Made by a program: the position numbers and the translations under genes
Notes under the pieces: generated by a model
Told to the model about the DNA's origin: nothing
Databases searched by the model: none
Seen by the model: only the letters and a program-made list of their open reading frames with translations
Source of the DNA: Actinomycetota bacterium
GTDB lineage: Bacteria; Actinomycetota; Thermoleophilia; RBG-16-64-13
NCBI GenBank assembly: GCA_018830645.1
Contig: JAHJSA010000050.1
Span: 62,001 to 126,000, forward strand
Direction of reading: 5' to 3'
DNA: 64,000 nt
Shown here: positions 1 through 64,000 of the stretch, one piece after another
How the letters are laid out: each line of letters starts with the position of its first letter
Position numbering within the stretch: the first letter of the stretch is position 1

Positions 1-991
1 CGAGGCGGGGGCGGGCGATATCGTCGCACTCGCCAAGCTCAAGGACACCGCCACGGGCGATACCCTCACCGATCCCGCCCGCGCGGTGATGTTCCCGCCG
101 GTGGAGTATCCTCCGCCCGCGATCTCATTCGCCATCACCGCCAAGGTGAAGGGTGAGGAGGAGAAGGTCTCCTCCTCGCTCAAGCGTCTCATCGAAGAAG
201 ACCCGGCCATGCAGTTCCGCTTCGACCCTCAGACGCACGAGATGATCATGGCGGGCACGAGCCAGGTGCACGTAGAGGTGGTTCTCGACAAGATGAAGCG
301 CCGCTTCGGAGTCGAGGTCGACCTGCATCCTCCCCGCGTTCCCTACCGGGAGACCATCCGGAAGGCCTCCAAAGCTCAAGGGCGCCACAAGAAGCAGACG
401 GGCGGGCGCGGCCAGTTCGGCGACTGTTGGATCGAGATCGAGCCTCTCCCCGGCGGCGAGGGCTTCCTCTTCGAGGACGCCATCGTCGGCGGATCGATCC
501 CTCGCGGCTTCATCCCCGCTGTGGAGAAGGGCATCGTCGAGACCATGGAGCGCGGGGTGATAGCCGGGTATCCCGTGGTGGGTGTGAAGGTGCGCCTCTT
601 CGATGGGTCGTACCACAATGTCGACTCGTCGGAGATGGCCTTCAAGATCGCCGGCAGCCTGGCCTTCCACAAGGCCATGGAGGGTGCCGCGCCGGCCCTA
701 CTCGAGCCGGTGATGAACGTGGAGGTCACCGCTCCCGAGGAGAGCATGGGCGACATCATGGGCGACCTCTCCAGTCGTCGAGGACGCCCGCAGGGCAGCG
801 AGAGCCTGGGGGAGATGCACGTGATCCGAGCGCAGGTGCCCTTGGCGGAGATGCTCGTCTACGCGCCTCAACTCCGCTCCATGACCGGAGGTCGCGGCTC
901 CTACACCATGGAGATCGATCACTACGAGGAAGTGCCGTCGCACCTCACCGACAAGATCGTGGAGGAAGCCAAAGCGGCCAAGGAAGAGTAG
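1..991 (+). CDS. fusA2: Elongation factor G-like protein, EF-G2 type (5'-truncated by window edge)
   Basis: The frame is open from base 2 and continues upstream, so the track ORF at 86 is not the true start. What remains is the end of domain II plus domains III-V. Domain IV carries GRGQFGDCWIEIEPL, and domain V ends with MTGGRGSYTMEIDHYEEVP. The wording of domains IV/V and the absence of ribosomal-protein or EF-Tu neighbours resemble the actinobacterial second EF-G (FusA2) more than canonical FusA. Family knowledge says a GTPase acting on the ribosome; the GTPase domain itself is outside the window. Which EF-G subtype it is remains an inference. Confidence 0.88.
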   Translation, partial: EAGAGDIVALAKLKDTATGDTLTDPARAVMFPPVEYPPPAISFAITAKVKGEEEKVSSSLKRLIEEDPAMQFRFDPQTHEMIMAGTSQVHVEVVLDKMKRRFGVEVDLHPPRVPYRETIRKASKAQGRHKKQTGGRGQFGDCWIEIEPLPGGEGFLFEDAIVGGSIPRGFIPAVEKGIVETMERGVIAGYPVVGVKVRLFDGSYHNVDSSEMAFKIAGSLAFHKAMEGAAPALLEPVMNVEVTAPEESMGDIMGDLSSRRGRPQGSESLGEMHVIRAQVPLAEMLVYAPQLRSMTGGRGSYTMEIDHYEEVPSHLTDKIVEEAKAAKEE

Positions 992-1064
992 GCGGCACCC
1001 TCGGCCGGACCGGTCAGGAACTCACGCCAACCACCGTGACGAACGAGCTTCACCGCTGAACTAC

Positions 1065-1096
1065 CACGCCCCCCGTGATGCGACACGGGGGGCGTG
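1065..1096 (+). terminator. Perfect 13-bp hairpin after fusA2
   Basis: CACGCCCCCCGTG, a 6-base loop, then CACGGGGGGCGTG form an uninterrupted 13-bp GC-rich stem about 75 bases after the fusA2 stop. No T-run follows, so it is terminator-like rather than a classical intrinsic terminator. It separates fusA2 from rpiR. Confidence 0.6.
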
Positions 1097-1216
1097 ACGT
1101 CCTCTTGCCGTCCGGAGCGCCCGGTACCATCGCTTCTTGCCCTGGTGGTCGTGAAGGACTCATGCAACGATTGTTGTACTATGAAGGGTATGCAATCCAA
1201 AGGCAGTCAAGGGGAC

Positions 1217-2083
1217 ATGGTGGAGGATCCGAGACCGAGGCGCGTGACCGAGCTTCTGCGCGACGGGTTCGAATCGTTCTCGCGTTCCCAGAAGGCCATA
1301 GCCAGGTACATCATCGATCATCTTGGAGAGACGGCGTACCTGAGCGCCGAGGAGTTGGCGCGCAAGGGGAACACCTCGAGCTCCACGGTGGTGCGCTTCG
1401 CGCAGTCCTTGGGCTTCAGCGGGTATCCCGACCTCCAGAAGGCCGCACGCGATGAGTTCCGCCTGGGGGCTTCGTCGCGGGCCATCGTACATGATGACCA
1501 GCTGCTCTTCCTTGTAGAAGAAGACTACCTCACCCGGGCCTTGCGCACCGACATCCTGAGTCTCGAAGAGACCCTGGCGAAGAACACCCTGGCCCGCTTC
1601 AATCAGGCCGTCGAGATGGTCTCCTCCGCGGGAACGGTGCTGACCATCGGTATGCACGAAGCCTCCATCATCGCGACTCACGCATCGTACGTGTTCGAAT
1701 TGCTCGGCTTCGCCACGAGCGCGGTGGTCGACACTTCCGAGGCCAACGTGGCCAGACTTCTGCGCCTCGGCCCCGACGACGTGCTTCTGGCGGTCGGGTT
1801 CCGCCGCGCCCACCCTCAGACGATCGCGTTCCTCCAGAAGGCCGTCGCCGCCGGTGTGCCCACCATCGCGATCACCGACAACTCGCTGTCGGAGATAGCC
1901 GGCAAGGCGGCGGTCACCTTGTACGCCGATATCGACTCCACGTTCTTCGCCAACTCCCTGGTGGGCCCTCTCAGCATGGTTGCGGCCCTGGCGGCCGCCA
2001 CGTACGCGCGCGACCGCGACACGTACGACGCCCGAGTGAAGGCGGTACGAGCACACGTGGGAGAGTCTGGCTGGCTACGGTAG
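1217..2083 (+). CDS. RpiR-family transcriptional regulator (HTH + SIS)
   Basis: About 288 residues from this ATG. An N-terminal HTH_6-type domain (FSRSQKAIARYIIDH, AEELARKGNTSSSTVVRFAQ) is followed by a SIS sugar-phosphate-binding domain (GTVLTIGMHEASIIATHASY, TIAITDNSLSEIAG). This is the RpiR layout, in which binding of a phosphosugar changes DNA binding. The ligand cannot be inferred because no sugar-metabolism gene lies nearby. The start is uncertain: ATGs at 1181 and 1190 are in frame, and 1217 was chosen for an AAGGGG just upstream and the family's usual length of 280-300. It is a monocistronic-looking gene between a hairpin and the yebC promoter. Confidence 0.85.
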   Translation: MVEDPRPRRVTELLRDGFESFSRSQKAIARYIIDHLGETAYLSAEELARKGNTSSSTVVRFAQSLGFSGYPDLQKAARDEFRLGASSRAIVHDDQLLFLVEEDYLTRALRTDILSLEETLAKNTLARFNQAVEMVSSAGTVLTIGMHEASIIATHASYVFELLGFATSAVVDTSEANVARLLRLGPDDVLLAVGFRRAHPQTIAFLQKAVAAGVPTIAITDNSLSEIAGKAAVTLYADIDSTFFANSLVGPLSMVAALAAATYARDRDTYDARVKAVRAHVGESGWLR

Positions 2084-2108
2084 ATCGACCGGGTGATCCG
2101 GCGTCCCG

Positions 2109-2137
2109 TTGATGGCGTCCGGGGGGTCGGGTAGACT
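2109..2137 (+). promoter_or_regulatory. Predicted sigma-70-type promoter of the yebC-ruvCAB operon
   Basis: TTGATG, exactly 17 bases, then TAGACT. Transcription would start near 2144 and leave a leader of about 110 bases before yebC. The leader has only a weak 5-bp hairpin (GGATG/CATCC). Confidence 0.55.
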
Positions 2138-2255
2138 CTGACTCCGGCCGGTACGCTCACCGCGTCCATTGCGGATGGGCTCATCCTGTAGGCCAGAGAC
2201 GACCGGGCGGGGCGATACGCGCACCGCGTCGGGGTGGATACTGCGGAGGTCGACG

Positions 2256-3008
2256 ATGTCAGGTCATTCGAAGTGGGCGAGCATCAAACACAAGAAGGCG
2301 TCGGTCGACGCCAAACGCGGCAAGGAGTTCGCGAAGCTCTCTCGCGCCATCACGGTCGCGGCGAAGGAGGGTGGCGGAGATCCGGAAGCCAGCGCCAGCT
2401 TGGCACAAGCCATTCAGAAGGCGAAAGACGCCAACATGCCCGGCGACAACATCGATCGCGCGATCAAGAAGGGTACCGGGGAGGGCTCAGATGCCGCCTC
2501 CTTCATGCACCTTACCTATGAGGGGTATGGGCCGAACGGAGTCGCAGTCTATGTCTTCGTCCTTACCGACAACAAGAACCGGGCGGCTGCCGATGTGCGT
2601 CACATCTTCGATCGCTGTGGGGGGAAGCTGGGCACCGACGGCTCGGTGGCCTGGATCTTCGAACGCAAGGGAGTGATCAGTGTCGATGCAGCCGGCTACG
2701 ATGAAGACGAGGTGATGGCCGCAGCCATCGACGCCGGGGCCGAGGATCTCCTGTCAGAGGCCGGTATGTACGAGATACGCACGGATCCCGCGGATTTCAT
2801 GTCCGTCCGCGACGCGCTACGCGAGGCGAGCATCGAGATCGCCTCCGCCCAACTGACGATGATCCCGAAGAACTCGGTGGCGCTCGATGAGTCCGACGCG
2901 AAGAAGACCTTCCGTTTGCTCGACGCACTAGAGGATAGCGACGACGTGCAGGAGGTCTTCGCGAACTTCGATGTGACCGACGAGGTGATGGAGGCGCTGA
3001 CCGGCTAG
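2256..3008 (+). CDS. yebC: YebC/TACO1-family protein
   Basis: 250 residues from the ATG preceded by GGAGGT with 5 bases of spacing, beginning MSGHSKWASIKHKK as in the family. The track ORF's longer start lacks support. Motifs include AKRGKEFAKLSRAI and the NMPGDNIDRAIKKGTG loop. Family members are described either as DNA-binding regulators or as translation factors that relieve ribosome stalling at proline stretches; the sequence cannot say which applies. It is the first gene of the ruvCAB run, with a 42-base gap to ruvC, an arrangement common across bacteria. Confidence 0.95.
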   Translation: MSGHSKWASIKHKKASVDAKRGKEFAKLSRAITVAAKEGGGDPEASASLAQAIQKAKDANMPGDNIDRAIKKGTGEGSDAASFMHLTYEGYGPNGVAVYVFVLTDNKNRAAADVRHIFDRCGGKLGTDGSVAWIFERKGVISVDAAGYDEDEVMAAAIDAGAEDLLSEAGMYEIRTDPADFMSVRDALREASIEIASAQLTMIPKNSVALDESDAKKTFRLLDALEDSDDVQEVFANFDVTDEVMEALTG

Positions 3009-3050
3009 GGTCGCTGTGGCTGACCCGCGCCGCTAGGCGACTCTCAAAGC

Positions 3051-3626
3051 ATGGCAGTATCCAGCCGCATCATCCTCGGTATCGATCCGGGGACGGCCTC
3101 GACCGGCTTCGGCGTGATCGCTCAGCGTGGCAGCCGCTTGGAGGTCGTGGAGTACGGCGTGGTTCGCACCGAGGCCGGTGAAGAGCTCAGCGACCGACTG
3201 AGGGAGATCTTCGCCGCTGTCGGGGAGATCCTGCGCCACCATCGAGCGGCGGAAGCCGCCGTGGAGTCGCTGTTCTTCAACGTGAACGCACGCACCGCGT
3301 TCGCGGTAGGCCAAGCTCGGGGAGTGGCCCTTCTCGCGTGCGCGCAGTCCGGGTGCAAGGTCCACGAATACACCCCCCAGGAGGTCAAGCAGGCAGTTGT
3401 GGGATATGGCAAGGCCGACAAGGCTCAAGTGCAGGAGATGGTGCGGGTGCTTCTGCGCCTGACGGAACCCCCGAAGCCGGACCACGCGTCCGACGCCCTA
3501 GCGGTTGCGATCTGCCACGCGCACGGCCGGGGTCTCCGAGCGAGGATCGAACGCACACCCGGTCGGGCGGCGCATGGTGCCACGAGATCCGGTGGCCGTC
3601 CGGACCGCCGAGGGGAGGGCGATTGA
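3051..3626 (+). CDS. ruvC: Holliday junction resolvase RuvC
   Basis: 191 residues, slightly longer than the usual 160-175 because of a basic C-terminal tail. The acidic catalytic residues are visible: D in ILGIDPGTASTGFG, E in AVESLFF, and the late Asp pair in DHASDALAVA. It cuts four-way junctions after RuvAB branch migration. Its TGA overlaps the TTG start of ruvA, so the two are probably translationally coupled. Confidence 0.96.
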   Translation: MAVSSRIILGIDPGTASTGFGVIAQRGSRLEVVEYGVVRTEAGEELSDRLREIFAAVGEILRHHRAAEAAVESLFFNVNARTAFAVGQARGVALLACAQSGCKVHEYTPQEVKQAVVGYGKADKAQVQEMVRVLLRLTEPPKPDHASDALAVAICHAHGRGLRARIERTPGRAAHGATRSGGRPDRRGEGD

Positions 3627-4207
3627 TCGAGCGCGTCAGAGGCACGGTGGTGGCCCTGCATGTTGACGGTGCGGTGCTCGACGTGGGTGGCGTGGGCTTC
3701 AGGCTGGAGATGTCTCGCACGACGCTCCGAGACCTCCCCCAGATGGGCGAGCCGGCGGTCGCCCTCACGTACCTGCATGTGCGCGACGAGGCTCTGCAGT
3801 TGTTCGGCTTCTCCAGCGAGGAGGAACGCGAGCTCTTTCTGCGACTGATCTCGGTGAGCAAGATCGGTCCCAAACTGGCGCTGGCCGCGCTCTCCGTGCG
3901 GCGGCCCCGCGAGGTGCGCAGGGCCATCGCCGCGGGCGACGTGGCGTTCTTCCAGTCGGTGCCGGGCATAGGCAAGAAGACGGCGGAGCGCCTCATCCTC
4001 GAACTCCGCGAGACGATGGCGGCGATAGAGGGCTCGATCACAGGCCCCCTCGCAGACGAAGAAGACGGGAGCGAGGTCCATCTGGCCAAGGCCGCACTCG
4101 CCGAGTTGGGCATGACCGCAGCCGAGGCCGAGCACCTGCTGCGCGACGCAGATCCGGACACCTCCGCGAATGAACTCGTGCGGGTCGCTTTGCGGAAACG
4201 ACGGTAG
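3623..4207 (+). CDS. ruvA: Holliday junction DNA-binding protein RuvA
   Basis: 194 residues from a TTG overlapping the ruvC stop, with GGGAGGGCGA upstream. The track ORF starting at 3338 is an out-of-register extension through ruvC. The N-terminal OB domain ([16 protein letters not shown]-like start, GVGFRLEMS) is followed by helix-hairpin-helix motifs ([16 protein letters not shown] and [14 protein letters not shown]) and a C-terminal domain that contacts RuvB. The tetramer holds the junction open for the RuvB motor. It lies 20 bases upstream of ruvB. Confidence 0.95.
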
Positions 4208-4227
4208 AGGGTGGAGGAGGCGGCAGG

Positions 4228-5280
4228 TTGAACGACGGCATCGCGCGCATGGACGAAGACGAACGACTGGCCGATCCCGAGGAGCTCAAGGGCGACCAGG
4301 ATCTGGACGGGTCTCTCCGCCCTCGGGCGCTCGGATCATTCACGGGGCAGCCGGTCCTGCGCGAGCAGCTGTCCATCTTCATCGAGGCCGCCCGCAACAG
4401 GGGTGAGCCACTCGACCACGTGCTGCTCGCCGGGCCCCCCGGCCTGGGGAAGACCACTCTCGCGAACATCATCGCGTTCGAGATGGGCGTGCACATCGTC
4501 ACCACGTCGGGCCCGGCCCTGGAGCGCAAGGCCGATATGGCAGCCATCCTCACCAATCTCGAGGAAGGCGACGTGCTGTTCATTGACGAGATCCATCGCT
4601 TGAATCGGGCGATCGAAGAGATCATGTACCCGGCGATGGAAGACTTCGAGATCGACATAGTCATAGGACAGGGGCCGAGTGCGCGCAGCATCAGACTCGA
4701 TGTGCCGCGCTTCACGCTGATCGGCGCGACCACACGCTCCGGGCTGATCACGACGCCGCTCCGCGACCGCTTCGGCTTCTCGCACCGTCTTGACTACTAC
4801 TCCCAGGAAGACCTGAGCACGATCATCGATCGGTCGGCCGGCATACTCGGCGTGAGCATCGAGCCGGAAGGGGCACACATGCTCGCCCTCCGCTCGCGCG
4901 GCACCCCCCGCATCGCCAACCGCCTCCTCAAGCGAGTGCGCGACTACGCGCAGGTGCGTCACGAAGGGCGCATCACGGAGGGGGTCGCCGCGGAGGCCCT
5001 CCGCCTCTTCCAGGTGGACGACGAGGGCCTCGATCGAGTCGACCGGGAGATCCTCACTCTGATCCTGGAGAAGTTCGACGGCGGCCCGGTGGGCCTGTCG
5101 ACCCTGGCAGTCGCCATCGGGGAAGAGGCCGACACGATCGAGGACGTCTACGAGCCCTATCTTCTACAACGGGGCTTCCTCATGCGCACGCCGAGGGGGC
5201 GCGTGCTCACTCGGCTCGGCTACCTGCACTGCGGCGCCACGCCGCCCAGGGGACCGAGCACGCTGTTCGAACCGCTGTGA
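4228..5280 (+). CDS. ruvB: Holliday junction branch-migration ATPase RuvB
   Basis: 350 residues from a TTG with a GGAGGAGGCGGCAGG purine stretch upstream; an in-frame ATG 21 bases further is the alternative. Walker A is [12 protein letters not shown], Walker [10 protein letters not shown], and the sensor/arginine region is [15 protein letters not shown]. The C-terminal winged helix ends [13 protein letters not shown]. This AAA+ ring pumps DNA through the RuvA complex. The gene's stop overlaps the GTG of queH. Confidence 0.97.
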
Positions 5281-5810
5281 GACTACTGCTTCACGTGTGT
5301 TGCGGACCGTGTGCCGCCGGCACCCTCGACCATCACAGGGCAGCCGCCTCCGACGTGGTGGGATTCTTCTACAACCCGAACATCCACCCCTTCATGGAGT
5401 ACCGGAGCCGGCTCGCAGGAGTGCGCGACTTGGCGGCTGCGAGACACCTCCCCATCCGGGAAGACCTGTGGTTCGACCCGGAACAGTGGTTCGAGGCCGT
5501 GCGGGGCGGGCCCGAGGAGCGGTGCAGGCGCTGCCTCGCGCTTCGCCTGGGAAGGGCCGCGGAGGAAGCGTTGGCAGCCGGAGCCGATGCGTTCGCCACT
5601 ACTTTGGCCGTGAGTCCCTGGCAGGACCATGCGGCGATCGAAGAGGAAGGAGCGTCCGCGGGAGACGCGGCAGGTGTGGTCTTCGTCTACGAGGACCTTC
5701 GCCACCTCTACGCCGACTCTCGTCGCGTGGCGCGTGAGCTCGCCCTCTATCGACAGAGGTACTGCGGCTGCCTCATCTCCGAGTGGGAACGCCATCGTGA
5801 TCAGCGCTGA
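5277..5810 (+). CDS. queH: Epoxyqueuosine reductase QueH
   Basis: 177 residues, GTG start overlapping the ruvB stop. The family's cysteines are all present: N-terminal [10 protein letters not shown], a mid CRRC, and a late CGC near the C-terminus. QueH (former DUF208) reduces epoxyqueuosine to queuosine in tRNA, replacing the cobalamin enzyme QueG. Its place directly before queA and tgt fits: Tgt inserts the precursor base, QueA adds the epoxycyclopentane, and QueH finishes it. Confidence 0.92.
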
Positions 5811-5828
5811 AGCCGTCGAGGAGTAGAC

Positions 5829-6929
5829 GTGCGCCTCGACGAACTCGACTTCGCCTTTCCCGAGGAACTCATCGCGCAGCGTCCCAGTGAGCCGCGGGAC
5901 GCCTGCCGGCTTCTCGTCGTCGACAGGAACAGTGGTGCTCTCTCGCATCGGATCTTCCGCGACTTGCCGACACTGCTCAGGCCTGGAGACGTGCTCGTGG
6001 TCAACGAATCGCGCGTCCTGCCGGCACGGGTATGGGCGCACAAGAAGACCGGCGGTCGGGTCGAGTTGCTGTTCCTGCGAAGAGCCGACCGGGCGACCGA
6101 GTCCCACGGGCACGAGAAGGCCGGGTCGACGGCGGAGGGCCGCGAAGTGTGGGAGGTGTTGGCCCGCCCATCCTCACGTCTTCGCGCCGGCGTCGCCCTC
6201 ACGGTCGGACACGACACGAGCTTGACGCTCCAAGAATCGCTCGGAGACGGCCGTTGGCTGCTGAGCCATCAGGGCGCACCCGATGTCCTGGACTTGCTCG
6301 AACGATACGGGGCCATGCCGCTTCCGCCCTACATCCGGACTCCACTCCAAGACCCCGATGAGTATCAAACCGTGTACGCGACCGTGCCCGGCTCAGCCGC
6401 GGCGCCCACAGCGGGCCTTCATTTCACCCCTACACTTCTGTCGCGCCTGGGGGAAGTCGGCGTACAGATCGAGAGAGTCACGCTGCACGTGGGCGCCGAC
6501 ACGTTCCGTCCCGTCAGCGCGGAACAGGTGGAGGAGCATCAGATACACACGGAGACCTACCACGTCGAGCAGGCTGTCGCGGAGCGTCTCGATCGGGCGA
6601 GAGCCGAGGGTCGCCGCCTGGTAGCCGTAGGCACCACGGCCGTCCGGGTGCTCGAGACGGTGTACGGGCAGTCAGAGGCACGTGAAGGGGTGAAGATGCC
6701 GGCGACCGGGGCAACCGACGTGTTCATCACGCCTGGGTATCGGTTTCGCGCGGTCGACGCGCTGATCACGAACTTCCACCTGCCGCGCACCAGCCTGCTG
6801 GCGCTGGTGATGGCTTTCGGAGGTGTGCAGGTCGTGCGGAACGCGTACCAGGAAGCGGTCGAGCGCCGCTATCGGCTCTTCAGCTTCGGTGACGCCATGC
6901 TGCTCACCGGCGGAGACGATCTCGCATGA
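5829..6929 (+). CDS. queA: S-adenosylmethionine:tRNA ribosyltransferase-isomerase QueA
   Basis: 366 residues from a GTG. It shows the family N-terminus LDELDFAFPEELIAQRP, then VLVVNESRVLPARVWAHK, the TAGLHFTPTLL motif, LHVGADTFRPV, and the C-terminal YRFRAVDALITNFHLPRTSL. It transfers the ribosyl group of AdoMet to preQ1 in tRNA, giving epoxyqueuosine. The residue stretch around 90-105 (ADRATESHGHEKAGS) looks like a small lineage-specific insertion. Its stop overlaps the tgt ATG. Confidence 0.96.
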   Translation: MRLDELDFAFPEELIAQRPSEPRDACRLLVVDRNSGALSHRIFRDLPTLLRPGDVLVVNESRVLPARVWAHKKTGGRVELLFLRRADRATESHGHEKAGSTAEGREVWEVLARPSSRLRAGVALTVGHDTSLTLQESLGDGRWLLSHQGAPDVLDLLERYGAMPLPPYIRTPLQDPDEYQTVYATVPGSAAAPTAGLHFTPTLLSRLGEVGVQIERVTLHVGADTFRPVSAEQVEEHQIHTETYHVEQAVAERLDRARAEGRRLVAVGTTAVRVLETVYGQSEAREGVKMPATGATDVFITPGYRFRAVDALITNFHLPRTSLLALVMAFGGVQVVRNAYQEAVERRYRLFSFGDAMLLTGGDDLA

Positions 6930-8083
6930 ACGCCGGCATGAACGCCGGGAACCTGCCCGCCTTCAGGTTCGACGTGGTGGCCCGGAGCCAGGGCGCACGA
7001 GCCGGGGTCCTGCACACCCCGCGGGGGGCGGTGCGCACGCCGTGCTTCATGCCGGTGGGTACCAAGGGCACGGTGAAGGCTATATCGCCCGAGCGGCTTC
7101 GTTCGATCGGTGCGCAGATCGTCCTCGCGAACACGTACCACCTTGCGCTCCGGCCGGGGAGCGAGGTGGTCGCGGAGCTGGGCGGGCTCCACGGATTCAT
7201 GGGATGGGACGGCCCCATCCTCACCGACAGCGGGGGCTTCCAGGTGTTCAGCCTCAAGGGAACCGCCACCATCCGCGACGAAGGCGTGGCTTTCCGCTCG
7301 GTGTATGACGGATCCACGCACACGTTCACGCCCGAGCGCGCCATGCTCGAGCAGCAGCGCTTGGGCGCCGATCTCGTCATGTGCTTCGACGAATGCCCTC
7401 CTGGCGGATCGCCGCGCGAGGATGTCGCCGCCGCGGTACGACGCACGGAGGCCTGGGCGCGTCGCTGCCGAGACGCCCACGTTCGGGCGGAGGGCCGGGG
7501 CCACGACGGCCCTCAGATGCTGTTCGGCATCGTCCAGGGTGGCACGCACCTCGACCTGCGTCGGGAGAGTGTGGCCGGATTGCTGGAACTCGACTTCCCT
7601 GGATACGCTATCGGAGGTCTTTCGGTCGGCGAGGAGCGGGGCGCGATGCTCGAGACGACGGAGGCCACAGCCGCCATGCTGCCCCCGGAGCGCCCCCGGT
7701 ACTTCATGGGCATCGGGGACCCCGGGGGCCTGCTCGAGGTGATCGAACGGGGCATCGACATGTTCGACTGCGTGTTACCCACGCGCATCGCCCGAATGGG
7801 CACGGCGTTCGTGCCCGGAGGGCGGCTCAACCTCAGGAACGCCGAGCACACCTCCTCCAGAGAGCCGTTGGAGTCGGGGTGCCCATGCCAGGCGTGCACG
7901 ACCTTCTCGCGGGGAGCTCTGCGCCACTTCGTCATGCAGAAGGAGATCCTTGGTCTTCAACTCCTCACCGAGCACAACCTCGTCCATGTGTTCCGCCTCG
8001 TGGAGGCGGCGCGAGCGGCTATCCTCGGCGGTCGTTTCGCCGAGTTCAAAGGAACGTTCTCATCCAATGGAGAGCACCGGTAG
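6926..8083 (+). CDS. tgt: tRNA-guanine transglycosylase
   Basis: 385 residues. Visible are ANTYHLALRPG, LTDSGGFQVFSL (active-site Asp), FDECPP, GIVQGG, GGLSVGE, the second Asp region DCVLPTRIARMGTAF, and the zinc site CPCQACTTFSRGALRH with the later His. It exchanges G34 for preQ1 in GUN-anticodon tRNAs. The first 12 bases are tandemly duplicated (ATGAACGCCGGC / ATGAACGCCGGG), giving MNAGMNAG and two possible starts at 6926 and 6938. Confidence 0.96.
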   Translation: MNAGMNAGNLPAFRFDVVARSQGARAGVLHTPRGAVRTPCFMPVGTKGTVKAISPERLRSIGAQIVLANTYHLALRPGSEVVAELGGLHGFMGWDGPILTDSGGFQVFSLKGTATIRDEGVAFRSVYDGSTHTFTPERAMLEQQRLGADLVMCFDECPPGGSPREDVAAAVRRTEAWARRCRDAHVRAEGRGHDGPQMLFGIVQGGTHLDLRRESVAGLLELDFPGYAIGGLSVGEERGAMLETTEATAAMLPPERPRYFMGIGDPGGLLEVIERGIDMFDCVLPTRIARMGTAFVPGGRLNLRNAEHTSSREPLESGCPCQACTTFSRGALRHFVMQKEILGLQLLTEHNLVHVFRLVEAARAAILGGRFAEFKGTFSSNGEHR

Positions 8084-8159
8084 GTGGAGTAGGTCGTGGT
8101 AACATAGCCGTCATCAGCGCACCTACACTGCGCCGGCTCAGGAACTCAAGGAGGAAGCG

Positions 8160-8483
8160 TTGGGCAACTTCGGTCTATTGGCACTGTACGTTCTGGGCTT
8201 CATCGCCATCTTCTACTTCCTCGCCATCCGCCCGCAGCAGCGGCAGAGGAAGGCACACGACCAGCTCGTCTCGGGTCTGAAGCGCGGCGATCGGGTCGTC
8301 ACCGTGGGTGGTCTTCATGGAAAGATCAAGCGCACGGAGGAAGACGTGGTCGTGCTCGAGATCGCCAAGAATGTGGACGTCAGGCTGGGTCGTCGCGCGA
8401 TCGCCGAGGTTGTGACCACGGCTGAAACCACGTCTTCGTTCGGTCAGATCGACTCCGGCGACGGGGAAGCAACCGAAGACTAA
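8160..8483 (+). CDS. yajC: Preprotein translocase subunit YajC
   Basis: 107 residues from a TTG with a strong AAGGAGGAAGCG upstream. One N-terminal membrane helix (LLALYVLGFIAIFYFLAIRP) precedes the typical QQRQRKAHDQLVSGLKRGDRVVTVGG stretch. YajC associates with SecDF in the inner membrane. It ends the ruv/que/tgt run. secDF follows after 174 bases from its own promoter, so the usual yajC-secD-secF unit is split transcriptionally here. Confidence 0.94.
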   Translation: MGNFGLLALYVLGFIAIFYFLAIRPQQRQRKAHDQLVSGLKRGDRVVTVGGLHGKIKRTEEDVVVLEIAKNVDVRLGRRAIAEVVTTAETTSSFGQIDSGDGEATED

Positions 8484-8549
8484 GGGGCCGTCCATCAGGG
8501 GGCGGCGCCGAGGCGAGTCGCACGTGTGGCGGCCGGCTCGGCGTTCGAA

Positions 8550-8578
8550 TTGACATAGTCCGCCCCTTGGCATATCCT
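8550..8578 (+). promoter_or_regulatory. Predicted strong promoter of secDF
   Basis: A consensus -35 TTGACA, a 17-base spacer and TATCCT as -10. This is the best -35 match noticed in the window. Start expected near 8585. Confidence 0.7.
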
Positions 8579-8595
8579 CCGCCGCTGTGACTCGG

Positions 8596-8616
8596 AGGAA
8601 GAACGTCTCTCTTCCT
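8596..8616 (+). other. Hairpin in the secD leader
   Basis: AGGAAGA and TCTTCCT form a 7-bp stem with a 7-base loop in the roughly 70-base secD 5' leader. It contains a purine-rich stretch but lies about 40 bases upstream of the GTG, so a regulatory role is only possible. Confidence 0.35.
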
Positions 8617-8657
8617 GCCGCGCACCCGGAACCCGACGATTCTAGGATGGTACGAGC

Positions 8658-10055
8658 GTGTCCACGATGCGACGCAACGTGCTGACCCTGGCGGCCGTTG
8701 CCGTCCTGCTTGCTGTGGCCGGTTACTTCGTCCATCCCTTTGGTTCGAGTACGCGGCTCGGCCTCGACCTTCAGGGGGGTTTGGCCGTCATCCTCGAAGC
8801 AGAGGACAGCATCCGTGCTCCCCGCACGAACGATGGCATGAATCAGGCCATGAGCATCATCAACGACCGGATCAACCGGTTGGGGGTGACCGAATCTGAG
8901 GTGCAGCGACAGGGCGACTGGAAGATCAGCGTGCAGTTGCCCGGCATCGACAACACCGATGAAGCTCTGGCGATCATCGGGAAGACCGCGGTGCTCGAAT
9001 TCTACGATGTCGTCGACTTCGGCCCGCCGTTCGCCACCGAGGAAGAAGCGCTCCAGGCCGCGGGTGTGGATTCCGAGACGAGATTACCCGCCGACCAACG
9101 GATCGTCCGCTGGCCCGCGGACGATCCTACGCGGACGCGATACTACCTGGTGGAGTCCCCGCCGGCCCTGACCGGGTCCGCCCTCTCCGGTGCCCAGGTG
9201 GGGTTCGACAGCACCAACCAGCCGAAGGTCGACATGCAATTCAAGGACGACGGTGCCGTGGCCTTCGCCGACGTCACCGAGCGACTGGCGCAAAGGAACC
9301 AGATCACCGGGCAGGACCAACTGCTGGTGATCGTGCTCGACGGGGTGGTGGAGTCGTCGCCACGCGTATCGGAGCGGATCGCGGGTGGTCGCGCCGAGAT
9401 CACCGGGCGCTTCACGCTCGACGAGGCCAAGAACCTCGCGTTGGTCCTGCAAACAGGCGCCTTGCCCGTGGAGCTGACGGTGATCGACCAGCGCAGCATC
9501 GGGGCGACTCTCGGCAAGGCCTCGCTCCAGCAGGCGCTGTACGCGGGCCTGGTCGGGCTGGCGCTGGTGGCGGTGTTCATGGTGGCCTACTATCGTCTGC
9601 TCGGCCTCGTGGCCAACGTGGCGCTCGTCATCTACGGCCTGCTGTTCTGGGGGATCTTGAACGGGATCGATGCGGCGCTCACCCTTCCTGGCGTGGCAGG
9701 CATCATCCTCACCTTGGGCATGGCCGTCGATGCGAACGTCATCATCTTCGCCCGCATCAGGGAAGAGGTCGAAGCCGGCAAGACTGTGCGCACGGCGGTT
9801 GACGCCGGCTTCCGGAAGGCGCTCAGTGCCATCCTCGACGCCAACGTCACCACCCTGATCACTGCGGCCGTGCTCTTCTGGGCGGCGACCGGAGGCATCC
9901 GAGGGTTCGCGCTCACCCTGGGTATCGGTGTGGTCTTGTCGATGTTCACCGCCATCGTCGTCACGCGTGCTCTATTGGGTCTCTTGGCCGAGTGGAGACC
10001 GTTCAGAAATCCGGCGCTCACCGGTCTGCGGGTGAGAAGGGAGAACAAGGCATGA
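8658..10055 (+). CDS. secD: Protein-export membrane protein SecD
   Basis: 465 residues from a GTG; an ATG 9 bases in is an alternative. The first helix (LTLAAVAVLLAVAGYFV) is followed by the LGLDLQGGLAVILEA motif, the large periplasmic P1 domain, and five C-terminal helices with TLGMAVDANVIIFARIREEV. SecD with SecF uses the proton-motive force to pull proteins from SecYEG on the outer side. The stop overlaps the secF ATG (ATGA). Confidence 0.96.
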   Translation: MSTMRRNVLTLAAVAVLLAVAGYFVHPFGSSTRLGLDLQGGLAVILEAEDSIRAPRTNDGMNQAMSIINDRINRLGVTESEVQRQGDWKISVQLPGIDNTDEALAIIGKTAVLEFYDVVDFGPPFATEEEALQAAGVDSETRLPADQRIVRWPADDPTRTRYYLVESPPALTGSALSGAQVGFDSTNQPKVDMQFKDDGAVAFADVTERLAQRNQITGQDQLLVIVLDGVVESSPRVSERIAGGRAEITGRFTLDEAKNLALVLQTGALPVELTVIDQRSIGATLGKASLQQALYAGLVGLALVAVFMVAYYRLLGLVANVALVIYGLLFWGILNGIDAALTLPGVAGIILTLGMAVDANVIIFARIREEVEAGKTVRTAVDAGFRKALSAILDANVTTLITAAVLFWAATGGIRGFALTLGIGVVLSMFTAIVVTRALLGLLAEWRPFRNPALTGLRVRRENKA

Positions 10056-10948
10056 CGGTCTATCCCTTCATGCGGTACAAGTGGTACTTCATCGCGCTTG
10101 TGGGCGTCGTCACTCTGTTCGCGCTGATCTCGATCCTCGTCTTCGGGCTCCGCCTCGGCATCGAGTTCAACGGCGGCGTACGCGTGGAAGTCAAGCTGGA
10201 GCGGCCGGCCACCGTGACGCAGGTGCGCGAAGCGGTCAGCGCGGTGGGGGTGGGCGACAGTGTAGTCCAGCCCGTGGGCGACGATGGCTTCGTGATAACC
10301 GCGTCGGAGTTGTCCGACGCTCAGTACGACGAGCTCATCGCGACCCTCGCCGAGGACTTCGGCGCCGAGCAGGCTGCGGCCGGCATGGAGCGCGTCGGGC
10401 CGAGCTTCGGGGCGGAGTCCGGGCAGAAAGCCTTGATCGCGGTACTCTTCGCCATCGCCGTCATAGTGCTCTACATCACGTGGCGCTTCGAGTACAAGTT
10501 CGCCCTTCCCGCGATCGTGGCCCTCGTACACGACGTAGCGCTCACGTTGGGCGTGTACGCGGTGACGGGACGTCTGGTCACCGCGGCCACCGTGGCGGCG
10601 GTGCTCACTATCCTGGGATACTCCATCAACGACACCATCATCGTGTTCGACCGCATCAGGGAAAATCAGATCCTGATGAAGAAGGAGTCGTACGCCTCCA
10701 TGGTGGACCTGAGCATACGCCAGACCCTGGCGCGATCGATCAACACCGCGCTCACCACCCTCATGCCCATCGGCACCATCCTTCTTTTGGGTGGCGCCAC
10801 ACTGAAAGACTTCGCCTTCGCATTGTTCATTGGCATCGCTGCAGGCGGCTACTCGTCCATGTTCGTCGCGTCGCCCATCCTCACTCTCTGGAAAGAACGG
10901 GAGCCGCGCTTCCGTAAGCGGGCGGCGGCGGAGAAGGCCGCCAGGTAG
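10052..10948 (+). CDS. secF: Protein-export membrane protein SecF
   Basis: 298 residues from the ATG overlapping the secD stop; the track's longer ORF runs through secD. Six helices are expected. Visible are LRLGIEFNGGVRVEV, VGPSFGAESGQKALIAVLFAI, and the conserved TVAAVLTILGYSINDTIIVFDRIREN. It forms a complex with SecD. The C-terminus RFRKRAAAEKAAR is a basic cytoplasmic tail. Confidence 0.96.
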   Translation: MTVYPFMRYKWYFIALVGVVTLFALISILVFGLRLGIEFNGGVRVEVKLERPATVTQVREAVSAVGVGDSVVQPVGDDGFVITASELSDAQYDELIATLAEDFGAEQAAAGMERVGPSFGAESGQKALIAVLFAIAVIVLYITWRFEYKFALPAIVALVHDVALTLGVYAVTGRLVTAATVAAVLTILGYSINDTIIVFDRIRENQILMKKESYASMVDLSIRQTLARSINTALTTLMPIGTILLLGGATLKDFAFALFIGIAAGGYSSMFVASPILTLWKEREPRFRKRAAAEKAAR

Positions 10949-10973
10949 TTCTCTCCACGTCGTCGCCCTCACC

Positions 10974-11004
10974 CCGGTCGGAGTGACCGGAAACGTCGCC
11001 GTTT
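10974..11004 (+). terminator. Double hairpin downstream of secF
   Basis: CCGGTC/GACCGG (6 bp, 5-base loop) is followed at once by AAACG/CGTTT (5 bp, 4-base loop). A possible rho-independent or rho-assisted end of the secDF transcript; the T-rich tail is short. Confidence 0.35.
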
Positions 11005-11062
11005 CAGTGCTCTCCAGAGCCGGGAAGAGTGTCTGCGAACCCCGTCCAGGAAGGGAGAGGTC

Positions 11063-11479
11063 ATGACTGAAGACGCCGACAAGACCACCCGCACGACCAC
11101 CAACACGACTGCCGACAGCACCCCGGAGGAAAGCCCGCCTGCGGTACGCGATATCCTCGAGCGGGCTCTGCTCGTAGGGCTCGGAGCGGCCGCGCTCACC
11201 AAAGACCGTGTGCAGGCCGTAGCTGACGAATTCATCCGCAGGGGTCAACTCTCGGCGGACGAGGGCAAAGACCTCGTCGAGGGCTTGGCGGTCCGAAGCC
11301 GGGATGAAGCACGGTCGGTTCTTCGTGGGGCCGACTCGTCGATCCAGAGCGTGATGGGGCAGCTCGGAGTCGCCACGCAACGCTCGGTCGAAGACCTGGA
11401 GTTCCGCGTTCAGCAACTGGAGCATCGTCTGGCGCTTCTTGAGAAGCAGGCCGACGCGGCCTCCACGGTGGATGAGTAA
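11063..11479 (+). CDS. Phasin-like small coiled-coil protein
   Basis: 138 residues from an ATG with GGGAGAGG upstream. A Thr-rich, disordered first 30 residues precede a helical region (ILERALLVGLGAAALTKDRVQAVADEFIRRGQL), and a C-terminal heptad coiled coil follows (VEDLEFRVQQLEHRLALLEKQ). This resembles the PhaF/phasin-like proteins annotated as polyhydroxyalkanoate synthesis regulators. No PHA gene is visible, so the name is by similarity of layout only. It sits 42 bases before ubiB and is probably co-transcribed. Confidence 0.6.
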   Translation: MTEDADKTTRTTTNTTADSTPEESPPAVRDILERALLVGLGAAALTKDRVQAVADEFIRRGQLSADEGKDLVEGLAVRSRDEARSVLRGADSSIQSVMGQLGVATQRSVEDLEFRVQQLEHRLALLEKQADAASTVDE

Positions 11480-11521
11480 CTCACTTCGCGGTGCGCGCGG
11501 CAAGGGGGCGGTGGTGCCGAA

Positions 11522-13213
11522 GTGCGTGACACGCGAGTGACACAGACGCCGAAAGGACTCGTCGGCCGGGCCCGCAACCTCGATCGCCTGCGCCAGATCT
11601 CCGAAGTCGCGGTGCGTCACGGCTTCGGGTACCTGTTCGAGCGCCACAACCTGTGGACGGTCCTCGCGCTCCGCAAACGGGAGGTGCCCCCGGCTCCCCC
11701 GCAGTTGGGGCGCCATGTGCGGGAGTTCCTCGAGGAGCTCGGCCCCACATTTGTGAAGTTCGGCCAGTTGTTGAGCACGAGACCCGACCTGATTCCCCAT
11801 GAAGTACTCGAGCAGCTTGTGCGCCTACAGGACCAGGTGCCGCCCTTCCCGTTCGATACCGTTCGCGCTGTCGTCGAGGAGGAACTCGGACTCACTTTGG
11901 AGCGGGCGTTCGTGAGCTTCGACCGCGTACCTATCGCCGCCGCGTCCATCGGGCAGGTGCACCGGGCGGAACTTCCCGGCGGGGCCCAGGTGGTGGTGAA
12001 GGTACAGCGGCCCGACGCCGCCCGGCAGATCCGCCGCGACATCGAACTGCTCGAGCAGACTGCGCTGCTGATGAAGGAGCACATGGGCGAGCGGCTCTTC
12101 GCCGATCCGGTGGCCGTGGTGCAGGAGTTCGCGCGGTCCATCTCCGCTGAACTCGACTACACGTTGGAGGCGCGCAACGCCGACCGGTTCGCATCCCACT
12201 TCTCAGGATCCCAGTCGGTCAGCATCCCCAGAGTGTATTGGACGCACTCACGACGCCGCGTCCTCGCTCTCGAGTACACGCACGGCACCACGCTGAACCT
12301 CCTCGACCTAGAGGAGATGGGGTACGCCGAGCGTTCCGTCCTCGCGGAGACCATCGCCGATGCGTGGTTCAAGCAGATTCTCGAAGACGGCTTCTTCCAC
12401 GCTGATCCGCACCCGGCGAACATCATGTACCTCGAGCACGGCCGCATCGCCCTTCTGGATTTCGGCATGGCAGGCGCTCTGTCTCGGGAAGACCTGGAGC
12501 AAGGTACCCTCCTCTTCCTCGATGTGATGGGCCGCGATCTCGAGGGCGTCAAGCGCCGGTTGGCGCGCCTCGGGGTGCGCTGGCCCCGCGAGAAGGACCA
12601 CGAGGTCACCGCGGCCTTGGAGCTGGGCTTCGCCCGCTACTTCGGCCTCAAGCTCGCCGACCTCGACGCCGGAGCGCTTATCCATGAGGTATTCGACCTC
12701 ATCTACCACCTGCATCTGAACCTGCCTTCCCGCTTCCTCCTTCTCGAGAAGTCGCTGCTCACTCTGGAGGGCGTGGCGACAACCGTCTATCCAGATCTCA
12801 ACGTCTTCCAGATGGCACGACCGTACGCACGCCGCCTGCTCGTCCGGCGCTACCGGCCCGACGTAGCCCTTGCCGGTGCCGGCCGCTCGTTCGAGGCATA
12901 CGCCAGAGTCCTACGTGACTATCCTTTCCAGTTACACGACCTGCTCGAGGAGATGCGTGACGGCGAACTCGAGATCAAGTTCGTGCACATGGGACTGGAC
13001 GACTTCGGGCACAAGCTCGACGTGCTCACCAATCGTGTGGTCATCGGCCTGATCACCGCTACTCTCGGGCTGGCCAGCTCCATGGTCGCGGTGTTCGTGA
13101 CCGATGGGCCCCACGTTCTCGGTCTCTCCGTTTGGGGGATACCAGGCTTCTTCGGTTCGTTCGTCTTCGGCGTGTGGCTCATGTGGGCGATCGTTCGCTC
13201 CGGCAGGATGTGA
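11522..13213 (+). CDS. ubiB: ABC1/UbiB/AarF-family atypical kinase
   Basis: 563 residues, GTG start (a second in-frame GTG lies 12 bases on). ABC1-family hallmarks are the KxGQ motif in FVKFGQLLSTRPDLIP, the Ala-rich loop AAASIGQVHRAEL, FFHADPHPANI and the metal-binding LDFGMAG. Two C-terminal membrane helices are present (VIGLITATLGLASSMVAVFV and GIPGFFGSFVFGVWLMWAIV), as in UbiB. Family members are ATPases supporting quinone or other lipid biosynthesis at the membrane. No quinone genes lie nearby, so the substrate is open. Confidence 0.9.
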   Translation: MRDTRVTQTPKGLVGRARNLDRLRQISEVAVRHGFGYLFERHNLWTVLALRKREVPPAPPQLGRHVREFLEELGPTFVKFGQLLSTRPDLIPHEVLEQLVRLQDQVPPFPFDTVRAVVEEELGLTLERAFVSFDRVPIAAASIGQVHRAELPGGAQVVVKVQRPDAARQIRRDIELLEQTALLMKEHMGERLFADPVAVVQEFARSISAELDYTLEARNADRFASHFSGSQSVSIPRVYWTHSRRRVLALEYTHGTTLNLLDLEEMGYAERSVLAETIADAWFKQILEDGFFHADPHPANIMYLEHGRIALLDFGMAGALSREDLEQGTLLFLDVMGRDLEGVKRRLARLGVRWPREKDHEVTAALELGFARYFGLKLADLDAGALIHEVFDLIYHLHLNLPSRFLLLEKSLLTLEGVATTVYPDLNVFQMARPYARRLLVRRYRPDVALAGAGRSFEAYARVLRDYPFQLHDLLEEMRDGELEIKFVHMGLDDFGHKLDVLTNRVVIGLITATLGLASSMVAVFVTDGPHVLGLSVWGIPGFFGSFVFGVWLMWAIVRSGRM

Positions 13214-13265
13214 GGCCTCTCGCGCCTCGATGGTGAAGCCGGCGACCGCTGTCCGTTAGCGCGGC

Positions 13266-13271
13266 TATACT
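13266..13271 (+). promoter_or_regulatory. -10 element of recJ; predicted leaderless start
   Basis: TATACT ends 8 bases before the recJ ATG, so transcription would begin at or next to the start codon. No Shine-Dalgarno sequence is present. The -35 region (GCGACC) is weak. Confidence 0.5.
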
Positions 13272-13279
13272 GTTCCAAC

Positions 13280-15784
13280 ATGGATTCGTACACTTGGAAC
13301 TGCACGCCCTTCGAGTGGGATGTCGCGGAACGCATCGCGGACGAACTGCGCCTGCCTCTTGTGGCCGGCGTAGTCCTGGCCAGGCGCGGGTTCGCGTCTC
13401 CTGAGGAGGCGCGCGCCTTCCTCGAAGTGTCCGCCGAGGTGCCGAGCCCGTTCCTCTTCTCCGACATGAAGGTCGCGGTCGAGAAGATAGTCGCGGCTGC
13501 GTCAGGGGGTCTGCGCGTGGTGGTGTACGGTGACTACGACGTCGACGGCATCTCGGCCACGGCGCTGCTCGTGCGGGGCCTCAGGCGTTTCGGCATCCAC
13601 GCGGAGACGTTCCTCCCAAGCCGTTTCGTGGAGGGCTACGGCCTTTCAGAATCCGGCGTTCGCACGATCGCGACCAAAGGCGCGGGCCTGTTGATCACGG
13701 TCGACTGCGGTGTCAACTACCCTGATCAAGTCGCCCTCGCTATGTCGCTGGGTCTCGATGTGATCGTGACCGACCATCACAGCCCCGGCCCCGAGCTCCC
13801 CGCGTGCCCGGTGATACACCCGTCCCGTGGTGAGTACCCGCACGCGCACCTGTGCGGCGTGGGAGTGGCCCTCAAAGTACTCCACGCCCTCCACGTGCGT
13901 GTCGAGGGGGCGGACGAGCATCGCCTGCCCGAGGCGCTCCTTCGCCAGCTCGACTTGGTCGCACTCGGCACTGTCGCTGATCTCGTGCCCCTCGTCGGGG
14001 AGAACCGCTACTACGTCACCGAAGGCGTCGTGCGTCTCGCGACTTCCGATAAGCCCGGCCTGCGGGCCTTGCTCAGCATGATCGGCGAAGGGAGGATCGA
14101 CGCCCAGACCATCGGGTACCGGCTGGCCCCGAGATTGAACGCGGCGGGACGCATGAAGGACCCCCAATCCCCCCTGCGACTGCTCCTTACCGACGACCTG
14201 GACGAAGCCGCCGCCATCAGCGAGGAGCTCGACGTGCTAAACCGCCGGCGGCAGGAGGTAGAGGCGGCCGTGCTCGTGGAGGCTCTGCAGCAGGTGGGAG
14301 ATCTCGCGGTGTTGCCAACGATCTTGATCCTGGCGGGCGCCGGTTGGCACGAAGGGGTGCTCGGTATCGTCGCCTCGCGGATCGTCGAGCGCTATCATCG
14401 CCCTGCAGCGGTGCTCTCGATCAGCGACGGTATGGCAAGAGGGTCCGCTCGGAGCATCCCGCCGTACGACATCATGGCCGGGCTGACCAGCTGCTCCGAC
14501 CTGTTCTCGGACTTCGGCGGTCATCGTCAAGCCGCGGGAATGACCCTTCCAGCGTCTTCGCTGGAGGAGTTCCGCTCGAGGATCGAGGCGCACGCCGACG
14601 CGACCCTCACGGCAGAAGACATGATCCCCACCTATCTGCCCGACGCCGTCATCCACGGCGAAGATCTCACGTTGGAGACCGCTGACTCGTTCGCCTGTCT
14701 CGCGCCCTTCGGCATGGGCAATCCTCGGGTGAACCTCATCGCGATCGCGGCGCGCTTCGAGTACCCCGAAACCACCCGCAAGGGTGATCATCTGCGCTGC
14801 AGCGTGGTGGTGGACGACATCCGCACCAAGGCGATCGGGTTCGGGCTCGCGCCCAAGATCCCTGCGCTCCTCGATAGCGGTGCCAAAGGGCATGCGGGGC
14901 TGCGTCTCGAGGTGAGCGAGTGGCAGGGTACGAGTCGCGCCGAAGCCCACCTCCACAGCTTGTACCGCGCCAACGATCACGGCCAGGCCGCCCTCGGGTG
15001 CGCGCCGGATTGCCCCTTCCGAGATCCGCTGGATGCACCCGATGCGTGTGCACGCTGCGCGGAGCCGTTCGCCGGTGAGGCGGTACCTCTTACGGGCCGC
15101 GATCTCCGCGATCGCCGTAGCACGCTACCTCGCATCGCGGAAGTCTTATCGTCGGGAGAACCCGTGGCCATCGTCGGTTCCTCGGCGAGCCACCATCTCG
15201 CATCCGTGTGCGGCGCCCTGCCGCTCAGGGAGCTGGGCGTCACCGGCGTAGATTGCGTGAGCCGATACTGTTGGCGCACCAGGGGACCCGGTCTACGTCC
15301 CGACGCCCTCCTGTTCGCCGACTGGTGGGGCGCCGAGCGTCGCGTCGCGCTCCTGAGCTCCCGGCGGCACATCATCGTGGCCGACCCCCCGTTCCGTTCT
15401 TCGCACACGCGCCTGGTCGCCGACCTCGCCGCCTCGGGGGGGAGGATCCACCTGATGTACGGCAAGGCTGAGCGAGACCGCGTCGCGCGGGAGCTTCGTA
15501 GAACCGTGCATCCCAGGTACTGGATGGTCGCTCTCTACCGGGAGTGGCAGTCAGGGGAGGCGGAGCTGCCCGAGCTGTTCGCCCGCGTGGATCGTACAGC
15601 CTGGGAGAGAGACGGGGCGCTGGCCTCCTCCGAAGACCTCCATGCCGCCGCGGAGCTTCTTCAGGCCCTCGGCCATGGCCCTGAATCGGCCGAAAGGGCT
15701 ACAATGAGGGCCACGGACCACCCTGCGTACCTAGCGGCCGAAGCCGCCTACCTGGAGGCCATCAGCTTTTGCCGAAGGATGTGA
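13280..15784 (+). CDS. recJ: Single-stranded-DNA-specific exonuclease RecJ, long form
   Basis: 834 residues. DHH-family motifs run in order: VVYGDYDVDGISATALL, LITVDCGVN, VIVTDHHSPGPELP, LVALGTVADLVPL, then the DHHA1 loop FGGHRQAAGMTL, and an OB-like domain. The enzyme degrades ssDNA 5' to 3' in repair and recombination. Beyond about residue 570 there is a roughly 260-residue C-terminal extension. It opens with four Cys (CAPDC, then CARC), probably a zinc ribbon, followed by a domain resembling the RecJ C-terminal extension of Gram-positive bacteria. It overlaps the next gene by 16 bases. Confidence 0.93.
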   Translation: MDSYTWNCTPFEWDVAERIADELRLPLVAGVVLARRGFASPEEARAFLEVSAEVPSPFLFSDMKVAVEKIVAAASGGLRVVVYGDYDVDGISATALLVRGLRRFGIHAETFLPSRFVEGYGLSESGVRTIATKGAGLLITVDCGVNYPDQVALAMSLGLDVIVTDHHSPGPELPACPVIHPSRGEYPHAHLCGVGVALKVLHALHVRVEGADEHRLPEALLRQLDLVALGTVADLVPLVGENRYYVTEGVVRLATSDKPGLRALLSMIGEGRIDAQTIGYRLAPRLNAAGRMKDPQSPLRLLLTDDLDEAAAISEELDVLNRRRQEVEAAVLVEALQQVGDLAVLPTILILAGAGWHEGVLGIVASRIVERYHRPAAVLSISDGMARGSARSIPPYDIMAGLTSCSDLFSDFGGHRQAAGMTLPASSLEEFRSRIEAHADATLTAEDMIPTYLPDAVIHGEDLTLETADSFACLAPFGMGNPRVNLIAIAARFEYPETTRKGDHLRCSVVVDDIRTKAIGFGLAPKIPALLDSGAKGHAGLRLEVSEWQGTSRAEAHLHSLYRANDHGQAALGCAPDCPFRDPLDAPDACARCAEPFAGEAVPLTGRDLRDRRSTLPRIAEVLSSGEPVAIVGSSASHHLASVCGALPLRELGVTGVDCVSRYCWRTRGPGLRPDALLFADWWGAERRVALLSSRRHIIVADPPFRSSHTRLVADLAASGGRIHLMYGKAERDRVARELRRTVHPRYWMVALYREWQSGEAELPELFARVDRTAWERDGALASSEDLHAAAELLQALGHGPESAERATMRATDHPAYLAAEAAYLEAISFCRRM

Positions 15785-18006
15785 CAAGGCCGGCTGATAA
15801 TTCGGAAGTCATGGAACTCGAGGTGCCCCACCGCGAGTTGCTGGACGATCTGTTCCGTCAGATCGTGCGGTACAACCCGACGTTCGATAGAGACTTGGTC
15901 GGGCGCGCGTTCCGGATAGCAGTGACGCATCACCGGGAACAGAGGCGCGCCAGCGGCGAAGACTACATCCTTCATCCCGTCGGCACGGCGGCCATCTGCG
16001 CCGATCTTCGGCTTGACTCCGCCACCATCGCCGCCGCGCTTCTTCACGACGTCGTTGAAGACACCGAGGTCTCGGTCGAAGAGGTGCGCAGCGAGTTCGG
16101 CGACGAAGTGGCGCTTCTCGTCGATGGCGTCACCAAGCTGACGCAGATGTCGTTCCGCAGCGTGGAAGAGGAGCAGGCCGAGAACTTCCGTAAGATGATC
16201 ATCGCGATGGCAAAAGACATCCGGGTGATCCTGATCAAACTCGCCGATCGCCTACACAACATGCGCACCCTCTGCTACCTGGGCAAGGAGAAGCAGATAC
16301 AGAAGGCCAAGGAGACCCTCGAGATCTACGCTCCGCTGGCGCACCGCCTGGGTATCGAATCCATACGCTGGGAGCTGGAAGACGTCGCGTTCGCGACGCT
16401 GCACCCCCGCAAGTACGCGGAGATCCAGCAGATGGTGGCGCAGCGCCGAGCCGATCGCGAGAACTACCTCGAAGAAGCTCGGGCCTACCTGAAGCGCGAA
16501 CTCGACAAGGTGAAGATCGACGCCGAAATACTCGGGCGGGCGAAGCACTTCTACTCCATCTACGACAAGATGACCCGGAAGGGCAAGGAGTTCAACGAGA
16601 TCTACGATCTCACCGCGATGCGAGTGCTGGTGGCCAGCGTCCGCGACTGCTACGCGGCCGTGGGTATCATCCACTCCCTCTGGAAGCCCCTGCCCGGTCG
16701 TTTCAAGGACTACATCGCGATGCCGAAGTTCAATATGTACCAATCCCTACACACGACTGTCATCGGCCCGCAGGGCAAGCCGCTCGAGATCCAGATACGC
16801 ACGATGGAGATGCACGAGACCTCCGAATACGGCATCGCAGCGCACTGGATGTACAAGGACAAGGACAAGGCCCGCGATGGCGCGCAGGACAAGTCCGATC
16901 GCTTGGCCTGGCTGCGGCAGATGATGGAGTGGCAGTCGGAGACGAAGGACGCTTCCGAGTTCATGGAGTCGCTCCGGGTCGACTTGCTGCAGGACGAGGT
17001 CTACGTCTTCACCCCGAAGGGCGAGGTCAAGAGCCTGCCTGCCGGAGCCACGCCGGTGGACTTCGCTTACGCCATCCACACCGACGTAGGGCATCGCTGT
17101 ATCGGCGCGAAGGCGAACGGGCGCATCGTGCCGCTCACCTACAACCTGCAGTCCGGCGACATCGTGGAGATACTCACCACCAAGAACCCTCAGGGACCGT
17201 CGCGCGACTGGCTCAATTTCGTGCGCAGTTCCGGTGCCCGCAACAAGATCCGGCAGTGGTTCAAGCGAGAGCGGCGCGAGGATTCCGAACACTTGGGCAA
17301 GGAGGCATTGCTCGAGGTCATGCGCAAGCACGGTCTCCCGGCCCAGAGGCTGATGGGCTCAGAGACGCTCTCGCAGGTAGTCAAGGACATGAACTTCCAG
17401 AAGCGCGAGGACTTCTTCGTAAGCATCGGCGCCGGGAAGACGAGTGCGCAGCACGTGCTCACCAAGATCATGCAGCACCTAGACGAGAGCCTCGGCACCG
17501 TCAAAGACCTTCCTCCCGCCATCCAGGTCACGCCTCGTCGCCTTCCCTCTTCGGGTGATCTCGGCATTCGGGTCGAGGGCGTCGAAGATGTGGCGATTCG
17601 GATGCCGGAGTGCTGCAGACCGGTGCCCGGCGACGAGATCGTCGGGTATATTTCTCTGGGCAAGGGCATCACGGTGCACCGCAAGGACTGCCCGAATGTG
17701 AGAGCTCTCGAGAAGCACCCGGAGAGGTTCGCGGCGGTCTCATGGGACACCACTACCAAGGCCCCGTTCCGTGTGGAGATACAGATCGAGGCGTACGACC
17801 GCAGCCGACTCTTGGAGGATATCTCACGCACCTTGAGTGAGAGCGGGGTGAATATCCTGGCCGCACAGCTCCAGATGACCGACGACAACACGGTGAAGGG
17901 AAGGTTCGTGTTCGAAGTGCCCGGGGTCGAGTACCTCGAATCGGTCTTGCAGCGCATGCGGATGATCGACACCGTCTACGACGCGTATCGCGTCACTCCC
18001 CACTAG
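15769..18006 (+). CDS. rel: Bifunctional (p)ppGpp synthetase/hydrolase, RSH type
   Basis: 745 residues. HD hydrolase domain (ILHPVGTAAICADL, ALLHDVVEDT), synthetase domain (RVLVASVRDCYAAVG, GRFKDYIAMPKFNMYQSLH), TGS domain (VYVFTPKGEVKSLPAGATPVDFAYAIH), helical/CRF region and C-terminal ACT. Both active sites look intact, so synthesis and hydrolysis of the stringent-response alarmone are expected. The TTG start overlaps recJ, with GGAGG 10 bases upstream; a GTG at 15781 and an ATG at 15811 are alternatives. Confidence 0.96.
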   Translation: MPKDVTRPADNSEVMELEVPHRELLDDLFRQIVRYNPTFDRDLVGRAFRIAVTHHREQRRASGEDYILHPVGTAAICADLRLDSATIAAALLHDVVEDTEVSVEEVRSEFGDEVALLVDGVTKLTQMSFRSVEEEQAENFRKMIIAMAKDIRVILIKLADRLHNMRTLCYLGKEKQIQKAKETLEIYAPLAHRLGIESIRWELEDVAFATLHPRKYAEIQQMVAQRRADRENYLEEARAYLKRELDKVKIDAEILGRAKHFYSIYDKMTRKGKEFNEIYDLTAMRVLVASVRDCYAAVGIIHSLWKPLPGRFKDYIAMPKFNMYQSLHTTVIGPQGKPLEIQIRTMEMHETSEYGIAAHWMYKDKDKARDGAQDKSDRLAWLRQMMEWQSETKDASEFMESLRVDLLQDEVYVFTPKGEVKSLPAGATPVDFAYAIHTDVGHRCIGAKANGRIVPLTYNLQSGDIVEILTTKNPQGPSRDWLNFVRSSGARNKIRQWFKRERREDSEHLGKEALLEVMRKHGLPAQRLMGSETLSQVVKDMNFQKREDFFVSIGAGKTSAQHVLTKIMQHLDESLGTVKDLPPAIQVTPRRLPSSGDLGIRVEGVEDVAIRMPECCRPVPGDEIVGYISLGKGITVHRKDCPNVRALEKHPERFAAVSWDTTTKAPFRVEIQIEAYDRSRLLEDISRTLSESGVNILAAQLQMTDDNTVKGRFVFEVPGVEYLESVLQRMRMIDTVYDAYRVTPH

Positions 18007-18013
18007 GGTCGGC

Positions 18014-18979
18014 ATGACCCGTCGGATCCTTGTAGTCGAAGACGACGCAGATCTGCGAGGGATGCTGCGGAGTCTGCTTGAAGAAGACGGCTACGAGGTG
18101 ACGGTGGCCGAAGACGGACTCGAGGGTCTGCGCCGGGTGGTCGACGACCCCCCCGAACTCATCATCTCCGATGTCCTCATGCCTCGCATGAGCGGACTCG
18201 AGTTCTGCGCCTTGCTGAAGGACAGCCCACAGACCCGCCATATCCCGCTCCTCTTCCTCACCTGCGTCGACGATCCGGTGAACGGCTTTGATGTGGGCGC
18301 CGACGACTACCTGGTGAAGCCGTTCCGCCAGCGTGAGTTGCTTGCTCGGCTGAGGGCCGTCTTTCGCCGCACCGAGTCGCTGCCACCGCAGATGGCCGGT
18401 CAGGGGCTGAGGGGCAATCTGAGCGAACTAGGCATAACGGAAGTCGTGCAGACCCTCCATGTCGGGAGAGCTTCAGGGTGTCTCTCCGCGGTCACCGCCG
18501 ACGTATCCGGCCGGGCCCGCCTATGGCTGGAGCAAGGGGAGCTGGTGGCCGCCAAGGTCGAAGGTGCGGAGGCTCTCGACGGCGAAGAAGCCTTCTTCTT
18601 CGCAGCGCACTGGGAGGAGGGGGCTTTCGCGTTCGACTCGGCCAACCGCGCCGAGCATTGGACCGTACAGAACACCATCGAGAGCCTGCTGCTTGAAGCC
18701 GCCCGCCGAATCGACGAGGAGGACTCCGAGGAAGCTGGACTGTCGCGTGCCGCCTCACGCTCATGTCGCATCCGGCCCGACATGCCGGGCCGTACGGAGC
18801 TCGAGGCGCGGGTAGTCGAGGTGCGGAACCGCCTGAAACTCAAGGCGTTTGAAGCGCTCATGGCGGGTCGGCCGCTGCACCAAGACGAGCCAGTTCCCTT
18901 TGTGCAGGTCGTAGACTCAGGGGTCGAACTGCCGGCGGAACTCGACGAGTTGATAGAACGAATGCTGAGCCAGGAGTGA
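18014..18979 (+). CDS. Response regulator with C-terminal PATAN (DUF4388) domain
   Basis: 321 residues. Receiver domain with acidic pair EDD (9-11), phospho-acceptor Asp53 in LIISDVLMPRMSG and Lys in DDYLVKPF. The second half (NLSELGITEVVQTLHVGRASGCLSA, LWLEQGELVAAKVEGAEALDGEEAFF) matches DUF4388/PATAN, a predicted interaction domain in motility and polarity regulators. There is no DNA-binding domain, so output is presumably by protein contact. No kinase is adjacent. It follows rel by 7 bases. The stop lies inside the first copy of a tandem repeat. Confidence 0.85.
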   Translation: MTRRILVVEDDADLRGMLRSLLEEDGYEVTVAEDGLEGLRRVVDDPPELIISDVLMPRMSGLEFCALLKDSPQTRHIPLLFLTCVDDPVNGFDVGADDYLVKPFRQRELLARLRAVFRRTESLPPQMAGQGLRGNLSELGITEVVQTLHVGRASGCLSAVTADVSGRARLWLEQGELVAAKVEGAEALDGEEAFFFAAHWEEGAFAFDSANRAEHWTVQNTIESLLLEAARRIDEEDSEEAGLSRAASRSCRIRPDMPGRTELEARVVEVRNRLKLKAFEALMAGRPLHQDEPVPFVQVVDSGVELPAELDELIERMLSQE

Positions 18980-19018
18980 CCGACCGCTCTGTTCCAGGAG
19001 TGACCGGGGCGCTCTGTT
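18970..19018 (+). repeat. Tandem direct repeat spanning the response-regulator stop
   Basis: CCAGGAGTGACCGACCGCTCTGTT (24 bases) is followed immediately by a 25-base near-copy with GGGGC in place of ACC in the middle. The first copy contains the stop codon TGA; the second abuts the putative -10 of the next gene. Confidence 0.8.
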
Positions 19019-19023
19019 ATCAT
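19015..19023 (+). promoter_or_regulatory. Possible extended -10 promoter of the hydrolase-hisS-aspS unit
   Basis: TGT-TATCAT, an extended -10. No recognisable -35. It gives a leader of about 30 bases before the ATG at 19063. Confidence 0.4.
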
Positions 19024-19062
19024 GACGCTCGATCCTGCTCCTACAACGAGGTCTGATCCTGT

Positions 19063-19698
19063 ATGAACATATTGTGTGTGCCCGTGGGCCCGCTCCAAGC
19101 CAACTGCTATCTGCTCTCCGACGACGAAGGCGTCACGTGCGCCATTGACCCAGGGGGAGACCACGAGAAACTCGCCGGCCTGTTGTCGGAACGCGGGCTG
19201 GACCTCTCTCACATCCTCCTCACCCATGGGCATTTCGACCACCTCGCCGGTGCGTCGCAGCTGGCAGAGAGCACCGGCGCCCTCGTGGGCTGTGCGCCAG
19301 GCACGGTCCCGATGCTGCGCGATCCCGATTCCTACATCCCGTTCCCCGGCTTCGGAGGGATCCCAGGCCGTGACCCCGACCTGGTGCTTTCCGATGGGGA
19401 CGTGGTCGAGGTGGGCGCCCTACGGATCGAAGTGGTGCCCACGCCCGGTCATTCCCCCGGAGACGTGACCTTCGCGGCGGGCACGGCGCTGTTCTGTGGC
19501 GACCTCCTCTTCTACAGGTCGGTGGGCCGCACGGATTTCCCCGGGGGAGACTTCGAAACGCTGCTCGCCTCGGTGCAGCGACTCGTCGACAGTTTCCCCT
19601 TGGAGACGCAGGTCTTCCCCGGCCACATGCAGGCCACCACCCTGGGCGACGAGCTCCGCTACAACCCCTTCTTGTCGAGGCTCACGTCAAGTGGCTGA
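19063..19698 (+). CDS. Metallo-beta-lactamase-fold hydrolase (glyoxalase II-like)
   Basis: 211 residues. Metal ligands are THGHFDH, the later His in TPGHSPGD, Asp in FCGDLLF and the terminal His in VFPGHM. This is the short glyoxalase-II-like subgroup that lacks the long C-terminal helical domain; true substrates of such proteins are mostly unknown. A moderate GAGGT lies 10 bases before the ATG. It overlaps hisS by 8 bases, an association seen widely in Gram-positive genomes. Confidence 0.88.
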   Translation: MNILCVPVGPLQANCYLLSDDEGVTCAIDPGGDHEKLAGLLSERGLDLSHILLTHGHFDHLAGASQLAESTGALVGCAPGTVPMLRDPDSYIPFPGFGGIPGRDPDLVLSDGDVVEVGALRIEVVPTPGHSPGDVTFAAGTALFCGDLLFYRSVGRTDFPGGDFETLLASVQRLVDSFPLETQVFPGHMQATTLGDELRYNPFLSRLTSSG

Positions 19699-20968
19699 CA
19701 AGATCACCGCTCCCAAGGGAACGTACGACATCCTGCCCGACGAACAGGCGGTGCGCCGCTGGGTGGTCGCTCGCGCCGAGGACGTATTCCGTCGCTACGG
19801 CTACGGACGTCTAGACACCCCTATGTTCGAGGAGACCGCCCTGTTCTCGCGGGGAGTGGGTGAATCCACCGATATCGTGCGCAAGGAGATGTACACGTTC
19901 ACCGACCTCGGCGGACGGAGCATGACCCTGCGTCCCGAAGGAACAGCACCCGCAGCCCGAGCCTACGTCGAGCACGGCATGCACACCCTTCCGCAGCCCG
20001 TGAAGTTCTGGTATCACTGGCCGATGTTCCGCTACGAGAGTCCGCAATCGGGCCGGTATCGCCAGCACTATCAGTTCGGCATCGAGGCGTTCGGTTCCAC
20101 GTCGCCGGCGCTGGACGCCGAGGCGATCGGGGTCCTGGAGGCGCTGTACCGGGATGTCGGCCTGGCCCACGTCGACCTCCGCATCAATTCCATGGGTTGT
20201 CGGCAGTGCCGCCCCGCCTACTCGGCCCAGCTGCATGCGTTCCTCACCGAACACCGCTCCGACCTCTGCTCGGAATGCCACGAGCGTACGCGCTTGAACC
20301 CCCTCCGTACCTTCGACTGCAAGGTGCCGGGTTGCGTGCACGTGATGGACTCGGCTCCGCGTTTCACCGATTATCTGTGCGAGAGCTGCGAGACACATCA
20401 CTCCGTGGTCCGCGACCACCTGGCCTTGCAGAGTATCGAGTACACCGAGGACCACCGCCTGGTGCGCGGCATGGATTACTACACGCGTACCACCTTCGAG
20501 TTCCAGTCGGCCGTGCTCGGCGCCCAGTCGGGAGTGGGGGGCGGCGGACGCTACGACGACCTGGTGGAGTCCATCGGCGGTCCGCCCACGCCTGGTGTGG
20601 GGTTCGGCACCGGAGTGGAACGCATCCTCCTTGCCCTTTCGCGGTCGCGAGACGATCTACCGCGAGCCCGCGGGCCGCTGGCATACGTGGTCGCCATCAA
20701 CGACAGCACCCGTCGAGAAGCCTTTGCCCTGGTTCACGAACTCCGTACTCGAGGGGTGGCCGCCGAACTCGACTATGCTTCCAGAAGCCTCAAGGGCCAG
20801 ATGAAGCAGGCGGGGAGAGGAGGTGCGCGGTTCGCGCTCCTCCTCGGAGACGACGAAGTGGCAGCCGGGGAAGTAACTCTCAAAGACCTAGCGACCGGCG
20901 AAGAGCGCAGCCTGCCGCGTACCGAGGCGGCAGCCATCGTCGTTAGAGCAGAAGTGAGCGCCGAATGA
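19691..20968 (+). CDS. hisS: Histidyl-tRNA synthetase
   Basis: 425 residues from a GTG inside the end of the upstream gene; the track ORF begins too early. Starts with ITAPKGTYDILPDEQ, then class II motif 2 (TLRPEGTAPAARAYVEH, FRYESPQSGRYRQHYQFGIE), the HisRS-specific LVRGMDYYTRTTFEF, GGGGRYDDLVE and motif 3 GVGFGTGVERILLAL. A C-terminal anticodon-binding domain follows. Four Cys (CSEC, CKVPGC) sit in the insertion region. The stop overlaps the aspS ATG. Confidence 0.97.
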   Translation: MADKITAPKGTYDILPDEQAVRRWVVARAEDVFRRYGYGRLDTPMFEETALFSRGVGESTDIVRKEMYTFTDLGGRSMTLRPEGTAPAARAYVEHGMHTLPQPVKFWYHWPMFRYESPQSGRYRQHYQFGIEAFGSTSPALDAEAIGVLEALYRDVGLAHVDLRINSMGCRQCRPAYSAQLHAFLTEHRSDLCSECHERTRLNPLRTFDCKVPGCVHVMDSAPRFTDYLCESCETHHSVVRDHLALQSIEYTEDHRLVRGMDYYTRTTFEFQSAVLGAQSGVGGGGRYDDLVESIGGPPTPGVGFGTGVERILLALSRSRDDLPRARGPLAYVVAINDSTRREAFALVHELRTRGVAAELDYASRSLKGQMKQAGRGGARFALLLGDDEVAAGEVTLKDLATGEERSLPRTEAAAIVVRAEVSAE

Positions 20969-22719
20969 GCTACAGAACACACTGGTGTGCCGATGTCACC
21001 GAGGAGAAGGTCGGCGAACGAGTCACCCTGGCCGGGTGGGTGAACCGCCGCCGGGATCACGGAGGTCTGGTCTTCATCGACCTGAGAGACCGGAGCGGTC
21101 TGCTACAGCTTGTGTTCGACCCTGAGAAGCACGCGGGAACCCACGAGATGGCCCATGAGCTTCGCGGTGAGTTCGTGATCTCGGCTACAGGCACGGTGGT
21201 CGCGCGTGGCGAGGACCACGTGAACCCAAAGCTGGTCACCGGACGAGTGGAAGTCGTCGTGGAGTCCCTCGACTTGGTGACGCCGGCGAAGACGCCGCCC
21301 TTCTCTCCTGAAGACGACACCGCGATAGACGAGACCCTTAGGCTGAAGTACAGATACATCGATCTTCGCCGCAAGAGGCTCCAGGACAACCTCAGGCTGA
21401 GGGACAGGGTCGCTCAGTCGGTGCGTCGCTACTTCGAAAGCGAGGGGTTCATCGAGTTCGAGACTCCGATCCTCACCAAGTCGACCCCCGAGGGTGCCCG
21501 CGACTTCCTGGTGCCGAGCCGGTTGCGGCGGGGCGAGTTCTACGCTCTGCCCCAATCCCCACAACTCTTCAAACAGCTGTTGATGATTGCGGGGTTCGAA
21601 CGCTACTACCAGATAGCCCACGCATTCAGGGATGAGGACCTGCGCGCCGATAGACAGCTCGAGCATACTCAGATCGACCTGGAGTTGAGTTTCGTGCACG
21701 AATCCGACGTGCAGGAAGTAGTCGAGGGCCTGATGTGCCGCGCGTTCAGCGAGGTGCTCGGCGTAGAACTGCCGCGTCCCTTCCCGCGTTTGACCTATCG
21801 TGAGAGCATGCGTCGCTTCGGGTCCGACAAGCCCGATATGCGTTTCGGCATGGAGATCGTGGATGTCTCCGACGTGGTGGCTGGCGTCGAGTTCAAGGTG
21901 TTCGCCGAGGCTCTTGCCGTGGGTGGAGTCGTACGTGGCCTACGTGCGCCCGGAGGTGCCCGCTTCTCCCGCAAAGACGTGGATGATCTTTCGCAGGACG
22001 TTGCCGTCTTCGGCGCACGCGGTCTTGCCCCCGTCTGGATCGAGGAGTCCGGGCTCCGCTCTCCGATCGCCAAGTTCCTCGGCGACGAGGTCATGGCCGC
22101 CCTTGTGGGGCGCTTAGAGGCAACGCCGGGCGATCTCCTACTGTTCGTGGCCGATAGCGCGCAGGTGGTCGAGCCGAGCCTCGGCGCCCTGCGATCCCGG
22201 TTGGCCGACCTGCTCCATGTCCCACGCGAAGGCTGGCGATTCGTGTGGGTGGTCGATCCGCCCATGTTCGAGTTCGACGAGCGTGAAGGTCGCCTGAAGG
22301 CGCAGCACCACCCCTTCACGAAGCCTCGGGTGACATCGCCGAGCGACCTTCGCGACCGGCCTCTCGAGGTCGGCACCGAGGCCTACGACTTGGTGCTGAA
22401 CGGCGTAGAGTTGGGCAGCGGATCGATCAGGATCTCCGACCCCCTGCTGCAACAGGAAGTCTTCCGTGCCCTCGGACTTGAAGACGAAGAGATCCGCGCG
22501 AAGTTCGGCTTCCTGGTGGAGGCAATGGACTTCGGTGTCCCGCCGCATGGCGGGATGGGCATCGGTCTCGACAGGACGGTGATGCTCATGGCCGGGGAAT
22601 CCTCGATCAGGGAGGTGATCGCGTTCCCGAAGACCCAAAGCGGGTCGTGTCCGCTCACGGACGCTCCATCGGAGGTCGCAAGAGCGCAGCTTCAGGAACT
22701 CGGGATCCGAATCAGCTAG
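20965..22719 (+). CDS. aspS: Aspartyl-tRNA synthetase (bacterial type)
   Basis: 584 residues. N-terminal OB anticodon-binding fold (VTLAGWVNRRRDHGGLVFIDLRDRSGLLQLVF), class II motif 1/2 (FEFETPILTKSTPEGARDFLVPSR, FRDEDLRADRQLEHTQIDLE), a GAD domain insertion around residues 300-410, and motif 3 GMGIGLDRTVMLM. Whether it is discriminating, or needs GatCAB to make Asn-tRNA, cannot be read by eye. It is the last gene before a new promoter. Confidence 0.97.
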   Translation: MSYRTHWCADVTEEKVGERVTLAGWVNRRRDHGGLVFIDLRDRSGLLQLVFDPEKHAGTHEMAHELRGEFVISATGTVVARGEDHVNPKLVTGRVEVVVESLDLVTPAKTPPFSPEDDTAIDETLRLKYRYIDLRRKRLQDNLRLRDRVAQSVRRYFESEGFIEFETPILTKSTPEGARDFLVPSRLRRGEFYALPQSPQLFKQLLMIAGFERYYQIAHAFRDEDLRADRQLEHTQIDLELSFVHESDVQEVVEGLMCRAFSEVLGVELPRPFPRLTYRESMRRFGSDKPDMRFGMEIVDVSDVVAGVEFKVFAEALAVGGVVRGLRAPGGARFSRKDVDDLSQDVAVFGARGLAPVWIEESGLRSPIAKFLGDEVMAALVGRLEATPGDLLLFVADSAQVVEPSLGALRSRLADLLHVPREGWRFVWVVDPPMFEFDEREGRLKAQHHPFTKPRVTSPSDLRDRPLEVGTEAYDLVLNGVELGSGSIRISDPLLQQEVFRALGLEDEEIRAKFGFLVEAMDFGVPPHGGMGIGLDRTVMLMAGESSIREVIAFPKTQSGSCPLTDAPSEVARAQLQELGIRIS

Positions 22720-22745
22720 TTGTGCTGGAAGGGGGGTCTTCGGCT

Positions 22746-22774
22746 TTGTCGAAATCAGACACCTATGGTACTGT
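22746..22774 (+). promoter_or_regulatory. Predicted promoter of the lipoprotein gene
   Basis: TTGTCG, a 17-base spacer and TACTGT, within CCTATGGTACTGTTG. That 15-base block recurs with two mismatches upstream of the gene at 25176. The 5' leader would be about 165 bases, and nothing else is apparent in it. Confidence 0.5.
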
Positions 22775-22947
22775 TGTTGAGCTCGACCTTGTGCGTGATC
22801 CGCTCAAACTTGAGCCAACACATTTTCCTTGGGAGGCACGTTCTCCCGGCCGGCCCAGCTCGCCGGAGACAGTCGCCCACCTGCATACGCAGGTTCAAGG
22901 GAGATGCGGACACGGCAAGGTGGAGCACTTCTTTTCTCCGGAGGAAC

Positions 22948-23478
22948 ATGATGCAGCGAATGCGTAAGGCCGTCCCGGTAGTGCTCGTAGCGATGCTCCT
23001 GCTGGTCAGCCTCTCGCTCGCTGTGGGCTGTGGCGGCGACGAGACTGCCACGGAGGGGACCCAGCCGCCCGACGCGGGAGTTGTCGTCGAGCCGACCACG
23101 ACGACCATCGCCGGCGCTCCCAAGGCGTTCAAACACCTCATCGGGACCACCTTGGCCGTCACAGATGAGTCCCCGGAGAAGGTGCGCGCGAGCATCGAGC
23201 GACGCACACCGATGGTGATCGCATTCTACGTGACCGGCGGAACCGACGACGCCGTCGTCCTCAAGCATCTCGATGATCTGGCGGTGCGTTTTGCCGAGAT
23301 CGATTTCTACAAGTTCGACTACAAGCTCCCCGGTGAATACGGGGACCTGAGTGCGCTCTTGGAGATCGATTATCCCCCGCAGGTGACGTTCGTGGACGAC
23401 CGCGGGGTCATCCAAGCCGTGACCTCCGGATACGCCGACGAGGGCACGCTCAACCAGAACCTGACCAATATCCGCTAG
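22948..23478 (+). CDS. Secreted lipoprotein with thioredoxin-like C-terminal region
   Basis: 176 residues from the ATG preceded by CCGGAGGAAC; the longer track ORF start has no ribosome site. A basic N-terminus and hydrophobic helix (AVPVVLVAMLLLVSLSLAVGC) end in a lipobox-like AVGC, then a Thr/Pro-rich linker. The last 110 residues read like a thioredoxin-fold protein (RRTPMVIAFYVTGGTDDAVVL, IDFYKFDYKLPGEYG, YPPQVTFVDDRGVI), including the cis-Pro-like YPPQ. The CXXC redox pair is absent, so a thiol oxidoreductase role is unlikely. Function unknown. Confidence 0.65.
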   Translation: MMQRMRKAVPVVLVAMLLLVSLSLAVGCGGDETATEGTQPPDAGVVVEPTTTTIAGAPKAFKHLIGTTLAVTDESPEKVRASIERRTPMVIAFYVTGGTDDAVVLKHLDDLAVRFAEIDFYKFDYKLPGEYGDLSALLEIDYPPQVTFVDDRGVIQAVTSGYADEGTLNQNLTNIR

Positions 23479-23508
23479 AGCTTCTCGCGGATCCTCGCAC
23501 GTGATGTG

Positions 23509-23532
23509 ACGGGCCGGCGCCTGCCGGCCCGT
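23509..23532 (+). terminator. 10-bp perfect hairpin between lipoprotein and iscU-mnmA
   Basis: ACGGGCCGGC, loop GCCT, GCCGGCCCGT. No T-run follows. It overlaps the track's GTG start at 23506, which argues that translation of the next gene begins at 23551 instead. Confidence 0.55.
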
Positions 23533-23550
23533 ATGTTCGGTGGGCAGACC

Positions 23551-25020
23551 ATGACGCACGCACAAGACCACGACCCCTTTCCGCGCGCGTACGGTCCGCG
23601 CGTTCTCGAGCACCTTCGCGCGCCCAGAGGCGTGGGAACGCTCGAGAGCCCGGACGCGACCGGCTCCGCGGGCAGTCGAACGTGCGGTGACTTGGTCGTG
23701 ATGCACGCCCACCTCCGCGACGGGCGTATCGTCGAGGCCAGGTTCCAAGCCTTCGGCTGTCCGGCCACCATAGCTTCGGCGGCCGAGATCGTCCGACGGC
23801 TCCCCCGCATGACGATAGTCGAGGCCGCTGCACTCGGGCACGAGTGGATCGCCGAGCATCTCGAGCTTCCGCCTCACAAGAGAGGCTGCTCGGAGGTGGC
23901 CGCCGACGCCCTTCACAACCTTCTCGAAGACTGGGTGGGCTCGGGGCTCCCCCTGCGGCCCGATGGTCGCGAGGGCACCTACGGATTCCTGGTGGCCATG
24001 AGTGGTGGGGTCGACAGTTCCGTAGCTGCGCTGCGACTGAAGGAGACCGGACGACCGGTGACTGGTGTCACGTTCCGTCTCTGGGCCGACCCCACGTGTA
24101 GCGTTTCGAGCGGGTGCTGTAGTCCGGAGACGGTTCGGTCCGCTCGGCGCACGGCGCATCACCTGGGCCTGCCGCACCTCACCGTCGACCTCACGGACCG
24201 GTTCTTCGACGAAGTCGTCGAGCACTTCGTAGCGGAGTATGCGGCCGGCCGGACGCCGAACCCGTGCGTGAGCTGCAACTCCGTGCTCCGTTTCGACGCA
24301 TTGATCGAATTGGCCGACCGCCTCGGGGCGAGCCACGTCGCCACGGGACACTACGCCCGCATGATGGGGAGGCCGCCGCGCCTCCACCGCGGGGTCGATG
24401 TCGACAAGGACCAATCCTACGTTCTTTCGAGGGTCGATCCCCACCTGTTGGAGCGGGTGGTCTTCCCTTTGGGCGACTTGGTCAAGTCCGATGTGCGTCG
24501 CCTTGCGCGCCAGGCGGGTCTGGAAGCGCACGACGCCGAAGAGAGCCAAGAGATCTGCTTCATCCCCGACGACGACTACAGGCGGTTCCTGGCCGACCGT
24601 CTGGGTCGCCGGGTGGGCGCGATCGTCGATGGTCGGGGGGTCATCCTCGGCTCACACGACGGCACGTTCCGCTTTACGATCGGGCAGCGCAAGGGCCTCG
24701 GCATCTCTTCTCCAGAGCCTCTGTATGTGACCGCGATCGGCGCTGCCGACGGCACCGTCGTCGTGGGCACCCGCGACGACCTCAGAGTGACCGAAGTACG
24801 TCTCGGGCACGTCGTCGAGCACCGGGAGCGGGGGAGGGGCCCGCTGACCGCACAATTGCGATCCAGTGGGGGGGTCGTCGCGGTCGAGATCGGATCCGAC
24901 ACCCATGACCCAGTCTTGAAGCTCGCGACTCACGGGCTAGGCGTGGCCTTGGGGCAGACCGGGGTCGTGTATGAAGCCGACGCGGTGTTGCTCGCAGGGT
25001 CGATCGAGGGAACGCGCTAG
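23551..25020 (+). CDS. mnmA: Fusion of an IscU/SufU-type scaffold domain with tRNA 2-thiouridylase MnmA
   Basis: 489 residues from this ATG. Residues 1-130 are an IscU-like Fe-S scaffold with all three cluster cysteines in context: SRTCGDLVV, FGCPATIASA and KRGCSEVAADALHN. From about 145 on it is MnmA: PP-loop AMSGGVDSSVAAL, a Cys-rich SSGCCSPETV, catalytic Cys in TPNPCVSCNSVLRF, ATGHYAR, second Cys in ESQEICFIPDDDY, and RFTIGQRKGLGI. MnmA thiolates U34 of Lys/Glu/Gln tRNAs. CxxC-type MnmA homologues have been linked to a [4Fe-4S] cluster, which would make sense of a fused scaffold. No IscS is visible nearby. Confidence 0.92.
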   Translation: MTHAQDHDPFPRAYGPRVLEHLRAPRGVGTLESPDATGSAGSRTCGDLVVMHAHLRDGRIVEARFQAFGCPATIASAAEIVRRLPRMTIVEAAALGHEWIAEHLELPPHKRGCSEVAADALHNLLEDWVGSGLPLRPDGREGTYGFLVAMSGGVDSSVAALRLKETGRPVTGVTFRLWADPTCSVSSGCCSPETVRSARRTAHHLGLPHLTVDLTDRFFDEVVEHFVAEYAAGRTPNPCVSCNSVLRFDALIELADRLGASHVATGHYARMMGRPPRLHRGVDVDKDQSYVLSRVDPHLLERVVFPLGDLVKSDVRRLARQAGLEAHDAEESQEICFIPDDDYRRFLADRLGRRVGAIVDGRGVILGSHDGTFRFTIGQRKGLGISSPEPLYVTAIGAADGTVVVGTRDDLRVTEVRLGHVVEHRERGRGPLTAQLRSSGGVVAVEIGSDTHDPVLKLATHGLGVALGQTGVVYEADAVLLAGSIEGTR

Positions 25021-25096
25021 CCCACGATACACACTCGACGGAAACCCTCGCCTGCCGAGTCGGGGAACCCCAACCGGGGGGTGGAATAGGCCCCTA

Positions 25097-25105
25097 TGGT
25101 ATAGT
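25097..25105 (+). promoter_or_regulatory. Predicted extended -10 promoter of the sigF block
   Basis: TGG-TATAGT inside CCTATGGTATAGTTG, nearly identical to the block upstream of the lipoprotein gene. There is no good -35. It precedes four tightly linked genes ending in a sigma factor. The 155-base gap also contains CCCCAACCGGGG, possibly the mnmA terminator. Confidence 0.5.
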
Positions 25106-25175
25106 TGGACCTGCACCGAGGAGCATTCCCCGGGGATTTCTGCCCGGCTTTGACGATCCGAACGAGGAGACGGAT

Positions 25176-25550
25176 ATGGAGTGGGATGCGTCTGCGTTCA
25201 TGAAGATAGCCATCGGCGTCTTCTTCCTCGCCTTCGCGGGGGGGCTCACACTCGCACTCGTACGGTTGGCCGGCGTTCTCAAGGAGTTGACCGTCGTCCT
25301 CACGGATTCGGCACGAGAGTTCGTTCCTATCATCACCCGCTTCCAGACGACAGTGGACGGCATCAACTCTGAGATCGGGAAGATCGACGAGATCACGGGT
25401 TCGGTCGCCCACATGACCGGCACCATCGAGAGCACCGCTTCCGCGCTCCAGAGCGCGATAGCGACGCCCGTGAAGAAGATGGCCGGCTTCTCAGCCGGTG
25501 TCGGTGAGGCACTTTCATCCTTCGTCGCCGCACGTCGAAAGGAGTCGTGA
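25176..25550 (+). CDS. DUF948-type membrane-anchored protein
   Basis: 124 residues. One N-terminal helix (FMKIAIGVFFLAFAGGLTLALVRLAGVL) is followed by a long amphipathic helix with Thr/Ser/Ile repeats (ITRFQTTVDGINSEIGKIDEITGSVAHMTGTIESTASAL). This is the pattern of DUF948 / YtxG-like general-stress proteins, which look like single-helix methyl-accepting-type coiled coils. Its stop overlaps the next start. First gene of a presumed operon with an RsbW-like protein and a SigB/F-type sigma, consistent with a stress regulon member. Confidence 0.75.
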   Translation: MEWDASAFMKIAIGVFFLAFAGGLTLALVRLAGVLKELTVVLTDSAREFVPIITRFQTTVDGINSEIGKIDEITGSVAHMTGTIESTASALQSAIATPVKKMAGFSAGVGEALSSFVAARRKES

Positions 25551-25798
25551 TGGGCAGGTTCTCCTTCGGGCTCACTGTCGCGTTGACCGCCGCGGCCGCG
25601 GCCGCGGCCGCCCTCGCCTATCGCATCTCGCGCGAGACGGGCAAGAGTCTCACCGAGGCGTTGGCCGAAGTCCCGGCTGAAGCGGAGCGATACCTCGAGG
25701 AGGTCGTCACCCGCGGCCGTGAGGCACTCGACGCGGGGCGCAGTGCGGCCGCCGAGAAGCAGGCGGAGATCGAGAGACGTCTCAACGAGCGGGCTTGA
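25550..25798 (+). CDS. Small membrane protein, YtxH-like layout
   Basis: 82 residues from the ATG overlapping the previous stop (TGATG), with GGAG 5 bases upstream; a GTG three bases earlier is also possible. The N-terminal helix is alanine-rich (LTVALTAAAAAAAALAYRI). The rest is a charged helix (VPAEAERYLEEVVTRGREALDAGRSAAAEKQAEIERRL). It recalls YtxH/gas-vesicle-like stress proteins that follow DUF948 genes, but there is no diagnostic motif. Function unknown. Confidence 0.6.
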   Translation: MGRFSFGLTVALTAAAAAAAALAYRISRETGKSLTEALAEVPAEAERYLEEVVTRGREALDAGRSAAAEKQAEIERRLNERA

Positions 25799-26226
25799 AG
25801 ACCGGACCCCGGGCTAGCGTCATGTCCACTGCCTCAGACACCGTTTCCCTCACCATCCCGCGTGCTCAGGAGTACCTGCCCCTCTTCAACATGCTTCTTG
25901 GAGGCATCGCTACTCGGCGCGTTCTTTCCCTGGAAGCTCTCGACGATCTGCAGCTCGCCGTCGACAATGTGATCCTCGAGGACCGTGGCACCACGGGCGA
26001 TCTCTCTCTCGCGGTGACTCTTCTGGAAGAGGCACTGGAGATAGTCATCTCCCCGCTCTCCGATCCCGACCTTCACAGCACGTTGATCGAGGGCTCTGTG
26101 TCGACCGAGGCGGCCGATCGATGCCTGGACGTATGCCTCCTGCTGAGCCCACTCGTCGATCGATACGTCGTGCATGATCTCGACTCGGGCACCTTCGCTC
26201 TCGAGTTGCGGAAACTGCTCCGGTAG
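25795..26226 (+). CDS. RsbW-like anti-sigma factor family protein, ATP site degenerate
   Basis: 143 residues from a TTG overlapping the previous stop; the ATG at 25822 is an equally good start, since neither has a clear ribosome site. The N-terminal part (SLTIPRAQEYLPLFNMLLGGIATRRVLSLEALDDLQLAVDN) follows the RsbW/SpoIIAB pattern closely. Where RsbW has the N-box EACTNAV and the DEG G1 box, this protein has VILEDRGTTG and ISPLSDPD. The GHKL ATP-binding residues therefore look lost. It lies 8 bases upstream of the sigma gene, so it probably binds that sigma, perhaps without kinase activity. Confidence 0.7.
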   Translation: MKTGPRASVMSTASDTVSLTIPRAQEYLPLFNMLLGGIATRRVLSLEALDDLQLAVDNVILEDRGTTGDLSLAVTLLEEALEIVISPLSDPDLHSTLIEGSVSTEAADRCLDVCLLLSPLVDRYVVHDLDSGTFALELRKLLR

Positions 26227-26234
26227 GGGCATCC

Positions 26235-27056
26235 GTGGACATCGGCTCCGCTCACGTGAATACCGAACCGGTGCCTCTTCAGGCCCGCACGCCGAACGCC
26301 CCCGAGAAGGAGCTGCTCTGGCGCATCCATCGCGAGGCTGATGCGGTGGCGCGCGAGGAGTTGATCACGCGCTACCTGCCGCTCGTGCGAAGTCTCGCCC
26401 GGCGATTCTCTTCGCGGGGCCAGCCGGTGGAAGACCTCATCCAGGTGGGGTCCATAGGTTTGATCAAGGCGATCGATCGCTTCGACATCGAGCGAGGCGT
26501 GGAGCTTTCTACCTACGCGACTCCCACCATCCTCGGTGAGATCAAGCGCTACTTTCGCGACAAGGGCTGGGCGGTCAAAGTGCCGCGCGCCCTTCAGGAT
26601 CTGAACATCCGCCTCAACCGGATCATCGAGCAGCTCACGGTGGAACTCAATCGTTCTCCCACCATCGCCGAACTCGCTGAGGCGTGCGACGTGTCGGAGG
26701 AGGAGGTACTCGAAGCCCTCGAAAGCGGCAGGGCCTACAACTCCCTGTCTCTGTTCTCGAGTGGATCACCCGACGACGAGGATTCACTCGAGCTGCTCGA
26801 CTACCTCGGTCGCGAGGACGACGAGTACAAGTTGGTCGAGCAGCGCAGGTACCTGGCGCCCGCGATGGGACGGCTGGATGAACGAGAGCGCCTCATCCTC
26901 CACCTGCGGTTCTTCGAGGGGATGACCCAGACCCAGATCGCAACCCGTGTGGGCATCTCCCAGATGCACGTCTCCAGACTGATCCGCAAGTCGATCGAAG
27001 TCCTGCGACAACACATGGTCGATCAGGACGGTGTCCCACCCGACCCGTCCCGCTGA
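26235..27056 (+). CDS. sigF: SigB/SigF-type alternative sigma factor
   Basis: 273 residues, GTG start. Region 2 (LPLVRSLARRF, EDLIQVGSIGLIKAIDRFDIERGVELSTYATPTILGEIKRYFRDKGW), region 3 (VKVPRALQDLNIRLNRIIEQLTVELNRSPTIAELAEACDV) and region 4 (RLDERERLILHLRFFEGMTQTQIATRVGISQMHVSRLIRKSIEVL) are all complete. This is the group 3 general-stress/forespore type. Gene order after an RsbW-like protein supports control by partner switching, but no RsbV-like antagonist lies here. Its C-terminal tail overlaps the track's long alaS ORF. Confidence 0.92.
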   Translation: MDIGSAHVNTEPVPLQARTPNAPEKELLWRIHREADAVAREELITRYLPLVRSLARRFSSRGQPVEDLIQVGSIGLIKAIDRFDIERGVELSTYATPTILGEIKRYFRDKGWAVKVPRALQDLNIRLNRIIEQLTVELNRSPTIAELAEACDVSEEEVLEALESGRAYNSLSLFSSGSPDDEDSLELLDYLGREDDEYKLVEQRRYLAPAMGRLDERERLILHLRFFEGMTQTQIATRVGISQMHVSRLIRKSIEVLRQHMVDQDGVPPDPSR

Positions 27057-27108
27057 TGGAGAACGATCGTGCATCGTCCTCGAAAAGACGAGAACGTGGG
27101 AGATATGC

Positions 27109-29727
27109 GTGAAGACGAGTGAACTCCGGAGACTCTTCTTGGACTACTTCGCCAGGAACGGTCACCAGTTGGTTCCCAGCGCGTCGCTGGTGCCGTATCG
27201 AGATCCGTCCGTGCTACTCACGACCGCCGGCATGCAACAGTTCAAGCCATATTTCCTGGGCATGGCGGAGCCGCCTGCACCCCGTCTGACCAGCGTGCAG
27301 AAGTGCTTTCGCACCACGGACATCGATCGCGTGGGACTTACGGCCAGGCACTGCACCTTCTTCGAGATGCTGGGGAACTTCTCGGTTGGCGACTACTTCA
27401 AGGAAGACGCGATCCGCTTCGGCTACGAGCTCTCCACCACCGAGTTGGGCCTCTCGCCCGACCGCATATGGGTCTCGGTCTTCGAAGGTGACGATCGCGT
27501 GGAGGCGGACGAAGAGGCGATGGGGTATTGGGAGGCCGTGGGGATCCCACGTGCACGGATGGTCGCCCTCCCTCGTAGCGAGAACTTCTGGGGGCCGCCC
27601 GGCCCCACGGGCCCGTGCGGACCTTGCTCGGAGCTCTACTACGACCGAGGCGCCGCGGTCGGCTGCGGCGATGACGACTGCAGGCCCGGATGCGACTGTG
27701 AACGCTTCCTCGAGTACTGGAACCTGGTGTTCATGCAGTACAATCAGGATGAACAAGGGAAGCTCACACCGCTGCCGGCCAAGAACATCGACACCGGTAT
27801 GGGGCTGGAGCGCATCGCCGCCCTCATGCAGGATGTGGATTCGGTGTTCCTCACCGATTCCTTCCGCCCCCTCATCGAGTTGGGTGAAGAGATCTCGGGC
27901 GTGAAGTTCGGCACATCGGAACGCGCCGACGTGGTGTTGCGGGTGCTGGCGGACCACTCGAGGGCGATGACGTTCCTGATCGGTGACGGCGTCCTTCCCG
28001 GCAACGAAGGCCGTGGCTACGTTCTGAGGCGCGTGATCAGGCGCGCGGCTCGGTTCAGCAGAAGCCTCGACATGAGCCCGCCGTTCCTCGCGCGCTTCGC
28101 CGAGCGTACCATCGAGCTGCTTTCGGACGTGTACCCGGAATTGCACGAGCGGCAAGACACCATCCTTCGCATCGTCGATTCCGAAGAGGAACGTTTCAAT
28201 CGCACCTTGGACCAGGGGCTGGTGCTTCTCGACGAAGAGATCCGAAGGGCCGATGAGGAGGGGACCACCGTCTTCCCCGGGGCGGCCGCATTCGTCCTGC
28301 ACGACACTTACGGATTCCCGATCGAGGTGACCAGGGAGATCGTCGAAGAGCGCGGCATGGAACTCGATCGAGCGGGCTTCGAGAGCGCCATGAACACGCA
28401 GCGCGAGCGGGCACGGGCCACGAGTCGCGGCTCGGGCTCCGTGGAAGAAGCCATCGTCACCTTGGCCAGGACGGACGGACACCCCACCGAGTTCGTCGGC
28501 TACGCTCAAGACGAGGTGTTCACCGTGATCGAACGTCTACAGAAGCTCGAAGACGGCCAGGTGATCCTCAGTCTCCGGGAAAGCCCGTTCTACGCAGAAG
28601 GGGGCGGGCAGACAGCCGACATCGGTTGGATCGAGACTGATTCGGGGCGGGCGGAAGTCCGCGATGTCCAGCAGCACGGCTCGGTTCAGATCGTAGTCGC
28701 GCACGTCGTCGAAGGCGTTCTCCAGGCCGGAGTGCGGGCCAAAGCAGTCATCTCCTCCGTGCACCGGCACTCGGTTGCGGCGAACCACACGGGCACACAC
28801 CTCCTTCATTACGGTCTCCGCACCATGTTGGGAAAGGACGTGACCCAGGCGGGGTCCGCAGTACGCGCGGATAAGTTCCGATTCGACTTCGCGTATCACG
28901 AACCCCTCGGGGCGGGGCGACTGCGCGAATTGGAGGAGATCGTCAACCGCAAGATCGTTGAGAACCATCCGGTGCGGGCATTCACGACGAGTCTGGATCA
29001 CGCGAAAGACCTCGGCGCCGTCGCGCTCTTCGGTGAGAAGTACGGCGACTTCGTGCGGGTCGTCGAGGTCGATGACTTCAGTCGGGAACTGTGTGGCGGT
29101 ACGCACGTGCACGCGACGAGCGAGATCGGCATCTTCAAGATCGTCTCCGAGGGCAGCGTGGGAGCGAACGTACGGCGGATCGAAGCACTCACGGGCAGAA
29201 GAGCCGTCGAGTTCTACCGCGGGCGCGATACCTCGGTGTCGGAAGCGGCTCGACTCCTCTCCGTGCAGGAAGACGCCCTCGTGCCGGCCATACGCAAGCT
29301 GGAGACCCGAGTGGGGAGCCTTGAGCGTGAGAACAAGGAGTTGATGGCCGGCAACGCAGCGGATCTTGCGGCTGAGATCCTCGACACGTCCGTGACCGTG
29401 GGGGAGACCCGCGTGGCTGTCGCACACGTGCCGGCCCGGGACACCGACCACCTGCTCTCCCTCCTCGACCAAGTCCGTGACCGGCTTGCGCCGGCCTTAG
29501 TCGTTCTCGCAGCTGTTTCAGACGGGAAGGTCCTTGCCGTGGCTGGGGTCTCCGCCGGTGTGAAGGGGTTTCACGCTGGCGATCTGATCAAGGAGCTCGG
29601 TGCCGTAATCGGGGGCGGGGGCGGGGGCAGCCCCAGTCTAGGCCGGGGCGGGGGCGGCGATCCGACTCGACTCGACGCGGGCCTGGACGCCATCCGAGAC
29701 GCTCTGGTGGCCCGTCTGGGAGCCTGA
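27109..29727 (+). CDS. alaS: Alanyl-tRNA synthetase
   Basis: 872 residues from a GTG with GGGAG 6 bases upstream, giving the normal N-terminus KTSELRRLFLDYFARNGH; the track start at 27031 would lie inside sigF. Class II core (SLVPYRDPSVLLTTAGMQQFKPYF, RHCTFFEMLGNFSVGDYFK, DTGMGLERIAAL), editing domain with zinc-binding HTGTHLLHYGLR and CGGTHVHAT, and the C-Ala domain. The C-Ala end has a Gly-rich stretch encoded by repeated G5 tracts. Four extra Cys (CGDDDCRPGCDC) occur near residue 195. It leads into ruvX after 4 bases. Confidence 0.97.
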   Translation: MKTSELRRLFLDYFARNGHQLVPSASLVPYRDPSVLLTTAGMQQFKPYFLGMAEPPAPRLTSVQKCFRTTDIDRVGLTARHCTFFEMLGNFSVGDYFKEDAIRFGYELSTTELGLSPDRIWVSVFEGDDRVEADEEAMGYWEAVGIPRARMVALPRSENFWGPPGPTGPCGPCSELYYDRGAAVGCGDDDCRPGCDCERFLEYWNLVFMQYNQDEQGKLTPLPAKNIDTGMGLERIAALMQDVDSVFLTDSFRPLIELGEEISGVKFGTSERADVVLRVLADHSRAMTFLIGDGVLPGNEGRGYVLRRVIRRAARFSRSLDMSPPFLARFAERTIELLSDVYPELHERQDTILRIVDSEEERFNRTLDQGLVLLDEEIRRADEEGTTVFPGAAAFVLHDTYGFPIEVTREIVEERGMELDRAGFESAMNTQRERARATSRGSGSVEEAIVTLARTDGHPTEFVGYAQDEVFTVIERLQKLEDGQVILSLRESPFYAEGGGQTADIGWIETDSGRAEVRDVQQHGSVQIVVAHVVEGVLQAGVRAKAVISSVHRHSVAANHTGTHLLHYGLRTMLGKDVTQAGSAVRADKFRFDFAYHEPLGAGRLRELEEIVNRKIVENHPVRAFTTSLDHAKDLGAVALFGEKYGDFVRVVEVDDFSRELCGGTHVHATSEIGIFKIVSEGSVGANVRRIEALTGRRAVEFYRGRDTSVSEAARLLSVQEDALVPAIRKLETRVGSLERENKELMAGNAADLAAEILDTSVTVGETRVAVAHVPARDTDHLLSLLDQVRDRLAPALVVLAAVSDGKVLAVAGVSAGVKGFHAGDLIKELGAVIGGGGGGSPSLGRGGGGDPTRLDAGLDAIRDALVARLGA

Positions 29728-29731
29728 CCGA

Positions 29732-30142
29732 GTGCGTGCGCTGGGAGTGGATGTAGGAGCGGCCCGAACGGGACTCGCCCTCTCCGATCCCCTCGGGATC
29801 ACCTGTAGACCCCTCACGATCCTCCAGATCAGAGACCGGGGTGCGTTGGCCACGGCCGTAGCCGATGTTGCCGAGCAAGAGGACGCGGCGACGATCGTCG
29901 TCGGTCTGCCCCGACCACTCTCGGGAGGCGTGAACCAACAGATGCGGGTCGTTATCGCCTTCATCGACCGATTGCGGACTCTCACGCCTCGACCCGTGGT
30001 CTCGTGGGACGAGCGCTTCACCTCGAAGCTGGCCAAAGAACATCGCAGACCTGGAGAACCCGTCGATGATGTGGCGGCCTGCCACCTTCTTCAGAACTAC
30101 CTCGATCACTCAGCGCTTGGTCGCTCGGAGGCCGCGGAGTGA
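29732..30142 (+). CDS. ruvX: RuvX/YqgF RNase H-fold nuclease
   Basis: 136 residues, GTG start. RNase H-like motifs are LGVDVGAARTGLALSDPLG, ATIVVGLPRPLSGGVNQQ, VVSWDERFTSKLA and the final Asp in EPVDDVAACHLLQNYL. The family processes 16S rRNA 5' ends and has been linked to junction resolution. alaS-yqgF-mltG is a common Gram-positive order. Its TGA overlaps the next GTG. Confidence 0.93.
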   Translation: MRALGVDVGAARTGLALSDPLGITCRPLTILQIRDRGALATAVADVAEQEDAATIVVGLPRPLSGGVNQQMRVVIAFIDRLRTLTPRPVVSWDERFTSKLAKEHRRPGEPVDDVAACHLLQNYLDHSALGRSEAAE

Positions 30143-31197
30143 GCGTAGCTACCGGTGTCGCGCGTCGCCGTCATCGGCTCCTAGCGGCTGCCGCCTTTCT
30201 CCTCCTCGTGCTTGCCGGAGGGGCGGTGGTGGTCGCCTCCGATTTCCTCGAACGCTTCGGCGCACCGGCGGCCACTACCCTTCCTTCAGAGACCCGCACC
30301 ATCATCATCCCGACCGGATTGACAGCGTCCGATGTCGCCAAGGTCCTCGAGCGCGAAGGTGTCATCGCGTCGGCCACCGCGTTCCTTGTTGAGCTTCGGC
30401 TCAGAGGGGCGGCTGAGCGGATACAACCGGGCACCTACCAGTTCAAGACCGGCCAAGACAGCGGCTCGATCATCGGACTCCTCGAGACCGGGCCGTCCCC
30501 GGCCGACATACGACTCACCCTGCCCGAGGGATTGTCGATCGACCAGGCGGCAGCGCGCCTCGACGGCTTCGAAGCTATCTCGGCGGACGACTACAAGGAG
30601 TTCGCGGGTGATCCCGACACGTTCACGCTTCCCAAGGTTGGCGACACCACACCGAGCCCCGATGACCTTGAGGGACTGCTCTTTCCCAGCACGTATTTCG
30701 TCGAGCTCGGTATCGACGCGTCAGATCTGATCCAGCTCCAGCTGAACACCTTCGAGGGCAAGACGGCCGGGCTCGAGTGGGAACGGGCGGGCGAGCTTGG
30801 CGTCGATCCGTACGAGGTGGTGATCATCGCCTCGATGATCGAGAAGGAAGCTCGGGTGCCTGAAGAGCGCGCGCGGGTCGCGGCTGTCATCTACAATCGA
30901 CTTGCGCTGAACATGCCACTCGGCATCGACGCCACGACCCGGTTCGCCCTAAAGAAATGGACCGAACCACTCACCAAGAGCGACCTCGCGGTTGATTCAC
31001 CATACAACACCCGCCTCGTCACCGGCCTTCCACCCGGTCCCATCGCGAGCCCCGGCATCCAGGCTCTCGAAGCGGCTCTCTCCCCGGCGGATGTGGACTT
31101 CCTCTACTACGTGCTCATCGACGAGGAAGGACACCACTTCTTCACCGCCTCATACGACGAGTTCCTGCGGGCTAAGGCGCAGGCTCCCGGCCAGTGA
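30139..31197 (+). CDS. mltG: Endolytic transglycosylase MltG
   Basis: 352 residues, GTG start. A basic N-terminus and single membrane helix (LLAAAAFLLLVLAGGAVVVASDFL) precede a LysM-like region (IPTGLTASDVAKVLEREGVI) and the YceG catalytic domain. That domain contains EGLLFPSTYF, the catalytic Glu in VIIASMIEKEA, RVAAVIYNRLALNMPLGIDAT and SPYNTRLVTGLPPGPIASPG. It cleaves nascent glycan strands at the membrane face and helps set glycan length. The 120-base gap after it holds only a weak 5-bp inverted repeat (GTCGG/CCGAC). Confidence 0.94.
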   Translation: MSVATGVARRRHRLLAAAAFLLLVLAGGAVVVASDFLERFGAPAATTLPSETRTIIIPTGLTASDVAKVLEREGVIASATAFLVELRLRGAAERIQPGTYQFKTGQDSGSIIGLLETGPSPADIRLTLPEGLSIDQAAARLDGFEAISADDYKEFAGDPDTFTLPKVGDTTPSPDDLEGLLFPSTYFVELGIDASDLIQLQLNTFEGKTAGLEWERAGELGVDPYEVVIIASMIEKEARVPEERARVAAVIYNRLALNMPLGIDATTRFALKKWTEPLTKSDLAVDSPYNTRLVTGLPPGPIASPGIQALEAALSPADVDFLYYVLIDEEGHHFFTASYDEFLRAKAQAPGQ

Positions 31198-31317
31198 AGC
31201 CGCTGTGCCGCCATGGTGCGACCAAAGCAGGAGTGTGGGACGAGCGCCACGTCGGTACTCTAGAGCCGACCGTTCGCGAGGGCGACGGCAAGAACACGAG
31301 CCGCGGGGCGTGATCTG

Positions 31318-32163
31318 TTGGAAGTGAAGGCGAGCACAGGGGTAGTCTGCATTCTTGGTCATCCGGTACGCCATTCACGATCGCCGGCGATGCACAACGC
31401 CGCCTTCGCAGAAGTAGGCCTTGACCTGGTCTACGTAGCCTTTGATGTATGCGAAACAGACCTTCCTTCCGCCATCGACGGCCTCCGCAGCCTGGGGTTC
31501 GTAGGCGCCAATATCACGCTACCTCACAAGGAGAGTGTGGTCCCACTGCTCGACGAGACCGACGAACTCGCCACCACGATCGGCGCCGTGAACACCATAG
31601 TGGTTGATCGAGGGCGTCTGCGCGGCTACAACACAGACGCGCAGGGCTTCCTGCGCGCGCTGGAGCGGGGGTGGGGGAGAGGGCCGGACGGCGCGCGCTG
31701 CCTCGTGCTGGGGGCCGGCGGAGCGGCGCGCGCGATCGTCGCGGCGCTCGTGCACGCACAGGCGGCTGAGGTCGTGGTGCATAATCGCACCGCGGCGCGC
31801 GCCCGCAGACTCTGCGCCGACGCGGCCACATGGTCCAGCGTTCCGGTGCGCGCGATCGAGCCCGAGGAGCTCGGCCGTGTCGCCGCGCGCGCCGATTTGA
31901 TCGTAAACGCCACGTCCGTGGGCCTCGACCGTACGTTCAAGGCAATACCACTTCCTGTCGATATGGTGAAGGATAGCCACGTTGTGATGGACGTCGTGTA
32001 TTCTGATTCGATGACTCCGCTGTTGGAAGCCGCCCACGGGAGGGGTGCGACAGTGATCGAAGGCACAGAGATGCTGGTGCAACAAGCTTGCCTCGCCTAC
32101 GAACTGTGGACAGGGAGGATTGCTCCCGTGCATCTGTTCCGCAATAAGGCTTCCAGCGACTGA
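31318..32163 (+). CDS. aroE: Shikimate dehydrogenase
   Basis: 281 residues, TTG start. LGHPVRHSRSPAMHNAAF is the substrate loop; the catalytic Lys is in ANITLPHKESVVPLLDE, the Asp in YNTDAQGFLRAL, and the NADP-binding GAGGAARAIVAAL. It reduces 3-dehydroshikimate in the chorismate pathway. Other aro genes are on the opposite strand at 52-56 kb. Its stop overlaps the pilB ATG (TGATG), so it is co-transcribed with the pilus ATPases. Confidence 0.95.
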   Translation: MEVKASTGVVCILGHPVRHSRSPAMHNAAFAEVGLDLVYVAFDVCETDLPSAIDGLRSLGFVGANITLPHKESVVPLLDETDELATTIGAVNTIVVDRGRLRGYNTDAQGFLRALERGWGRGPDGARCLVLGAGGAARAIVAALVHAQAAEVVVHNRTAARARRLCADAATWSSVPVRAIEPEELGRVAARADLIVNATSVGLDRTFKAIPLPVDMVKDSHVVMDVVYSDSMTPLLEAAHGRGATVIEGTEMLVQQACLAYELWTGRIAPVHLFRNKASSD

Positions 32164-33884
32164 TGCAGCTGCCGAGCGAAGAGATACCCCTGCGCAAGCC
32201 GGGGAAGAAGCGCACCGGCGAGATTCTCGTAGAGATGGGGCTACTCACACCCCAGCAGCTCGAAGAGGCGCTCGAGGAACAGAAGACCTCGCATCTGCGC
32301 ATCGGCGAAGTACTTGTAGCGAAGGGGTGGATCAAGCACACCGAGCTGACCGAGGCCCTTGCCCGTCGTCTGGGTGTGCGGTATCTCGATCTCTCGACCA
32401 CCAAGGTCGAGCATGCCGCGGCGAACCTGATCACCGAGAAGGACGCCAGGCGCTACGCGGCGATCCCCGTGTCGTACCTCAACGACCACACCTTGCTGGT
32501 GGCCATGGTCGATCCGGCCAACATCTTCGCGATCGACGACCTGCGTATCCTCACCGGGTGCGACGTCGAGCCGGCTATCGCCACCGAGGAAGACATCTTC
32601 GGGCAGATCTCAAAGCTACGGAGTCTCGAGGACAAGGTCGGCGCGAACCTCGAGGAGCAAGTCGAATCGACCGAACTCAGCCCCAACGAAGTGCGCGACA
32701 TCAGGGAGCAGATCGACGAAGCTCCCATCGTCAAGTTGGTCAACAGCATCATGGCGCAGGCAGCTGAGGACGGCGCGTCCGACATCCACTTTGAGCCTCA
32801 GGCCAAAGAGATGGTCATCCGCTTCCGCAACGACGGGGTGCTTCACGAGGTCATGTCGGTGCCCCGGCGCATGCAATCCGGAGTGCTCTCGCGCATCAAG
32901 ATCATGGCCGACCTCGACATCGCCGAGCGCCGCGTGCCTCAGGACGGTCGTATCGGCCTCATGGTCGGAGGGAAGCCCATCGACATGCGGGTGGCCTCGC
33001 TGCCGACCGTGTACGGTGAGAAGATAGTGATGCGGCTTCTGGATAGGTCCAACGTCATGCTTCGTCTGCAGGACCTCGGTTTCTCGGAGAAGAGCCTTGC
33101 CCGATTCCGCAAGTCTTTCACGAAGCCGTATGGAGCGATGCTGGTAACGGGTCCGACGGGTTCGGGCAAGTCCACAACGCTGTATGCTACGTTGAACATA
33201 CTGAACACGCCGGAGAAGAACATCATCACTGTCGAGGACCCTGTGGAGTACCGATTGACCGGCATCAACCAGGTGCAGGCGAATCTGCGGGCGGGGCTGA
33301 CCTTCCCTGTCGCCCTCAAGTCGATCCTGCGCTGCGACCCGGACATCGTCATGATCGGCGAGATCCGGGACAAGGAGACCGCTCAGATAGCCGTGGAGTC
33401 CGCTCTGACCGGTCACCTGGTCCTTTCGACTCTGCACACCAACGACGCTCCGGGCGCCCTGTCCCGTCTCACCGAGATGGGCATCGAGCCGTTCCTCACA
33501 GCTTCCGCCGTCGATTGCGTTCTCGCTCAGCGCCTCGCACGCAAGTTGTGTGAAGGGTGCAAGGAACCCTACAAGCCCACGCAGGAGATGCTCCGTCGGA
33601 ACGACTTCCCCATGGAGGCCTGCGAAGACTGGGAGAACGTCACCCTCTACAAGCCGGTAGGATGTCCGCGCTGCAACGGAACCGGCTACAAGGGGCGCCT
33701 CGGCATCTACGAGGTCATGCTGGTCACCGAGGCCATCGAGAGACTCACTGTCGAAAGGAAGAGCGCGGACGAGATCAGTCGTGTCGCGCAGGCAGAGGGG
33801 ATGAAGAGCCTACGGGAGGACGGTATCGAGAAAGTGCTGCAGGGCCGTACAGCGATCGAGGAGATCGCCCGTGTCATTGTGTGA
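32163..33884 (+). CDS. pilB: Type IV pilus assembly ATPase PilB
   Basis: 573 residues. N-terminal MshEN domain (KRTGEILVEMGLLTPQQLEEAL, LGVRYLDLSTTKVE), a fold known in other proteins to bind c-di-GMP. Then the GspE/PilB motor: DGASDIHFEPQ, Walker A GPTGSGKSTTLYATL, Asp box, Walker B DIVMIGEIRDKETAQIA, His box STLHTNDAPGALSR. The zinc tetracysteine (CEGC, CPRC) typical of PilB is present. It powers pilin polymerisation. No pilin gene lies in the window. Confidence 0.95.
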   Translation: MQLPSEEIPLRKPGKKRTGEILVEMGLLTPQQLEEALEEQKTSHLRIGEVLVAKGWIKHTELTEALARRLGVRYLDLSTTKVEHAAANLITEKDARRYAAIPVSYLNDHTLLVAMVDPANIFAIDDLRILTGCDVEPAIATEEDIFGQISKLRSLEDKVGANLEEQVESTELSPNEVRDIREQIDEAPIVKLVNSIMAQAAEDGASDIHFEPQAKEMVIRFRNDGVLHEVMSVPRRMQSGVLSRIKIMADLDIAERRVPQDGRIGLMVGGKPIDMRVASLPTVYGEKIVMRLLDRSNVMLRLQDLGFSEKSLARFRKSFTKPYGAMLVTGPTGSGKSTTLYATLNILNTPEKNIITVEDPVEYRLTGINQVQANLRAGLTFPVALKSILRCDPDIVMIGEIRDKETAQIAVESALTGHLVLSTLHTNDAPGALSRLTEMGIEPFLTASAVDCVLAQRLARKLCEGCKEPYKPTQEMLRRNDFPMEACEDWENVTLYKPVGCPRCNGTGYKGRLGIYEVMLVTEAIERLTVERKSADEISRVAQAEGMKSLREDGIEKVLQGRTAIEEIARVIV

Positions 33885-33955
33885 GCAGACGAGCCTCGGG
33901 GTCCCAGGGCAAGGCCTGCTCTTGATCTACCTGGCCCAGCGTCATGGAGGTGACC

Positions 33956-35020
33956 GTGGAACTCGTTGAGATCCTGAAGGAGGTGCTCGAGAGGGGAGCC
34001 TCCGACCTCCACATCTCAGTGGGGGTGCCACCGACTCTTAGGGTCAGCGGCAAGCTCGTGCATCTCGATGCCCCGAGGGTCACCACGAATGACGCGCGTT
34101 CCCTCATTTACAGCATCCTTACGCAGGATCAGCGCCAAAAACTCGAGAACGACTGGGAGCTTGACTTCTCGTACTCCGTGCCCGGCCGAGCCCGGTTCCG
34201 GGTCAACGCGTATTTCCAGCGCAACAGCCTCGGAGCCGCTTTCCGTCTCATCCCGGTGGACATCAAGTCCATCGACGAGCTGGGGTTGCCGCCGATTCTG
34301 CACGAACTAGCGCGCAAGCCACGCGGTTTCGTACTCGTCACTGGGCCCACGGGCTCGGGCAAGTCCACGACCCTGGCAGCCATGATTGACGCGATCAACA
34401 AGGAGCGTGACGATCACATCATGACCATCGAGGATCCGATCGAGTTCCTTCACCGCCACCAGAACTGCATCGTGAACCAACGAGAGGTGGGAACCGACAC
34501 GAAGTCCTTCGCCAAGGCCCTGAAGTCTGTGCTCCGGCAAGACCCCGACATCATCCTTGTGGGGGAGCTCCGCGATCTCGAGACGATCACGACCGCTCTG
34601 ACCGCCGCGGAGACGGGGCATCTGGTCTTCGCGACACTTCACACTCAAGACGCGCCTCAGACCATCGATCGCCTCATAGACGTGTTCCCGCCGCATCAGC
34701 AAGAACAGATACGTGTGCAGATCGCTGCGACCATCCAGGGCATCGTCACGCAGCAATTGCTTGAGCGGCGCGACGGCAAGGGCCGGATCGCCGCCTGCGA
34801 GGTCTTGATCCCGACGCCTGCGGTTCGGAACCTCATCAGGGAGGGGAAGACGCATCAGATCTACACCACCATGCAGACGGGCACCAAGCACGGCATGCAG
34901 ACCATGGACTCCACCTTGGCCGACCTTGTGAGGCGAGGCCTGATCACGAAGGAACTGGCTGATCGTCGATCGTCGAATCCGGAAGACCTCAAACGACTCC
35001 TCGTATCTGGGGCGGCGTGA
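33956..35020 (+). CDS. pilT: Type IV pilus retraction ATPase PilT
   Basis: 354 residues from the GTG; the upstream in-frame ATG at 33944 reads ATGGAGGTGACC and its GGAGG is a well-spaced ribosome site for the GTG, so GTG is preferred. GASDLHISVGVPPTLR, Walker A GPTGSGKSTTLAAMI, RQDPDIILVGELRDLETI, ATLHTQDAPQTIDRLID, and the PilT-specific AVRNLIREGKTHQI. Retraction of the fibre gives twitching or tight adhesion. It lies 71 bases after pilB. Confidence 0.95.
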   Translation: MELVEILKEVLERGASDLHISVGVPPTLRVSGKLVHLDAPRVTTNDARSLIYSILTQDQRQKLENDWELDFSYSVPGRARFRVNAYFQRNSLGAAFRLIPVDIKSIDELGLPPILHELARKPRGFVLVTGPTGSGKSTTLAAMIDAINKERDDHIMTIEDPIEFLHRHQNCIVNQREVGTDTKSFAKALKSVLRQDPDIILVGELRDLETITTALTAAETGHLVFATLHTQDAPQTIDRLIDVFPPHQQEQIRVQIAATIQGIVTQQLLERRDGKGRIAACEVLIPTPAVRNLIREGKTHQIYTTMQTGTKHGMQTMDSTLADLVRRGLITKELADRRSSNPEDLKRLLVSGAA

Positions 35021-35073
35021 CGCTCGGGCCACAGGGCGTTCGCGGGTAGCGCTGCAGGAAAGGAAGAGCCACC

Positions 35074-36288
35074 ATGACCACCTTCACATACACGGCTAAG
35101 CCATCGGGCGGCAGCCTGATGGACGGCGAGATACAGGGGGATTCGAAAGCCGCGGTGGCCGCCGAGCTCAGGCGGCGCGGCCTAACCGTGATGTCCCTCG
35201 AGGAGAAGAAGGGCCTACCCAACATCGGCGAGCTGCTCGAGGGCATGAGCAGTATCAAGCTCCGCGACAAGGTCATCTTCTCTCGACAGTTCGCCACCAT
35301 GATCAACGCGGGTCTTGCGCTGCTCCGGGCGCTTTTTATCCTGGAAGAGCAGACGGAGAACCCGCGCCTCCAGAAGATCATCAAGGCCGTCCGCCAGGAT
35401 GTCGAGGCGGGTATGCCCCTCTCGGACTCCTTCGAGAAGCACCCGATCGCGTTCGACAGACTCTACGTCAGTATGGTCCGGGCCGGCGAAGTCGGAGGGG
35501 TACTCGACCTGACCCTCGAACGCCTAGCGACCCAACTCGAGAAAGACGACAGCCTCCGAAGATCGGTCAAGTCGGCCATGACGTACCCGATCCTCATCTT
35601 CGTCTTCGCGATCGTCGTGCTGTTCGCGCTCATCCTCTTCGTGATACCTGTGTTCGCCGGCATGTACGACGGATTGGGCGGTCAATTGCCGCTTCTCACC
35701 CGGATCATGGTGGGAGCAAGTGACTTTATGCGCTCGTTCTGGTTTGTCGTGTTCCCAGCCGCCTTCCTGCTCTTCTACGGGCTCAAGCGGCTCAAGAACA
35801 CCAAGACGGGCACCGAGACCTGGGACAAGATCAAGCTGCGCCTGCCCATGAAGCTGGGCCCGATCGTGCAGAAGATCGCCGTTTCCCGCTTCAGCCGGAC
35901 GCTGGCGACGCTGGTGAGTTCCGGTGTGCCGATCCTGCAGGCCATCGACATCACGGGAAAGACCTCGGGCAACACGGTCATAGAGTACGCGATGGAAGCG
36001 GTCAGAGAGAACATCAAGAGCGGAGATTCGATCTCACGCCCTCTCGAGAAGATAAAGGTGTTTCCACCGATGGTCACCCAGATGATCGCCATCGGGGAGG
36101 AGACGGGTGCTCTCGACACCATGCTCCACAAGATCGCCGACTTCTACGAGGATGAGGTCGATTCCGCGGTCAAGTCACTCACGTCGATCATCGAGCCGAT
36201 CATGATGATCTTCATCGGTGGCATCGTGGGCCTCGTCGTCGTCTCCATGTACCTGCCGATCTTCAACCTGTTCCAGTTGGTGGAGTAG
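35074..36288 (+). CDS. pilC: Type IV pilus inner-membrane platform protein PilC
   Basis: 404 residues, ATG with AAGGAAGAG upstream. Two GspF domains: N-terminal FSRQFATMINAGLALLRALFIL, C-terminal FSRTLATLVSSGVPILQAIDIT. Three membrane segments: YPILIFVFAIVVLFALILFVIPVF, FWFVVFPAAFLLFYGL and a C-terminal MMIFIGGIVGLVVVSMYLPIF. It is the membrane partner of PilB/PilT. It ends 40 bases before the next sigma gene on the same strand. Confidence 0.94.
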   Translation: MTTFTYTAKPSGGSLMDGEIQGDSKAAVAAELRRRGLTVMSLEEKKGLPNIGELLEGMSSIKLRDKVIFSRQFATMINAGLALLRALFILEEQTENPRLQKIIKAVRQDVEAGMPLSDSFEKHPIAFDRLYVSMVRAGEVGGVLDLTLERLATQLEKDDSLRRSVKSAMTYPILIFVFAIVVLFALILFVIPVFAGMYDGLGGQLPLLTRIMVGASDFMRSFWFVVFPAAFLLFYGLKRLKNTKTGTETWDKIKLRLPMKLGPIVQKIAVSRFSRTLATLVSSGVPILQAIDITGKTSGNTVIEYAMEAVRENIKSGDSISRPLEKIKVFPPMVTQMIAIGEETGALDTMLHKIADFYEDEVDSAVKSLTSIIEPIMMIFIGGIVGLVVVSMYLPIFNLFQLVE

Positions 36289-36328
36289 GCGCGAGCTATC
36301 CGACGCCGAAGGCGCACGGGCCGACTGG

Positions 36329-37183
36329 ATGTACATGTCTGGAGCTTCCAACGTGGAAGACGACATACGGGCAGCAGCCGCTTCTCTCGGGGTATCGGAT
36401 GGGAGAGCCGGTGCGCAGCCCACCGGCAACCTGCCGCGAACGTTCCCGGCCAACGAAGCCCTGCTGGCCGCGTACCGGCGCGGAGATTTGGGCGCGCTCG
36501 ATCGACTTCTCGAGAAGAACGAACCGTTGTTGCATCATGCTCTGAAGAGGTTCTCGTATTCCTCAGAGCCTTACGAGGACCTGTTCCAGGTCGCGCGCCT
36601 CGGCTTCATGAAAGCGGTCCACAGGTACGACGAGACCCGAGGCACCGCTTTCTCCACGTACGCTATCGCCATCGCCGACGGCGAGATCCGCCATCATCTT
36701 CGAGACGCCCTGTTGGTACGTCAACCGCGCTGGGCGCGAGGTCTCTACGCGCACATCGTCGAGGCGCAGACGGAGTTCTTCCGGGAGCACGGCCGCTCAC
36801 CGACAATCGCGGAGGTGGCAGCCCTCGTCAACATCCAGGAGAAGGGCGTTCTGGAGATCATCAGAGCGCAGGCGAACCTCAACGTGCATTCCCTGGACGA
36901 GCCCTTCGACGAGCCCGATGGTGGCCGAGCGCCCGACAGGACCTTGGTCCGATCCATCCGCGCCGAATCGTTCTCGCTGCCCATCGAGGACCGTATCCTG
37001 TTGTACGAAGCCCTGGGCGTACTCTCCGACCTCCAGAAGAAGATTATATACCTGCTGTTCTTCCGTGATCTGACGCAGCAAGAGGTCGCAGACGAGATCG
37101 GCCTCACCCAGCGCGCCGTATCACGCGAAAACGTGAAGGCCATGGACCGGCTGAAGGCGATCCTGAGCAAACGCGTCTTCTGA
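36329..37183 (+). CDS. Divergent SigB-like sigma factor at the end of the pilus operon
   Basis: 284 residues from this ATG; an ATG at 36335 and a GTG at 36353 (GGAG 8 bases upstream) are alternatives, and the track start lies in pilC. Region 2 (EDLFQVARLGFMKAVHRYDETRGTAFSTYAIAIADGEIRHHLRDA) and region 4 (LSDLQKKIIYLLFFRDLTQQEVADEIGLTQRAVSRENVKAMDRL) are present. Region 2.4/3 (LLVRQPRWARGLYAHI) departs from SigB/SigF and lacks the FETYAITRIRGA / DWxPRS signature of WhiG/FliA. Position suggests it directs pilus genes or their regulators. The cognate anti-sigma is not adjacent. Confidence 0.85.
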   Translation: MYMSGASNVEDDIRAAAASLGVSDGRAGAQPTGNLPRTFPANEALLAAYRRGDLGALDRLLEKNEPLLHHALKRFSYSSEPYEDLFQVARLGFMKAVHRYDETRGTAFSTYAIAIADGEIRHHLRDALLVRQPRWARGLYAHIVEAQTEFFREHGRSPTIAEVAALVNIQEKGVLEIIRAQANLNVHSLDEPFDEPDGGRAPDRTLVRSIRAESFSLPIEDRILLYEALGVLSDLQKKIIYLLFFRDLTQQEVADEIGLTQRAVSRENVKAMDRLKAILSKRVF

Positions 37184-37199
37184 CACCGCCTCGGCAGTC

Positions 37200-37238
37200 C
37201 TGGGCGACGATCCCTCGCAGGATTCCCCTACGTCCCAG
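37200..37238. terminator. Possible bidirectional terminator between converging genes
   Basis: CTGGG...CCCAG with inner CGACG/CGT and GATCC/GGATT pairings forms a long imperfect hairpin. It lies in the 117-base gap between the sigma gene (+) and apt (-). The rest of the gap is AT-rich (ATAATGTATGTTATGTAAAG), unusual for this genome. Confidence 0.4.
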
Positions 37239-37300
37239 CCGCTCTTCCACGCACGATAATGTATGTTATGTAAAGAAGCCACCGTAAAGCGGCCTTCACG

Positions 37301-37813
37301 TCAGTACCGGATCAGACTGAAGACGTCGTAGCCCTCGAGGCGGTCACGCCCCTTCAGGAACTCCAACTCGATGACAAAAGCCAGGCCGACCACTATGCCG
37401 CCTGACTTCTCCACCAGCTCGATCTTCGCTCTCGCGGTTCCTCCTGTGGCAAGAAGGTCATCGTGGATGATGACGCGCTGGCCGGGCGCTATCGCGTCCA
37501 CATGCATTTCGAGGCAGTCTACGCCGTACTCCAGGTCGTAGTCGGCGCGGGCCACGTCCCAGGGCAGCTTTCCCGGCTTTCGCGCCGCCGCGAAGCCAGC
37601 CCCCACCGCGTAGGCAAGTGCCGCGCCGAGGATGAACCCTCTGGCCTCCGCACCCAAGATCACATCAGGGGTCCGCTCCTTGCTGAAATCAGCGAGTCGC
37701 TCCACCGTATAGCGAAGCGCCTCAGCGTCTTGAAGGAGCGGCATTATGTCCTTGAAGATGATGCCCGCTTTCGGGAAATCGGGCACGTCTCGGATGAAGG
37801 TGCTTAAATCCAT
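37301..37813 (-). CDS. apt: Adenine phosphoribosyltransferase
   Basis: 170 residues, ATG with GAGGAG upstream. N-terminus STFIRDVPDFPKAGIIFKDIMPLL and the PRPP loop region RVIIHDDLLATGGTARA are diagnostic. It salvages adenine to AMP. It is the last gene of the rsiG-garA-ftsR operon, 26 bases after ftsR. In many Gram-positives apt sits near rel or secDF instead, so this placement is a local arrangement. Confidence 0.95.
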   Translation of the reverse strand: MDLSTFIRDVPDFPKAGIIFKDIMPLLQDAEALRYTVERLADFSKERTPDVILGAEARGFILGAALAYAVGAGFAAARKPGKLPWDVARADYDLEYGVDCLEMHVDAIAPGQRVIIHDDLLATGGTARAKIELVEKSGGIVVGLAFVIELEFLKGRDRLEGYDVFSLIRY

Positions 37814-37839
37814 GGGGCTCCTCGGGTCATCTTGGGAGG

Positions 37840-38592
37840 TCAGCCGGCAAGCCGCGAGAGTTCTCGGTACAGGAGCAGGTCGAGCAGACGAGCCATGAGC
37901 GAGCCGAGATCGGCCAGCGCCCGCGTCCCTTCCTCTCTCCTGTCCTTGTTCGCCGATCTCATCGCCGGCGCCACCACTTGTGCCAGCAACGCGGCCTCAC
38001 GTTCCGCCGACGAACTGAGGACACGCAGATTGCGAGGCTCGACCCCATGGCGGCTCAAGAGGTCGCAGATGCGCACCACCTCCAGGTCTGGTTCCGAGAG
38101 GCGCGTTTCGGTCATCGGCGTGGCTGCATCGAAGAGATGGAACTCGGCAAGAGCACGAAGAAACGACTCCGAAACTCCGGTGATGCTCAACGCCTGGTCC
38201 CACGTGTACGCGGGTACTCCTCGCTTGAGGCCGCGAGGCGTGTCGAAGGGTCCGGAGGGTGCCAAGGGTCGGCCGACCGCTGAAGCGGTGCCACGCTCGA
38301 GGCGCTCTTTGATCACATCGAGGGGCAAGAACTCGTCCCGCTGAAGAGTCAGGATAGTGCGCAGCGTTCGGACAGCCGCCTGGCCGTACTTTCGGTAGCC
38401 CCCCGGAGTGCGCTCCGGCGACACGAGGCCTCGATCCTCCAGATAACGGATCTTGCTGATGGTCAGGTCGGGGAACTCCCCGCGGAGGCGTGCCACCACT
38501 CCGCCGATCGCCAAGAGGGTCTCGGCCTGTCCCTCGAGAGCCCCCGCAGTCTCTCCGCCGGCCGTATCCTGACGCTGCGGGCGATCAGTCAT
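37840..38592 (-). CDS. ftsR: MerR-family regulator, FtsR (Rv1828) type
   Basis: 250 residues. After a Gly/Glu-rich N-terminus of about 28 residues the MerR HTH reads IGGVVARLRGEFPDLTISKIRYLEDRGLVSPERTPGGYRKY, with RTILTLQRDEFLPLDVIKERLE following. The C-terminal half (RICDLLSRHGVEPRNLRVLSSSAEREAALLAQVVAP) matches the mycobacterial Rv1828/FtsR pattern, where the protein activates ftsZ in corynebacteria. The position right after a GarA-type FHA gene is the same as in mycobacteria. DNA targets cannot be predicted here. Confidence 0.88.
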   Translation of the reverse strand: MTDRPQRQDTAGGETAGALEGQAETLLAIGGVVARLRGEFPDLTISKIRYLEDRGLVSPERTPGGYRKYGQAAVRTLRTILTLQRDEFLPLDVIKERLERGTASAVGRPLAPSGPFDTPRGLKRGVPAYTWDQALSITGVSESFLRALAEFHLFDAATPMTETRLSEPDLEVVRICDLLSRHGVEPRNLRVLSSSAEREAALLAQVVAPAMRSANKDRREEGTRALADLGSLMARLLDLLLYRELSRLAG

Positions 38593-39059
38593 CAGTCGAT
38601 CGGTTCCAGAAACGCCAGTTTGAACTTACCGATCTGCAGTTCATCGCCGTCGGCGAGGTGCTGGCGCTCGACTCTGCCCCGGTTGACATAGGTGCCGTTC
38701 AGGCTGTTCAGATCTTCGACCGCGTACCCGGTAGCATCGCGCACGACGCGGGCGTGATGACGAGAAACAGTGACATCGTCGAGGAACAGGTGGCTCTCCG
38801 GGTTGCGGCCGATGGTCAGGAGGTCGCTATCGAGGGGGATCTGCTCTCCCTCGCTACCCCCGCCCGCTCTGATCAGAAGAACAGGGTAGCGGCTCACCCC
38901 TCCGGAGACATCTGGGCCGGCTCCTGCCTCATCCCCATCGAGGGGCGCATACGTGACGGTGGTCTCGGCGAGGTCGGCGATGACCAAGCGGCTGCCACAA
39001 CGACTACAGAAGTTGGCGTCTCCGCTGTTCTCGAAGGAGCACTTGGCGCACGAGGTCAT
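38592..39059 (-). CDS. garA: FHA-domain regulator of the GarA/OdhI family with N-terminal zinc ribbon
   Basis: 155 residues. A two-CxxC zinc ribbon occupies residues 4-21 (CAKC, CSRC). Residues 32-37 are ETTVTY, aligned with the ETT phosphorylation motif of GarA/OdhI. The FHA domain (LTIGRNPESHLFLDDVTVSR, SLNGTYVN, DGDELQIGKFKLAFL) is close to mycobacterial GarA. In that family the unphosphorylated protein inhibits 2-oxoglutarate dehydrogenase and modulates glutamate enzymes; Thr phosphorylation by PknG/PknB makes the FHA bind its own tail. Whether kinases exist here is unknown. Overlaps both neighbours by 1-4 bases. Confidence 0.88.
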   Translation of the reverse strand: MTSCAKCSFENSGDANFCSRCGSRLVIADLAETTVTYAPLDGDEAGAGPDVSGGVSRYPVLLIRAGGGSEGEQIPLDSDLLTIGRNPESHLFLDDVTVSRHHARVVRDATGYAVEDLNSLNGTYVNRGRVERQHLADGDELQIGKFKLAFLEPID

Positions 39060-39346
39060 GCCTCGTCCTCTTCTGTGTGGGCGAGCTGCCTCTGGTAGTG
39101 GGTGAATTCGGCCGCCATCTGATCCTCGATGCCTCGCAGTACTTCCGGGCTCTCCAGGATATGCGCGCGGTCCTCAGCATCTGTGTTGTTGATAATGTAT
39201 GGGTCGGCCATCACCTGATCGAACCTCCGACCCTTGCTCAGTTCCGTCACGATGTACCGGAGGATCCTCTCCTCGCGCACACCGACGGAGAGTTCGTGGA
39301 AGAGCCTCTCCATACCCCTTACGACTCGGTCGATCCTATCCCCCAT
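39056..39346 (-). CDS. Conserved-looking hypothetical protein between rsiG and garA
   Basis: 96 residues, ATG with GGAGGTGG 5 bases upstream, overlapping the garA start by 4 bases. Mostly helical and charged: RVVRGMERLFHELSVGVREERILRYIVTELSKGRRFDQVMADPYIINNT, ending HYQRQLAHTEEDEA. No membrane segment, signal peptide or metal motif. I do not recognise the family. Tight coupling between an anti-sigma gene and garA suggests a cytosolic regulatory or adaptor role, but that is inference from position only. Confidence 0.7.
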   Translation of the reverse strand: MGDRIDRVVRGMERLFHELSVGVREERILRYIVTELSKGRRFDQVMADPYIINNTDAEDRAHILESPEVLRGIEDQMAAEFTHYQRQLAHTEEDEA

Positions 39347-39361
39347 GGGACCACCTCCGCC

Positions 39362-39640
39362 TCAGAGCTCTTCTTCGGCCAACCCGCGGGAGCTGAGGAT
39401 GCTGCTGAGCTTCTCGACGTCGCCCTCGACGAAGAGACTCTTGCCGCTCGAATGCTTGTCTCTCAGCCGACGAACCATCTCTGCGCGAAGGATGTCGAGC
39501 TTCGCGTGGATGATCCGGCGGGTCTTGGAGACCTCTCGCTCCTCTGCCGCCAGTTGCTCGGCGAGTACCTTGATCTCGTCATCGCCCTTCGACTGTATGT
39601 CGATGAGCAGTTCGAACGATGAGGTGTCGTAGTCGTTCAT
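39362..39640 (-). CDS. rsiG: RsiG-family anti-sigma factor with a single c-di-GMP-binding-type motif
   Basis: 92 residues from the ATG at 39640; the track's start at 39676 falls on the predicted -35. All-helical. Residues 34-49 read EREVSKTRRIIHAKLD, fitting the RsiG c-di-GMP motif E(X)3S(X)2R(X)3Q(X)3D at E34, S38, R41 and D49, with His45 in place of Gln. The continuation LDILRAEMVRRL matches RsiG-like aerial-mycelium-formation proteins. Only one motif is present, as in basal actinobacteria, where RsiG dimerises around two c-di-GMP and holds WhiG-type sigma. First gene of its operon. Confidence 0.78.
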   Translation of the reverse strand: MNDYDTSSFELLIDIQSKGDDEIKVLAEQLAAEEREVSKTRRIIHAKLDILRAEMVRRLRDKHSSGKSLFVEGDVEKLSSILSSRGLAEEEL

Positions 39641-39647
39641 GGCTTCT

Positions 39648-39676
39648 AGTATACCCCCGTGGCTACGAACCATCAA
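39648..39676 (-). promoter_or_regulatory. Promoter of the rsiG-garA-ftsR-apt operon; predicted leaderless start
   Basis: Read on the minus strand: TTGATG, exactly 17 bases, TATACT, then 7 bases to the rsiG ATG. Transcription should start at the ATG itself, and no ribosome site exists. The same spacing is seen at recJ. Confidence 0.68.
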
Positions 39677-39716
39677 CCTTGACTAGAGGTTGGCGACCAC
39701 CGCCTCCCCCAAGATC

Positions 39717-39743
39717 AAGGGCAGGCACCACGCGCCTGCCCTT
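39717..39743 (-). terminator. Terminator-like hairpin after gcvH
   Basis: AAGGGCAGGC/GCCTGCCCTT forms a perfect 10-bp stem with a 7-base loop. It lies just downstream of gcvH and upstream of the rsiG promoter, separating the two units. Confidence 0.65.
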
Positions 39744-39784
39744 CGTGCTACATGGTCTGTCCTACCGTACGGACGGCTGCAGGT

Positions 39785-40171
39785 TCACTCGTCCTGCTCT
39801 GCGAGGATCTGCTCGTATTCCTCGGCCGACATGAGTTCCTCGAGTTCGCTCGGGTCGCTCAGCTTGATCTTGATGAGCCAACCGTCTTCGTAGGGGCTCT
39901 CGTTGATCAACTCGGGAGCATCCACGACTTCCTCGTTAGTCTCGACGATCGTGCCGCTCAGCGGAGCGTAGACATCGGTCACCGCCTTCACCGATTCGAT
40001 CTCGGCATACGTAGTACCGGCGGCGACTTCCGTGCCTACCTCGGGAAGCTCGATGTAGACGATGTCGCCGAGGGCCTCCTGGGCGTAATCGGTCACACCG
40101 AGTACAGCGATGTCACCCTCGATACGGGCCCAATCATGCTCCTTGTGGTACTTGAGGTTCTTGGGGTTCAC
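39785..40171 (-). CDS. gcvH: Glycine cleavage system H protein
   Basis: 128 residues from a GTG with AAAGGAG upstream; the track adds 12 unsupported residues. LKYHKEHDWARIEGDIAVLGVTDYAQEALGDIVYIELPEVG, and the lipoyl-lysine in EIESVKAVTDVYAP, with INESPYEDGWLIKIKL near the end. It carries the aminomethyl group among P, L and T proteins, none of which are in the window. A gcvH next to garA/ftsR is the mycobacterial order; here it has its own promoter and terminator. Confidence 0.95.
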   Translation of the reverse strand: MNPKNLKYHKEHDWARIEGDIAVLGVTDYAQEALGDIVYIELPEVGTEVAAGTTYAEIESVKAVTDVYAPLSGTIVETNEEVVDAPELINESPYEDGWLIKIKLSDPSELEELMSAEEYEQILAEQDE

Positions 40172-40205
40172 TAGCGCTCCTTTCTCGCCAAGCGTGGCTG
40201 GCCAC

Positions 40206-40214
40206 ATGATAGCA
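40206..40214 (-). promoter_or_regulatory. Possible extended -10 promoter of gcvH
   Basis: On the minus strand TGC-TATCAT, about 35 bases before the GTG. No clear -35. Confidence 0.42.
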
Positions 40215-40252
40215 CAGGCTTCCCGGCCTCCCGCCCATCGAACCGGCGCTAC

Positions 40253-40588
40253 TCAACTCGCCTGCGGCGCGTCGCTCAGACTCTCTAGAAGCAGGCTGTC
40301 GAGAGTCCGATCTATGGTCACTGGAGACGTGATGGCAGTGAACTCGACGCTCTCGAAGGCGAAGTGACCTTCCTTGAGTGCGATGAGACCCCAGAAGGCC
40401 TCAAGGGCGGATTCAGCCCCTACCTGCTCGGCGTGGATGACTCGTCCCCGAGCTATGACGATCATGCCCTCGATATCGGTGTGATCGACTGAGCAGCGGA
40501 GCTCTACTTCTCCCGTCCTCTTCCCATGCACGAGCACCTGCAGGATCTCAGGAAGAGCGAAGTCCCTCAGGTCGCCGACAAAAGCCAT
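40253..40588 (-). CDS. Stand-alone PATAN/DUF4388 protein
   Basis: 111 residues from the ATG with AGGAGGG upstream; the longer track start is Arg-rich and unlikely. GDLRDFALPEILQVLVHGKRTGEVEL, GMIVIARGRVIHAEQVGAESALEAFWGLIALKEGHFAFE is a full DUF4388 domain, the same type as in the C-terminal half of the response regulator at 18 kb. Such domains occur with MglA/MglB-type and type IV pilus regulators. It is divergent from mglB, with about 147 bases between them. Confidence 0.82.
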   Translation of the reverse strand: MAFVGDLRDFALPEILQVLVHGKRTGEVELRCSVDHTDIEGMIVIARGRVIHAEQVGAESALEAFWGLIALKEGHFAFESVEFTAITSPVTIDRTLDSLLLESLSDAPQAS

Positions 40589-40670
40589 CGCCCTCCTATG
40601 CCTCGTCATCCAACGTCGGTCGCGGGGGATTCTACCAACGCGGACCCGCATAGCAAAGGCTACAGGGCCT

Positions 40671-40679
40671 TGTTATACT
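40671..40679 (+). promoter_or_regulatory. Predicted extended -10 promoter of mglB-mglA
   Basis: TGT-TATACT, a full extended -10, with a weak TAGCAA at the -35 position and a 17-base spacer. It gives a leader of about 50 bases before the TTG start. Confidence 0.52.
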
Positions 40680-40735
40680 TCTGCCCGTGCTTCCAGCCGC
40701 AACCTAGCGGCCCACATGTGCACAAGGAGGTGCTC

Positions 40736-41230
40736 TTGGTTCGCCGCAGGGGGCTGGTAATCAACGATCGGCAGATGCAGCTCGTGGATGACATCCTCGA
40801 TAAGCTGCGCCAGGTTTCGGGGTCGCGCTTCATCGCCCTGGTCTCCACGAGCGGCCAACCCATCACGACATCGTCAGTGGAAGCTCACCCTGACACCCTG
40901 TCCCTCGCCTCCTTGGCCGCCAGTTCGTTCGCTGCGACTCAGCAGCTCGCAGAGGTGCTGCACGAGCGGGAGTTCACCCTGCTGTTCCACGAAGGCCGCG
41001 AGAGCAATTTGCACGTGGCGCAGGTCACGGACCAAGTCTTGCTTGTGATCACGTTCGGACGTGAGACCCAGGTGGGCAAGGTGCGGCTCTACACGAACCG
41101 AGCGGTAGAGGTACTCCGCCCTGTGTTCGATTCGAACGATGGCGACGACCAGACCAACCTCATGATAGACGACGACTACTCGCTGCTCGCGGACGAGGCC
41201 ATAGACGACCTCTTCGCGGACATGGAGTGA
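40736..41230 (+). CDS. mglB: Roadblock/LC7-domain protein (MglB-like)
   Basis: 164 residues from a TTG, chosen because AAGGAGGT lies 4 bases before it; the track's upstream 70 residues come from the leader. VINDRQMQLVDDILDKLRQVSGSRFIALVSTSGQPITTS, SLASLAASSFAATQQLAEVL and QVTDQVLLVITFG form the roadblock fold. In Myxococcus and Thermus MglB is the GTPase-activating partner of MglA. An acidic tail (DDDYSLLADEAIDDLFADME) follows. It is four bases from mglA. Confidence 0.86.
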   Translation: MVRRRGLVINDRQMQLVDDILDKLRQVSGSRFIALVSTSGQPITTSSVEAHPDTLSLASLAASSFAATQQLAEVLHEREFTLLFHEGRESNLHVAQVTDQVLLVITFGRETQVGKVRLYTNRAVEVLRPVFDSNDGDDQTNLMIDDDYSLLADEAIDDLFADME

Positions 41231-41234
41231 CCTC

Positions 41235-41822
41235 GTGCCTCTGATCAACTTCGCCGCACGCGAGATCAACTACAAGATCGTCTACTATGGGTGCGGTCTA
41301 TGCGGCAAGACCACGAACATCCAGTACATCCACAAGAAGGTGAACCCGAACGCCCGCGGCAAGCTGGTCAGTATCGCGACCGAGGAGGAGCGCACCCTCT
41401 ACTTCGACTTCCTCCCACTTACCCTGGGAACAGTCAAGGGCATGAAGACTCGCTTCCACCTCTATACCGTCCCGGGCCAGTCGTACTACAACGCGTCCCG
41501 CCGACTCGTGTTGCAGGGAGTCGATGGCATCGTGATGGTCGCCGACAGCCAGATCACTCGCCTGGACGAGAACGTCGAGAGCTATCTGAACCTCTGGGAT
41601 AACCTCCTCGACCAAGGCGACGACTTGACCCGCCTAAGTTTCGTGATCCAACTGAACAAGCGCGATCTCACGGACATCTTCTCGGCCGAGGATCTCAAGG
41701 AGCTCCTGAACCACACGAACTCGCCCGTGACGGAAGCGTGCGCGCTCACCGGCCAAGGAGTCTTCGAGACCCTCAAGACCGTGTGCAAGCAGGTCATCGC
41801 CAAGACCGGTCAGGCCTCCTAG
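41235..41822 (+). CDS. mglA: MglA-like small Ras-type GTPase
   Basis: 195 residues, GTG start. N-terminus INFAAREINYKIVYYGCGLCGKTTNIQYIHKKV holds the P-loop GCGLCGKT; TIATEEERTLYFDFLPL-like switch region, then RFHLYTVPGQSYYNASRRLVLQGVDGIVMVADSQ, and the NKRDL base-specificity motif. MglA sets cell polarity and, with its MglB partner, controls placement of type IV pili in Myxococcus. In this genome the pilus ATPases lie 5 kb away. Confidence 0.93.
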   Translation: MPLINFAAREINYKIVYYGCGLCGKTTNIQYIHKKVNPNARGKLVSIATEEERTLYFDFLPLTLGTVKGMKTRFHLYTVPGQSYYNASRRLVLQGVDGIVMVADSQITRLDENVESYLNLWDNLLDQGDDLTRLSFVIQLNKRDLTDIFSAEDLKELLNHTNSPVTEACALTGQGVFETLKTVCKQVIAKTGQAS

Positions 41823-41856
41823 ACGATCACCTCTCGGTGCCTGCGGAGGTCGTGGC

Positions 41857-41880
41857 GGTACCCTCTCCGGTACCCTCTCC
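41857..41880. repeat. Short tandem repeat between mglA and vanW
   Basis: GGTACCCTCTCC occurs twice head to tail in the 85-base gap between these converging genes. No clear terminator was seen there. Confidence 0.7.
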
Positions 41881-41907
41881 GCGGACCCGTATGCACCCTT
41901 CGGGCGC

Positions 41908-43641
41908 TCATCCCCCCACGCGTACCACCCAGTCTTTGGGAGCGTAGGTACTGCCGAAGTCGTCTTCGTGCACCACTCTGCCCGAAGAATCCCGAACCAC
42001 TCGCCGCACCTCCACCGCCCGCCCCGCGACCCCTGCCTCGACGGGCGAAGTCGTGCCGCGAGCCAAGGCTGGATCTCGGAGTCGTCGAGGGTTCTCCTCG
42101 GAGCTACGAGGGTCGACCAGATCGCGGAACGGTGATGTCTCGTACTCCACCGACCGGTCCCATTCCGGCGCGGCCAGAGCCACCGCGACCGACCGATCGG
42201 TCGCGGTGACCGAAAGCAGCAAGACCGTGTCGGAATCGTTGGTGAAGCGGACGTCGATGGCCCCGTACGAGACCGTCGCGTCACGGCCGATCGGGTAGTG
42301 GTCGATGTAGAACGAGTGCGGCTTGCGCTCCACGATCGGCAGCCCGGCGAAGAAGGCCGTGTTGAAGAGGGTCGTGGCCACCTGGCAGATGCCGCCGCCC
42401 ACGCCCGGAGTCAGCACGCCGTCGCGGATCACCGGTGCCTCGTCGAAGCCGGCCTCTTTCGTGCGCGGCCCGACCGTGTCGTTGAACGAGAAGGTCTCCC
42501 CCGGCCTTATGACCACGCCGTCGAGCTTGTTCGAGACCTGGATGATGTTGTTCACGCGGCCCGAGTCCGCAGGACTGAAGTAGGTGGTGAACGAAGCCAC
42601 CTCGCGCCGATCTCCGAGCTGATTGGCGTCCTCTGTGGTCAGGCGAGGGGGCACTTGAGTGGTGGGTATCGGAACGTACCGTCGCCCACTCTCGAAAGCG
42701 ACGCGGGTCATGGAGCCAAGGAGAGCAGACCACTCGACTAGGGTCCCCTCGCTACTGGGCAGCACGGTGAACCCCCTCCCCCCCTCGGCCGGCACGATCA
42801 CGGCTTCAACCGGAGGGTCTTCTACAGCTGCAAGCCGCGGTTGCAGGAGTTCTCGGGCGGCCTCCGTGTCGAAGCTGAAGGGTAGGCCCGAGGTCATACC
42901 GGAAGGATTGAACTCCGCCATGGCCGCCAGCTCCTCGGGCGAGACCACGATCTCCTTCCCCTGGTACGCCAGTGTCAACGGGCCGGCAAGCGCGACCTTG
43001 ACCTCATCCAGAGCGGCGCGGGCCTCCTCGGTCGTCACGGTTGGCTCCACGACGGTCAGGGGCACCTGCACTTCGCTCTTCTCGTTGGACAGAGCGTCGA
43101 GGAAAGCTGAACGCAGGGCGTCACGCTCCAGCACCGCACCCGCGGCGGCGGCTACCGCCTTGGGCCTCCCCGAATCGAACACAAGACGACCGTTCTTGCA
43201 GAGGCCTTCGAACTGGAGGGCGACCTCATCGGCGAAAGAGGTCCACCGGACTTCATCGACCTCATAGGCGACGGGGACCTCGATCGGTTCGGCACTCAGG
43301 ACCGGCACCAATCTGACCAGCCGATCCACGATGCCTTCGGCAGATCCCGCGCCGAGGGCGGCCGACACGGTCGCACCCACGTCAAGAGAGATGCCGGCAT
43401 CTTCCGCGGTCGACGACATGACGCCTTCGTCGCCCACAAGGTCGATCTCGATGGACGACCGCCGGCCCAGTCGCTGCTCCAGGACCGCCGCGGCGCTCGC
43501 CGCATCCAGGCCTCCGAGCTCGACTCCTCCAGCCGTCACCCCTGGTGGGATCGTGCCGGGATCAGTGCTTCCCAACGCCAGCGCGCCCACGCCGACAAAG
43601 GCCACCACACACACGATCGCTCCGATGAACACCTTCAACAT
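41908..43641 (-). CDS. VanW-family cell-envelope protein
   Basis: 577 residues. An N-terminal membrane helix or signal anchor (LKVFIGAIVCVVAFVGVGALALG) is followed by two peptidoglycan-binding-4-type repeats (about 30-290). The VanW domain includes NIIQVSNKLDGVVIRPGETFSFNDTVGPRT, PGVGGGICQVATTLFNTAFFAGLPIVERKPHSFYIDHYPIGRDATV, and a G5-like C-terminus. The name comes from its presence in some vancomycin-resistance clusters, but the housekeeping homologues have unknown function; nothing here indicates resistance. Terminal gene of the minus-strand run. Confidence 0.88.
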   Translation of the reverse strand: MLKVFIGAIVCVVAFVGVGALALGSTDPGTIPPGVTAGGVELGGLDAASAAAVLEQRLGRRSSIEIDLVGDEGVMSSTAEDAGISLDVGATVSAALGAGSAEGIVDRLVRLVPVLSAEPIEVPVAYEVDEVRWTSFADEVALQFEGLCKNGRLVFDSGRPKAVAAAAGAVLERDALRSAFLDALSNEKSEVQVPLTVVEPTVTTEEARAALDEVKVALAGPLTLAYQGKEIVVSPEELAAMAEFNPSGMTSGLPFSFDTEAARELLQPRLAAVEDPPVEAVIVPAEGGRGFTVLPSSEGTLVEWSALLGSMTRVAFESGRRYVPIPTTQVPPRLTTEDANQLGDRREVASFTTYFSPADSGRVNNIIQVSNKLDGVVIRPGETFSFNDTVGPRTKEAGFDEAPVIRDGVLTPGVGGGICQVATTLFNTAFFAGLPIVERKPHSFYIDHYPIGRDATVSYGAIDVRFTNDSDTVLLLSVTATDRSVAVALAAPEWDRSVEYETSPFRDLVDPRSSEENPRRLRDPALARGTTSPVEAGVAGRAVEVRRVVRDSSGRVVHEDDFGSTYAPKDWVVRVGG

Positions 43642-43653
43642 GAGCCCCAGGCC

Positions 43654-46173
43654 CTAGCCGTCCGCGTCACTTTGGAGTTCCGAGATGATCCGCGTGATGA
43701 TCTCGGTGTGCGCGCCCAGCAGTGCGCCCGCCTCTTCCTCCGTATCGGCTTCCGTGTAGATGTGGAACACGGGGTCTCCGGCGTCGGGGAGGTACTGCAC
43801 CCAGTCACCGCTCCCTGCGGCCAGCTTGATGCCGTCGAGCAAGGACACCCGTTCGTTCTTGAATTCTTCCACCAACTGGCGCATGACCCCGCCCTTCACC
43901 CCCCACGGGCACGGTACGACCGCGTGTGCCATGATCACCTTCGGCAGATCGGCCAGCAGCACCGACACGGGCTCATCACCCATGGCGACGGTCTCCAGTA
44001 TGAGAACGAGGGTCAACAGGGAATCCGGGGCGGGAAGGAAGGACGGCAGGATGAATCTGCCCTCTGTCGTCGCCGCGAAGATGGTGTGAGGCCGGGTCGC
44101 TTCCGCAAACAGCGCAGAGTCGGCCGCGCGGGTACGTACGACGTTCGCGCCGCATTCGGCGGCCACCTCGTCCGCGTGACGGGTCATGTGCACGGGCAGA
44201 GCCACGTTGCCCGGACCGTGTCGTTCGCACGCGTGTCGCATGAGAAAGAGCAGCAGGGCTTCGTCGCTCACACGTTCGCCGTTCTCGTCGAGGAGGTAGA
44301 GTCCTTCGGCCGCCGGGTCCACGCACACACCCAAGTCAGCTCCCATGGCGGCCACCAGCTTCCGCAAACGCTCATCCCCGGGATCTCCCACTCCTCTGGC
44401 CCGCTGACTCTGGTCGGGGCCCGCGGCCGCATTGATGCTCACGATCTCGACATCCAAGGAGTGCAGGATGTTCGGTAAGACGATCGACGAGGCGGAGAAC
44501 CCGTGGTCCAGCACCAACCGCAGCTTGCGGGCACGGATGCGATCAACATCGCACGACGCAAGCAGGGCGCCAAGGTAGCCCTCAAGCAATCTGGCGGGAA
44601 ACGTGATCGTGCCCATCTGCTCAGGGGACGCCCGACGGTAGTCCTCCCGGTAGAAGATGTTCTCTATGGCCCGCTCCGCCGAGGGGCCGATGGGGATACC
44701 CGGAGGGGTGGAGAAGAGGATCTCGACCTCTTCCGGGCTGTCCCGGCACACCCGGAGGTGTACTCCGCCCGCGGAGCTGCCGCTGCGCAGGTCGAAGCGG
44801 TTGAGCGACCCCGGAGCCACACGCAGATCGCGCACCGAGACGCCCGTGGCGTTGAGCCCCGCCACAAGAGCTCGGTTGAACACGCGAGTGGCCGGGTGCC
44901 AGTCGCGGCTCGCCGTGACGACGGCCCCCGGAGTCAGCACGGTACCGTACGACATGGCAAGGCGCATCACGAGTTCGGGAGTCACGTCCACATTGATGAG
45001 ACCGCGAACGCCGTTCTTCCCGAACAGCGAACTCAGACCACGCGACTCCCAGATCACGCTGGTCCGCACTGAAGCGCCGGCTTCGATCACCTTGTCTGGA
45101 TAGATCTTGACATCGCTACCGATGACGGCCTTCTCGCCCACCGAGCAGCCATCGCCCAGCACGGCCCCGGCGGAGACATCGGCATTGGCGCGAAGATCGA
45201 CGTTGGAGCCGATCACCGCGCCGGTGAGACGCACCCCGGGACCCACGTACGCCCGGTCGCCCACCACCGAACCGAAGATCGAGGCGCCATCCCGAACCAC
45301 CACGTTGTTGCCTAGCACGGTGTGCGCCCCGATGGTCGCATTCGGGGATACGCGCGCGTAGTCACCGATAAGGGCCGGGCCCTCGACTCGGTCGATACTC
45401 TCGAGGTCGACCCCGTGACCCAGCCAGACGTTGCCGCGAAGCCTCACGCCGGGCACCTGCACGCGCACCTTACCGTCGAGGGCGTCCCTGTTCGCTTGGA
45501 CGAACTGGGCCAGGGTCCCTATGTCTTGCCAGTAGCCGTCGCACAGCATCCCATACAGGGGCTTCCTCAGTTCGTGCAGCCGCGGGAAGAGCTCGTGGCT
45601 GAAGTCGTACGGCTGCCCTTGGGGGATATGGTCGAAGATCTCCGGCTCGAGCACGTAGATACCCGTGTTGATCGTGTCGGAGAATACCTGACCCCACCCC
45701 GGTTTCTCCAGGAACCTCTCGATTCTCCCCTCTTCGTCCACGATGACCACGCCGAACTCCAGCGGGTTGTCCACGCTCTTGAGGGCGATGGTCACCAGGG
45801 CCTCTCGCTCGTGGTGGAAGGCCACGATCTCACTTAGGTCGAAATCGGTGAGCGAATCTCCGCTGATCACGAGGAAGGTGTCGTCGAGCGACGATTCGGC
45901 GTTCTTCACCGACCCCGCGGTGCCAAGAGGACTCGCCTCGACGCTGTACTCGATGCGCATGTCGAAGGCGGAGCCGTCGCCGAAGTAGTTCTGGATCAAC
46001 TGCGGCATGAAGGCTACCGTCATCACGACGTCGCGAACACCGTGTCTCGAGAGGAGCTCGAGGATATGCAAAGCCGTGGGCTTGTTCACCACGGGCACCA
46101 TCGGCTTCGGTTGGTTGGACGTGAGTGGCCGGAGTCGCGTGCCTTGCCCGCCGGCCATGACGACCGCTTTCAC
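43654..46173 (-). CDS. Sugar-nucleotide pyrophosphorylase fused to a degenerate phosphomannomutase-like domain
   Basis: 839 residues, GTG start with AAGGGGGA upstream. Residues 1-230 are a nucleotidyltransferase ([43 protein letters not shown]); about 250-370 is a left-handed beta-helix (hexapeptide repeats such as [26 protein letters not shown]). From 380 on it is phosphohexomutase-like ([27 protein letters not shown]). The mutase metal loop DGDADR is replaced by [10 protein letters not shown], so mutase activity may be lost. Likely makes GDP-mannose or a related sugar nucleotide for envelope glycans. Confidence 0.88.
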
Positions 46174-46189
46174 CGTGTCCCCCTTTCGT

Positions 46190-46729
46190 TCACGCGCCCG
46201 CCCGTCCGACCACCCCCGGGCGTGGACGCCGGAACTGACGTACGCCTTGATGCGTGTAGACGGCGGCCGACGTCAGTGACAACGCCGCACCCACCCAGAA
46301 CAGAGATTCAGCCACGCCTGCACCCAAGACTGCCAGGAACAGAGTCAGCATCAGCACAGCCGTGCTGACCTTGCCCAAGAGGTTCACCGACACCTGCGTG
46401 CCCCTGCGATTCAAGACATAGTACCCCGCCATGACGTATGCGTCTCGAACGAGCACGGCCATCAGCGGGGCGGTGGGAAGACGGTGGGTCACCAGAAGGA
46501 TCACGAGAGCGCTGCCGATGAGGAGGCGGTCCGCGAGTGGGTCCGCGAAACGCCCGAAGTCGGTGACAGTATCGGTGCGTCGGGCGATCTGACCGTCGAG
46601 CCAGTCGGTGATCGACGCGACCGCGAACAGGACTCCCGCAACGAGGGAGCCACCGCCGTCATCGACTGCCAGGAAGTAGATGAACACGGGAATGATCAGC
46701 AGCCGGAACATGGTCAACACGTTGGCCAC
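46190..46729 (-). CDS. pgsA: CDP-diacylglycerol-glycerol-3-phosphate 3-phosphatidyltransferase
   Basis: 179 residues, GTG start with GGGAGGTG upstream. The CDP-alcohol phosphotransferase signature is complete in [26 protein letters not shown], with several hydrophobic helices. It makes phosphatidylglycerol phosphate. With plsC, plsY and gpsA upstream on the same strand, four phospholipid-synthesis genes are clustered. The CDP-alcohol family has close relatives, so PgsA is the most likely call but not certain. Confidence 0.88.
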
Positions 46730-46830
46730 CGCGCACCTCCCTCACCGTGTCCACGCGCGGTGGTCGCCACGCGTACCGCTCCGCGCGGGACTCCGTCGAC
46801 CCCGATCGCAACCCACAAGGAAATACGAAG

Positions 46831-46904
46831 TCGGGACGGCCAGATTCGAACTGGCGACCTCCCGGCCCCCAGCCGGATGCGCTACCAGACTGCGCCACGT
46901 CCCG
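46831..46904 (-). tRNA. tRNA-Pro (anticodon GGG)
   Basis: The minus strand folds as a full cloverleaf: acceptor CGGGACG/CGTCCCG, D-arm GCGC/GCGC, anticodon stem TCCGG/CCGGG (one T-G pair) with loop CTGGGGG, T-arm GCCAG-TTCGAAT-CTGGC, discriminator A. The anticodon reads GGG. The genome continues CTTC after the discriminator, so the 3' CCA is not encoded and must be added. It sits between gpsA and pgsA. Confidence 0.96.
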
Positions 46905-46915
46905 ACGCAGGGGTC

Positions 46916-46921
46916 AGTATA
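46916..46921 (-). promoter_or_regulatory. -10 element of tRNA-Pro
   Basis: TATACT on the minus strand, 11 bases before the mature tRNA 5' end, which gives a precursor leader of a few bases. The -35 is poor and lies in the gpsA stop region. Confidence 0.5.
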
Positions 46922-46938
46922 CCAAACGCTCGAGGTGG

Positions 46939-47979
46939 CTAGTGACGCTCGGGGCGACGCTCTCGCAACATGAGATCGCGCACGCTGTCTCGCACGCTCT
47001 TACCTTCATAGACGACCGCCACGACATTCTCGGTGATGGGCATCTCGACGCCCTTCGATCGTGCGAGTCGCAGGATCGCCGGAGCGGCCGTGAGCCCTTC
47101 GGCCACCATGCCGATCTCCGATTCGACTTCCGCAGGGGAGTGCCCGTGAGCTAACAGTTCACCGGCCAGTCGGTTGCGACTGTGCCGCGAAGTGCACGTA
47201 GCCACCAAGTCACCCAAGCCGGCCAGGCCGGCGAAGGTAAGCGGCTCCGCACCCAGCGCGATGCCCAGACGCGCCATCTCGGCGATGCCTCGCGTCATGA
47301 GGGCCGCCCTCGCATTGTCACCGTACCCCACCCCGTCACCCATGCCCGTGGCGACTGCGATGATGTTCTTCACGGCGCTCGCCAACTCGACGCCGATAAG
47401 ATCGTGGTTGACATAGGCCCTGAATGTCTCAGTGGAGAGCAACTCTTGCAGAGCTTCGGCGAACTCCACATCGTGCGATGCGATCACGGTGGCCGTGGGT
47501 TGGTCGAGGGTGACTTCTTCGGCGTGATTCGGTCCAGAGAGTACCGCCACCCTCGGAGTCGAAGCCTGCCACATCTCCTGGAGGAGTTCGGAGAAACGGC
47601 GCAAGGTCGCGGGCTCGACGCCCTTCGTGAGGCTGAGCACGCCCACGTTCTTCGGAATGCGAGCTGCGAGCGACTCCGCGACCTCGGCGTACGCCTTACT
47701 CGGTACCGCCATCACGATCAGATCGACATCGAAGAGATCACCCTCGGTGTAGACCCCGGCATCGAGGGCTAAAGGAAGGGCGGTCTTCGTGAGGTACTCT
47801 GGGTTGTGCCTCGACTCCAAGATGGCCGCGGCCTGCTCCGGGCGTCTGCCTAGAAGCCTGGTGCGAGCGCCGACCAGCGCCAAGTGCCGCGCCATGGCCG
47901 TTCCCCAACTGCCCGCGCCGATGACGGCGACGACAAGGGTCTCTCCCTCACGCGGGACGAATGCCGCCCCTCGGCTCAC
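46939..47979 (-). CDS. gpsA: Glycerol-3-phosphate dehydrogenase [NAD(P)+]
   Basis: 346 residues, GTG overlapping the plsY stop (GTGA). Rossmann motif VVAVIGAGSWGTAMARHLALVG, VLSLTKGVEP, LSGPNHAEEV, the catalytic Lys region ELASAVKNIIAVATGMGDG, NARAALMTRGIAEM and TFAGLAGLGDLVATCTS. It makes sn-glycerol-3-phosphate for PlsY, encoded just upstream. Last gene of the long scpA operon. Confidence 0.96.
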   Translation of the reverse strand: MSRGAAFVPREGETLVVAVIGAGSWGTAMARHLALVGARTRLLGRRPEQAAAILESRHNPEYLTKTALPLALDAGVYTEGDLFDVDLIVMAVPSKAYAEVAESLAARIPKNVGVLSLTKGVEPATLRRFSELLQEMWQASTPRVAVLSGPNHAEEVTLDQPTATVIASHDVEFAEALQELLSTETFRAYVNHDLIGVELASAVKNIIAVATGMGDGVGYGDNARAALMTRGIAEMARLGIALGAEPLTFAGLAGLGDLVATCTSRHSRNRLAGELLAHGHSPAEVESEIGMVAEGLTAAPAILRLARSKGVEMPITENVVAVVYEGKSVRDSVRDLMLRERRPERH

Positions 47980-48677
47980 GACGTACCCCCTTCGTCGGGA
48001 TCCCGGTGGACGTCAGCGGGCACATCCTGCTGCGCTTCCGCCGTTTCGCCTCTGCCCCACTCGCGTCGAACAAGGAACGCCCCCACGCGCGACCACGTGA
48101 GGCCGCTCTTCGGCTCCGTTCCCCGCAACAAGCGGCGCACGTTCCCCCGGTGCGCCCAGACGACGATACCAGAAGCCGCCAGCGAGAACAGCAGATACGC
48201 CGTGGGCTGCTTGCCGAGGAACGCGAGCACCGGCAAACCGACGGCAGCGGTGACCGAAGCCGCCGACACGAAAGACGTCGACAAAAGCACCACCGCGAAC
48301 ACGCCGAGAAGCATCACGAGCGAGATGGGCATCATCGCGAGCAGCACACCGGCTCCCGTGGCCACGCCTTTGCCCCCGCGTCCTCGCAAGAAGATCGAGT
48401 AGTTGTGGCCGGCGATCGCCGCCAGCGCCACGAGTACGGTCCAGTCGGGCTCAACAACGAATCGCGCAGCCATTACCGGCGCGAATCCCTTGGCCACGTC
48501 GAGCAGCAAGACCACCCCTCCGAGCGGAGTGCCGAGTACTCGGAACGCGTTCGTCGCGCCGGCGTTGCCGCTGCCGTGGTCCCGGATGTCGATGCCCCGG
48601 ACGGCCTTTCCCAGCAGCACGCTGGGAGACAACGAACCGATCAAGTAGGCCCCCACGACAAGGGCGGCGACCGTCAC
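47976..48677 (-). CDS. plsY: Acyl-phosphate:glycerol-3-phosphate acyltransferase PlsY
   Basis: 233 residues from a GTG overlapping the der stop (GTGA); the track adds 17 residues from der. Membrane protein with GAYLIGSLSPSVLLGKAVRGIDIRDHGSGNAGATNAFRVLG, GHNYSIFLRGRGGKGVATGAGVLL. It acylates glycerol-3-phosphate using acyl-phosphate. The C-terminal 50 residues (from RNVRRLLRG) are hydrophilic and longer than usual. Confidence 0.94.
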   Translation of the reverse strand: MTVAALVVGAYLIGSLSPSVLLGKAVRGIDIRDHGSGNAGATNAFRVLGTPLGGVVLLLDVAKGFAPVMAARFVVEPDWTVLVALAAIAGHNYSIFLRGRGGKGVATGAGVLLAMMPISLVMLLGVFAVVLLSTSFVSAASVTAAVGLPVLAFLGKQPTAYLLFSLAASGIVVWAHRGNVRRLLRGTEPKSGLTWSRVGAFLVRREWGRGETAEAQQDVPADVHRDPDEGGTS

Positions 48678-49999
48678 GAGTAGCGCTCTTCCTTCCCCTC
48701 GAAGTCGATCACCAGCGGGATGCCCCATAGGGCGAAGGCGTCGCGCAACCTATTCTCCAGGAAGTAGCCGTAGCTGCGCGTGATCAGGGCCTTCGAGTTC
48801 ACCATGACCTTGAAACGAGGCGGCGACTCCTCGTACTGCACCACGTAGAACAGCTTCAGCGCCTTGCCGCGTCGCTGAGGGGGGTCTTTGCGTGCCCGCA
48901 GGTCTTCGAGCCACGTATTGAGCGCCGGCGTCGGGATACGCGCCGCGTATCGACTGTGAAGGTCGAGAGCCAGAGGAAGGACTCTCCCGAGGTTACGGCC
49001 GGTGAGGGCCGAGATGGTCACCCAGGGCGGTCTCATCTGCACCTTGGCATTGAGGCGCGCGGTGACCATGTCGAGATCGATCGTTGACTCGTCCCACTTG
49101 TTGAACAGAATCGCCGTCGCACAACGGGCGCGCTGAGCCTCGTACGCCACCTGCAGATCGAGATCCACCAACCCCTCGGATGCATCCACGACCACCAGCG
49201 CTACGTCACTCCGTTCGAGAGCCTTGATGGTCCGCAGGGAGCTGTAGAATTCGACGTCGTCTTCGCTGCGCTTGCCCCGTCGACGTAGCCCGGCCGTGTC
49301 GACGAGGTTCACGGGTGTGCCCTCGTGCTCCACGAGCGTGTCGATGGCATCACGCGTCGTGCCGGGGATCGGAGATACGATGGTGCGCTCGTGCCCGAGC
49401 AGAGCGTTCAGTATCGAACTCTTGCCCACGTTCGGGCGCCCCACGATGGCAACGTTCACCGGGACCGAGCTTTTCTCCTCGACGGCGGGCTCGGGAAGTG
49501 CCGCGATTATTGCATCAAGGATGTCGCCGATGCCCAGGCCGTGCTCGGCCGACACTCCGTGGGGCGTCCCCAGACCGAGTGCCCAGAACTCGTTCTGCCG
49601 TTCCTCGGCCGGGCGCAAGTCGATCTTGTTGACCGCGAGCACCACGGGTACGTCACTCCTCCGGAGGATCTCGGCGATCTCGTGCTCCTGAGGGCCCACG
49701 CCCGTCTTCCCGTCCGTGAGGAACACGACCACGGCCGCGAGGTCCACCGCCTGCCGAGCCTGCGCCCGCACTTGGTCGGACAAGGGCTCTTTCGCCTTGA
49801 GGTCGATGCCTCCGGTGTCCACCAGCACGAACGATCGGTGAAGCCATTCCGCGAACCCCTCCTTCCGGTCGCGGGTGACGCCCGCCTCAGGAGCAACCAC
49901 CGCTTCGCGGGTCTCTGTGATCCGGTTGAAGAACGTGGACTTGCCCACGTTCGGATAGCCCACGATGGCCACACGGGGCAGTGAAGCCGATAGGCTCAT
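48674..49999 (-). CDS. der: Ribosome biogenesis GTPase Der (EngA)
   Basis: 441 residues from the ATG overlapping the ispH stop. Two G domains in tandem: GYPNVGKSTFFNR with DTGGIDL and NKID, then GRPNVGKSSILNALLG with DTAGLRRRGK and NKWD, then a C-terminal KH-like domain (PPRFKVMVNSKALITRSYGYFLENRLRDAFALWGIPLVIDF). It helps assemble the 50S subunit. Confidence 0.97.
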   Translation of the reverse strand: MSLSASLPRVAIVGYPNVGKSTFFNRITETREAVVAPEAGVTRDRKEGFAEWLHRSFVLVDTGGIDLKAKEPLSDQVRAQARQAVDLAAVVVFLTDGKTGVGPQEHEIAEILRRSDVPVVLAVNKIDLRPAEERQNEFWALGLGTPHGVSAEHGLGIGDILDAIIAALPEPAVEEKSSVPVNVAIVGRPNVGKSSILNALLGHERTIVSPIPGTTRDAIDTLVEHEGTPVNLVDTAGLRRRGKRSEDDVEFYSSLRTIKALERSDVALVVVDASEGLVDLDLQVAYEAQRARCATAILFNKWDESTIDLDMVTARLNAKVQMRPPWVTISALTGRNLGRVLPLALDLHSRYAARIPTPALNTWLEDLRARKDPPQRRGKALKLFYVVQYEESPPRFKVMVNSKALITRSYGYFLENRLRDAFALWGIPLVIDFEGKEERYS

Positions 50000-50844
50000 G
50001 ACGACAACTCCCGCACTCGTGCCACCACAGCTTCGATTTGGGCGGGGGGGGTCGAGGCTCCGGCCGTGATCCCCACAGAGTCGACACCCTCCAACCACTC
50101 CCGCTGGACCTCCTCAGCACCCTCGACGTGGAACGAACGAGGCTGCACGGCCGAGCTCAGTTGCACGAGTCGCGCGGTGTTGCCGGAGTCCCTTCCCCCC
50201 ACCACGATCACGAGATCCACCTCCTCGGCCAGCTCCACGGTCTCCCGCTGGCGGCGCTCCGTAGCGCTACAGATGGTGTTGAACACGCGAAGCTCGCTCA
50301 CTCGGGGAGTCAGGGCAGCCGCCAACGCAGCAAGACGCGCCTGCGACTGAGTCGTCTGAACCACGAGACCCACCCTCCGTCCGTCGAGCCACTCGGGTAT
50401 TTCCTCCGGCTCTTCGAGCACCACCGCGTCGGGGCCGGCGTGAGATCGGATGCCCAGCACCTCCGGATGGTCGGGTTCCCCTAAGATGACCACCTTGTAA
50501 CCTTCGGCTCGAAGTCGCGCGGCCTTGTCCTGGGCCGCTTTGACGAAGGTACAGGTGGCGTCGACCACCTGGATATCGCTCTCTGCCAACACGTCTTTCA
50601 CCTCGATCGGGATTCCATGCGAACGTATGATGACGGTGCCTTCCGTCTTGGCGGCCAGGTCCTCGACCCGACCGATGCCCTCGGCTTCCAACTCGGCGAT
50701 CACGCCGGGGTTGTGGATGAGAGGTCCCAAGGTATCGACGGGCGCTCGGCACGTCGCGACCGCGTCGCGGGCGATCTCGAGGGCACGCTCGACGCCCCAG
50801 CAGAAGCCGGCAGAGGCCGGCACCACGATGCGCAGATCGCTCAT
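49996..50844 (-). CDS. ispH: 4-hydroxy-3-methylbut-2-enyl diphosphate reductase
   Basis: 282 residues from the ATG overlapping the plsC stop; the track's extension is spurious. The three cluster cysteines are in SAGFCWGVERALEIA, DATCTFVKAAQ and NTICSATERRQ, with ILGEPDHPEVLG, QTTQSQ and GGRDSGNTARLVQL. It is the last step of the MEP isoprenoid pathway, a [4Fe-4S] enzyme. The middle motif reads TCTF where most IspH have TCPL/TCPF. Confidence 0.95.
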   Translation of the reverse strand: MSDLRIVVPASAGFCWGVERALEIARDAVATCRAPVDTLGPLIHNPGVIAELEAEGIGRVEDLAAKTEGTVIIRSHGIPIEVKDVLAESDIQVVDATCTFVKAAQDKAARLRAEGYKVVILGEPDHPEVLGIRSHAGPDAVVLEEPEEIPEWLDGRRVGLVVQTTQSQARLAALAAALTPRVSELRVFNTICSATERRQRETVELAEEVDLVIVVGGRDSGNTARLVQLSSAVQPRSFHVEGAEEVQREWLEGVDSVGITAGASTPPAQIEAVVARVRELSS

Positions 50845-51491
50845 TCGACAGTCTCCGATGATGCGGGGACATGTCCCAGCATGGCGCCCACCCGCGTCAT
50901 CCAGCGAGCACCGATCTCCTGGTGACGCTCCCCTCGCGGGAGCCCCTCGACGCCAACGTCCAAGGAGGCGCCGAAGGTCACGGACACACGAGGAAGCCTC
51001 GGGATGCCGCCGCGCGCGATGCGGTCCGTACCAGAAAGCGCCACCGGGATCGTGGTGACACCCTCGCGGAGGGCCAACAGTGCGAACCCAGGCAACGCGG
51101 TGCCCAGGCGACCGGCTCGCTGCCTGGTCCCCTCGGGGAATATGCCCACCACACACCCGTCGCTCAGGTAGCCCACGGCAGTCCGGATCGCCTCTCTGTC
51201 GGCCTCGCCCCGCCGCACCGGAAAGGCGCTCAGTCCCTCGACGACATGGCCGAGGGCCGACGACTTCCACAACTCCGACTTCGCCATGAAGTGGGCTTGG
51301 CGCGGAGCAGCCACTCCGATGAACACCGGATCGATGTTCGAGACGTGGTTCACCGCAAGCAGGACGGCACCGTGGGTAGGCACGTTCTCGATACCCTCTA
51401 TCCGCATGCGGAAGAGCAACCGAAAGGGGATTCTGATGAGCAATCTGACCAACTTGTACAGCCGTTCATCGCGTGGACCGGCGATCAGCAC
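50841..51491 (-). CDS. plsC: 1-acyl-sn-glycerol-3-phosphate acyltransferase
   Basis: 216 residues from a GTG with GGAGG 6 bases upstream, overlapping cmk by 7 bases; the longer track start runs through cmk. The HX4D catalytic motif is NHVSNID, with FPVRRGEADREAI, GIFPEGTRQRAGRL and TTIPVALSGTD. It makes phosphatidic acid. Together with PlsY and GpsA, encoded downstream, it completes the early phospholipid pathway. Confidence 0.93.
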   Translation of the reverse strand: MLIAGPRDERLYKLVRLLIRIPFRLLFRMRIEGIENVPTHGAVLLAVNHVSNIDPVFIGVAAPRQAHFMAKSELWKSSALGHVVEGLSAFPVRRGEADREAIRTAVGYLSDGCVVGIFPEGTRQRAGRLGTALPGFALLALREGVTTIPVALSGTDRIARGGIPRLPRVSVTFGASLDVGVEGLPRGERHQEIGARWMTRVGAMLGHVPASSETVE

Positions 51492-52168
51492 GATCCGCCT
51501 CCATCGCTTCCGACGCCGACAGCCTCGGCGGCGATCCGATCGACCACTTCTTCGATGCTCAGCTCCGTGGTGTCGATCTCGATGGCGTCCCGCGGTTTCC
51601 TGAGCGGGGCGACCGACCGGGTGGAGTCGTGAGTGTCGCGCAAGAGTATCTCCCTCTCCAGCGTCTTGGCGGAGATGCAGATGCCCTGTTCTTCGAGCTG
51701 ACGCTTCCGGCGTACGGCACGAACGCCCACCGAAGCCGTCAAGAACACCTTGAGATCGGCGCGAGGACACACGACCGTACCGATGTCCCGGCCCTCGAGC
51801 ACTACGTCTCCCGTTTCGGCCATGCCACGCTGCCGCAGCTTCAAGGCCTCGCGCACCTTGCGATGAGCGGCCACGTACGACACCTTCTGGCTCACCAATG
51901 GCTCACGAATGGCCTTGGTCACGTCGCGACCGGCCACCCGCACCTGTGGGAGCCCTTGGGCGGATTCCGAGAGGTCGATTTCCATCTCGAGCGCTAGGGA
52001 TCCCAATGCGTCGTCGTCTTCGAGCGACACGCCCTTCTCGAGGGCGAGGAGGGTCACGGCGCGGTACATCGCGCCGGTATCCACGTAGGTAAGGGCGAGT
52101 CGCTCTGCGACCGCTTGTGCGATGGTACTCTTGCCGGAGCCTGCGGGCCCGTCGATGGCTATGATCAT
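51485..52168 (-). CDS. cmk: Cytidylate kinase
   Basis: 227 residues from the ATG overlapping the aroA stop. P-loop IIAIDGPAGSGKSTIAQAVAERL, YVDTGAMYRAVTLLAL, VVLEGRDIGTVVCPRADLKVFLTAS, and the lid region. It phosphorylates CMP and dCMP. cmk following aroA and preceding plsC/ispH/der is a frequent Gram-positive order. Confidence 0.96.
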   Translation of the reverse strand: MIIAIDGPAGSGKSTIAQAVAERLALTYVDTGAMYRAVTLLALEKGVSLEDDDALGSLALEMEIDLSESAQGLPQVRVAGRDVTKAIREPLVSQKVSYVAAHRKVREALKLRQRGMAETGDVVLEGRDIGTVVCPRADLKVFLTASVGVRAVRRKRQLEEQGICISAKTLEREILLRDTHDSTRSVAPLRKPRDAIEIDTTELSIEEVVDRIAAEAVGVGSDGGGSC

Positions 52169-53493
52169 CTGTCGCCCTCCGGCGAACTCAACAGGTCCAT
52201 CGTACCAGCGAACCCAGGGAACGACACGTCGATGCACGCTACGTCGTCCACGTGCACACCCTCGCTCGAGGCAAGCCCCGCCGTGGCTCCCACCATCGCA
52301 AGTCGATGGTCCCCGTGCGCGCGGATCGCGCCGCCCGTCCACCCTTCAGGGCGGCCGACGATATCGAGGCCGTCGTCGTACTCGGTCACCCTCACTCCGA
52401 GGGCCCTCAGGACCTCGGCGACCGCCGCCAGGCGGTCGCTCTCCTTCACCCGCAGCTCGCCCGCTCCCCGAAGGCGAGAAGTGCCGCTCGCCTTGGCCGC
52501 GGCAAGGGCCCACACCGGCAGTTCGTCGATCAACAAGGGCACCTCCTCCGGGGTCACATCCGTGGCCGACAGCGCGCGATGCTCCGCGTGGACAGCACCC
52601 GTAGGCTCAGGAGCCAGAGAGTCGTAGGAACTGACCGATAGGTGCGCCCCCATACGCTCGAGCACGGCGAGCAACCCGGTCCTCGTAGGGTTCAGGCCCA
52701 CCTTCTCCACGGTGAGTGCTGAACCCGGGATGATGAGGGCGGCCACGATCAAAAACGCCGCCGAGCTGAAGTCGCCGGGCACCGTGATCTCGCTGAGACT
52801 GAGGGCCTCCAACGGCTCGACGGTGATCCGCACCGAGCCGCCGACCTCGGCGATCCGTTGGATCCGTGCGCCCCCTGAAAGGAGAAGTCGCTCAGTGTGA
52901 TCTCGAGAAACGCCCGGTTCCACCACCACGGTGACGCCCGACGCCCTCAGGCCCGCCAGGAGCAGACACGACTTCACCTGGGCGGAGGCCACAGGCAGGT
53001 GGTGCTCACAGGCATGGAGAGATCCGCCGATGATGCCCACCGGGGGCAAGGAGTTCCGCGCGCGACCCCACACCCGGGCCCCCATCGCCTCCAGCGGTCG
53101 CAGCACACGCGACATGGGCCGACGGCGGATGCTCTCGTCCCCCGTAAGTACGGTGAGGAACGGGGACGCGGCCACTAACCCGGGCAGCAGCCGCATCAAA
53201 GTGCCCGCGTTCCTAACATCGATCACATCCTCAGGCTCGCGCAGGCCTTCCCAACCGCCCCCATGCACCACCACACACCCCGATTCGGGGCTCTCGACGG
53301 AGACCCCGAGGGCACGCACCGCGTCCACGGTCGCCAGGGTGTCCGCCGACCGGAGGAAGCCGTTCACGACCACCGATCCCTCCGAGACCGCCCCGAAGAG
53401 GATGGAGCGATGCGAGATCGACTTGTCGCCGGGCACCTCGACGACTCCCCGGAGCCCCTCAGCAGCCGGTTGGAAGAAGCCATGGAAGCTCAT
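52165..53493 (-). CDS. aroA: 3-phosphoshikimate 1-carboxyvinyltransferase (EPSP synthase)
   Basis: 442 residues. VEVPGDKSISHRSILFGAVSEG, the RNAGTLMRLLPGLVAA loop, RRPMSRVLRPLEAMGARV, VPGDFSSAAFLIVAAL, ELRVKESDRLAAVAEVLRALG and DHRLAMVGATAGLAS are all present. It joins shikimate-3-phosphate and PEP. It overlaps tyrA upstream and cmk downstream. Confidence 0.96.
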   Translation of the reverse strand: MSFHGFFQPAAEGLRGVVEVPGDKSISHRSILFGAVSEGSVVVNGFLRSADTLATVDAVRALGVSVESPESGCVVVHGGGWEGLREPEDVIDVRNAGTLMRLLPGLVAASPFLTVLTGDESIRRRPMSRVLRPLEAMGARVWGRARNSLPPVGIIGGSLHACEHHLPVASAQVKSCLLLAGLRASGVTVVVEPGVSRDHTERLLLSGGARIQRIAEVGGSVRITVEPLEALSLSEITVPGDFSSAAFLIVAALIIPGSALTVEKVGLNPTRTGLLAVLERMGAHLSVSSYDSLAPEPTGAVHAEHRALSATDVTPEEVPLLIDELPVWALAAAKASGTSRLRGAGELRVKESDRLAAVAEVLRALGVRVTEYDDGLDIVGRPEGWTGGAIRAHGDHRLAMVGATAGLASSEGVHVDDVACIDVSFPGFAGTMDLLSSPEGDR

Positions 53494-54626
53494 CCTGCCG
53501 GCGTTCCCACAAAGGAGACGACGGCCGGATAGCCGAGCGCTTCAGCAAGCGAACACGCGGACGCGGCCTCCTCTTCCCCGTTCACGAACAGTACGAGGTC
53601 TCCGCCCACGGCCCGGCTGAAATGGTGCAGGGTCAGGTCCTCGATGTTGATGTTGGCGTTGCCGAGAGATGTCATCACCCGCGACAGCACGCCGGGTTCG
53701 TCGGGGATCCGCACGGTCACGCGGTACAGGGTATCGAGGACGATGTCCTCGTGTTGGAGTAGTTCTCGGCGATATGAGGCCGCCGTGTTGATGCCCCGAA
53801 GCACCGCCTCTTCGTCACCGTCGCGCAGGTTCTCGCAGAGCATCATGATGTCGGCGGCGACGCTCTTCAGTGACAGGATCAGGGCTTCTCGATTGTCGAA
53901 GAAAATGTCGCGCCACATCGGCGGGTTCGCGCCGGCTACGCGCGTGAGGTCCTTGAAGCTCGGGCCCACGGAGAACATCGCCCGGCGCCCGGACGCCTCG
54001 AATCCCCCCACTTCGGTCATGAGGACGTTCGCGAGCACGTGCGGCACGTGGCTCACCAGAGCCATGATCCGGTCGTGGGCATCGGCGCCCAAGGCGATGG
54101 GGCGGGCACCCAGTGAGGTCACGAAGGCATGTAACCCCTCGTGGAGCTCCGCCGGCGAATCGTCGGATGGGCACAGGAAGTAGATGGCTCGGTCGAACAG
54201 GTCGGCCCGTGCGAACCGCACGCCGCTGGTCTCGGCTCCGCAGATAGGATGCCCGGCGATGAAGCGGGCGCGGGCGGCGCTCGAGAGCCCCGAGACCAGC
54301 GCGCTCTTGGTGCTCCCGATGTCGGTGATCAGACGCGGTGGTGGTTGGGCGGCAGCCGCTTCCTCGACCAGGGCGGGGATACTGCGGACCGGCGTGCACA
54401 CCACCACGAGATCGGCTCCGGCGGCCGCCTCCGCGATCGAGCCGCAGCGCCGGGTGATCACTCCGGCCGCCAAAGCCTCGTCCAATGCGCGCGGATCGGC
54501 GTCGTACCCCCTCACTTCGGGGACGTCGGCCCTCCTCCGCGCCGCGAGGGCGAGGCTTCCGCCCATCATCCCAACGCCGAGCAGAGCGAGAGTCTGCACG
54601 GACAGGGTCTCGCTGGTAGGCGCCAA
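53490..54626 (-). CDS. tyrA: Prephenate dehydrogenase with C-terminal ACT domain
   Basis: 378 residues. The NAD-binding LALLGVGMMGGSLALAARRR is followed by VVCTPVRSIPALVEEA, DIGSTKSALVSGL and the catalytic-His region FIAGHPICGAETSG. A terminal ACT domain (VTVRIPDEPGVLSRVMTSLGNANINIEDLTLHH) probably binds tyrosine. Whether prephenate or arogenate is the substrate cannot be told. Flanked by aroF (3-base gap) and aroA. Confidence 0.94.
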   Translation of the reverse strand: MAPTSETLSVQTLALLGVGMMGGSLALAARRRADVPEVRGYDADPRALDEALAAGVITRRCGSIAEAAAGADLVVVCTPVRSIPALVEEAAAAQPPPRLITDIGSTKSALVSGLSSAARARFIAGHPICGAETSGVRFARADLFDRAIYFLCPSDDSPAELHEGLHAFVTSLGARPIALGADAHDRIMALVSHVPHVLANVLMTEVGGFEASGRRAMFSVGPSFKDLTRVAGANPPMWRDIFFDNREALILSLKSVAADIMMLCENLRDGDEEAVLRGINTAASYRRELLQHEDIVLDTLYRVTVRIPDEPGVLSRVMTSLGNANINIEDLTLHHFSRAVGGDLVLFVNGEEEAASACSLAEALGYPAVVSFVGTPAG

Positions 54627-54629
54627 CCT

Positions 54630-55676
54630 CTAGCCTACCGTCTTCCCGAACCACTGGACCAGTTCCGCGATACGCTTGGCGGTACACGCGAACTCGCGTA
54701 GATTGAGCGACTGCCCGCCGTCGCACAGTGCCGCCTCCGGGGCGGGATGCGCTTCGATCATGAGACCGTCGGCGCCGGCGGCGATCGCCGCCAAGGAGAG
54801 CGGCTCGATAAGATCCACCTTCCCCGTGGCATGGCTGGGGTCGACGATCACAGGCAAGTGAGAACGCTGCTTGATGATGGGGACCGCGGAGAGGTCGAGG
54901 GTGTTGCGGGTGGCGGTCTCGAACGTCCTGATGCCTCTCTCACAGAGGATCACGCGGTTGTTGCCCTCTTTGACGATGTACTCGGCTGCCATGAGCAGTT
55001 CGTCCACCGTGGCCGAGAGGCCACGCTTGAGCAGCACAGGCTTCTCCACCTGACCAACCGCCGAAAGGAGATAGAAGTTCTGCATGTTCCGGGCGCCTAT
55101 CTGGATGACGTCGGCATACTCGGCCACGGCATCGAGATGCCTGGGATCCATGAGCTCGGTGACCACGGGGAGGCCTGTGCGTTCGCGCGCCTCCGCGAGG
55201 ATCTCGAGCGCTTCCACTCCCAGGCCCTGGAAGGCATAGGGCGACGTTCGCGGCTTGTACGCCCCGCCCCGCAGCATCGAGGCACCGGCCTCCTTCATGG
55301 AATCGGCCGCCGAAAGGAGTTGCTCTCGGCTCTCAACGGAACACGGCCCGGCGATCAGGGCCACGTGGCTACCGCCGATCTTGGTGCCTCCCACCTCGAT
55401 GACGGTATCGCTGGTGCGGAACTCGCGACTCACGAGCTTGTACGGGCGCAGGATCGGCAGGATCTTCTCGACCCCGGGGTACGCTTCCATAGGGATGCCG
55501 GCGATGACTTCGCGGTCCCCCATGACGCCGATCACCGTGACCGTGTCTCCAGTGGAGACGTGGCCCCGCGCTCCGGCTTCCGCCAGCCGTTCGAGCACGT
55601 GATCCACCTCCACCGGCGTCGTGCCCTCCCGCATGACGATCATGGTCTCGATGCTGCCGCCTTCAAAGAGGCTCAT
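54630..55676 (-). CDS. aroF: 3-deoxy-7-phosphoheptulonate synthase (type I-beta)
   Basis: 348 residues. An N-terminal ferredoxin-like regulatory domain of about 70 residues ([25 protein letters not shown]) precedes the TIM barrel, as in the Thermotoga-type enzyme. The metal ligands are in [26 protein letters not shown] and [19 protein letters not shown]. First step of the shikimate pathway; the N-terminal domain suggests feedback by Tyr or Phe. Start overlaps the hisC stop. Confidence 0.95.
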
Positions 55677-56785
55677 GTGGGTCCCTCCTCACCTGCAAGG
55701 TCGCTGAGCGCGCCCAGGAATAGGTCATTCTCCTCGCTCGTACCAACTGTCGCTCGAACCCAACCGGGGTAACCGATCCCCCATCCGGATCGCACCAGCA
55801 CACCTCGCTCGAGCAGCGCGTTCGGCACCTCGGCGGCAGCTGAGGGGAGCCCTTCTACCCCCACGAGCATGAAATTGGCCTCGGAAGGCACCCACGGCCG
55901 GCCGAGCGCTGTGAGCAGCTCGCCGATGCGAACCCGCTCCCCGGCCACGTGATCTCGCCGCTCCGCGACCCGCTCGGGGTGGCGCAGTGCCTCCAGCGCC
56001 GCCACCTGCGCAAGGGTCGACACATTGTACGGCTGCCGCACCTTGTCGATGGCGTCGATGACACTCGGATGCGCGACGCCGTAGCCGATGCGAAGGCCGG
56101 CCAGTCCGTAGATCTTGGAGAACGTCCTCAGGATCACGAGGTTCTCGTAGTCCCGCAGCCACGGCACGGTGTCCTCGAGATCGGGGCGGCTCACGTACTC
56201 CGTATATGCCTCGTCGAATACCACCAGTGTCTCCGGCGGGACGGTCTCCATCAGGTCACGCAGCGCTGCCGCGCCCACGCAGGTGCCACTGGGGTTGTTC
56301 GGTTCGCACACGATGAGCAGGCGCGTGTCCTCGCGCACCGCCCGCTTCATGGCATCCAGGTCGTGCCGGTGGTCGCGGAGCGGGACGGCATCGAACTCGG
56401 CCTGCCGAGCCAAGGCGATAGTCTCGTACACGACGAAGGAGGGATCGGCGTACACCATGTGTACCCCTGGGCCCAGCACCGCTTCGCCAAGCAGCATGAG
56501 GAGGTCGCACGAACCGTTCCCGAACATCATGGCCCCGGACTCGACGCCCAGCCTGTCCGAGAGAGAAGCCCTCAGCTCTTCACAGCCCCCCGACGGGTAC
56601 CGGTTGAGCCCGGTCAAAGACGCCGTCAACGCCTCGATCACCTCAGGGAAGGGCCCATCGGCGCACTCGTTCGCTCCGAGCTCGACTACTCGATCAAGCC
56701 CGTATCGGCCACGGATCTCGGCCATCGGTGGACCGGCCTTGTACGGCACCAGCCCCTCCAGAGCCTTGTTGAACTTCGCGGTCAA
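55673..56785 (-). CDS. hisC: Histidinol-phosphate/aromatic aminotransferase
   Basis: 370 residues, TTG overlapping the rluB stop. Class I aminotransferase motifs: [63 protein letters not shown], and the PLP lysine in [17 protein letters not shown]. The sequence is HisC-like, but the position between rluB and aroF-tyrA suggests it serves, or also serves, phenylalanine and tyrosine synthesis. No other his biosynthesis gene lies in the window. Confidence 0.92.
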
Positions 56786-57525
56786 GCCTCGTTCCCTTTC
56801 GCATGCGGATCGTCGTCCCCGTAGACGGCCCGCTTCAGATTCTCTATCTCAGGCCCTCGAAGGCGTCGCACCGCGCCCACGAACATCCCGTCGTCGGTGA
56901 GTGGTCCAAAGCGCCCGCGATGGAGGCTGACCACAGAGTGCCCCACGGCCTCCAACATACGCCGTACCTGCCGATTGCGGCCCTCGTGCAGTGTCAAGCG
57001 TAGGACGCTGTTCCGTCCGACGGAGACGAGATGGACGTCGGCCGGCGCGGTGACGCCATCCTCCAATTCGACCCCCTCTGACAAGCGCCGAGCCGTTGCC
57101 TCGGTCACCCGGCCCCGAGCGATGACCTCGTACTCCTTCTCGACTCCGTACGACGGGTGCAGAAGACGATGAGCAAGAGCGCCGTCGTTGGTGATCAGGA
57201 GCAGACCCGTGGTCGCCGCGTCCAGGCGTCCGACCGGAAACACCCGTGTTTCCGTAGGCACGCAGTCTACCACCGTTCGCCGGCCTTGGGGGTCGTCGGC
57301 CGTCGACACCACACCGGCCGGCTTGTTGAGGAGCCAGTACTCGATCCCCTCACTCACGATCTCGCGCTCGTCGACGGTGACCGTCTGGGTGATCAGGTCG
57401 ACAGACATGCCCAGCGTGGCCGGCACTCCGTCCACCGCCACGCGCCCTGCGCGGATCAGCTCCTCACACGACCTTCGCGAGCCGAAGCCGGCAGAAGCCA
57501 GTGCCCGCTGCAGACGCTCGCTCAT
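56782..57525 (-). CDS. rluB: 23S rRNA pseudouridine synthase, RluB/RsuA family
   Basis: 247 residues. S4 RNA-binding domain (ERLQRALASAGFGSRRSCEELIRAGRVAVDG) followed by the synthase domain: YWLLNKPAGVVSTADDP, catalytic Asp in PVGRLDAATTGLLLIT, YEVIARGRV and LHEGRNRQVRRMLEAVGHSVVSLHR. It probably makes Psi2605 in 23S rRNA. rluB after scpAB is a widespread order. Confidence 0.94.
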   Translation of the reverse strand: MSERLQRALASAGFGSRRSCEELIRAGRVAVDGVPATLGMSVDLITQTVTVDEREIVSEGIEYWLLNKPAGVVSTADDPQGRRTVVDCVPTETRVFPVGRLDAATTGLLLITNDGALAHRLLHPSYGVEKEYEVIARGRVTEATARRLSEGVELEDGVTAPADVHLVSVGRNSVLRLTLHEGRNRQVRRMLEAVGHSVVSLHRGRFGPLTDDGMFVGAVRRLRGPEIENLKRAVYGDDDPHAKGNEA

Positions 57526-58202
57526 TCAGGCGAGACCGCGACGCCCAGCCGCCTCCTGAGTTCCTCCCTCTGTTCCTCGCCCACTTCGAACTGCGAAAGA
57601 GGGGGCAACCGGTCGAGTCCGGGAAGATCAAAGGCGATCAGGAATCGCTCCGTGGTGCCATACAGGACTGCCGCGCCCGGCCCTTCACGGCGCCCCACTT
57701 CCTGCACCATCTCCCGGTCGAGCAGGGTGTGAAGCGCCGAGTCGGAATTCACCCCCCGGATCTCGGCGATCTCGGGGCGCGATACCGGCTGAAGGTAGGT
57801 GACGATAGCCAACGTCTCCAGCGCGGCGGGAGACAAGCGGGGATCCTCGGTTACGTCGAAGAGGCGGGAGAGCGCGGGCTCGGCGGCTGCGTTCGTTCGA
57901 AAGAGCCAGCCGCCCGCCACGCAGGCCAACTCGAATCCGCGGGGGCCGCCCACGGGGTACTCCAGCCGCAGCGCCTCAAGACACTCTGCGATCGAGTCTG
58001 CCGAAACCGGCTCGGCGTACGACACGGCCTCCGCGAGCCTCTCCGTCGCCAGCGGGCGCCCCGAGGCGAAGAGCACCGCCTCGACATCGCGGCGAAGGCG
58101 AAGCCGGTCGTCCAACAGTGGCGGCGCCGACTGTGGTGACGCCACTGGGTGCGACCCAACAGCGGGCGGGGTGCCGGCAGGTCCAGATTCGCGGTCGATC
58201 AT
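57522..58202 (-). CDS. scpB: Segregation and condensation protein ScpB
   Basis: 226 residues from the ATG with AGGAAGG upstream. A Pro/Ser-rich N-terminal 35 residues precede two winged-helix domains (DVEAVLFASGRPLATERLAEAV, LSPAALETLAIVTYLQPVSRPEIAEIRGVNSDSALHTLLDREMVQEVGRREGPGAAVLYGTTERFLIAFDL). It bridges ScpA in the SMC condensin complex. Ten bases after scpA. Confidence 0.95.
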   Translation of the reverse strand: MIDRESGPAGTPPAVGSHPVASPQSAPPLLDDRLRLRRDVEAVLFASGRPLATERLAEAVSYAEPVSADSIAECLEALRLEYPVGGPRGFELACVAGGWLFRTNAAAEPALSRLFDVTEDPRLSPAALETLAIVTYLQPVSRPEIAEIRGVNSDSALHTLLDREMVQEVGRREGPGAAVLYGTTERFLIAFDLPGLDRLPPLSQFEVGEEQREELRRRLGVAVSPE

Positions 58203-58212
58203 GGGCGCCTTC

Positions 58213-58947
58213 CTAGGCGATGCGGCGGGCACGCGCCGCCGCGACCGTGATATCGCCGAAATGGTTGCGCTGGACCACCCGCACGTCTCCTCGAGCCATG
58301 AGGCCAAGCAGGGCGAGCAGACTCACGGCCTGCACCATGGGTTCGTCCGCACCGAACTCCTCTTCGAAGGAGAACGCGCCGCGGCTCCGCAGCATCCGGC
58401 GGATGGCCGCGATCTGGCGGTTCAGGCCCACTCGAAGCACCGGCACGTGGCTCGTATCGGGCGGCCTCCGGGCTTCGAAGAGCCTCTCGAGCGCGATGGT
58501 CAGGGCTCCGGGTTGTTGACTCCCTGCGATGTCCGCGCGTGGAGCCAGCATGCGACGAGACTCGCGGCAGGGCCGACGGACGATCCTTCCGCGTTGAGCT
58601 TCCCGAATCTGGGCAAGCGCCGCCGCGGCCAACTTGAAACGACGGTAAGCGACCAGCCGAGCGAGCAGCAACTCGCGGGACATCTCGAGGTCCTGGTCCT
58701 CCTCCCCCATCCGCTCCTCGGGCAGCAGCACGCGGGATTTCAGCTCCAACAACGAGCTGATCAATACCAGGAACTCGGTGAGGCCCTCCCAGTCCGCCGA
58801 CCCTTCATCGGCCAGACCCTCCACGTAGGCGAGGATCACTTCCACGATGGGCACTTCGAAGATGTCCACTTCCTCACGTAGGATCAGAGTGAAGAGGAGA
58901 TCGAAGGGACCCTGATAGACCTCAAGATCGAGGTCGAGGAGCCTCAT
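58213..58947 (-). CDS. scpA: Segregation and condensation protein ScpA (kleisin)
   Basis: 244 residues from the ATG. N-terminal LEVYQGPFDLLFTLILREEVDIFEVPIVEVILAYVEGL and C-terminal SLLALLGLMARGDVRVVQRNHFGDITV are typical. The kleisin closes the SMC ring. A GTG at 58980 (adds 11 residues) is possible; neither has a strong ribosome site. First gene of the 13-gene operon. Confidence 0.94.
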   Translation of the reverse strand: MRLLDLDLEVYQGPFDLLFTLILREEVDIFEVPIVEVILAYVEGLADEGSADWEGLTEFLVLISSLLELKSRVLLPEERMGEEDQDLEMSRELLLARLVAYRRFKLAAAALAQIREAQRGRIVRRPCRESRRMLAPRADIAGSQQPGALTIALERLFEARRPPDTSHVPVLRVGLNRQIAAIRRMLRSRGAFSFEEEFGADEPMVQAVSLLALLGLMARGDVRVVQRNHFGDITVAAARARRIA

Positions 58948-59027
58948 GATCGGTGCCGGAAGCCGGCGCCCGCCGGGCACCCAGGGACCGACCGTGAGCA
59001 GGTGTAAGCGTTCATAGTCGGGATATC

Positions 59028-59056
59028 ATGATACGTGACGGGTGCCTCGAAGGCAA
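59028..59056 (-). promoter_or_regulatory. Predicted promoter of the scpA-gpsA operon
   Basis: On the minus strand: TTGCCT, 17 bases, TATCAT. The -10 lies in the perfect palindrome TATCATGATA (59024-59033), which may also be an operator. Transcription would begin near 59020. Confidence 0.5.
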
Positions 59057-59076
59057 AGGCGGATGCGGGCGGTGGC

Positions 59077-59727
59077 TCAGAAGTACGCGGGCAGGAGCAC
59101 CCGGCTGATAGCCTCGAACGCTCCTCCGAGGATCGTGCGGAACGGCCCCGGGAACACGAAGAAGATCGCCAAGATGATCAGGATGCCGTAGCGATCGAGA
59201 CCAGACCAGCGAGCGTACATGTCGCGAGACATGAAGCCGGCGATCACACGCGAGCCGTCGAGGGGCGGGATGGGCACCAGGTTGAAGATCCCCAGCACGA
59301 TGTTCACTTGATAGGCCAGGAAGAGAGCCTCGAACAACGTTGAGCCGCCACTCATCGCGGCAATAGTCGCCGAGGCCGGGGCGAGAGCGTTCAGCAGGGC
59401 GGCGAGCATGATGGCGATGATGAAGTTGGTCATCGGTCCGGCGAGCCCCACGATCATCATGCCACGCTGGTGATCCTTGAAGTACCACGGGTTCACCGGC
59501 ACCGGCTTCGCCCACCCGAAGATGAAGCTCCCCCCGATGTAGGTGATCACGAACATGAGCGTGCCGAGAGGATCGAGGTGCTTCAGCGGGTTGGCAGTGA
59601 GCCGTCCATGCTCCTTCGCGGTAGGGTCGCCCAGACGGTTGGCCACCGCGCCGTGAGCGAGTTCGTGGGCGGCCATCGAGATGAGCAAGATCGGGAGGAG
59701 GAACGCAAGACCAATGATCTCAGACAT
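59077..59727 (-). CDS. Site-2 protease-type membrane metallopeptidase (M50B)
   Basis: 216 residues from the ATG with GGAAG 7-8 bases upstream; a GTG 9 bases earlier is less well placed. Zinc motif MAAHELAHGAVA in the first helix and NLVPIPPLDGSRV in the later one; several hydrophobic helices. This is the short YwhC/Rip-like group with no PDZ domain. Such proteases cleave membrane proteins within the bilayer; the substrate is unknown. It lies between the DHH-CBS fusion and scpA, a common neighbourhood for this family. Confidence 0.9.
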   Translation of the reverse strand: MSEIIGLAFLLPILLISMAAHELAHGAVANRLGDPTAKEHGRLTANPLKHLDPLGTLMFVITYIGGSFIFGWAKPVPVNPWYFKDHQRGMMIVGLAGPMTNFIIAIMLAALLNALAPASATIAAMSGGSTLFEALFLAYQVNIVLGIFNLVPIPPLDGSRVIAGFMSRDMYARWSGLDRYGILIILAIFFVFPGPFRTILGGAFEAISRVLLPAYF

Positions 59728-59764
59728 CAGGCGCACTTCCGGTGACGCGGTCGCGGGCTGAGGT

Positions 59765-62473
59765 TCATACCGCTCCCCCGATGTGGGCGCGCGCCGCCGC
59801 GAGCTGCTCAGCCCGAGTCTCCACGCCCCCTTCGACGCGCATACGCGTCAGGGACTGCAGGATGCGCCCCACCCCCGGTCCCTCGCGGGCGCCGAGCGCA
59901 ATCAGGTCGGCGCCGGATATCTCCAAGGTGCGCGCTCTGAGCACCTCGAGGAAGCGCTCGAATTGCGCACGGGCCGTTCCGGCGCCCGCCCGGCCCATGC
60001 AGAAGACCACGGCCTCGACGGGCACCTTCCGCAGCAACCGGAAGAGCTCCCAATCTCCGAGTTGCTCGTCGCCCAACTGCTGGGTGAGGCGGGAGCCCAG
60101 AGTCACGCTCGCACGCAGCACGTGCCTGTCGGCGTGCTTCAGTCTCAACTTCTCCAACCACATGAAGAGCTCCTCGTGGGTCATGTTGCGCGTGACGGCT
60201 GCGAGCCGCAGCCGCCAGGGTACCACTTCGGCGCGCAGATCGAGCCGCGCGACCACCTCGTCCAAGGCGTGGATGAGGGCCACGGTCCGGGCGCCGGTGG
60301 CCAACTTCGGGTGCACCTGCCGTGCCACGCCCAGGTCGAACAGACGACCAAGGGTGTACGACACGTCCGGCTCCCCCAGGAGGGCCACCAGTTCGTCGCG
60401 CAGTCGCGCGCTCGAGAGGTCGCCTACCAGGTGCATGTCGACACAGGCGCGCGCCAGCGCCCTCGTCTGTTCGTCCATGCGGAAGCCGTAGCGATTCTCG
60501 TAGCGCACGGCACGGAAGATGCGCGTGGGGTCTTCGATGAAGCTCAGGTTGTGCAACACCTTGATCGCGCCGGAGTCAAGATCTTCCAATCCCCCGAAGA
60601 AATCGATCACCGTGCCCAGATCATCACCCTTGAGAGACACCGCCATGGCGTTGACCGTGAAGTCCCGTCGGAAGAGATCCTGACGGATCGACGCATGTTC
60701 CACGCTGGGCAGCGCGGCAGGGTAGTCGTAGAACTCGGTACGCGTCGTAGCCACATCTACGTGGAACGGCTCAGCTCCCCTCTGCGGCGGAAGGGGCTCG
60801 TCGCCGACGGAATCGGGCGGAAGCAGCACCACCGCAGTCTGGAACTTCTGGTGCGCCCGCACCCGCCCGCCGAGCTTGCGAGCCAGACGTCGGGCGAAGT
60901 CGATGCCGTCGCCCTCGACTGCGATGTCGATATCGGAGTTCTGTCGCCCCAGGAGGAGGTCGCGAACGAAGCCTCCTACCAGATACACGCCGGCGAACTC
61001 CTCGGAGACCGTGGATACCGCCTTGAAGAGACGTCCGAACGTGGGTAGATCACCAAGGTACTCCAACGTACAGGCGGTCACCCCCTCGCGCGGACCGGAG
61101 GGGGACATGCCGTGCTGCGCCGCCAACACATCGGTGCGAGTGGCTATGCCTATGACATCGGCCACCTCGACGACGCCGCTGCTGTCGGCACGGGAGTACG
61201 CCTCGTCGGCCAAGATGGGCAGCCGGCCCACGTTCGTGGCCGCCATGAGCCGCTGGAGTTCGTCGAGGGTCGCAGTAGCGGGCGCGAACACCACGTTCCG
61301 AGTCATGACCCCCTTCACCGGCGCGTGGCCCAGCCCATGGCGCACAGCCTTGTCCAGGTCGCGCCTGGCCACGATGCCCACGACCCGCCCGCCCTCTTTC
61401 ACCGATATCCCGGAATGGCCGTAGCGCTGCGCGGTGAAGAGCGCTTCCTCTACAGAGGTGTCCGAGGCGATGAAGCGTACGGGCCGGCTCATGACATCGG
61501 CGGCGGTGGGGACGGCCGGCGCGGCCGCCTCCATCTCCTCGAGCAAACGACGGACTATCTCTTCCGATGTCAAGTCGCGAAGGACGGCCGACCCCGCCTG
61601 TGGATGGCCCCCTCCCCCTAGACCCCGCAGAAGAGCACCGACATCGACCATCCTGGAGCGAGAGCGAGCGGTCACGAACCGGCGCTCCTCCATCTCGACC
61701 ACCTGGAGGAGCACATCCGAGTTCAGCAGATCCATGGCCTTGTGGGCGATCACGCTCAGCCCGTCCACATACACCGGGCTGTCGAGCACGGCCACGTGCA
61801 CCTCCTGGCCCTTCACGTACTCCACTCTCACGTGGTCCACGACCCTCAGAAGTAGCTCTCGTTGCTCCGCTGTGAGCGGATTGTGCAGGTAGCGCTCGAT
61901 CAGCGCCTGGGATGCCCCCATCCGCATGCAGATGGCCAGCATCTCGGCGTCGCGTACGGTGGTTCGGGGGTAGGTGAGCGACCCAGTGTCTTCGTGGATG
62001 CCGAGAGCGAAAATAGTGGCCTCCAAGGGCGAGATCGCGAACTCTCGCTCCCGAAGGATGTGCACCATCGCCGTTGCCAAGGCACCGTCCCCCGACACGA
62101 CCCAGTTCTCGCCTCGCACGAACGAGGGACGCTCCTCCGGCTCGCCCCCGTGGTGGTCGAACACAACCACCTCCACGTCTTCGCTTCCACACAGCACTCC
62201 GAGTTCAGCCAAACGGACGCAATCGGAGGTGTCCACGACCACCAGTCGGCGGACGGAGTCCAGGTCGAGTGACCGGAACGGCAGGAGTGGCAACTCCTCG
62301 CCGTGCAGGCTCACGAAATCCCTCACGTTGCGGTTCAGGGACCCCGCGAACACGATGCGTGCGTCGGGATACAGACGGGACGCGCCGACGGCCGCGGCGA
62401 ACGCGTCGAAGTCGGCGTTCTGATGCGTCGTGATGACAGAGAATACCCTGATATCCGCCGAGGGGGTCGGCAT
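59765..62473 (-). CDS. DHH phosphoesterase - CBS pair - tRNA nucleotidyltransferase fusion
   Basis: 902 residues in three modules. Residues 1-310: DHH/DHHA1 phosphoesterase (THQNADFDAFAAAVGASRLYP, VVVDTSDCVRL, VFDHHGGEPEER, GGGGHPQAGSAVL). About 320-450: two CBS domains (DVMSRPVRFIASDTSVEEALF, VKGVMTRNVVFAPATATLDEL), likely nucleotide sensors. About 480-902: CCA/poly(A) nucleotidyltransferase (VYLVGGFVRDLLLGRQNSDIDIAVEGDG, RRDFTVNAMAVSL, PTRIFRAVRYENRYGFRM). It probably adds A or CCA to tRNA ends. tRNA-Pro here lacks encoded CCA. The DHH module may degrade short RNA or cyclic dinucleotides. Confidence 0.92.
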   Translation of the reverse strand: MPTPSADIRVFSVITTHQNADFDAFAAAVGASRLYPDARIVFAGSLNRNVRDFVSLHGEELPLLPFRSLDLDSVRRLVVVDTSDCVRLAELGVLCGSEDVEVVVFDHHGGEPEERPSFVRGENWVVSGDGALATAMVHILREREFAISPLEATIFALGIHEDTGSLTYPRTTVRDAEMLAICMRMGASQALIERYLHNPLTAEQRELLLRVVDHVRVEYVKGQEVHVAVLDSPVYVDGLSVIAHKAMDLLNSDVLLQVVEMEERRFVTARSRSRMVDVGALLRGLGGGGHPQAGSAVLRDLTSEEIVRRLLEEMEAAAPAVPTAADVMSRPVRFIASDTSVEEALFTAQRYGHSGISVKEGGRVVGIVARRDLDKAVRHGLGHAPVKGVMTRNVVFAPATATLDELQRLMAATNVGRLPILADEAYSRADSSGVVEVADVIGIATRTDVLAAQHGMSPSGPREGVTACTLEYLGDLPTFGRLFKAVSTVSEEFAGVYLVGGFVRDLLLGRQNSDIDIAVEGDGIDFARRLARKLGGRVRAHQKFQTAVVLLPPDSVGDEPLPPQRGAEPFHVDVATTRTEFYDYPAALPSVEHASIRQDLFRRDFTVNAMAVSLKGDDLGTVIDFFGGLEDLDSGAIKVLHNLSFIEDPTRIFRAVRYENRYGFRMDEQTRALARACVDMHLVGDLSSARLRDELVALLGEPDVSYTLGRLFDLGVARQVHPKLATGARTVALIHALDEVVARLDLRAEVVPWRLRLAAVTRNMTHEELFMWLEKLRLKHADRHVLRASVTLGSRLTQQLGDEQLGDWELFRLLRKVPVEAVVFCMGRAGAGTARAQFERFLEVLRARTLEISGADLIALGAREGPGVGRILQSLTRMRVEGGVETRAEQLAAARAHIGGAV

Positions 62474-62485
62474 GGCTGGCGCGTA

Positions 62486-63262
62486 CTACTGCCGGTCGAT
62501 GAAGGCTTTCAGGTTCACCGTCGCGATCGCCAGCTGTTCCCGCAACACGGGGCCTTCCAGGTCGGTGATACCCGGTTGGATCGCCGTCCCCTCGAGGATC
62601 TCCGCGTCGAGCAGACGCTGGAACGCTTCCTTCTCGTCGGAGGAAAGCTCGAGATCGTCGATGGCATCCGTGATCTCGTCCGCTTCCGGAAGCTCTTCGG
62701 TCGCCGCGCGCCCCATCACGAGAAGCATCAATCGTATGGAGGCGGACGCGTCAGGGGAGAACACCAGCGGGTCGTCCCCGGTGCCGGACATCGCGTGGTG
62801 CCAGAAGATCGCAGCTGCATAGTCTGAGTCATCGATGGAAGTCAAGTCTGCTTCCACGTCATCGAAGATCTGCTGGGCTTCCCCGTCCACGGGCCAGCCC
62901 ATGGCCAAGACCACCGCCTTGGCCAACTCCATACGATCCATGGGGTCCGTCGGCCCGAAGCGGGTACCTGCGGCCGCAGGTACGAGCCCGGTCTCGACGG
63001 CGGTCGTGATGCGCTCCACCTGCACGTAGTTCTCCGGGATGTCCTCGAAGGTCAGCTGCGCCTGCACTTCACCAGGGTCGAGTATCCCCGAGCTCTCCAC
63101 CAAGGTATACAGCGTGTAGACAGCGCCGAGGAATGCTGCCAGCACGAACAGATTCAGCACGATCCTCTTCACAAGTCGGAAGGAAAAGCGCTTCTTCTCC
63201 GGCCTCTCGGCGGGCTCACCCAGAATAGGAACATCCCAGTCCTGACGCACTCCATCCTCCAT
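62486..63262 (-). CDS. Membrane-anchored protein with an SLH-like extracellular region
   Basis: 258 residues. A cytoplasmic N-terminus of about 30 residues precedes one membrane helix (IVLNLFVLAAFLGAVYTLYTLV). Outside, TFEDIPENYVQVERITTAVETGLVPAAAGTRFGPTDPMDRMELAKAVVLAMG resembles an S-layer homology repeat, and a second weaker copy follows (AIFWHHAMSGTGDDPLVFSPDASASIRLMLLVMG). A wall-associated role is plausible; no enzyme motif is visible. Twelve bases before the DHH-CBS gene. Confidence 0.65.
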   Translation of the reverse strand: MEDGVRQDWDVPILGEPAERPEKKRFSFRLVKRIVLNLFVLAAFLGAVYTLYTLVESSGILDPGEVQAQLTFEDIPENYVQVERITTAVETGLVPAAAGTRFGPTDPMDRMELAKAVVLAMGWPVDGEAQQIFDDVEADLTSIDDSDYAAAIFWHHAMSGTGDDPLVFSPDASASIRLMLLVMGRAATEELPEADEITDAIDDLELSSDEKEAFQRLLDAEILEGTAIQPGITDLEGPVLREQLAIATVNLKAFIDRQ

Positions 63263-63282
63263 CTGCGATCAGATTGCGGCAA

Positions 63283-64000
63283 TCATACCGCGTCGATCAC
63301 GATTCCTCGAAGCGGAGGAGCATCCGGTCCCATTCGAAAGGCGGTGCTCACGAGTTCCACGGCCTCGCGCCCCAGCTGCTCTTCGTTCGCATGGATCCAC
63401 GCCACTACGTCCCCACGGTCCACCAGGGAGCCTGTCGGCGCCGCCAGCACCACACCGACCGCGTGGTCGATCCCTACTCCCTTGGTTTCCCGGCCCGCAC
63501 CCAGCAATAAACCCGCTCTGGCCACCGTCGTCGCAGTCACGGAGTGTACCCAGCCGGCCTCGGCGGCTCTCGCCGGCAGAACGAGCCTCGCTTCCGGAAG
63601 TCCGTTCCCATCGACCACATCTGCATGCCCGCCCTGTCCTTGCACCCACTCACGGGCTTTTCGAAGCGCGCTCCCGTCTTGCACGCGGCCGAGAGCGAGA
63701 GCCCGGCCCTCCGACAGATCCCCGGCCTGTCCCGCCATGAGAAGGAGATGCGCAGCCAACGTGATCACCACATGCCGAAGGTCGGCCGGTCCCCGTCCGT
63801 GGAGCACCTCGAACGCCTCGCGCACCTCGAGAGCGTTCCCCACGGCGAGTCCGAGGGGCTCGTCCATGGCGGTCAGCACAGCCCGCACCGAACGGCCCGC
63901 GTCTTTCCCGAGTTCGATCATGGTGCGCGCCACGCGGTGCGCCTGTTCCCGCTCACGCAAGAACGCTCCCTCGCCTACCTTGACATCCAGCACGATCGCA
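63283..64000 (-). CDS. Pyrimidine-nucleoside (thymidine) phosphorylase, C-terminal part (cut by window edge)
   Basis: About 239 residues remain; the frame continues past the window edge, so the track's start at 63993 is not real. AIVLDVKVGEGAFLRE is the family's conserved block, followed by KDAGRSVRAVLTAMDEPLGLAVGNALEV and the C-terminal domain with SLVDRGDVVAWIHANEE. It splits thymidine/uridine into base and sugar phosphate. DeoA and Pdp cannot be separated from this fragment. Confidence 0.92.
   Translation of the reverse strand, partial: AIVLDVKVGEGAFLREREQAHRVARTMIELGKDAGRSVRAVLTAMDEPLGLAVGNALEVREAFEVLHGRGPADLRHVVITLAAHLLLMAGQAGDLSEGRALALGRVQDGSALRKAREWVQGQGGHADVVDGNGLPEARLVLPARAAEAGWVHSVTATTVARAGLLLGAGRETKGVGIDHAVGVVLAAPTGSLVDRGDVVAWIHANEEQLGREAVELVSTAFRMGPDAPPLRGIVIDAV

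Follow-up and report, generated by a model that had tools for sequence, protein, structure and literature searches.

RsiG-WhiG has been presented as the one pair of sigma and anti-sigma factor that is a target of c-di-GMP (PMC8325347). Single-motif forms of RsiG occur in Rubrobacteria and Thermoleophilia (Schumacher et al. 2021, PMC8325347), and in Rubrobacter the switch has been tied to type IV pili (PMC8325347). In R. radiotolerans it takes the form (RsiG)2-(c-di-GMP)2-WhiG, and promoters of the flagellar type are found at genes for type IV pili and cyclases; the main text on this switch makes no mention of a riboswitch (PMC8325347). The system described here shares these promoters, the small single-motif RsiG and the presence of WhiG in its genome. 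It differs in that a c-di-GMP-I riboswitch and the candidate promoter of a second sigma factor lie downstream of the WhiG-type promoter of the pilin, and in that the RsiG motif has His in place of Gln. The latter exchange is frequent in single-motif RsiG, and the His-bearing RsiG of C. woesei binds c-di-GMP with a Kd of 25 μM and does not bind c-di-AMP (PMC8325347). The RsiG of Streptomyces venezuelae belongs to the same family, carries the c-di-GMP motif and likewise has WhiG as partner, with contacts at K57, G61 and R62, but it holds twin motifs in the monomer and governs sporulation, not pili.

Riboswitches for the same messenger are found in comparable settings. The pilin riboswitch of Clostridioides difficile is of class II and has an ON sign, and we know of no c-di-GMP-gated sigma factor at the promoter of these pilin genes. 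As in the genome studied here, this riboswitch lies in the leader of type IV pilin genes (review PMC11477304); here, in contrast, the aptamer is of class I, its putative sign is OFF and a WhiG-type promoter stands upstream. In Bdellovibrio, the regulon of a flagellar-type sigma factor, FliA, and an abundant c-di-GMP riboswitch RNA, merRNA, come together in one life phase, which resembles the present case; unlike the riboswitch considered below, however, merRNA controls no downstream gene and has been proposed to serve as a c-di-GMP store, and a c-di-GMP-sensing anti-sigma factor is not part of that system (PMC3627812).

Here we analysed a stretch of 64,000 nucleotides (the window; positions 62001-126000 of contig C43) in which an RsiG-like gene lies beside type IV pilus genes and a sigma factor gene starting at position 36329 (the 36329 sigma). 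From comparisons with related genomes we propose that c-di-GMP acts on the major pilin in two stages, via RsiG and WhiG when transcription initiates and via the riboswitch during elongation; the 36329 sigma would supply a second input. We put the probability of this reading at about 0.7.

A single-motif RsiG convergent with pilus genes

An initial annotation had recognized the RsiG motif in a 92-residue protein (MNDYDTSS...EREVSKTRRIIHAKLDILRAE...), with His45 standing for Gln. Profile search confirmed this identity, as the protein matched Pfam PF22802 with E = 4e-13 and 49.3 bits (cut-off 27). It also matched the S. venezuelae RsiG structure 6pfj (E = 1.8e-6) and the R. radiotolerans RsiG structures 7lq2-7lq4 (E about 2e-4). 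The motif E(X)3S(X)2R(X)3[Q/H](X)3D occurs once within the 92 residues, as E34, S38, R41, H45 and D49, and is complete at five of five positions if His is permitted. The His itself was correctly noted; it is a known functional variant and the usual residue at this position among the relatives. The motif is kept across the class, and the present genome holds one copy of RsiG. The class in question consists mostly of uncultured actinobacteria related to Thermoleophilia.

The model of the RsiG monomer is one long helix, as expected for a coiled-coil arm, with a mean pLDDT of 91-96 over residues 21-60. Structural comparison of this model alone returned weak helical matches with Z about 4, and RsiG was not among the matches listed. 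By profile, motif and similarity to RsiG proteins of solved structure, the protein is a single-motif RsiG and a real member of the known anti-sigma family. As single-motif RsiG from that branch of the Actinobacteria was described in 2021, the protein adds a further member to an established family.

The RsiG gene is convergent with pilB, pilT, pilC and the 36329 sigma (Table 1), and their position on the opposite strand had been read correctly, the distances being 2.2-7.2 kb. We compared this neighbourhood among 20 relatives from six families and one Coriobacteriia contig. Wherever the contig extends far enough, the genes for the FHA-domain protein and FtsR lie beside RsiG, usually followed by apt, which we take to encode adenine phosphoribosyltransferase. 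The RsiG-FHA-ftsR-apt block is syntenic in several families and on the Coriobacteriia contig. In family f1, gcvH and p96 also accompany RsiG. p96 is additionally conserved in one f6 genome, and a search against Pfam and NCBIfam gave no significant match for its product. Furthermore, the f1 block converges on pilB-pilT-pilC with or without the 36329 sigma, whereas the genomes inspected from f2, f4 and f5 have no pilus gene within about 10 kb of it. The persistence in f1 and absence in f2, f4 and f5 suggest that the adjacency of RsiG and pilus genes is old in one family and independent of the sigma factor.

Table 1 Features of the RsiG neighbourhood, the pilin leader and WhiG. Positions without prefix refer to the window; C43 and C89 denote contigs.
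Feature	Position	Strand	Remarks
pilB, extension ATPase	32163..33884	+	T2SSE and MshEN domains
pilT, retraction ATPase	33944..35020	+	TIGR01420, 508 bits
pilC, inner-membrane platform protein	35074..36288	+	PilC/GspF-type, best 436 bits, under curated cut-offs
SigB/SigF/SigG-like sigma (36329 sigma)	36329..37183	+	downstream of pilC; SigBFG 177 bits
apt	37301..37813	-	terminal gene of the conserved RsiG-FHA-ftsR-apt block; synteny
FtsR, MerR-type regulator	37840..38592	-	NF050798, 197 bits (cut-off 150)
FHA-domain protein, GarA/OdhI-like	38592..39059	-	N-terminal zinc ribbon; profile matches, synteny
p96, function unassigned	39056..39346	-	96 aa; between RsiG and FHA
RsiG, single-motif	39362..39640 (incl. 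stop)	-	92 aa; PF22802; PDB 7lq4/6pfj; predicted helix 20-64
gcvH	39785..40207	-	upstream neighbour of RsiG; Pfam GCV_H; synteny in family f1
P1, WhiG-type promoter	C43:21997-22023		pilin leader
P2, putative SigB/F-like promoter	C43:22102-22130		pilin leader
c-di-GMP-I riboswitch	C43:22140-22214		RF01051
Intrinsic terminator	C43:22223-22256		5' arm overlaps complement of the aptamer's GGCAAACCAC
Major pilin	C43:22309		
WhiG	C89:29479-30156		between rpsB and xerC; WhiG equivalog 354 bits (cut-off 343)

WhiG and WhiG-type promoters

A WhiG is encoded on contig C89. Its alignment with the WhiG of S. venezuelae spans its length (E 1e-87), and it retains the equivalents of K57, G61 and R62, the c-di-GMP contacts. 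Across 99 genomes of the class, RsiG and WhiG occur together in 84, are both missing from 10 and occur one without the other in 5. This co-occurrence is significant (Fisher p = 1e-9, rising to 0.0015 if a genus in which both genes have been lost is collapsed to one), with the reservation that such count-based p-values are optimistic because the genomes are related. The likely partner of RsiG, judged from its distribution and from the conserved contact residues, is hence this WhiG elsewhere in the genome.

Within the window, including the region upstream of pilBTC, we found no WhiG-type promoter at up to two mismatches and 15-bp spacing. The gated target would therefore lie outside it, in a pilin cluster of the same contig that precedes the window by about 36-43 kb; the major pilin is found about 40 kb upstream of the window. 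Near-perfect TAAAG-N13/14-TGCCGATA sites occur in the pilin clusters of relatives, upstream of one conserved pilin (GGFTLIELLVVIIIIAILAAIAIPTFLGQRQKAQDAAAKSL), and WhiG-type promoters precede this same major pilin in no fewer than 10 members of the family. The corresponding P1 of the present genome reads TCAAGT...TGCCGATAC; in this genus, P1 is off-consensus (TCAAG, two mismatches). A tight promoter pattern, searched genome-wide, gave 220 matches versus 10 for the reversed-pattern controls, with a mean of 2.46 per genome where WhiG is present versus 0.5 where it is not; in one genus, the eight genomes that lack WhiG had zero matches. In the present genome, the exact WhiG-type consensus had no match, and a loose flagellar consensus was not enriched (30 sites vs 33 in the control), so that we left single loose matches unused. 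Some of the loose matches fall within genes or on foreign-looking contigs (C103). In three genomes (the present one, G001 and G005), a conserved WhiG-type site also precedes a second pilT, and in the present genome one lies ahead of a GGDEF-linked ORF.

A c-di-GMP-I riboswitch in the pilin leader and across the class

The leader of the major pilin is arranged in the order P1, P2, riboswitch, terminator and pilin. The aptamer scored 54.7 bits with the covariance model RF01051 (gathering score 35), and pilin-leader aptamers of relatives reach the cut-off of RF03167 itself. Between this genome and a congener, the P1 boxes, P2 and the aptamer are nearly invariant, and the interval between P1 and P2 is identical at 58 of 79 positions (73%). 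In the pilin leaders, the 5' arm of the terminator shares bases with a stretch exactly complementary to GGCAAACC(AC) of the aptamer. An overlap of the terminator with an aptamer complement of at least 8 nt was seen in 19 cases; in G003 the long complement is missing. As the bound aptamer and the antiterminator would be mutually exclusive, c-di-GMP should favour termination, and this pairing logic alone points to an OFF sign of the pilin riboswitch.

The stacking of a WhiG-type promoter on a riboswitch is found class-wide. A search of the 99 genomes located c-di-GMP-I aptamers in 59. Of 118 aptamers examined, 69 have a WhiG-type promoter with two mismatches or fewer in the 300 bp preceding them, compared to 2 for the antisense and 4 for the shuffled control. 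At no more than one mismatch, 42 aptamers in 17 of 32 genera are preceded by such a site, while 40 permuted consensuses yielded a maximum of 4. A single riboswitch-bearing genome, which is 84% complete, has no WhiG. The two elements also occur apart: the family members G002, G009, G011 and G015 have a WhiG promoter at the pilin without a riboswitch, and some riboswitches of the class have no recognizable WhiG site. On balance, we lean towards a class-wide arrangement, recurring in 17 genera, in which RsiG would shut the WhiG promoter and a downstream c-di-GMP-I riboswitch would end the transcripts that escape, and in which pilin leaders would add a second, SigB/F-like sigma factor linked to the pili, with a promoter of its own.

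This distribution also bears on whether the pilin is the principal output at all. The RsiG-WhiG switch might be real and mainly serve other genes, such as those for secreted surface proteins, gatCAB and cyclases, the adjacency to pilus genes being incidental. Many riboswitch or WhiG sites of the class lie upstream of predicted secreted proteins (several aptamers other than those at pilins precede such genes; signal sequences were judged by eye). In addition, a WhiG-type site is conserved before gatC in six genomes, and in families f2, f4 and f5 the RsiG block stands without nearby pilus genes. Nevertheless, a pilin directly follows 37 of the 118 aptamers, and no other WhiG-type target recurs as consistently in the family of the window as the major pilin, which makes a mainly non-pilus output unlikely.

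The neighbouring sigma factor and promoter P2

One reading of the initial annotation is that RsiG directly partners the neighbouring 36329 sigma and that this pair gates the pili by c-di-GMP. The two genes are indeed close, and their convergent synteny is conserved in family members that have the sigma factor. However, the 36329 sigma is SigB/F/G-like, not a WhiG: it scores 177 bits with the SigB/F/G model, itself under the cut-off of 234, and 81 bits with FliA_WhiG, below the cut-off of 189.6 for WhiG/FliA membership. In the alignment, His and Lys occupy the positions of the c-di-GMP-contacting Lys57 and Gly61 of WhiG, so that these contacts are lost. In a panel of 31 genomes, RsiG is present in 29 and the 36329 sigma in 12; it is missing from 17 of the 29 RsiG-bearing genomes, whereas RsiG tracks WhiG. 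Moreover, the adjacency of RsiG and pilBTC survives where this sigma factor is missing. On grounds of family, contact residues and distribution, we rejected the 36329 sigma as partner of RsiG, and gating through this pair appears quite improbable. The broader proposal that c-di-GMP gates a sigma factor for the pili very likely holds, in view of the WhiG-type promoters before the major pilin.

The presumed link of the 36329 sigma to pili also seems right, via a different promoter. A sigma factor of this type adjoins the pilin or riboswitch in G019, G022 and G027, and 21 pilin leaders share the element P2 (TGTCTA-N14-GGG(T/C/A)A..T), whose spacer is always 14 bp and which we take to resemble SigB/SigF promoters. 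In these leaders P2 ends 7-9 bp before the aptamer, so that its transcript would start at the aptamer itself. Among genomes in which both could be scored, P2 is present in 11 of the 12 that encode the 36329 sigma and in 1 of the 8 that lack it (p = 8e-4). Since the presence of P2 tracks this sigma factor, we propose that the 36329 sigma probably reads P2.

Discussion

Given the leader order of P1, P2, riboswitch and terminator, high c-di-GMP should block pilin transcription twice. The messenger would arm RsiG to hold WhiG, leaving P1 off, and would at the same time keep the aptamer folded, such that transcripts from either P1 or P2 would terminate ahead of the pilin. At low c-di-GMP both locks would be released. 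The major pilin would then be the main pilus target of WhiG, with the 36329 sigma providing a second input to it through P2. That RsiG here senses another ligand or is constitutively active, leaving the c-di-GMP response of the pilin leader to the riboswitch alone, could be argued from His45, but is very hard to credit, as His is frequent in the RsiG family, a His-bearing single-motif RsiG binds c-di-GMP and not c-di-AMP, and the motif is conserved class-wide.

If the two-stage lock is correct, one messenger would control the same gene at initiation through a protein and at elongation through an RNA. To our knowledge, no example of such a c-di-GMP double lock, with an anti-sigma factor and a riboswitch on the same gene, has been described. 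A search of open-access papers, which is incomplete in coverage and thus weak evidence, found none that connects the WhiG/RsiG promoters of this group to riboswitches. The role of RsiG-WhiG in pilus control would also reach beyond Rubrobacter. The large set of genomes would allow testing why both sensors are kept, with a difference in affinity, a sharper switch or the damping of leak from the second sigma factor as candidate reasons.

A further c-di-GMP input is possible at the level of the PilB protein. Owing to its MshEN domain, assembled pili may respond to c-di-GMP once more, possibly with the opposite sign.

Features of the pilus motor, RsiG and WhiG-type promoters
Feature	Location	Strand
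6S RNA (Rfam RF00013, 65.5 bits)	window 22778-22930	+
Second sigma-70-family gene, SigB/F kind	window 26235-27056	+
PilB	window 32163-33884	+
p96	window 39056-39346	-
Major pilin leader (outside the window)	G000:C43:21997-22309	
Second c-di-GMP-I riboswitch	G000:C11:110480-110558	
gatC-gatA promoter	G000:C75:13575-13601	
WhiG-type promoter before a second PilT-like ATPase	G000:C78:23094-23120	
Paired RsiG matches	G020:C2:238730-239164	
	G088:C1:501647-502090	
	G030:C78:11606-12046	

Since PilB carries an MshEN domain, c-di-GMP may be a direct ligand of the pilus motor. The major pilin leader of the source genome (G000) bears, in tandem, a WhiG-type promoter, a SigB/F-like promoter, a c-di-GMP-I riboswitch and a terminator. 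The genome's second c-di-GMP-I riboswitch precedes a predicted secreted protein and has a WhiG-type promoter 44 bp upstream. Further such promoters lie about 25-117 bp ahead of a second PilT-like ATPase, kept in three genomes, and, conserved, before the amidotransferase operon gatC-gatA, with counterparts in genomes G001, G009, G012, G013 and G015.

The conserved 96-aa protein p96, encoded between RsiG and the FHA gene, gave no significant match in a family search; it could be an accessory of the RsiG/WhiG switch. Single-motif RsiG prevails in the class, in which pairs of adjacent RsiG-profile matches, seen in three genomes, are candidate twin-motif RsiG proteins. The window also contains a 6S RNA and, directly ahead of alaS, a second sigma gene.
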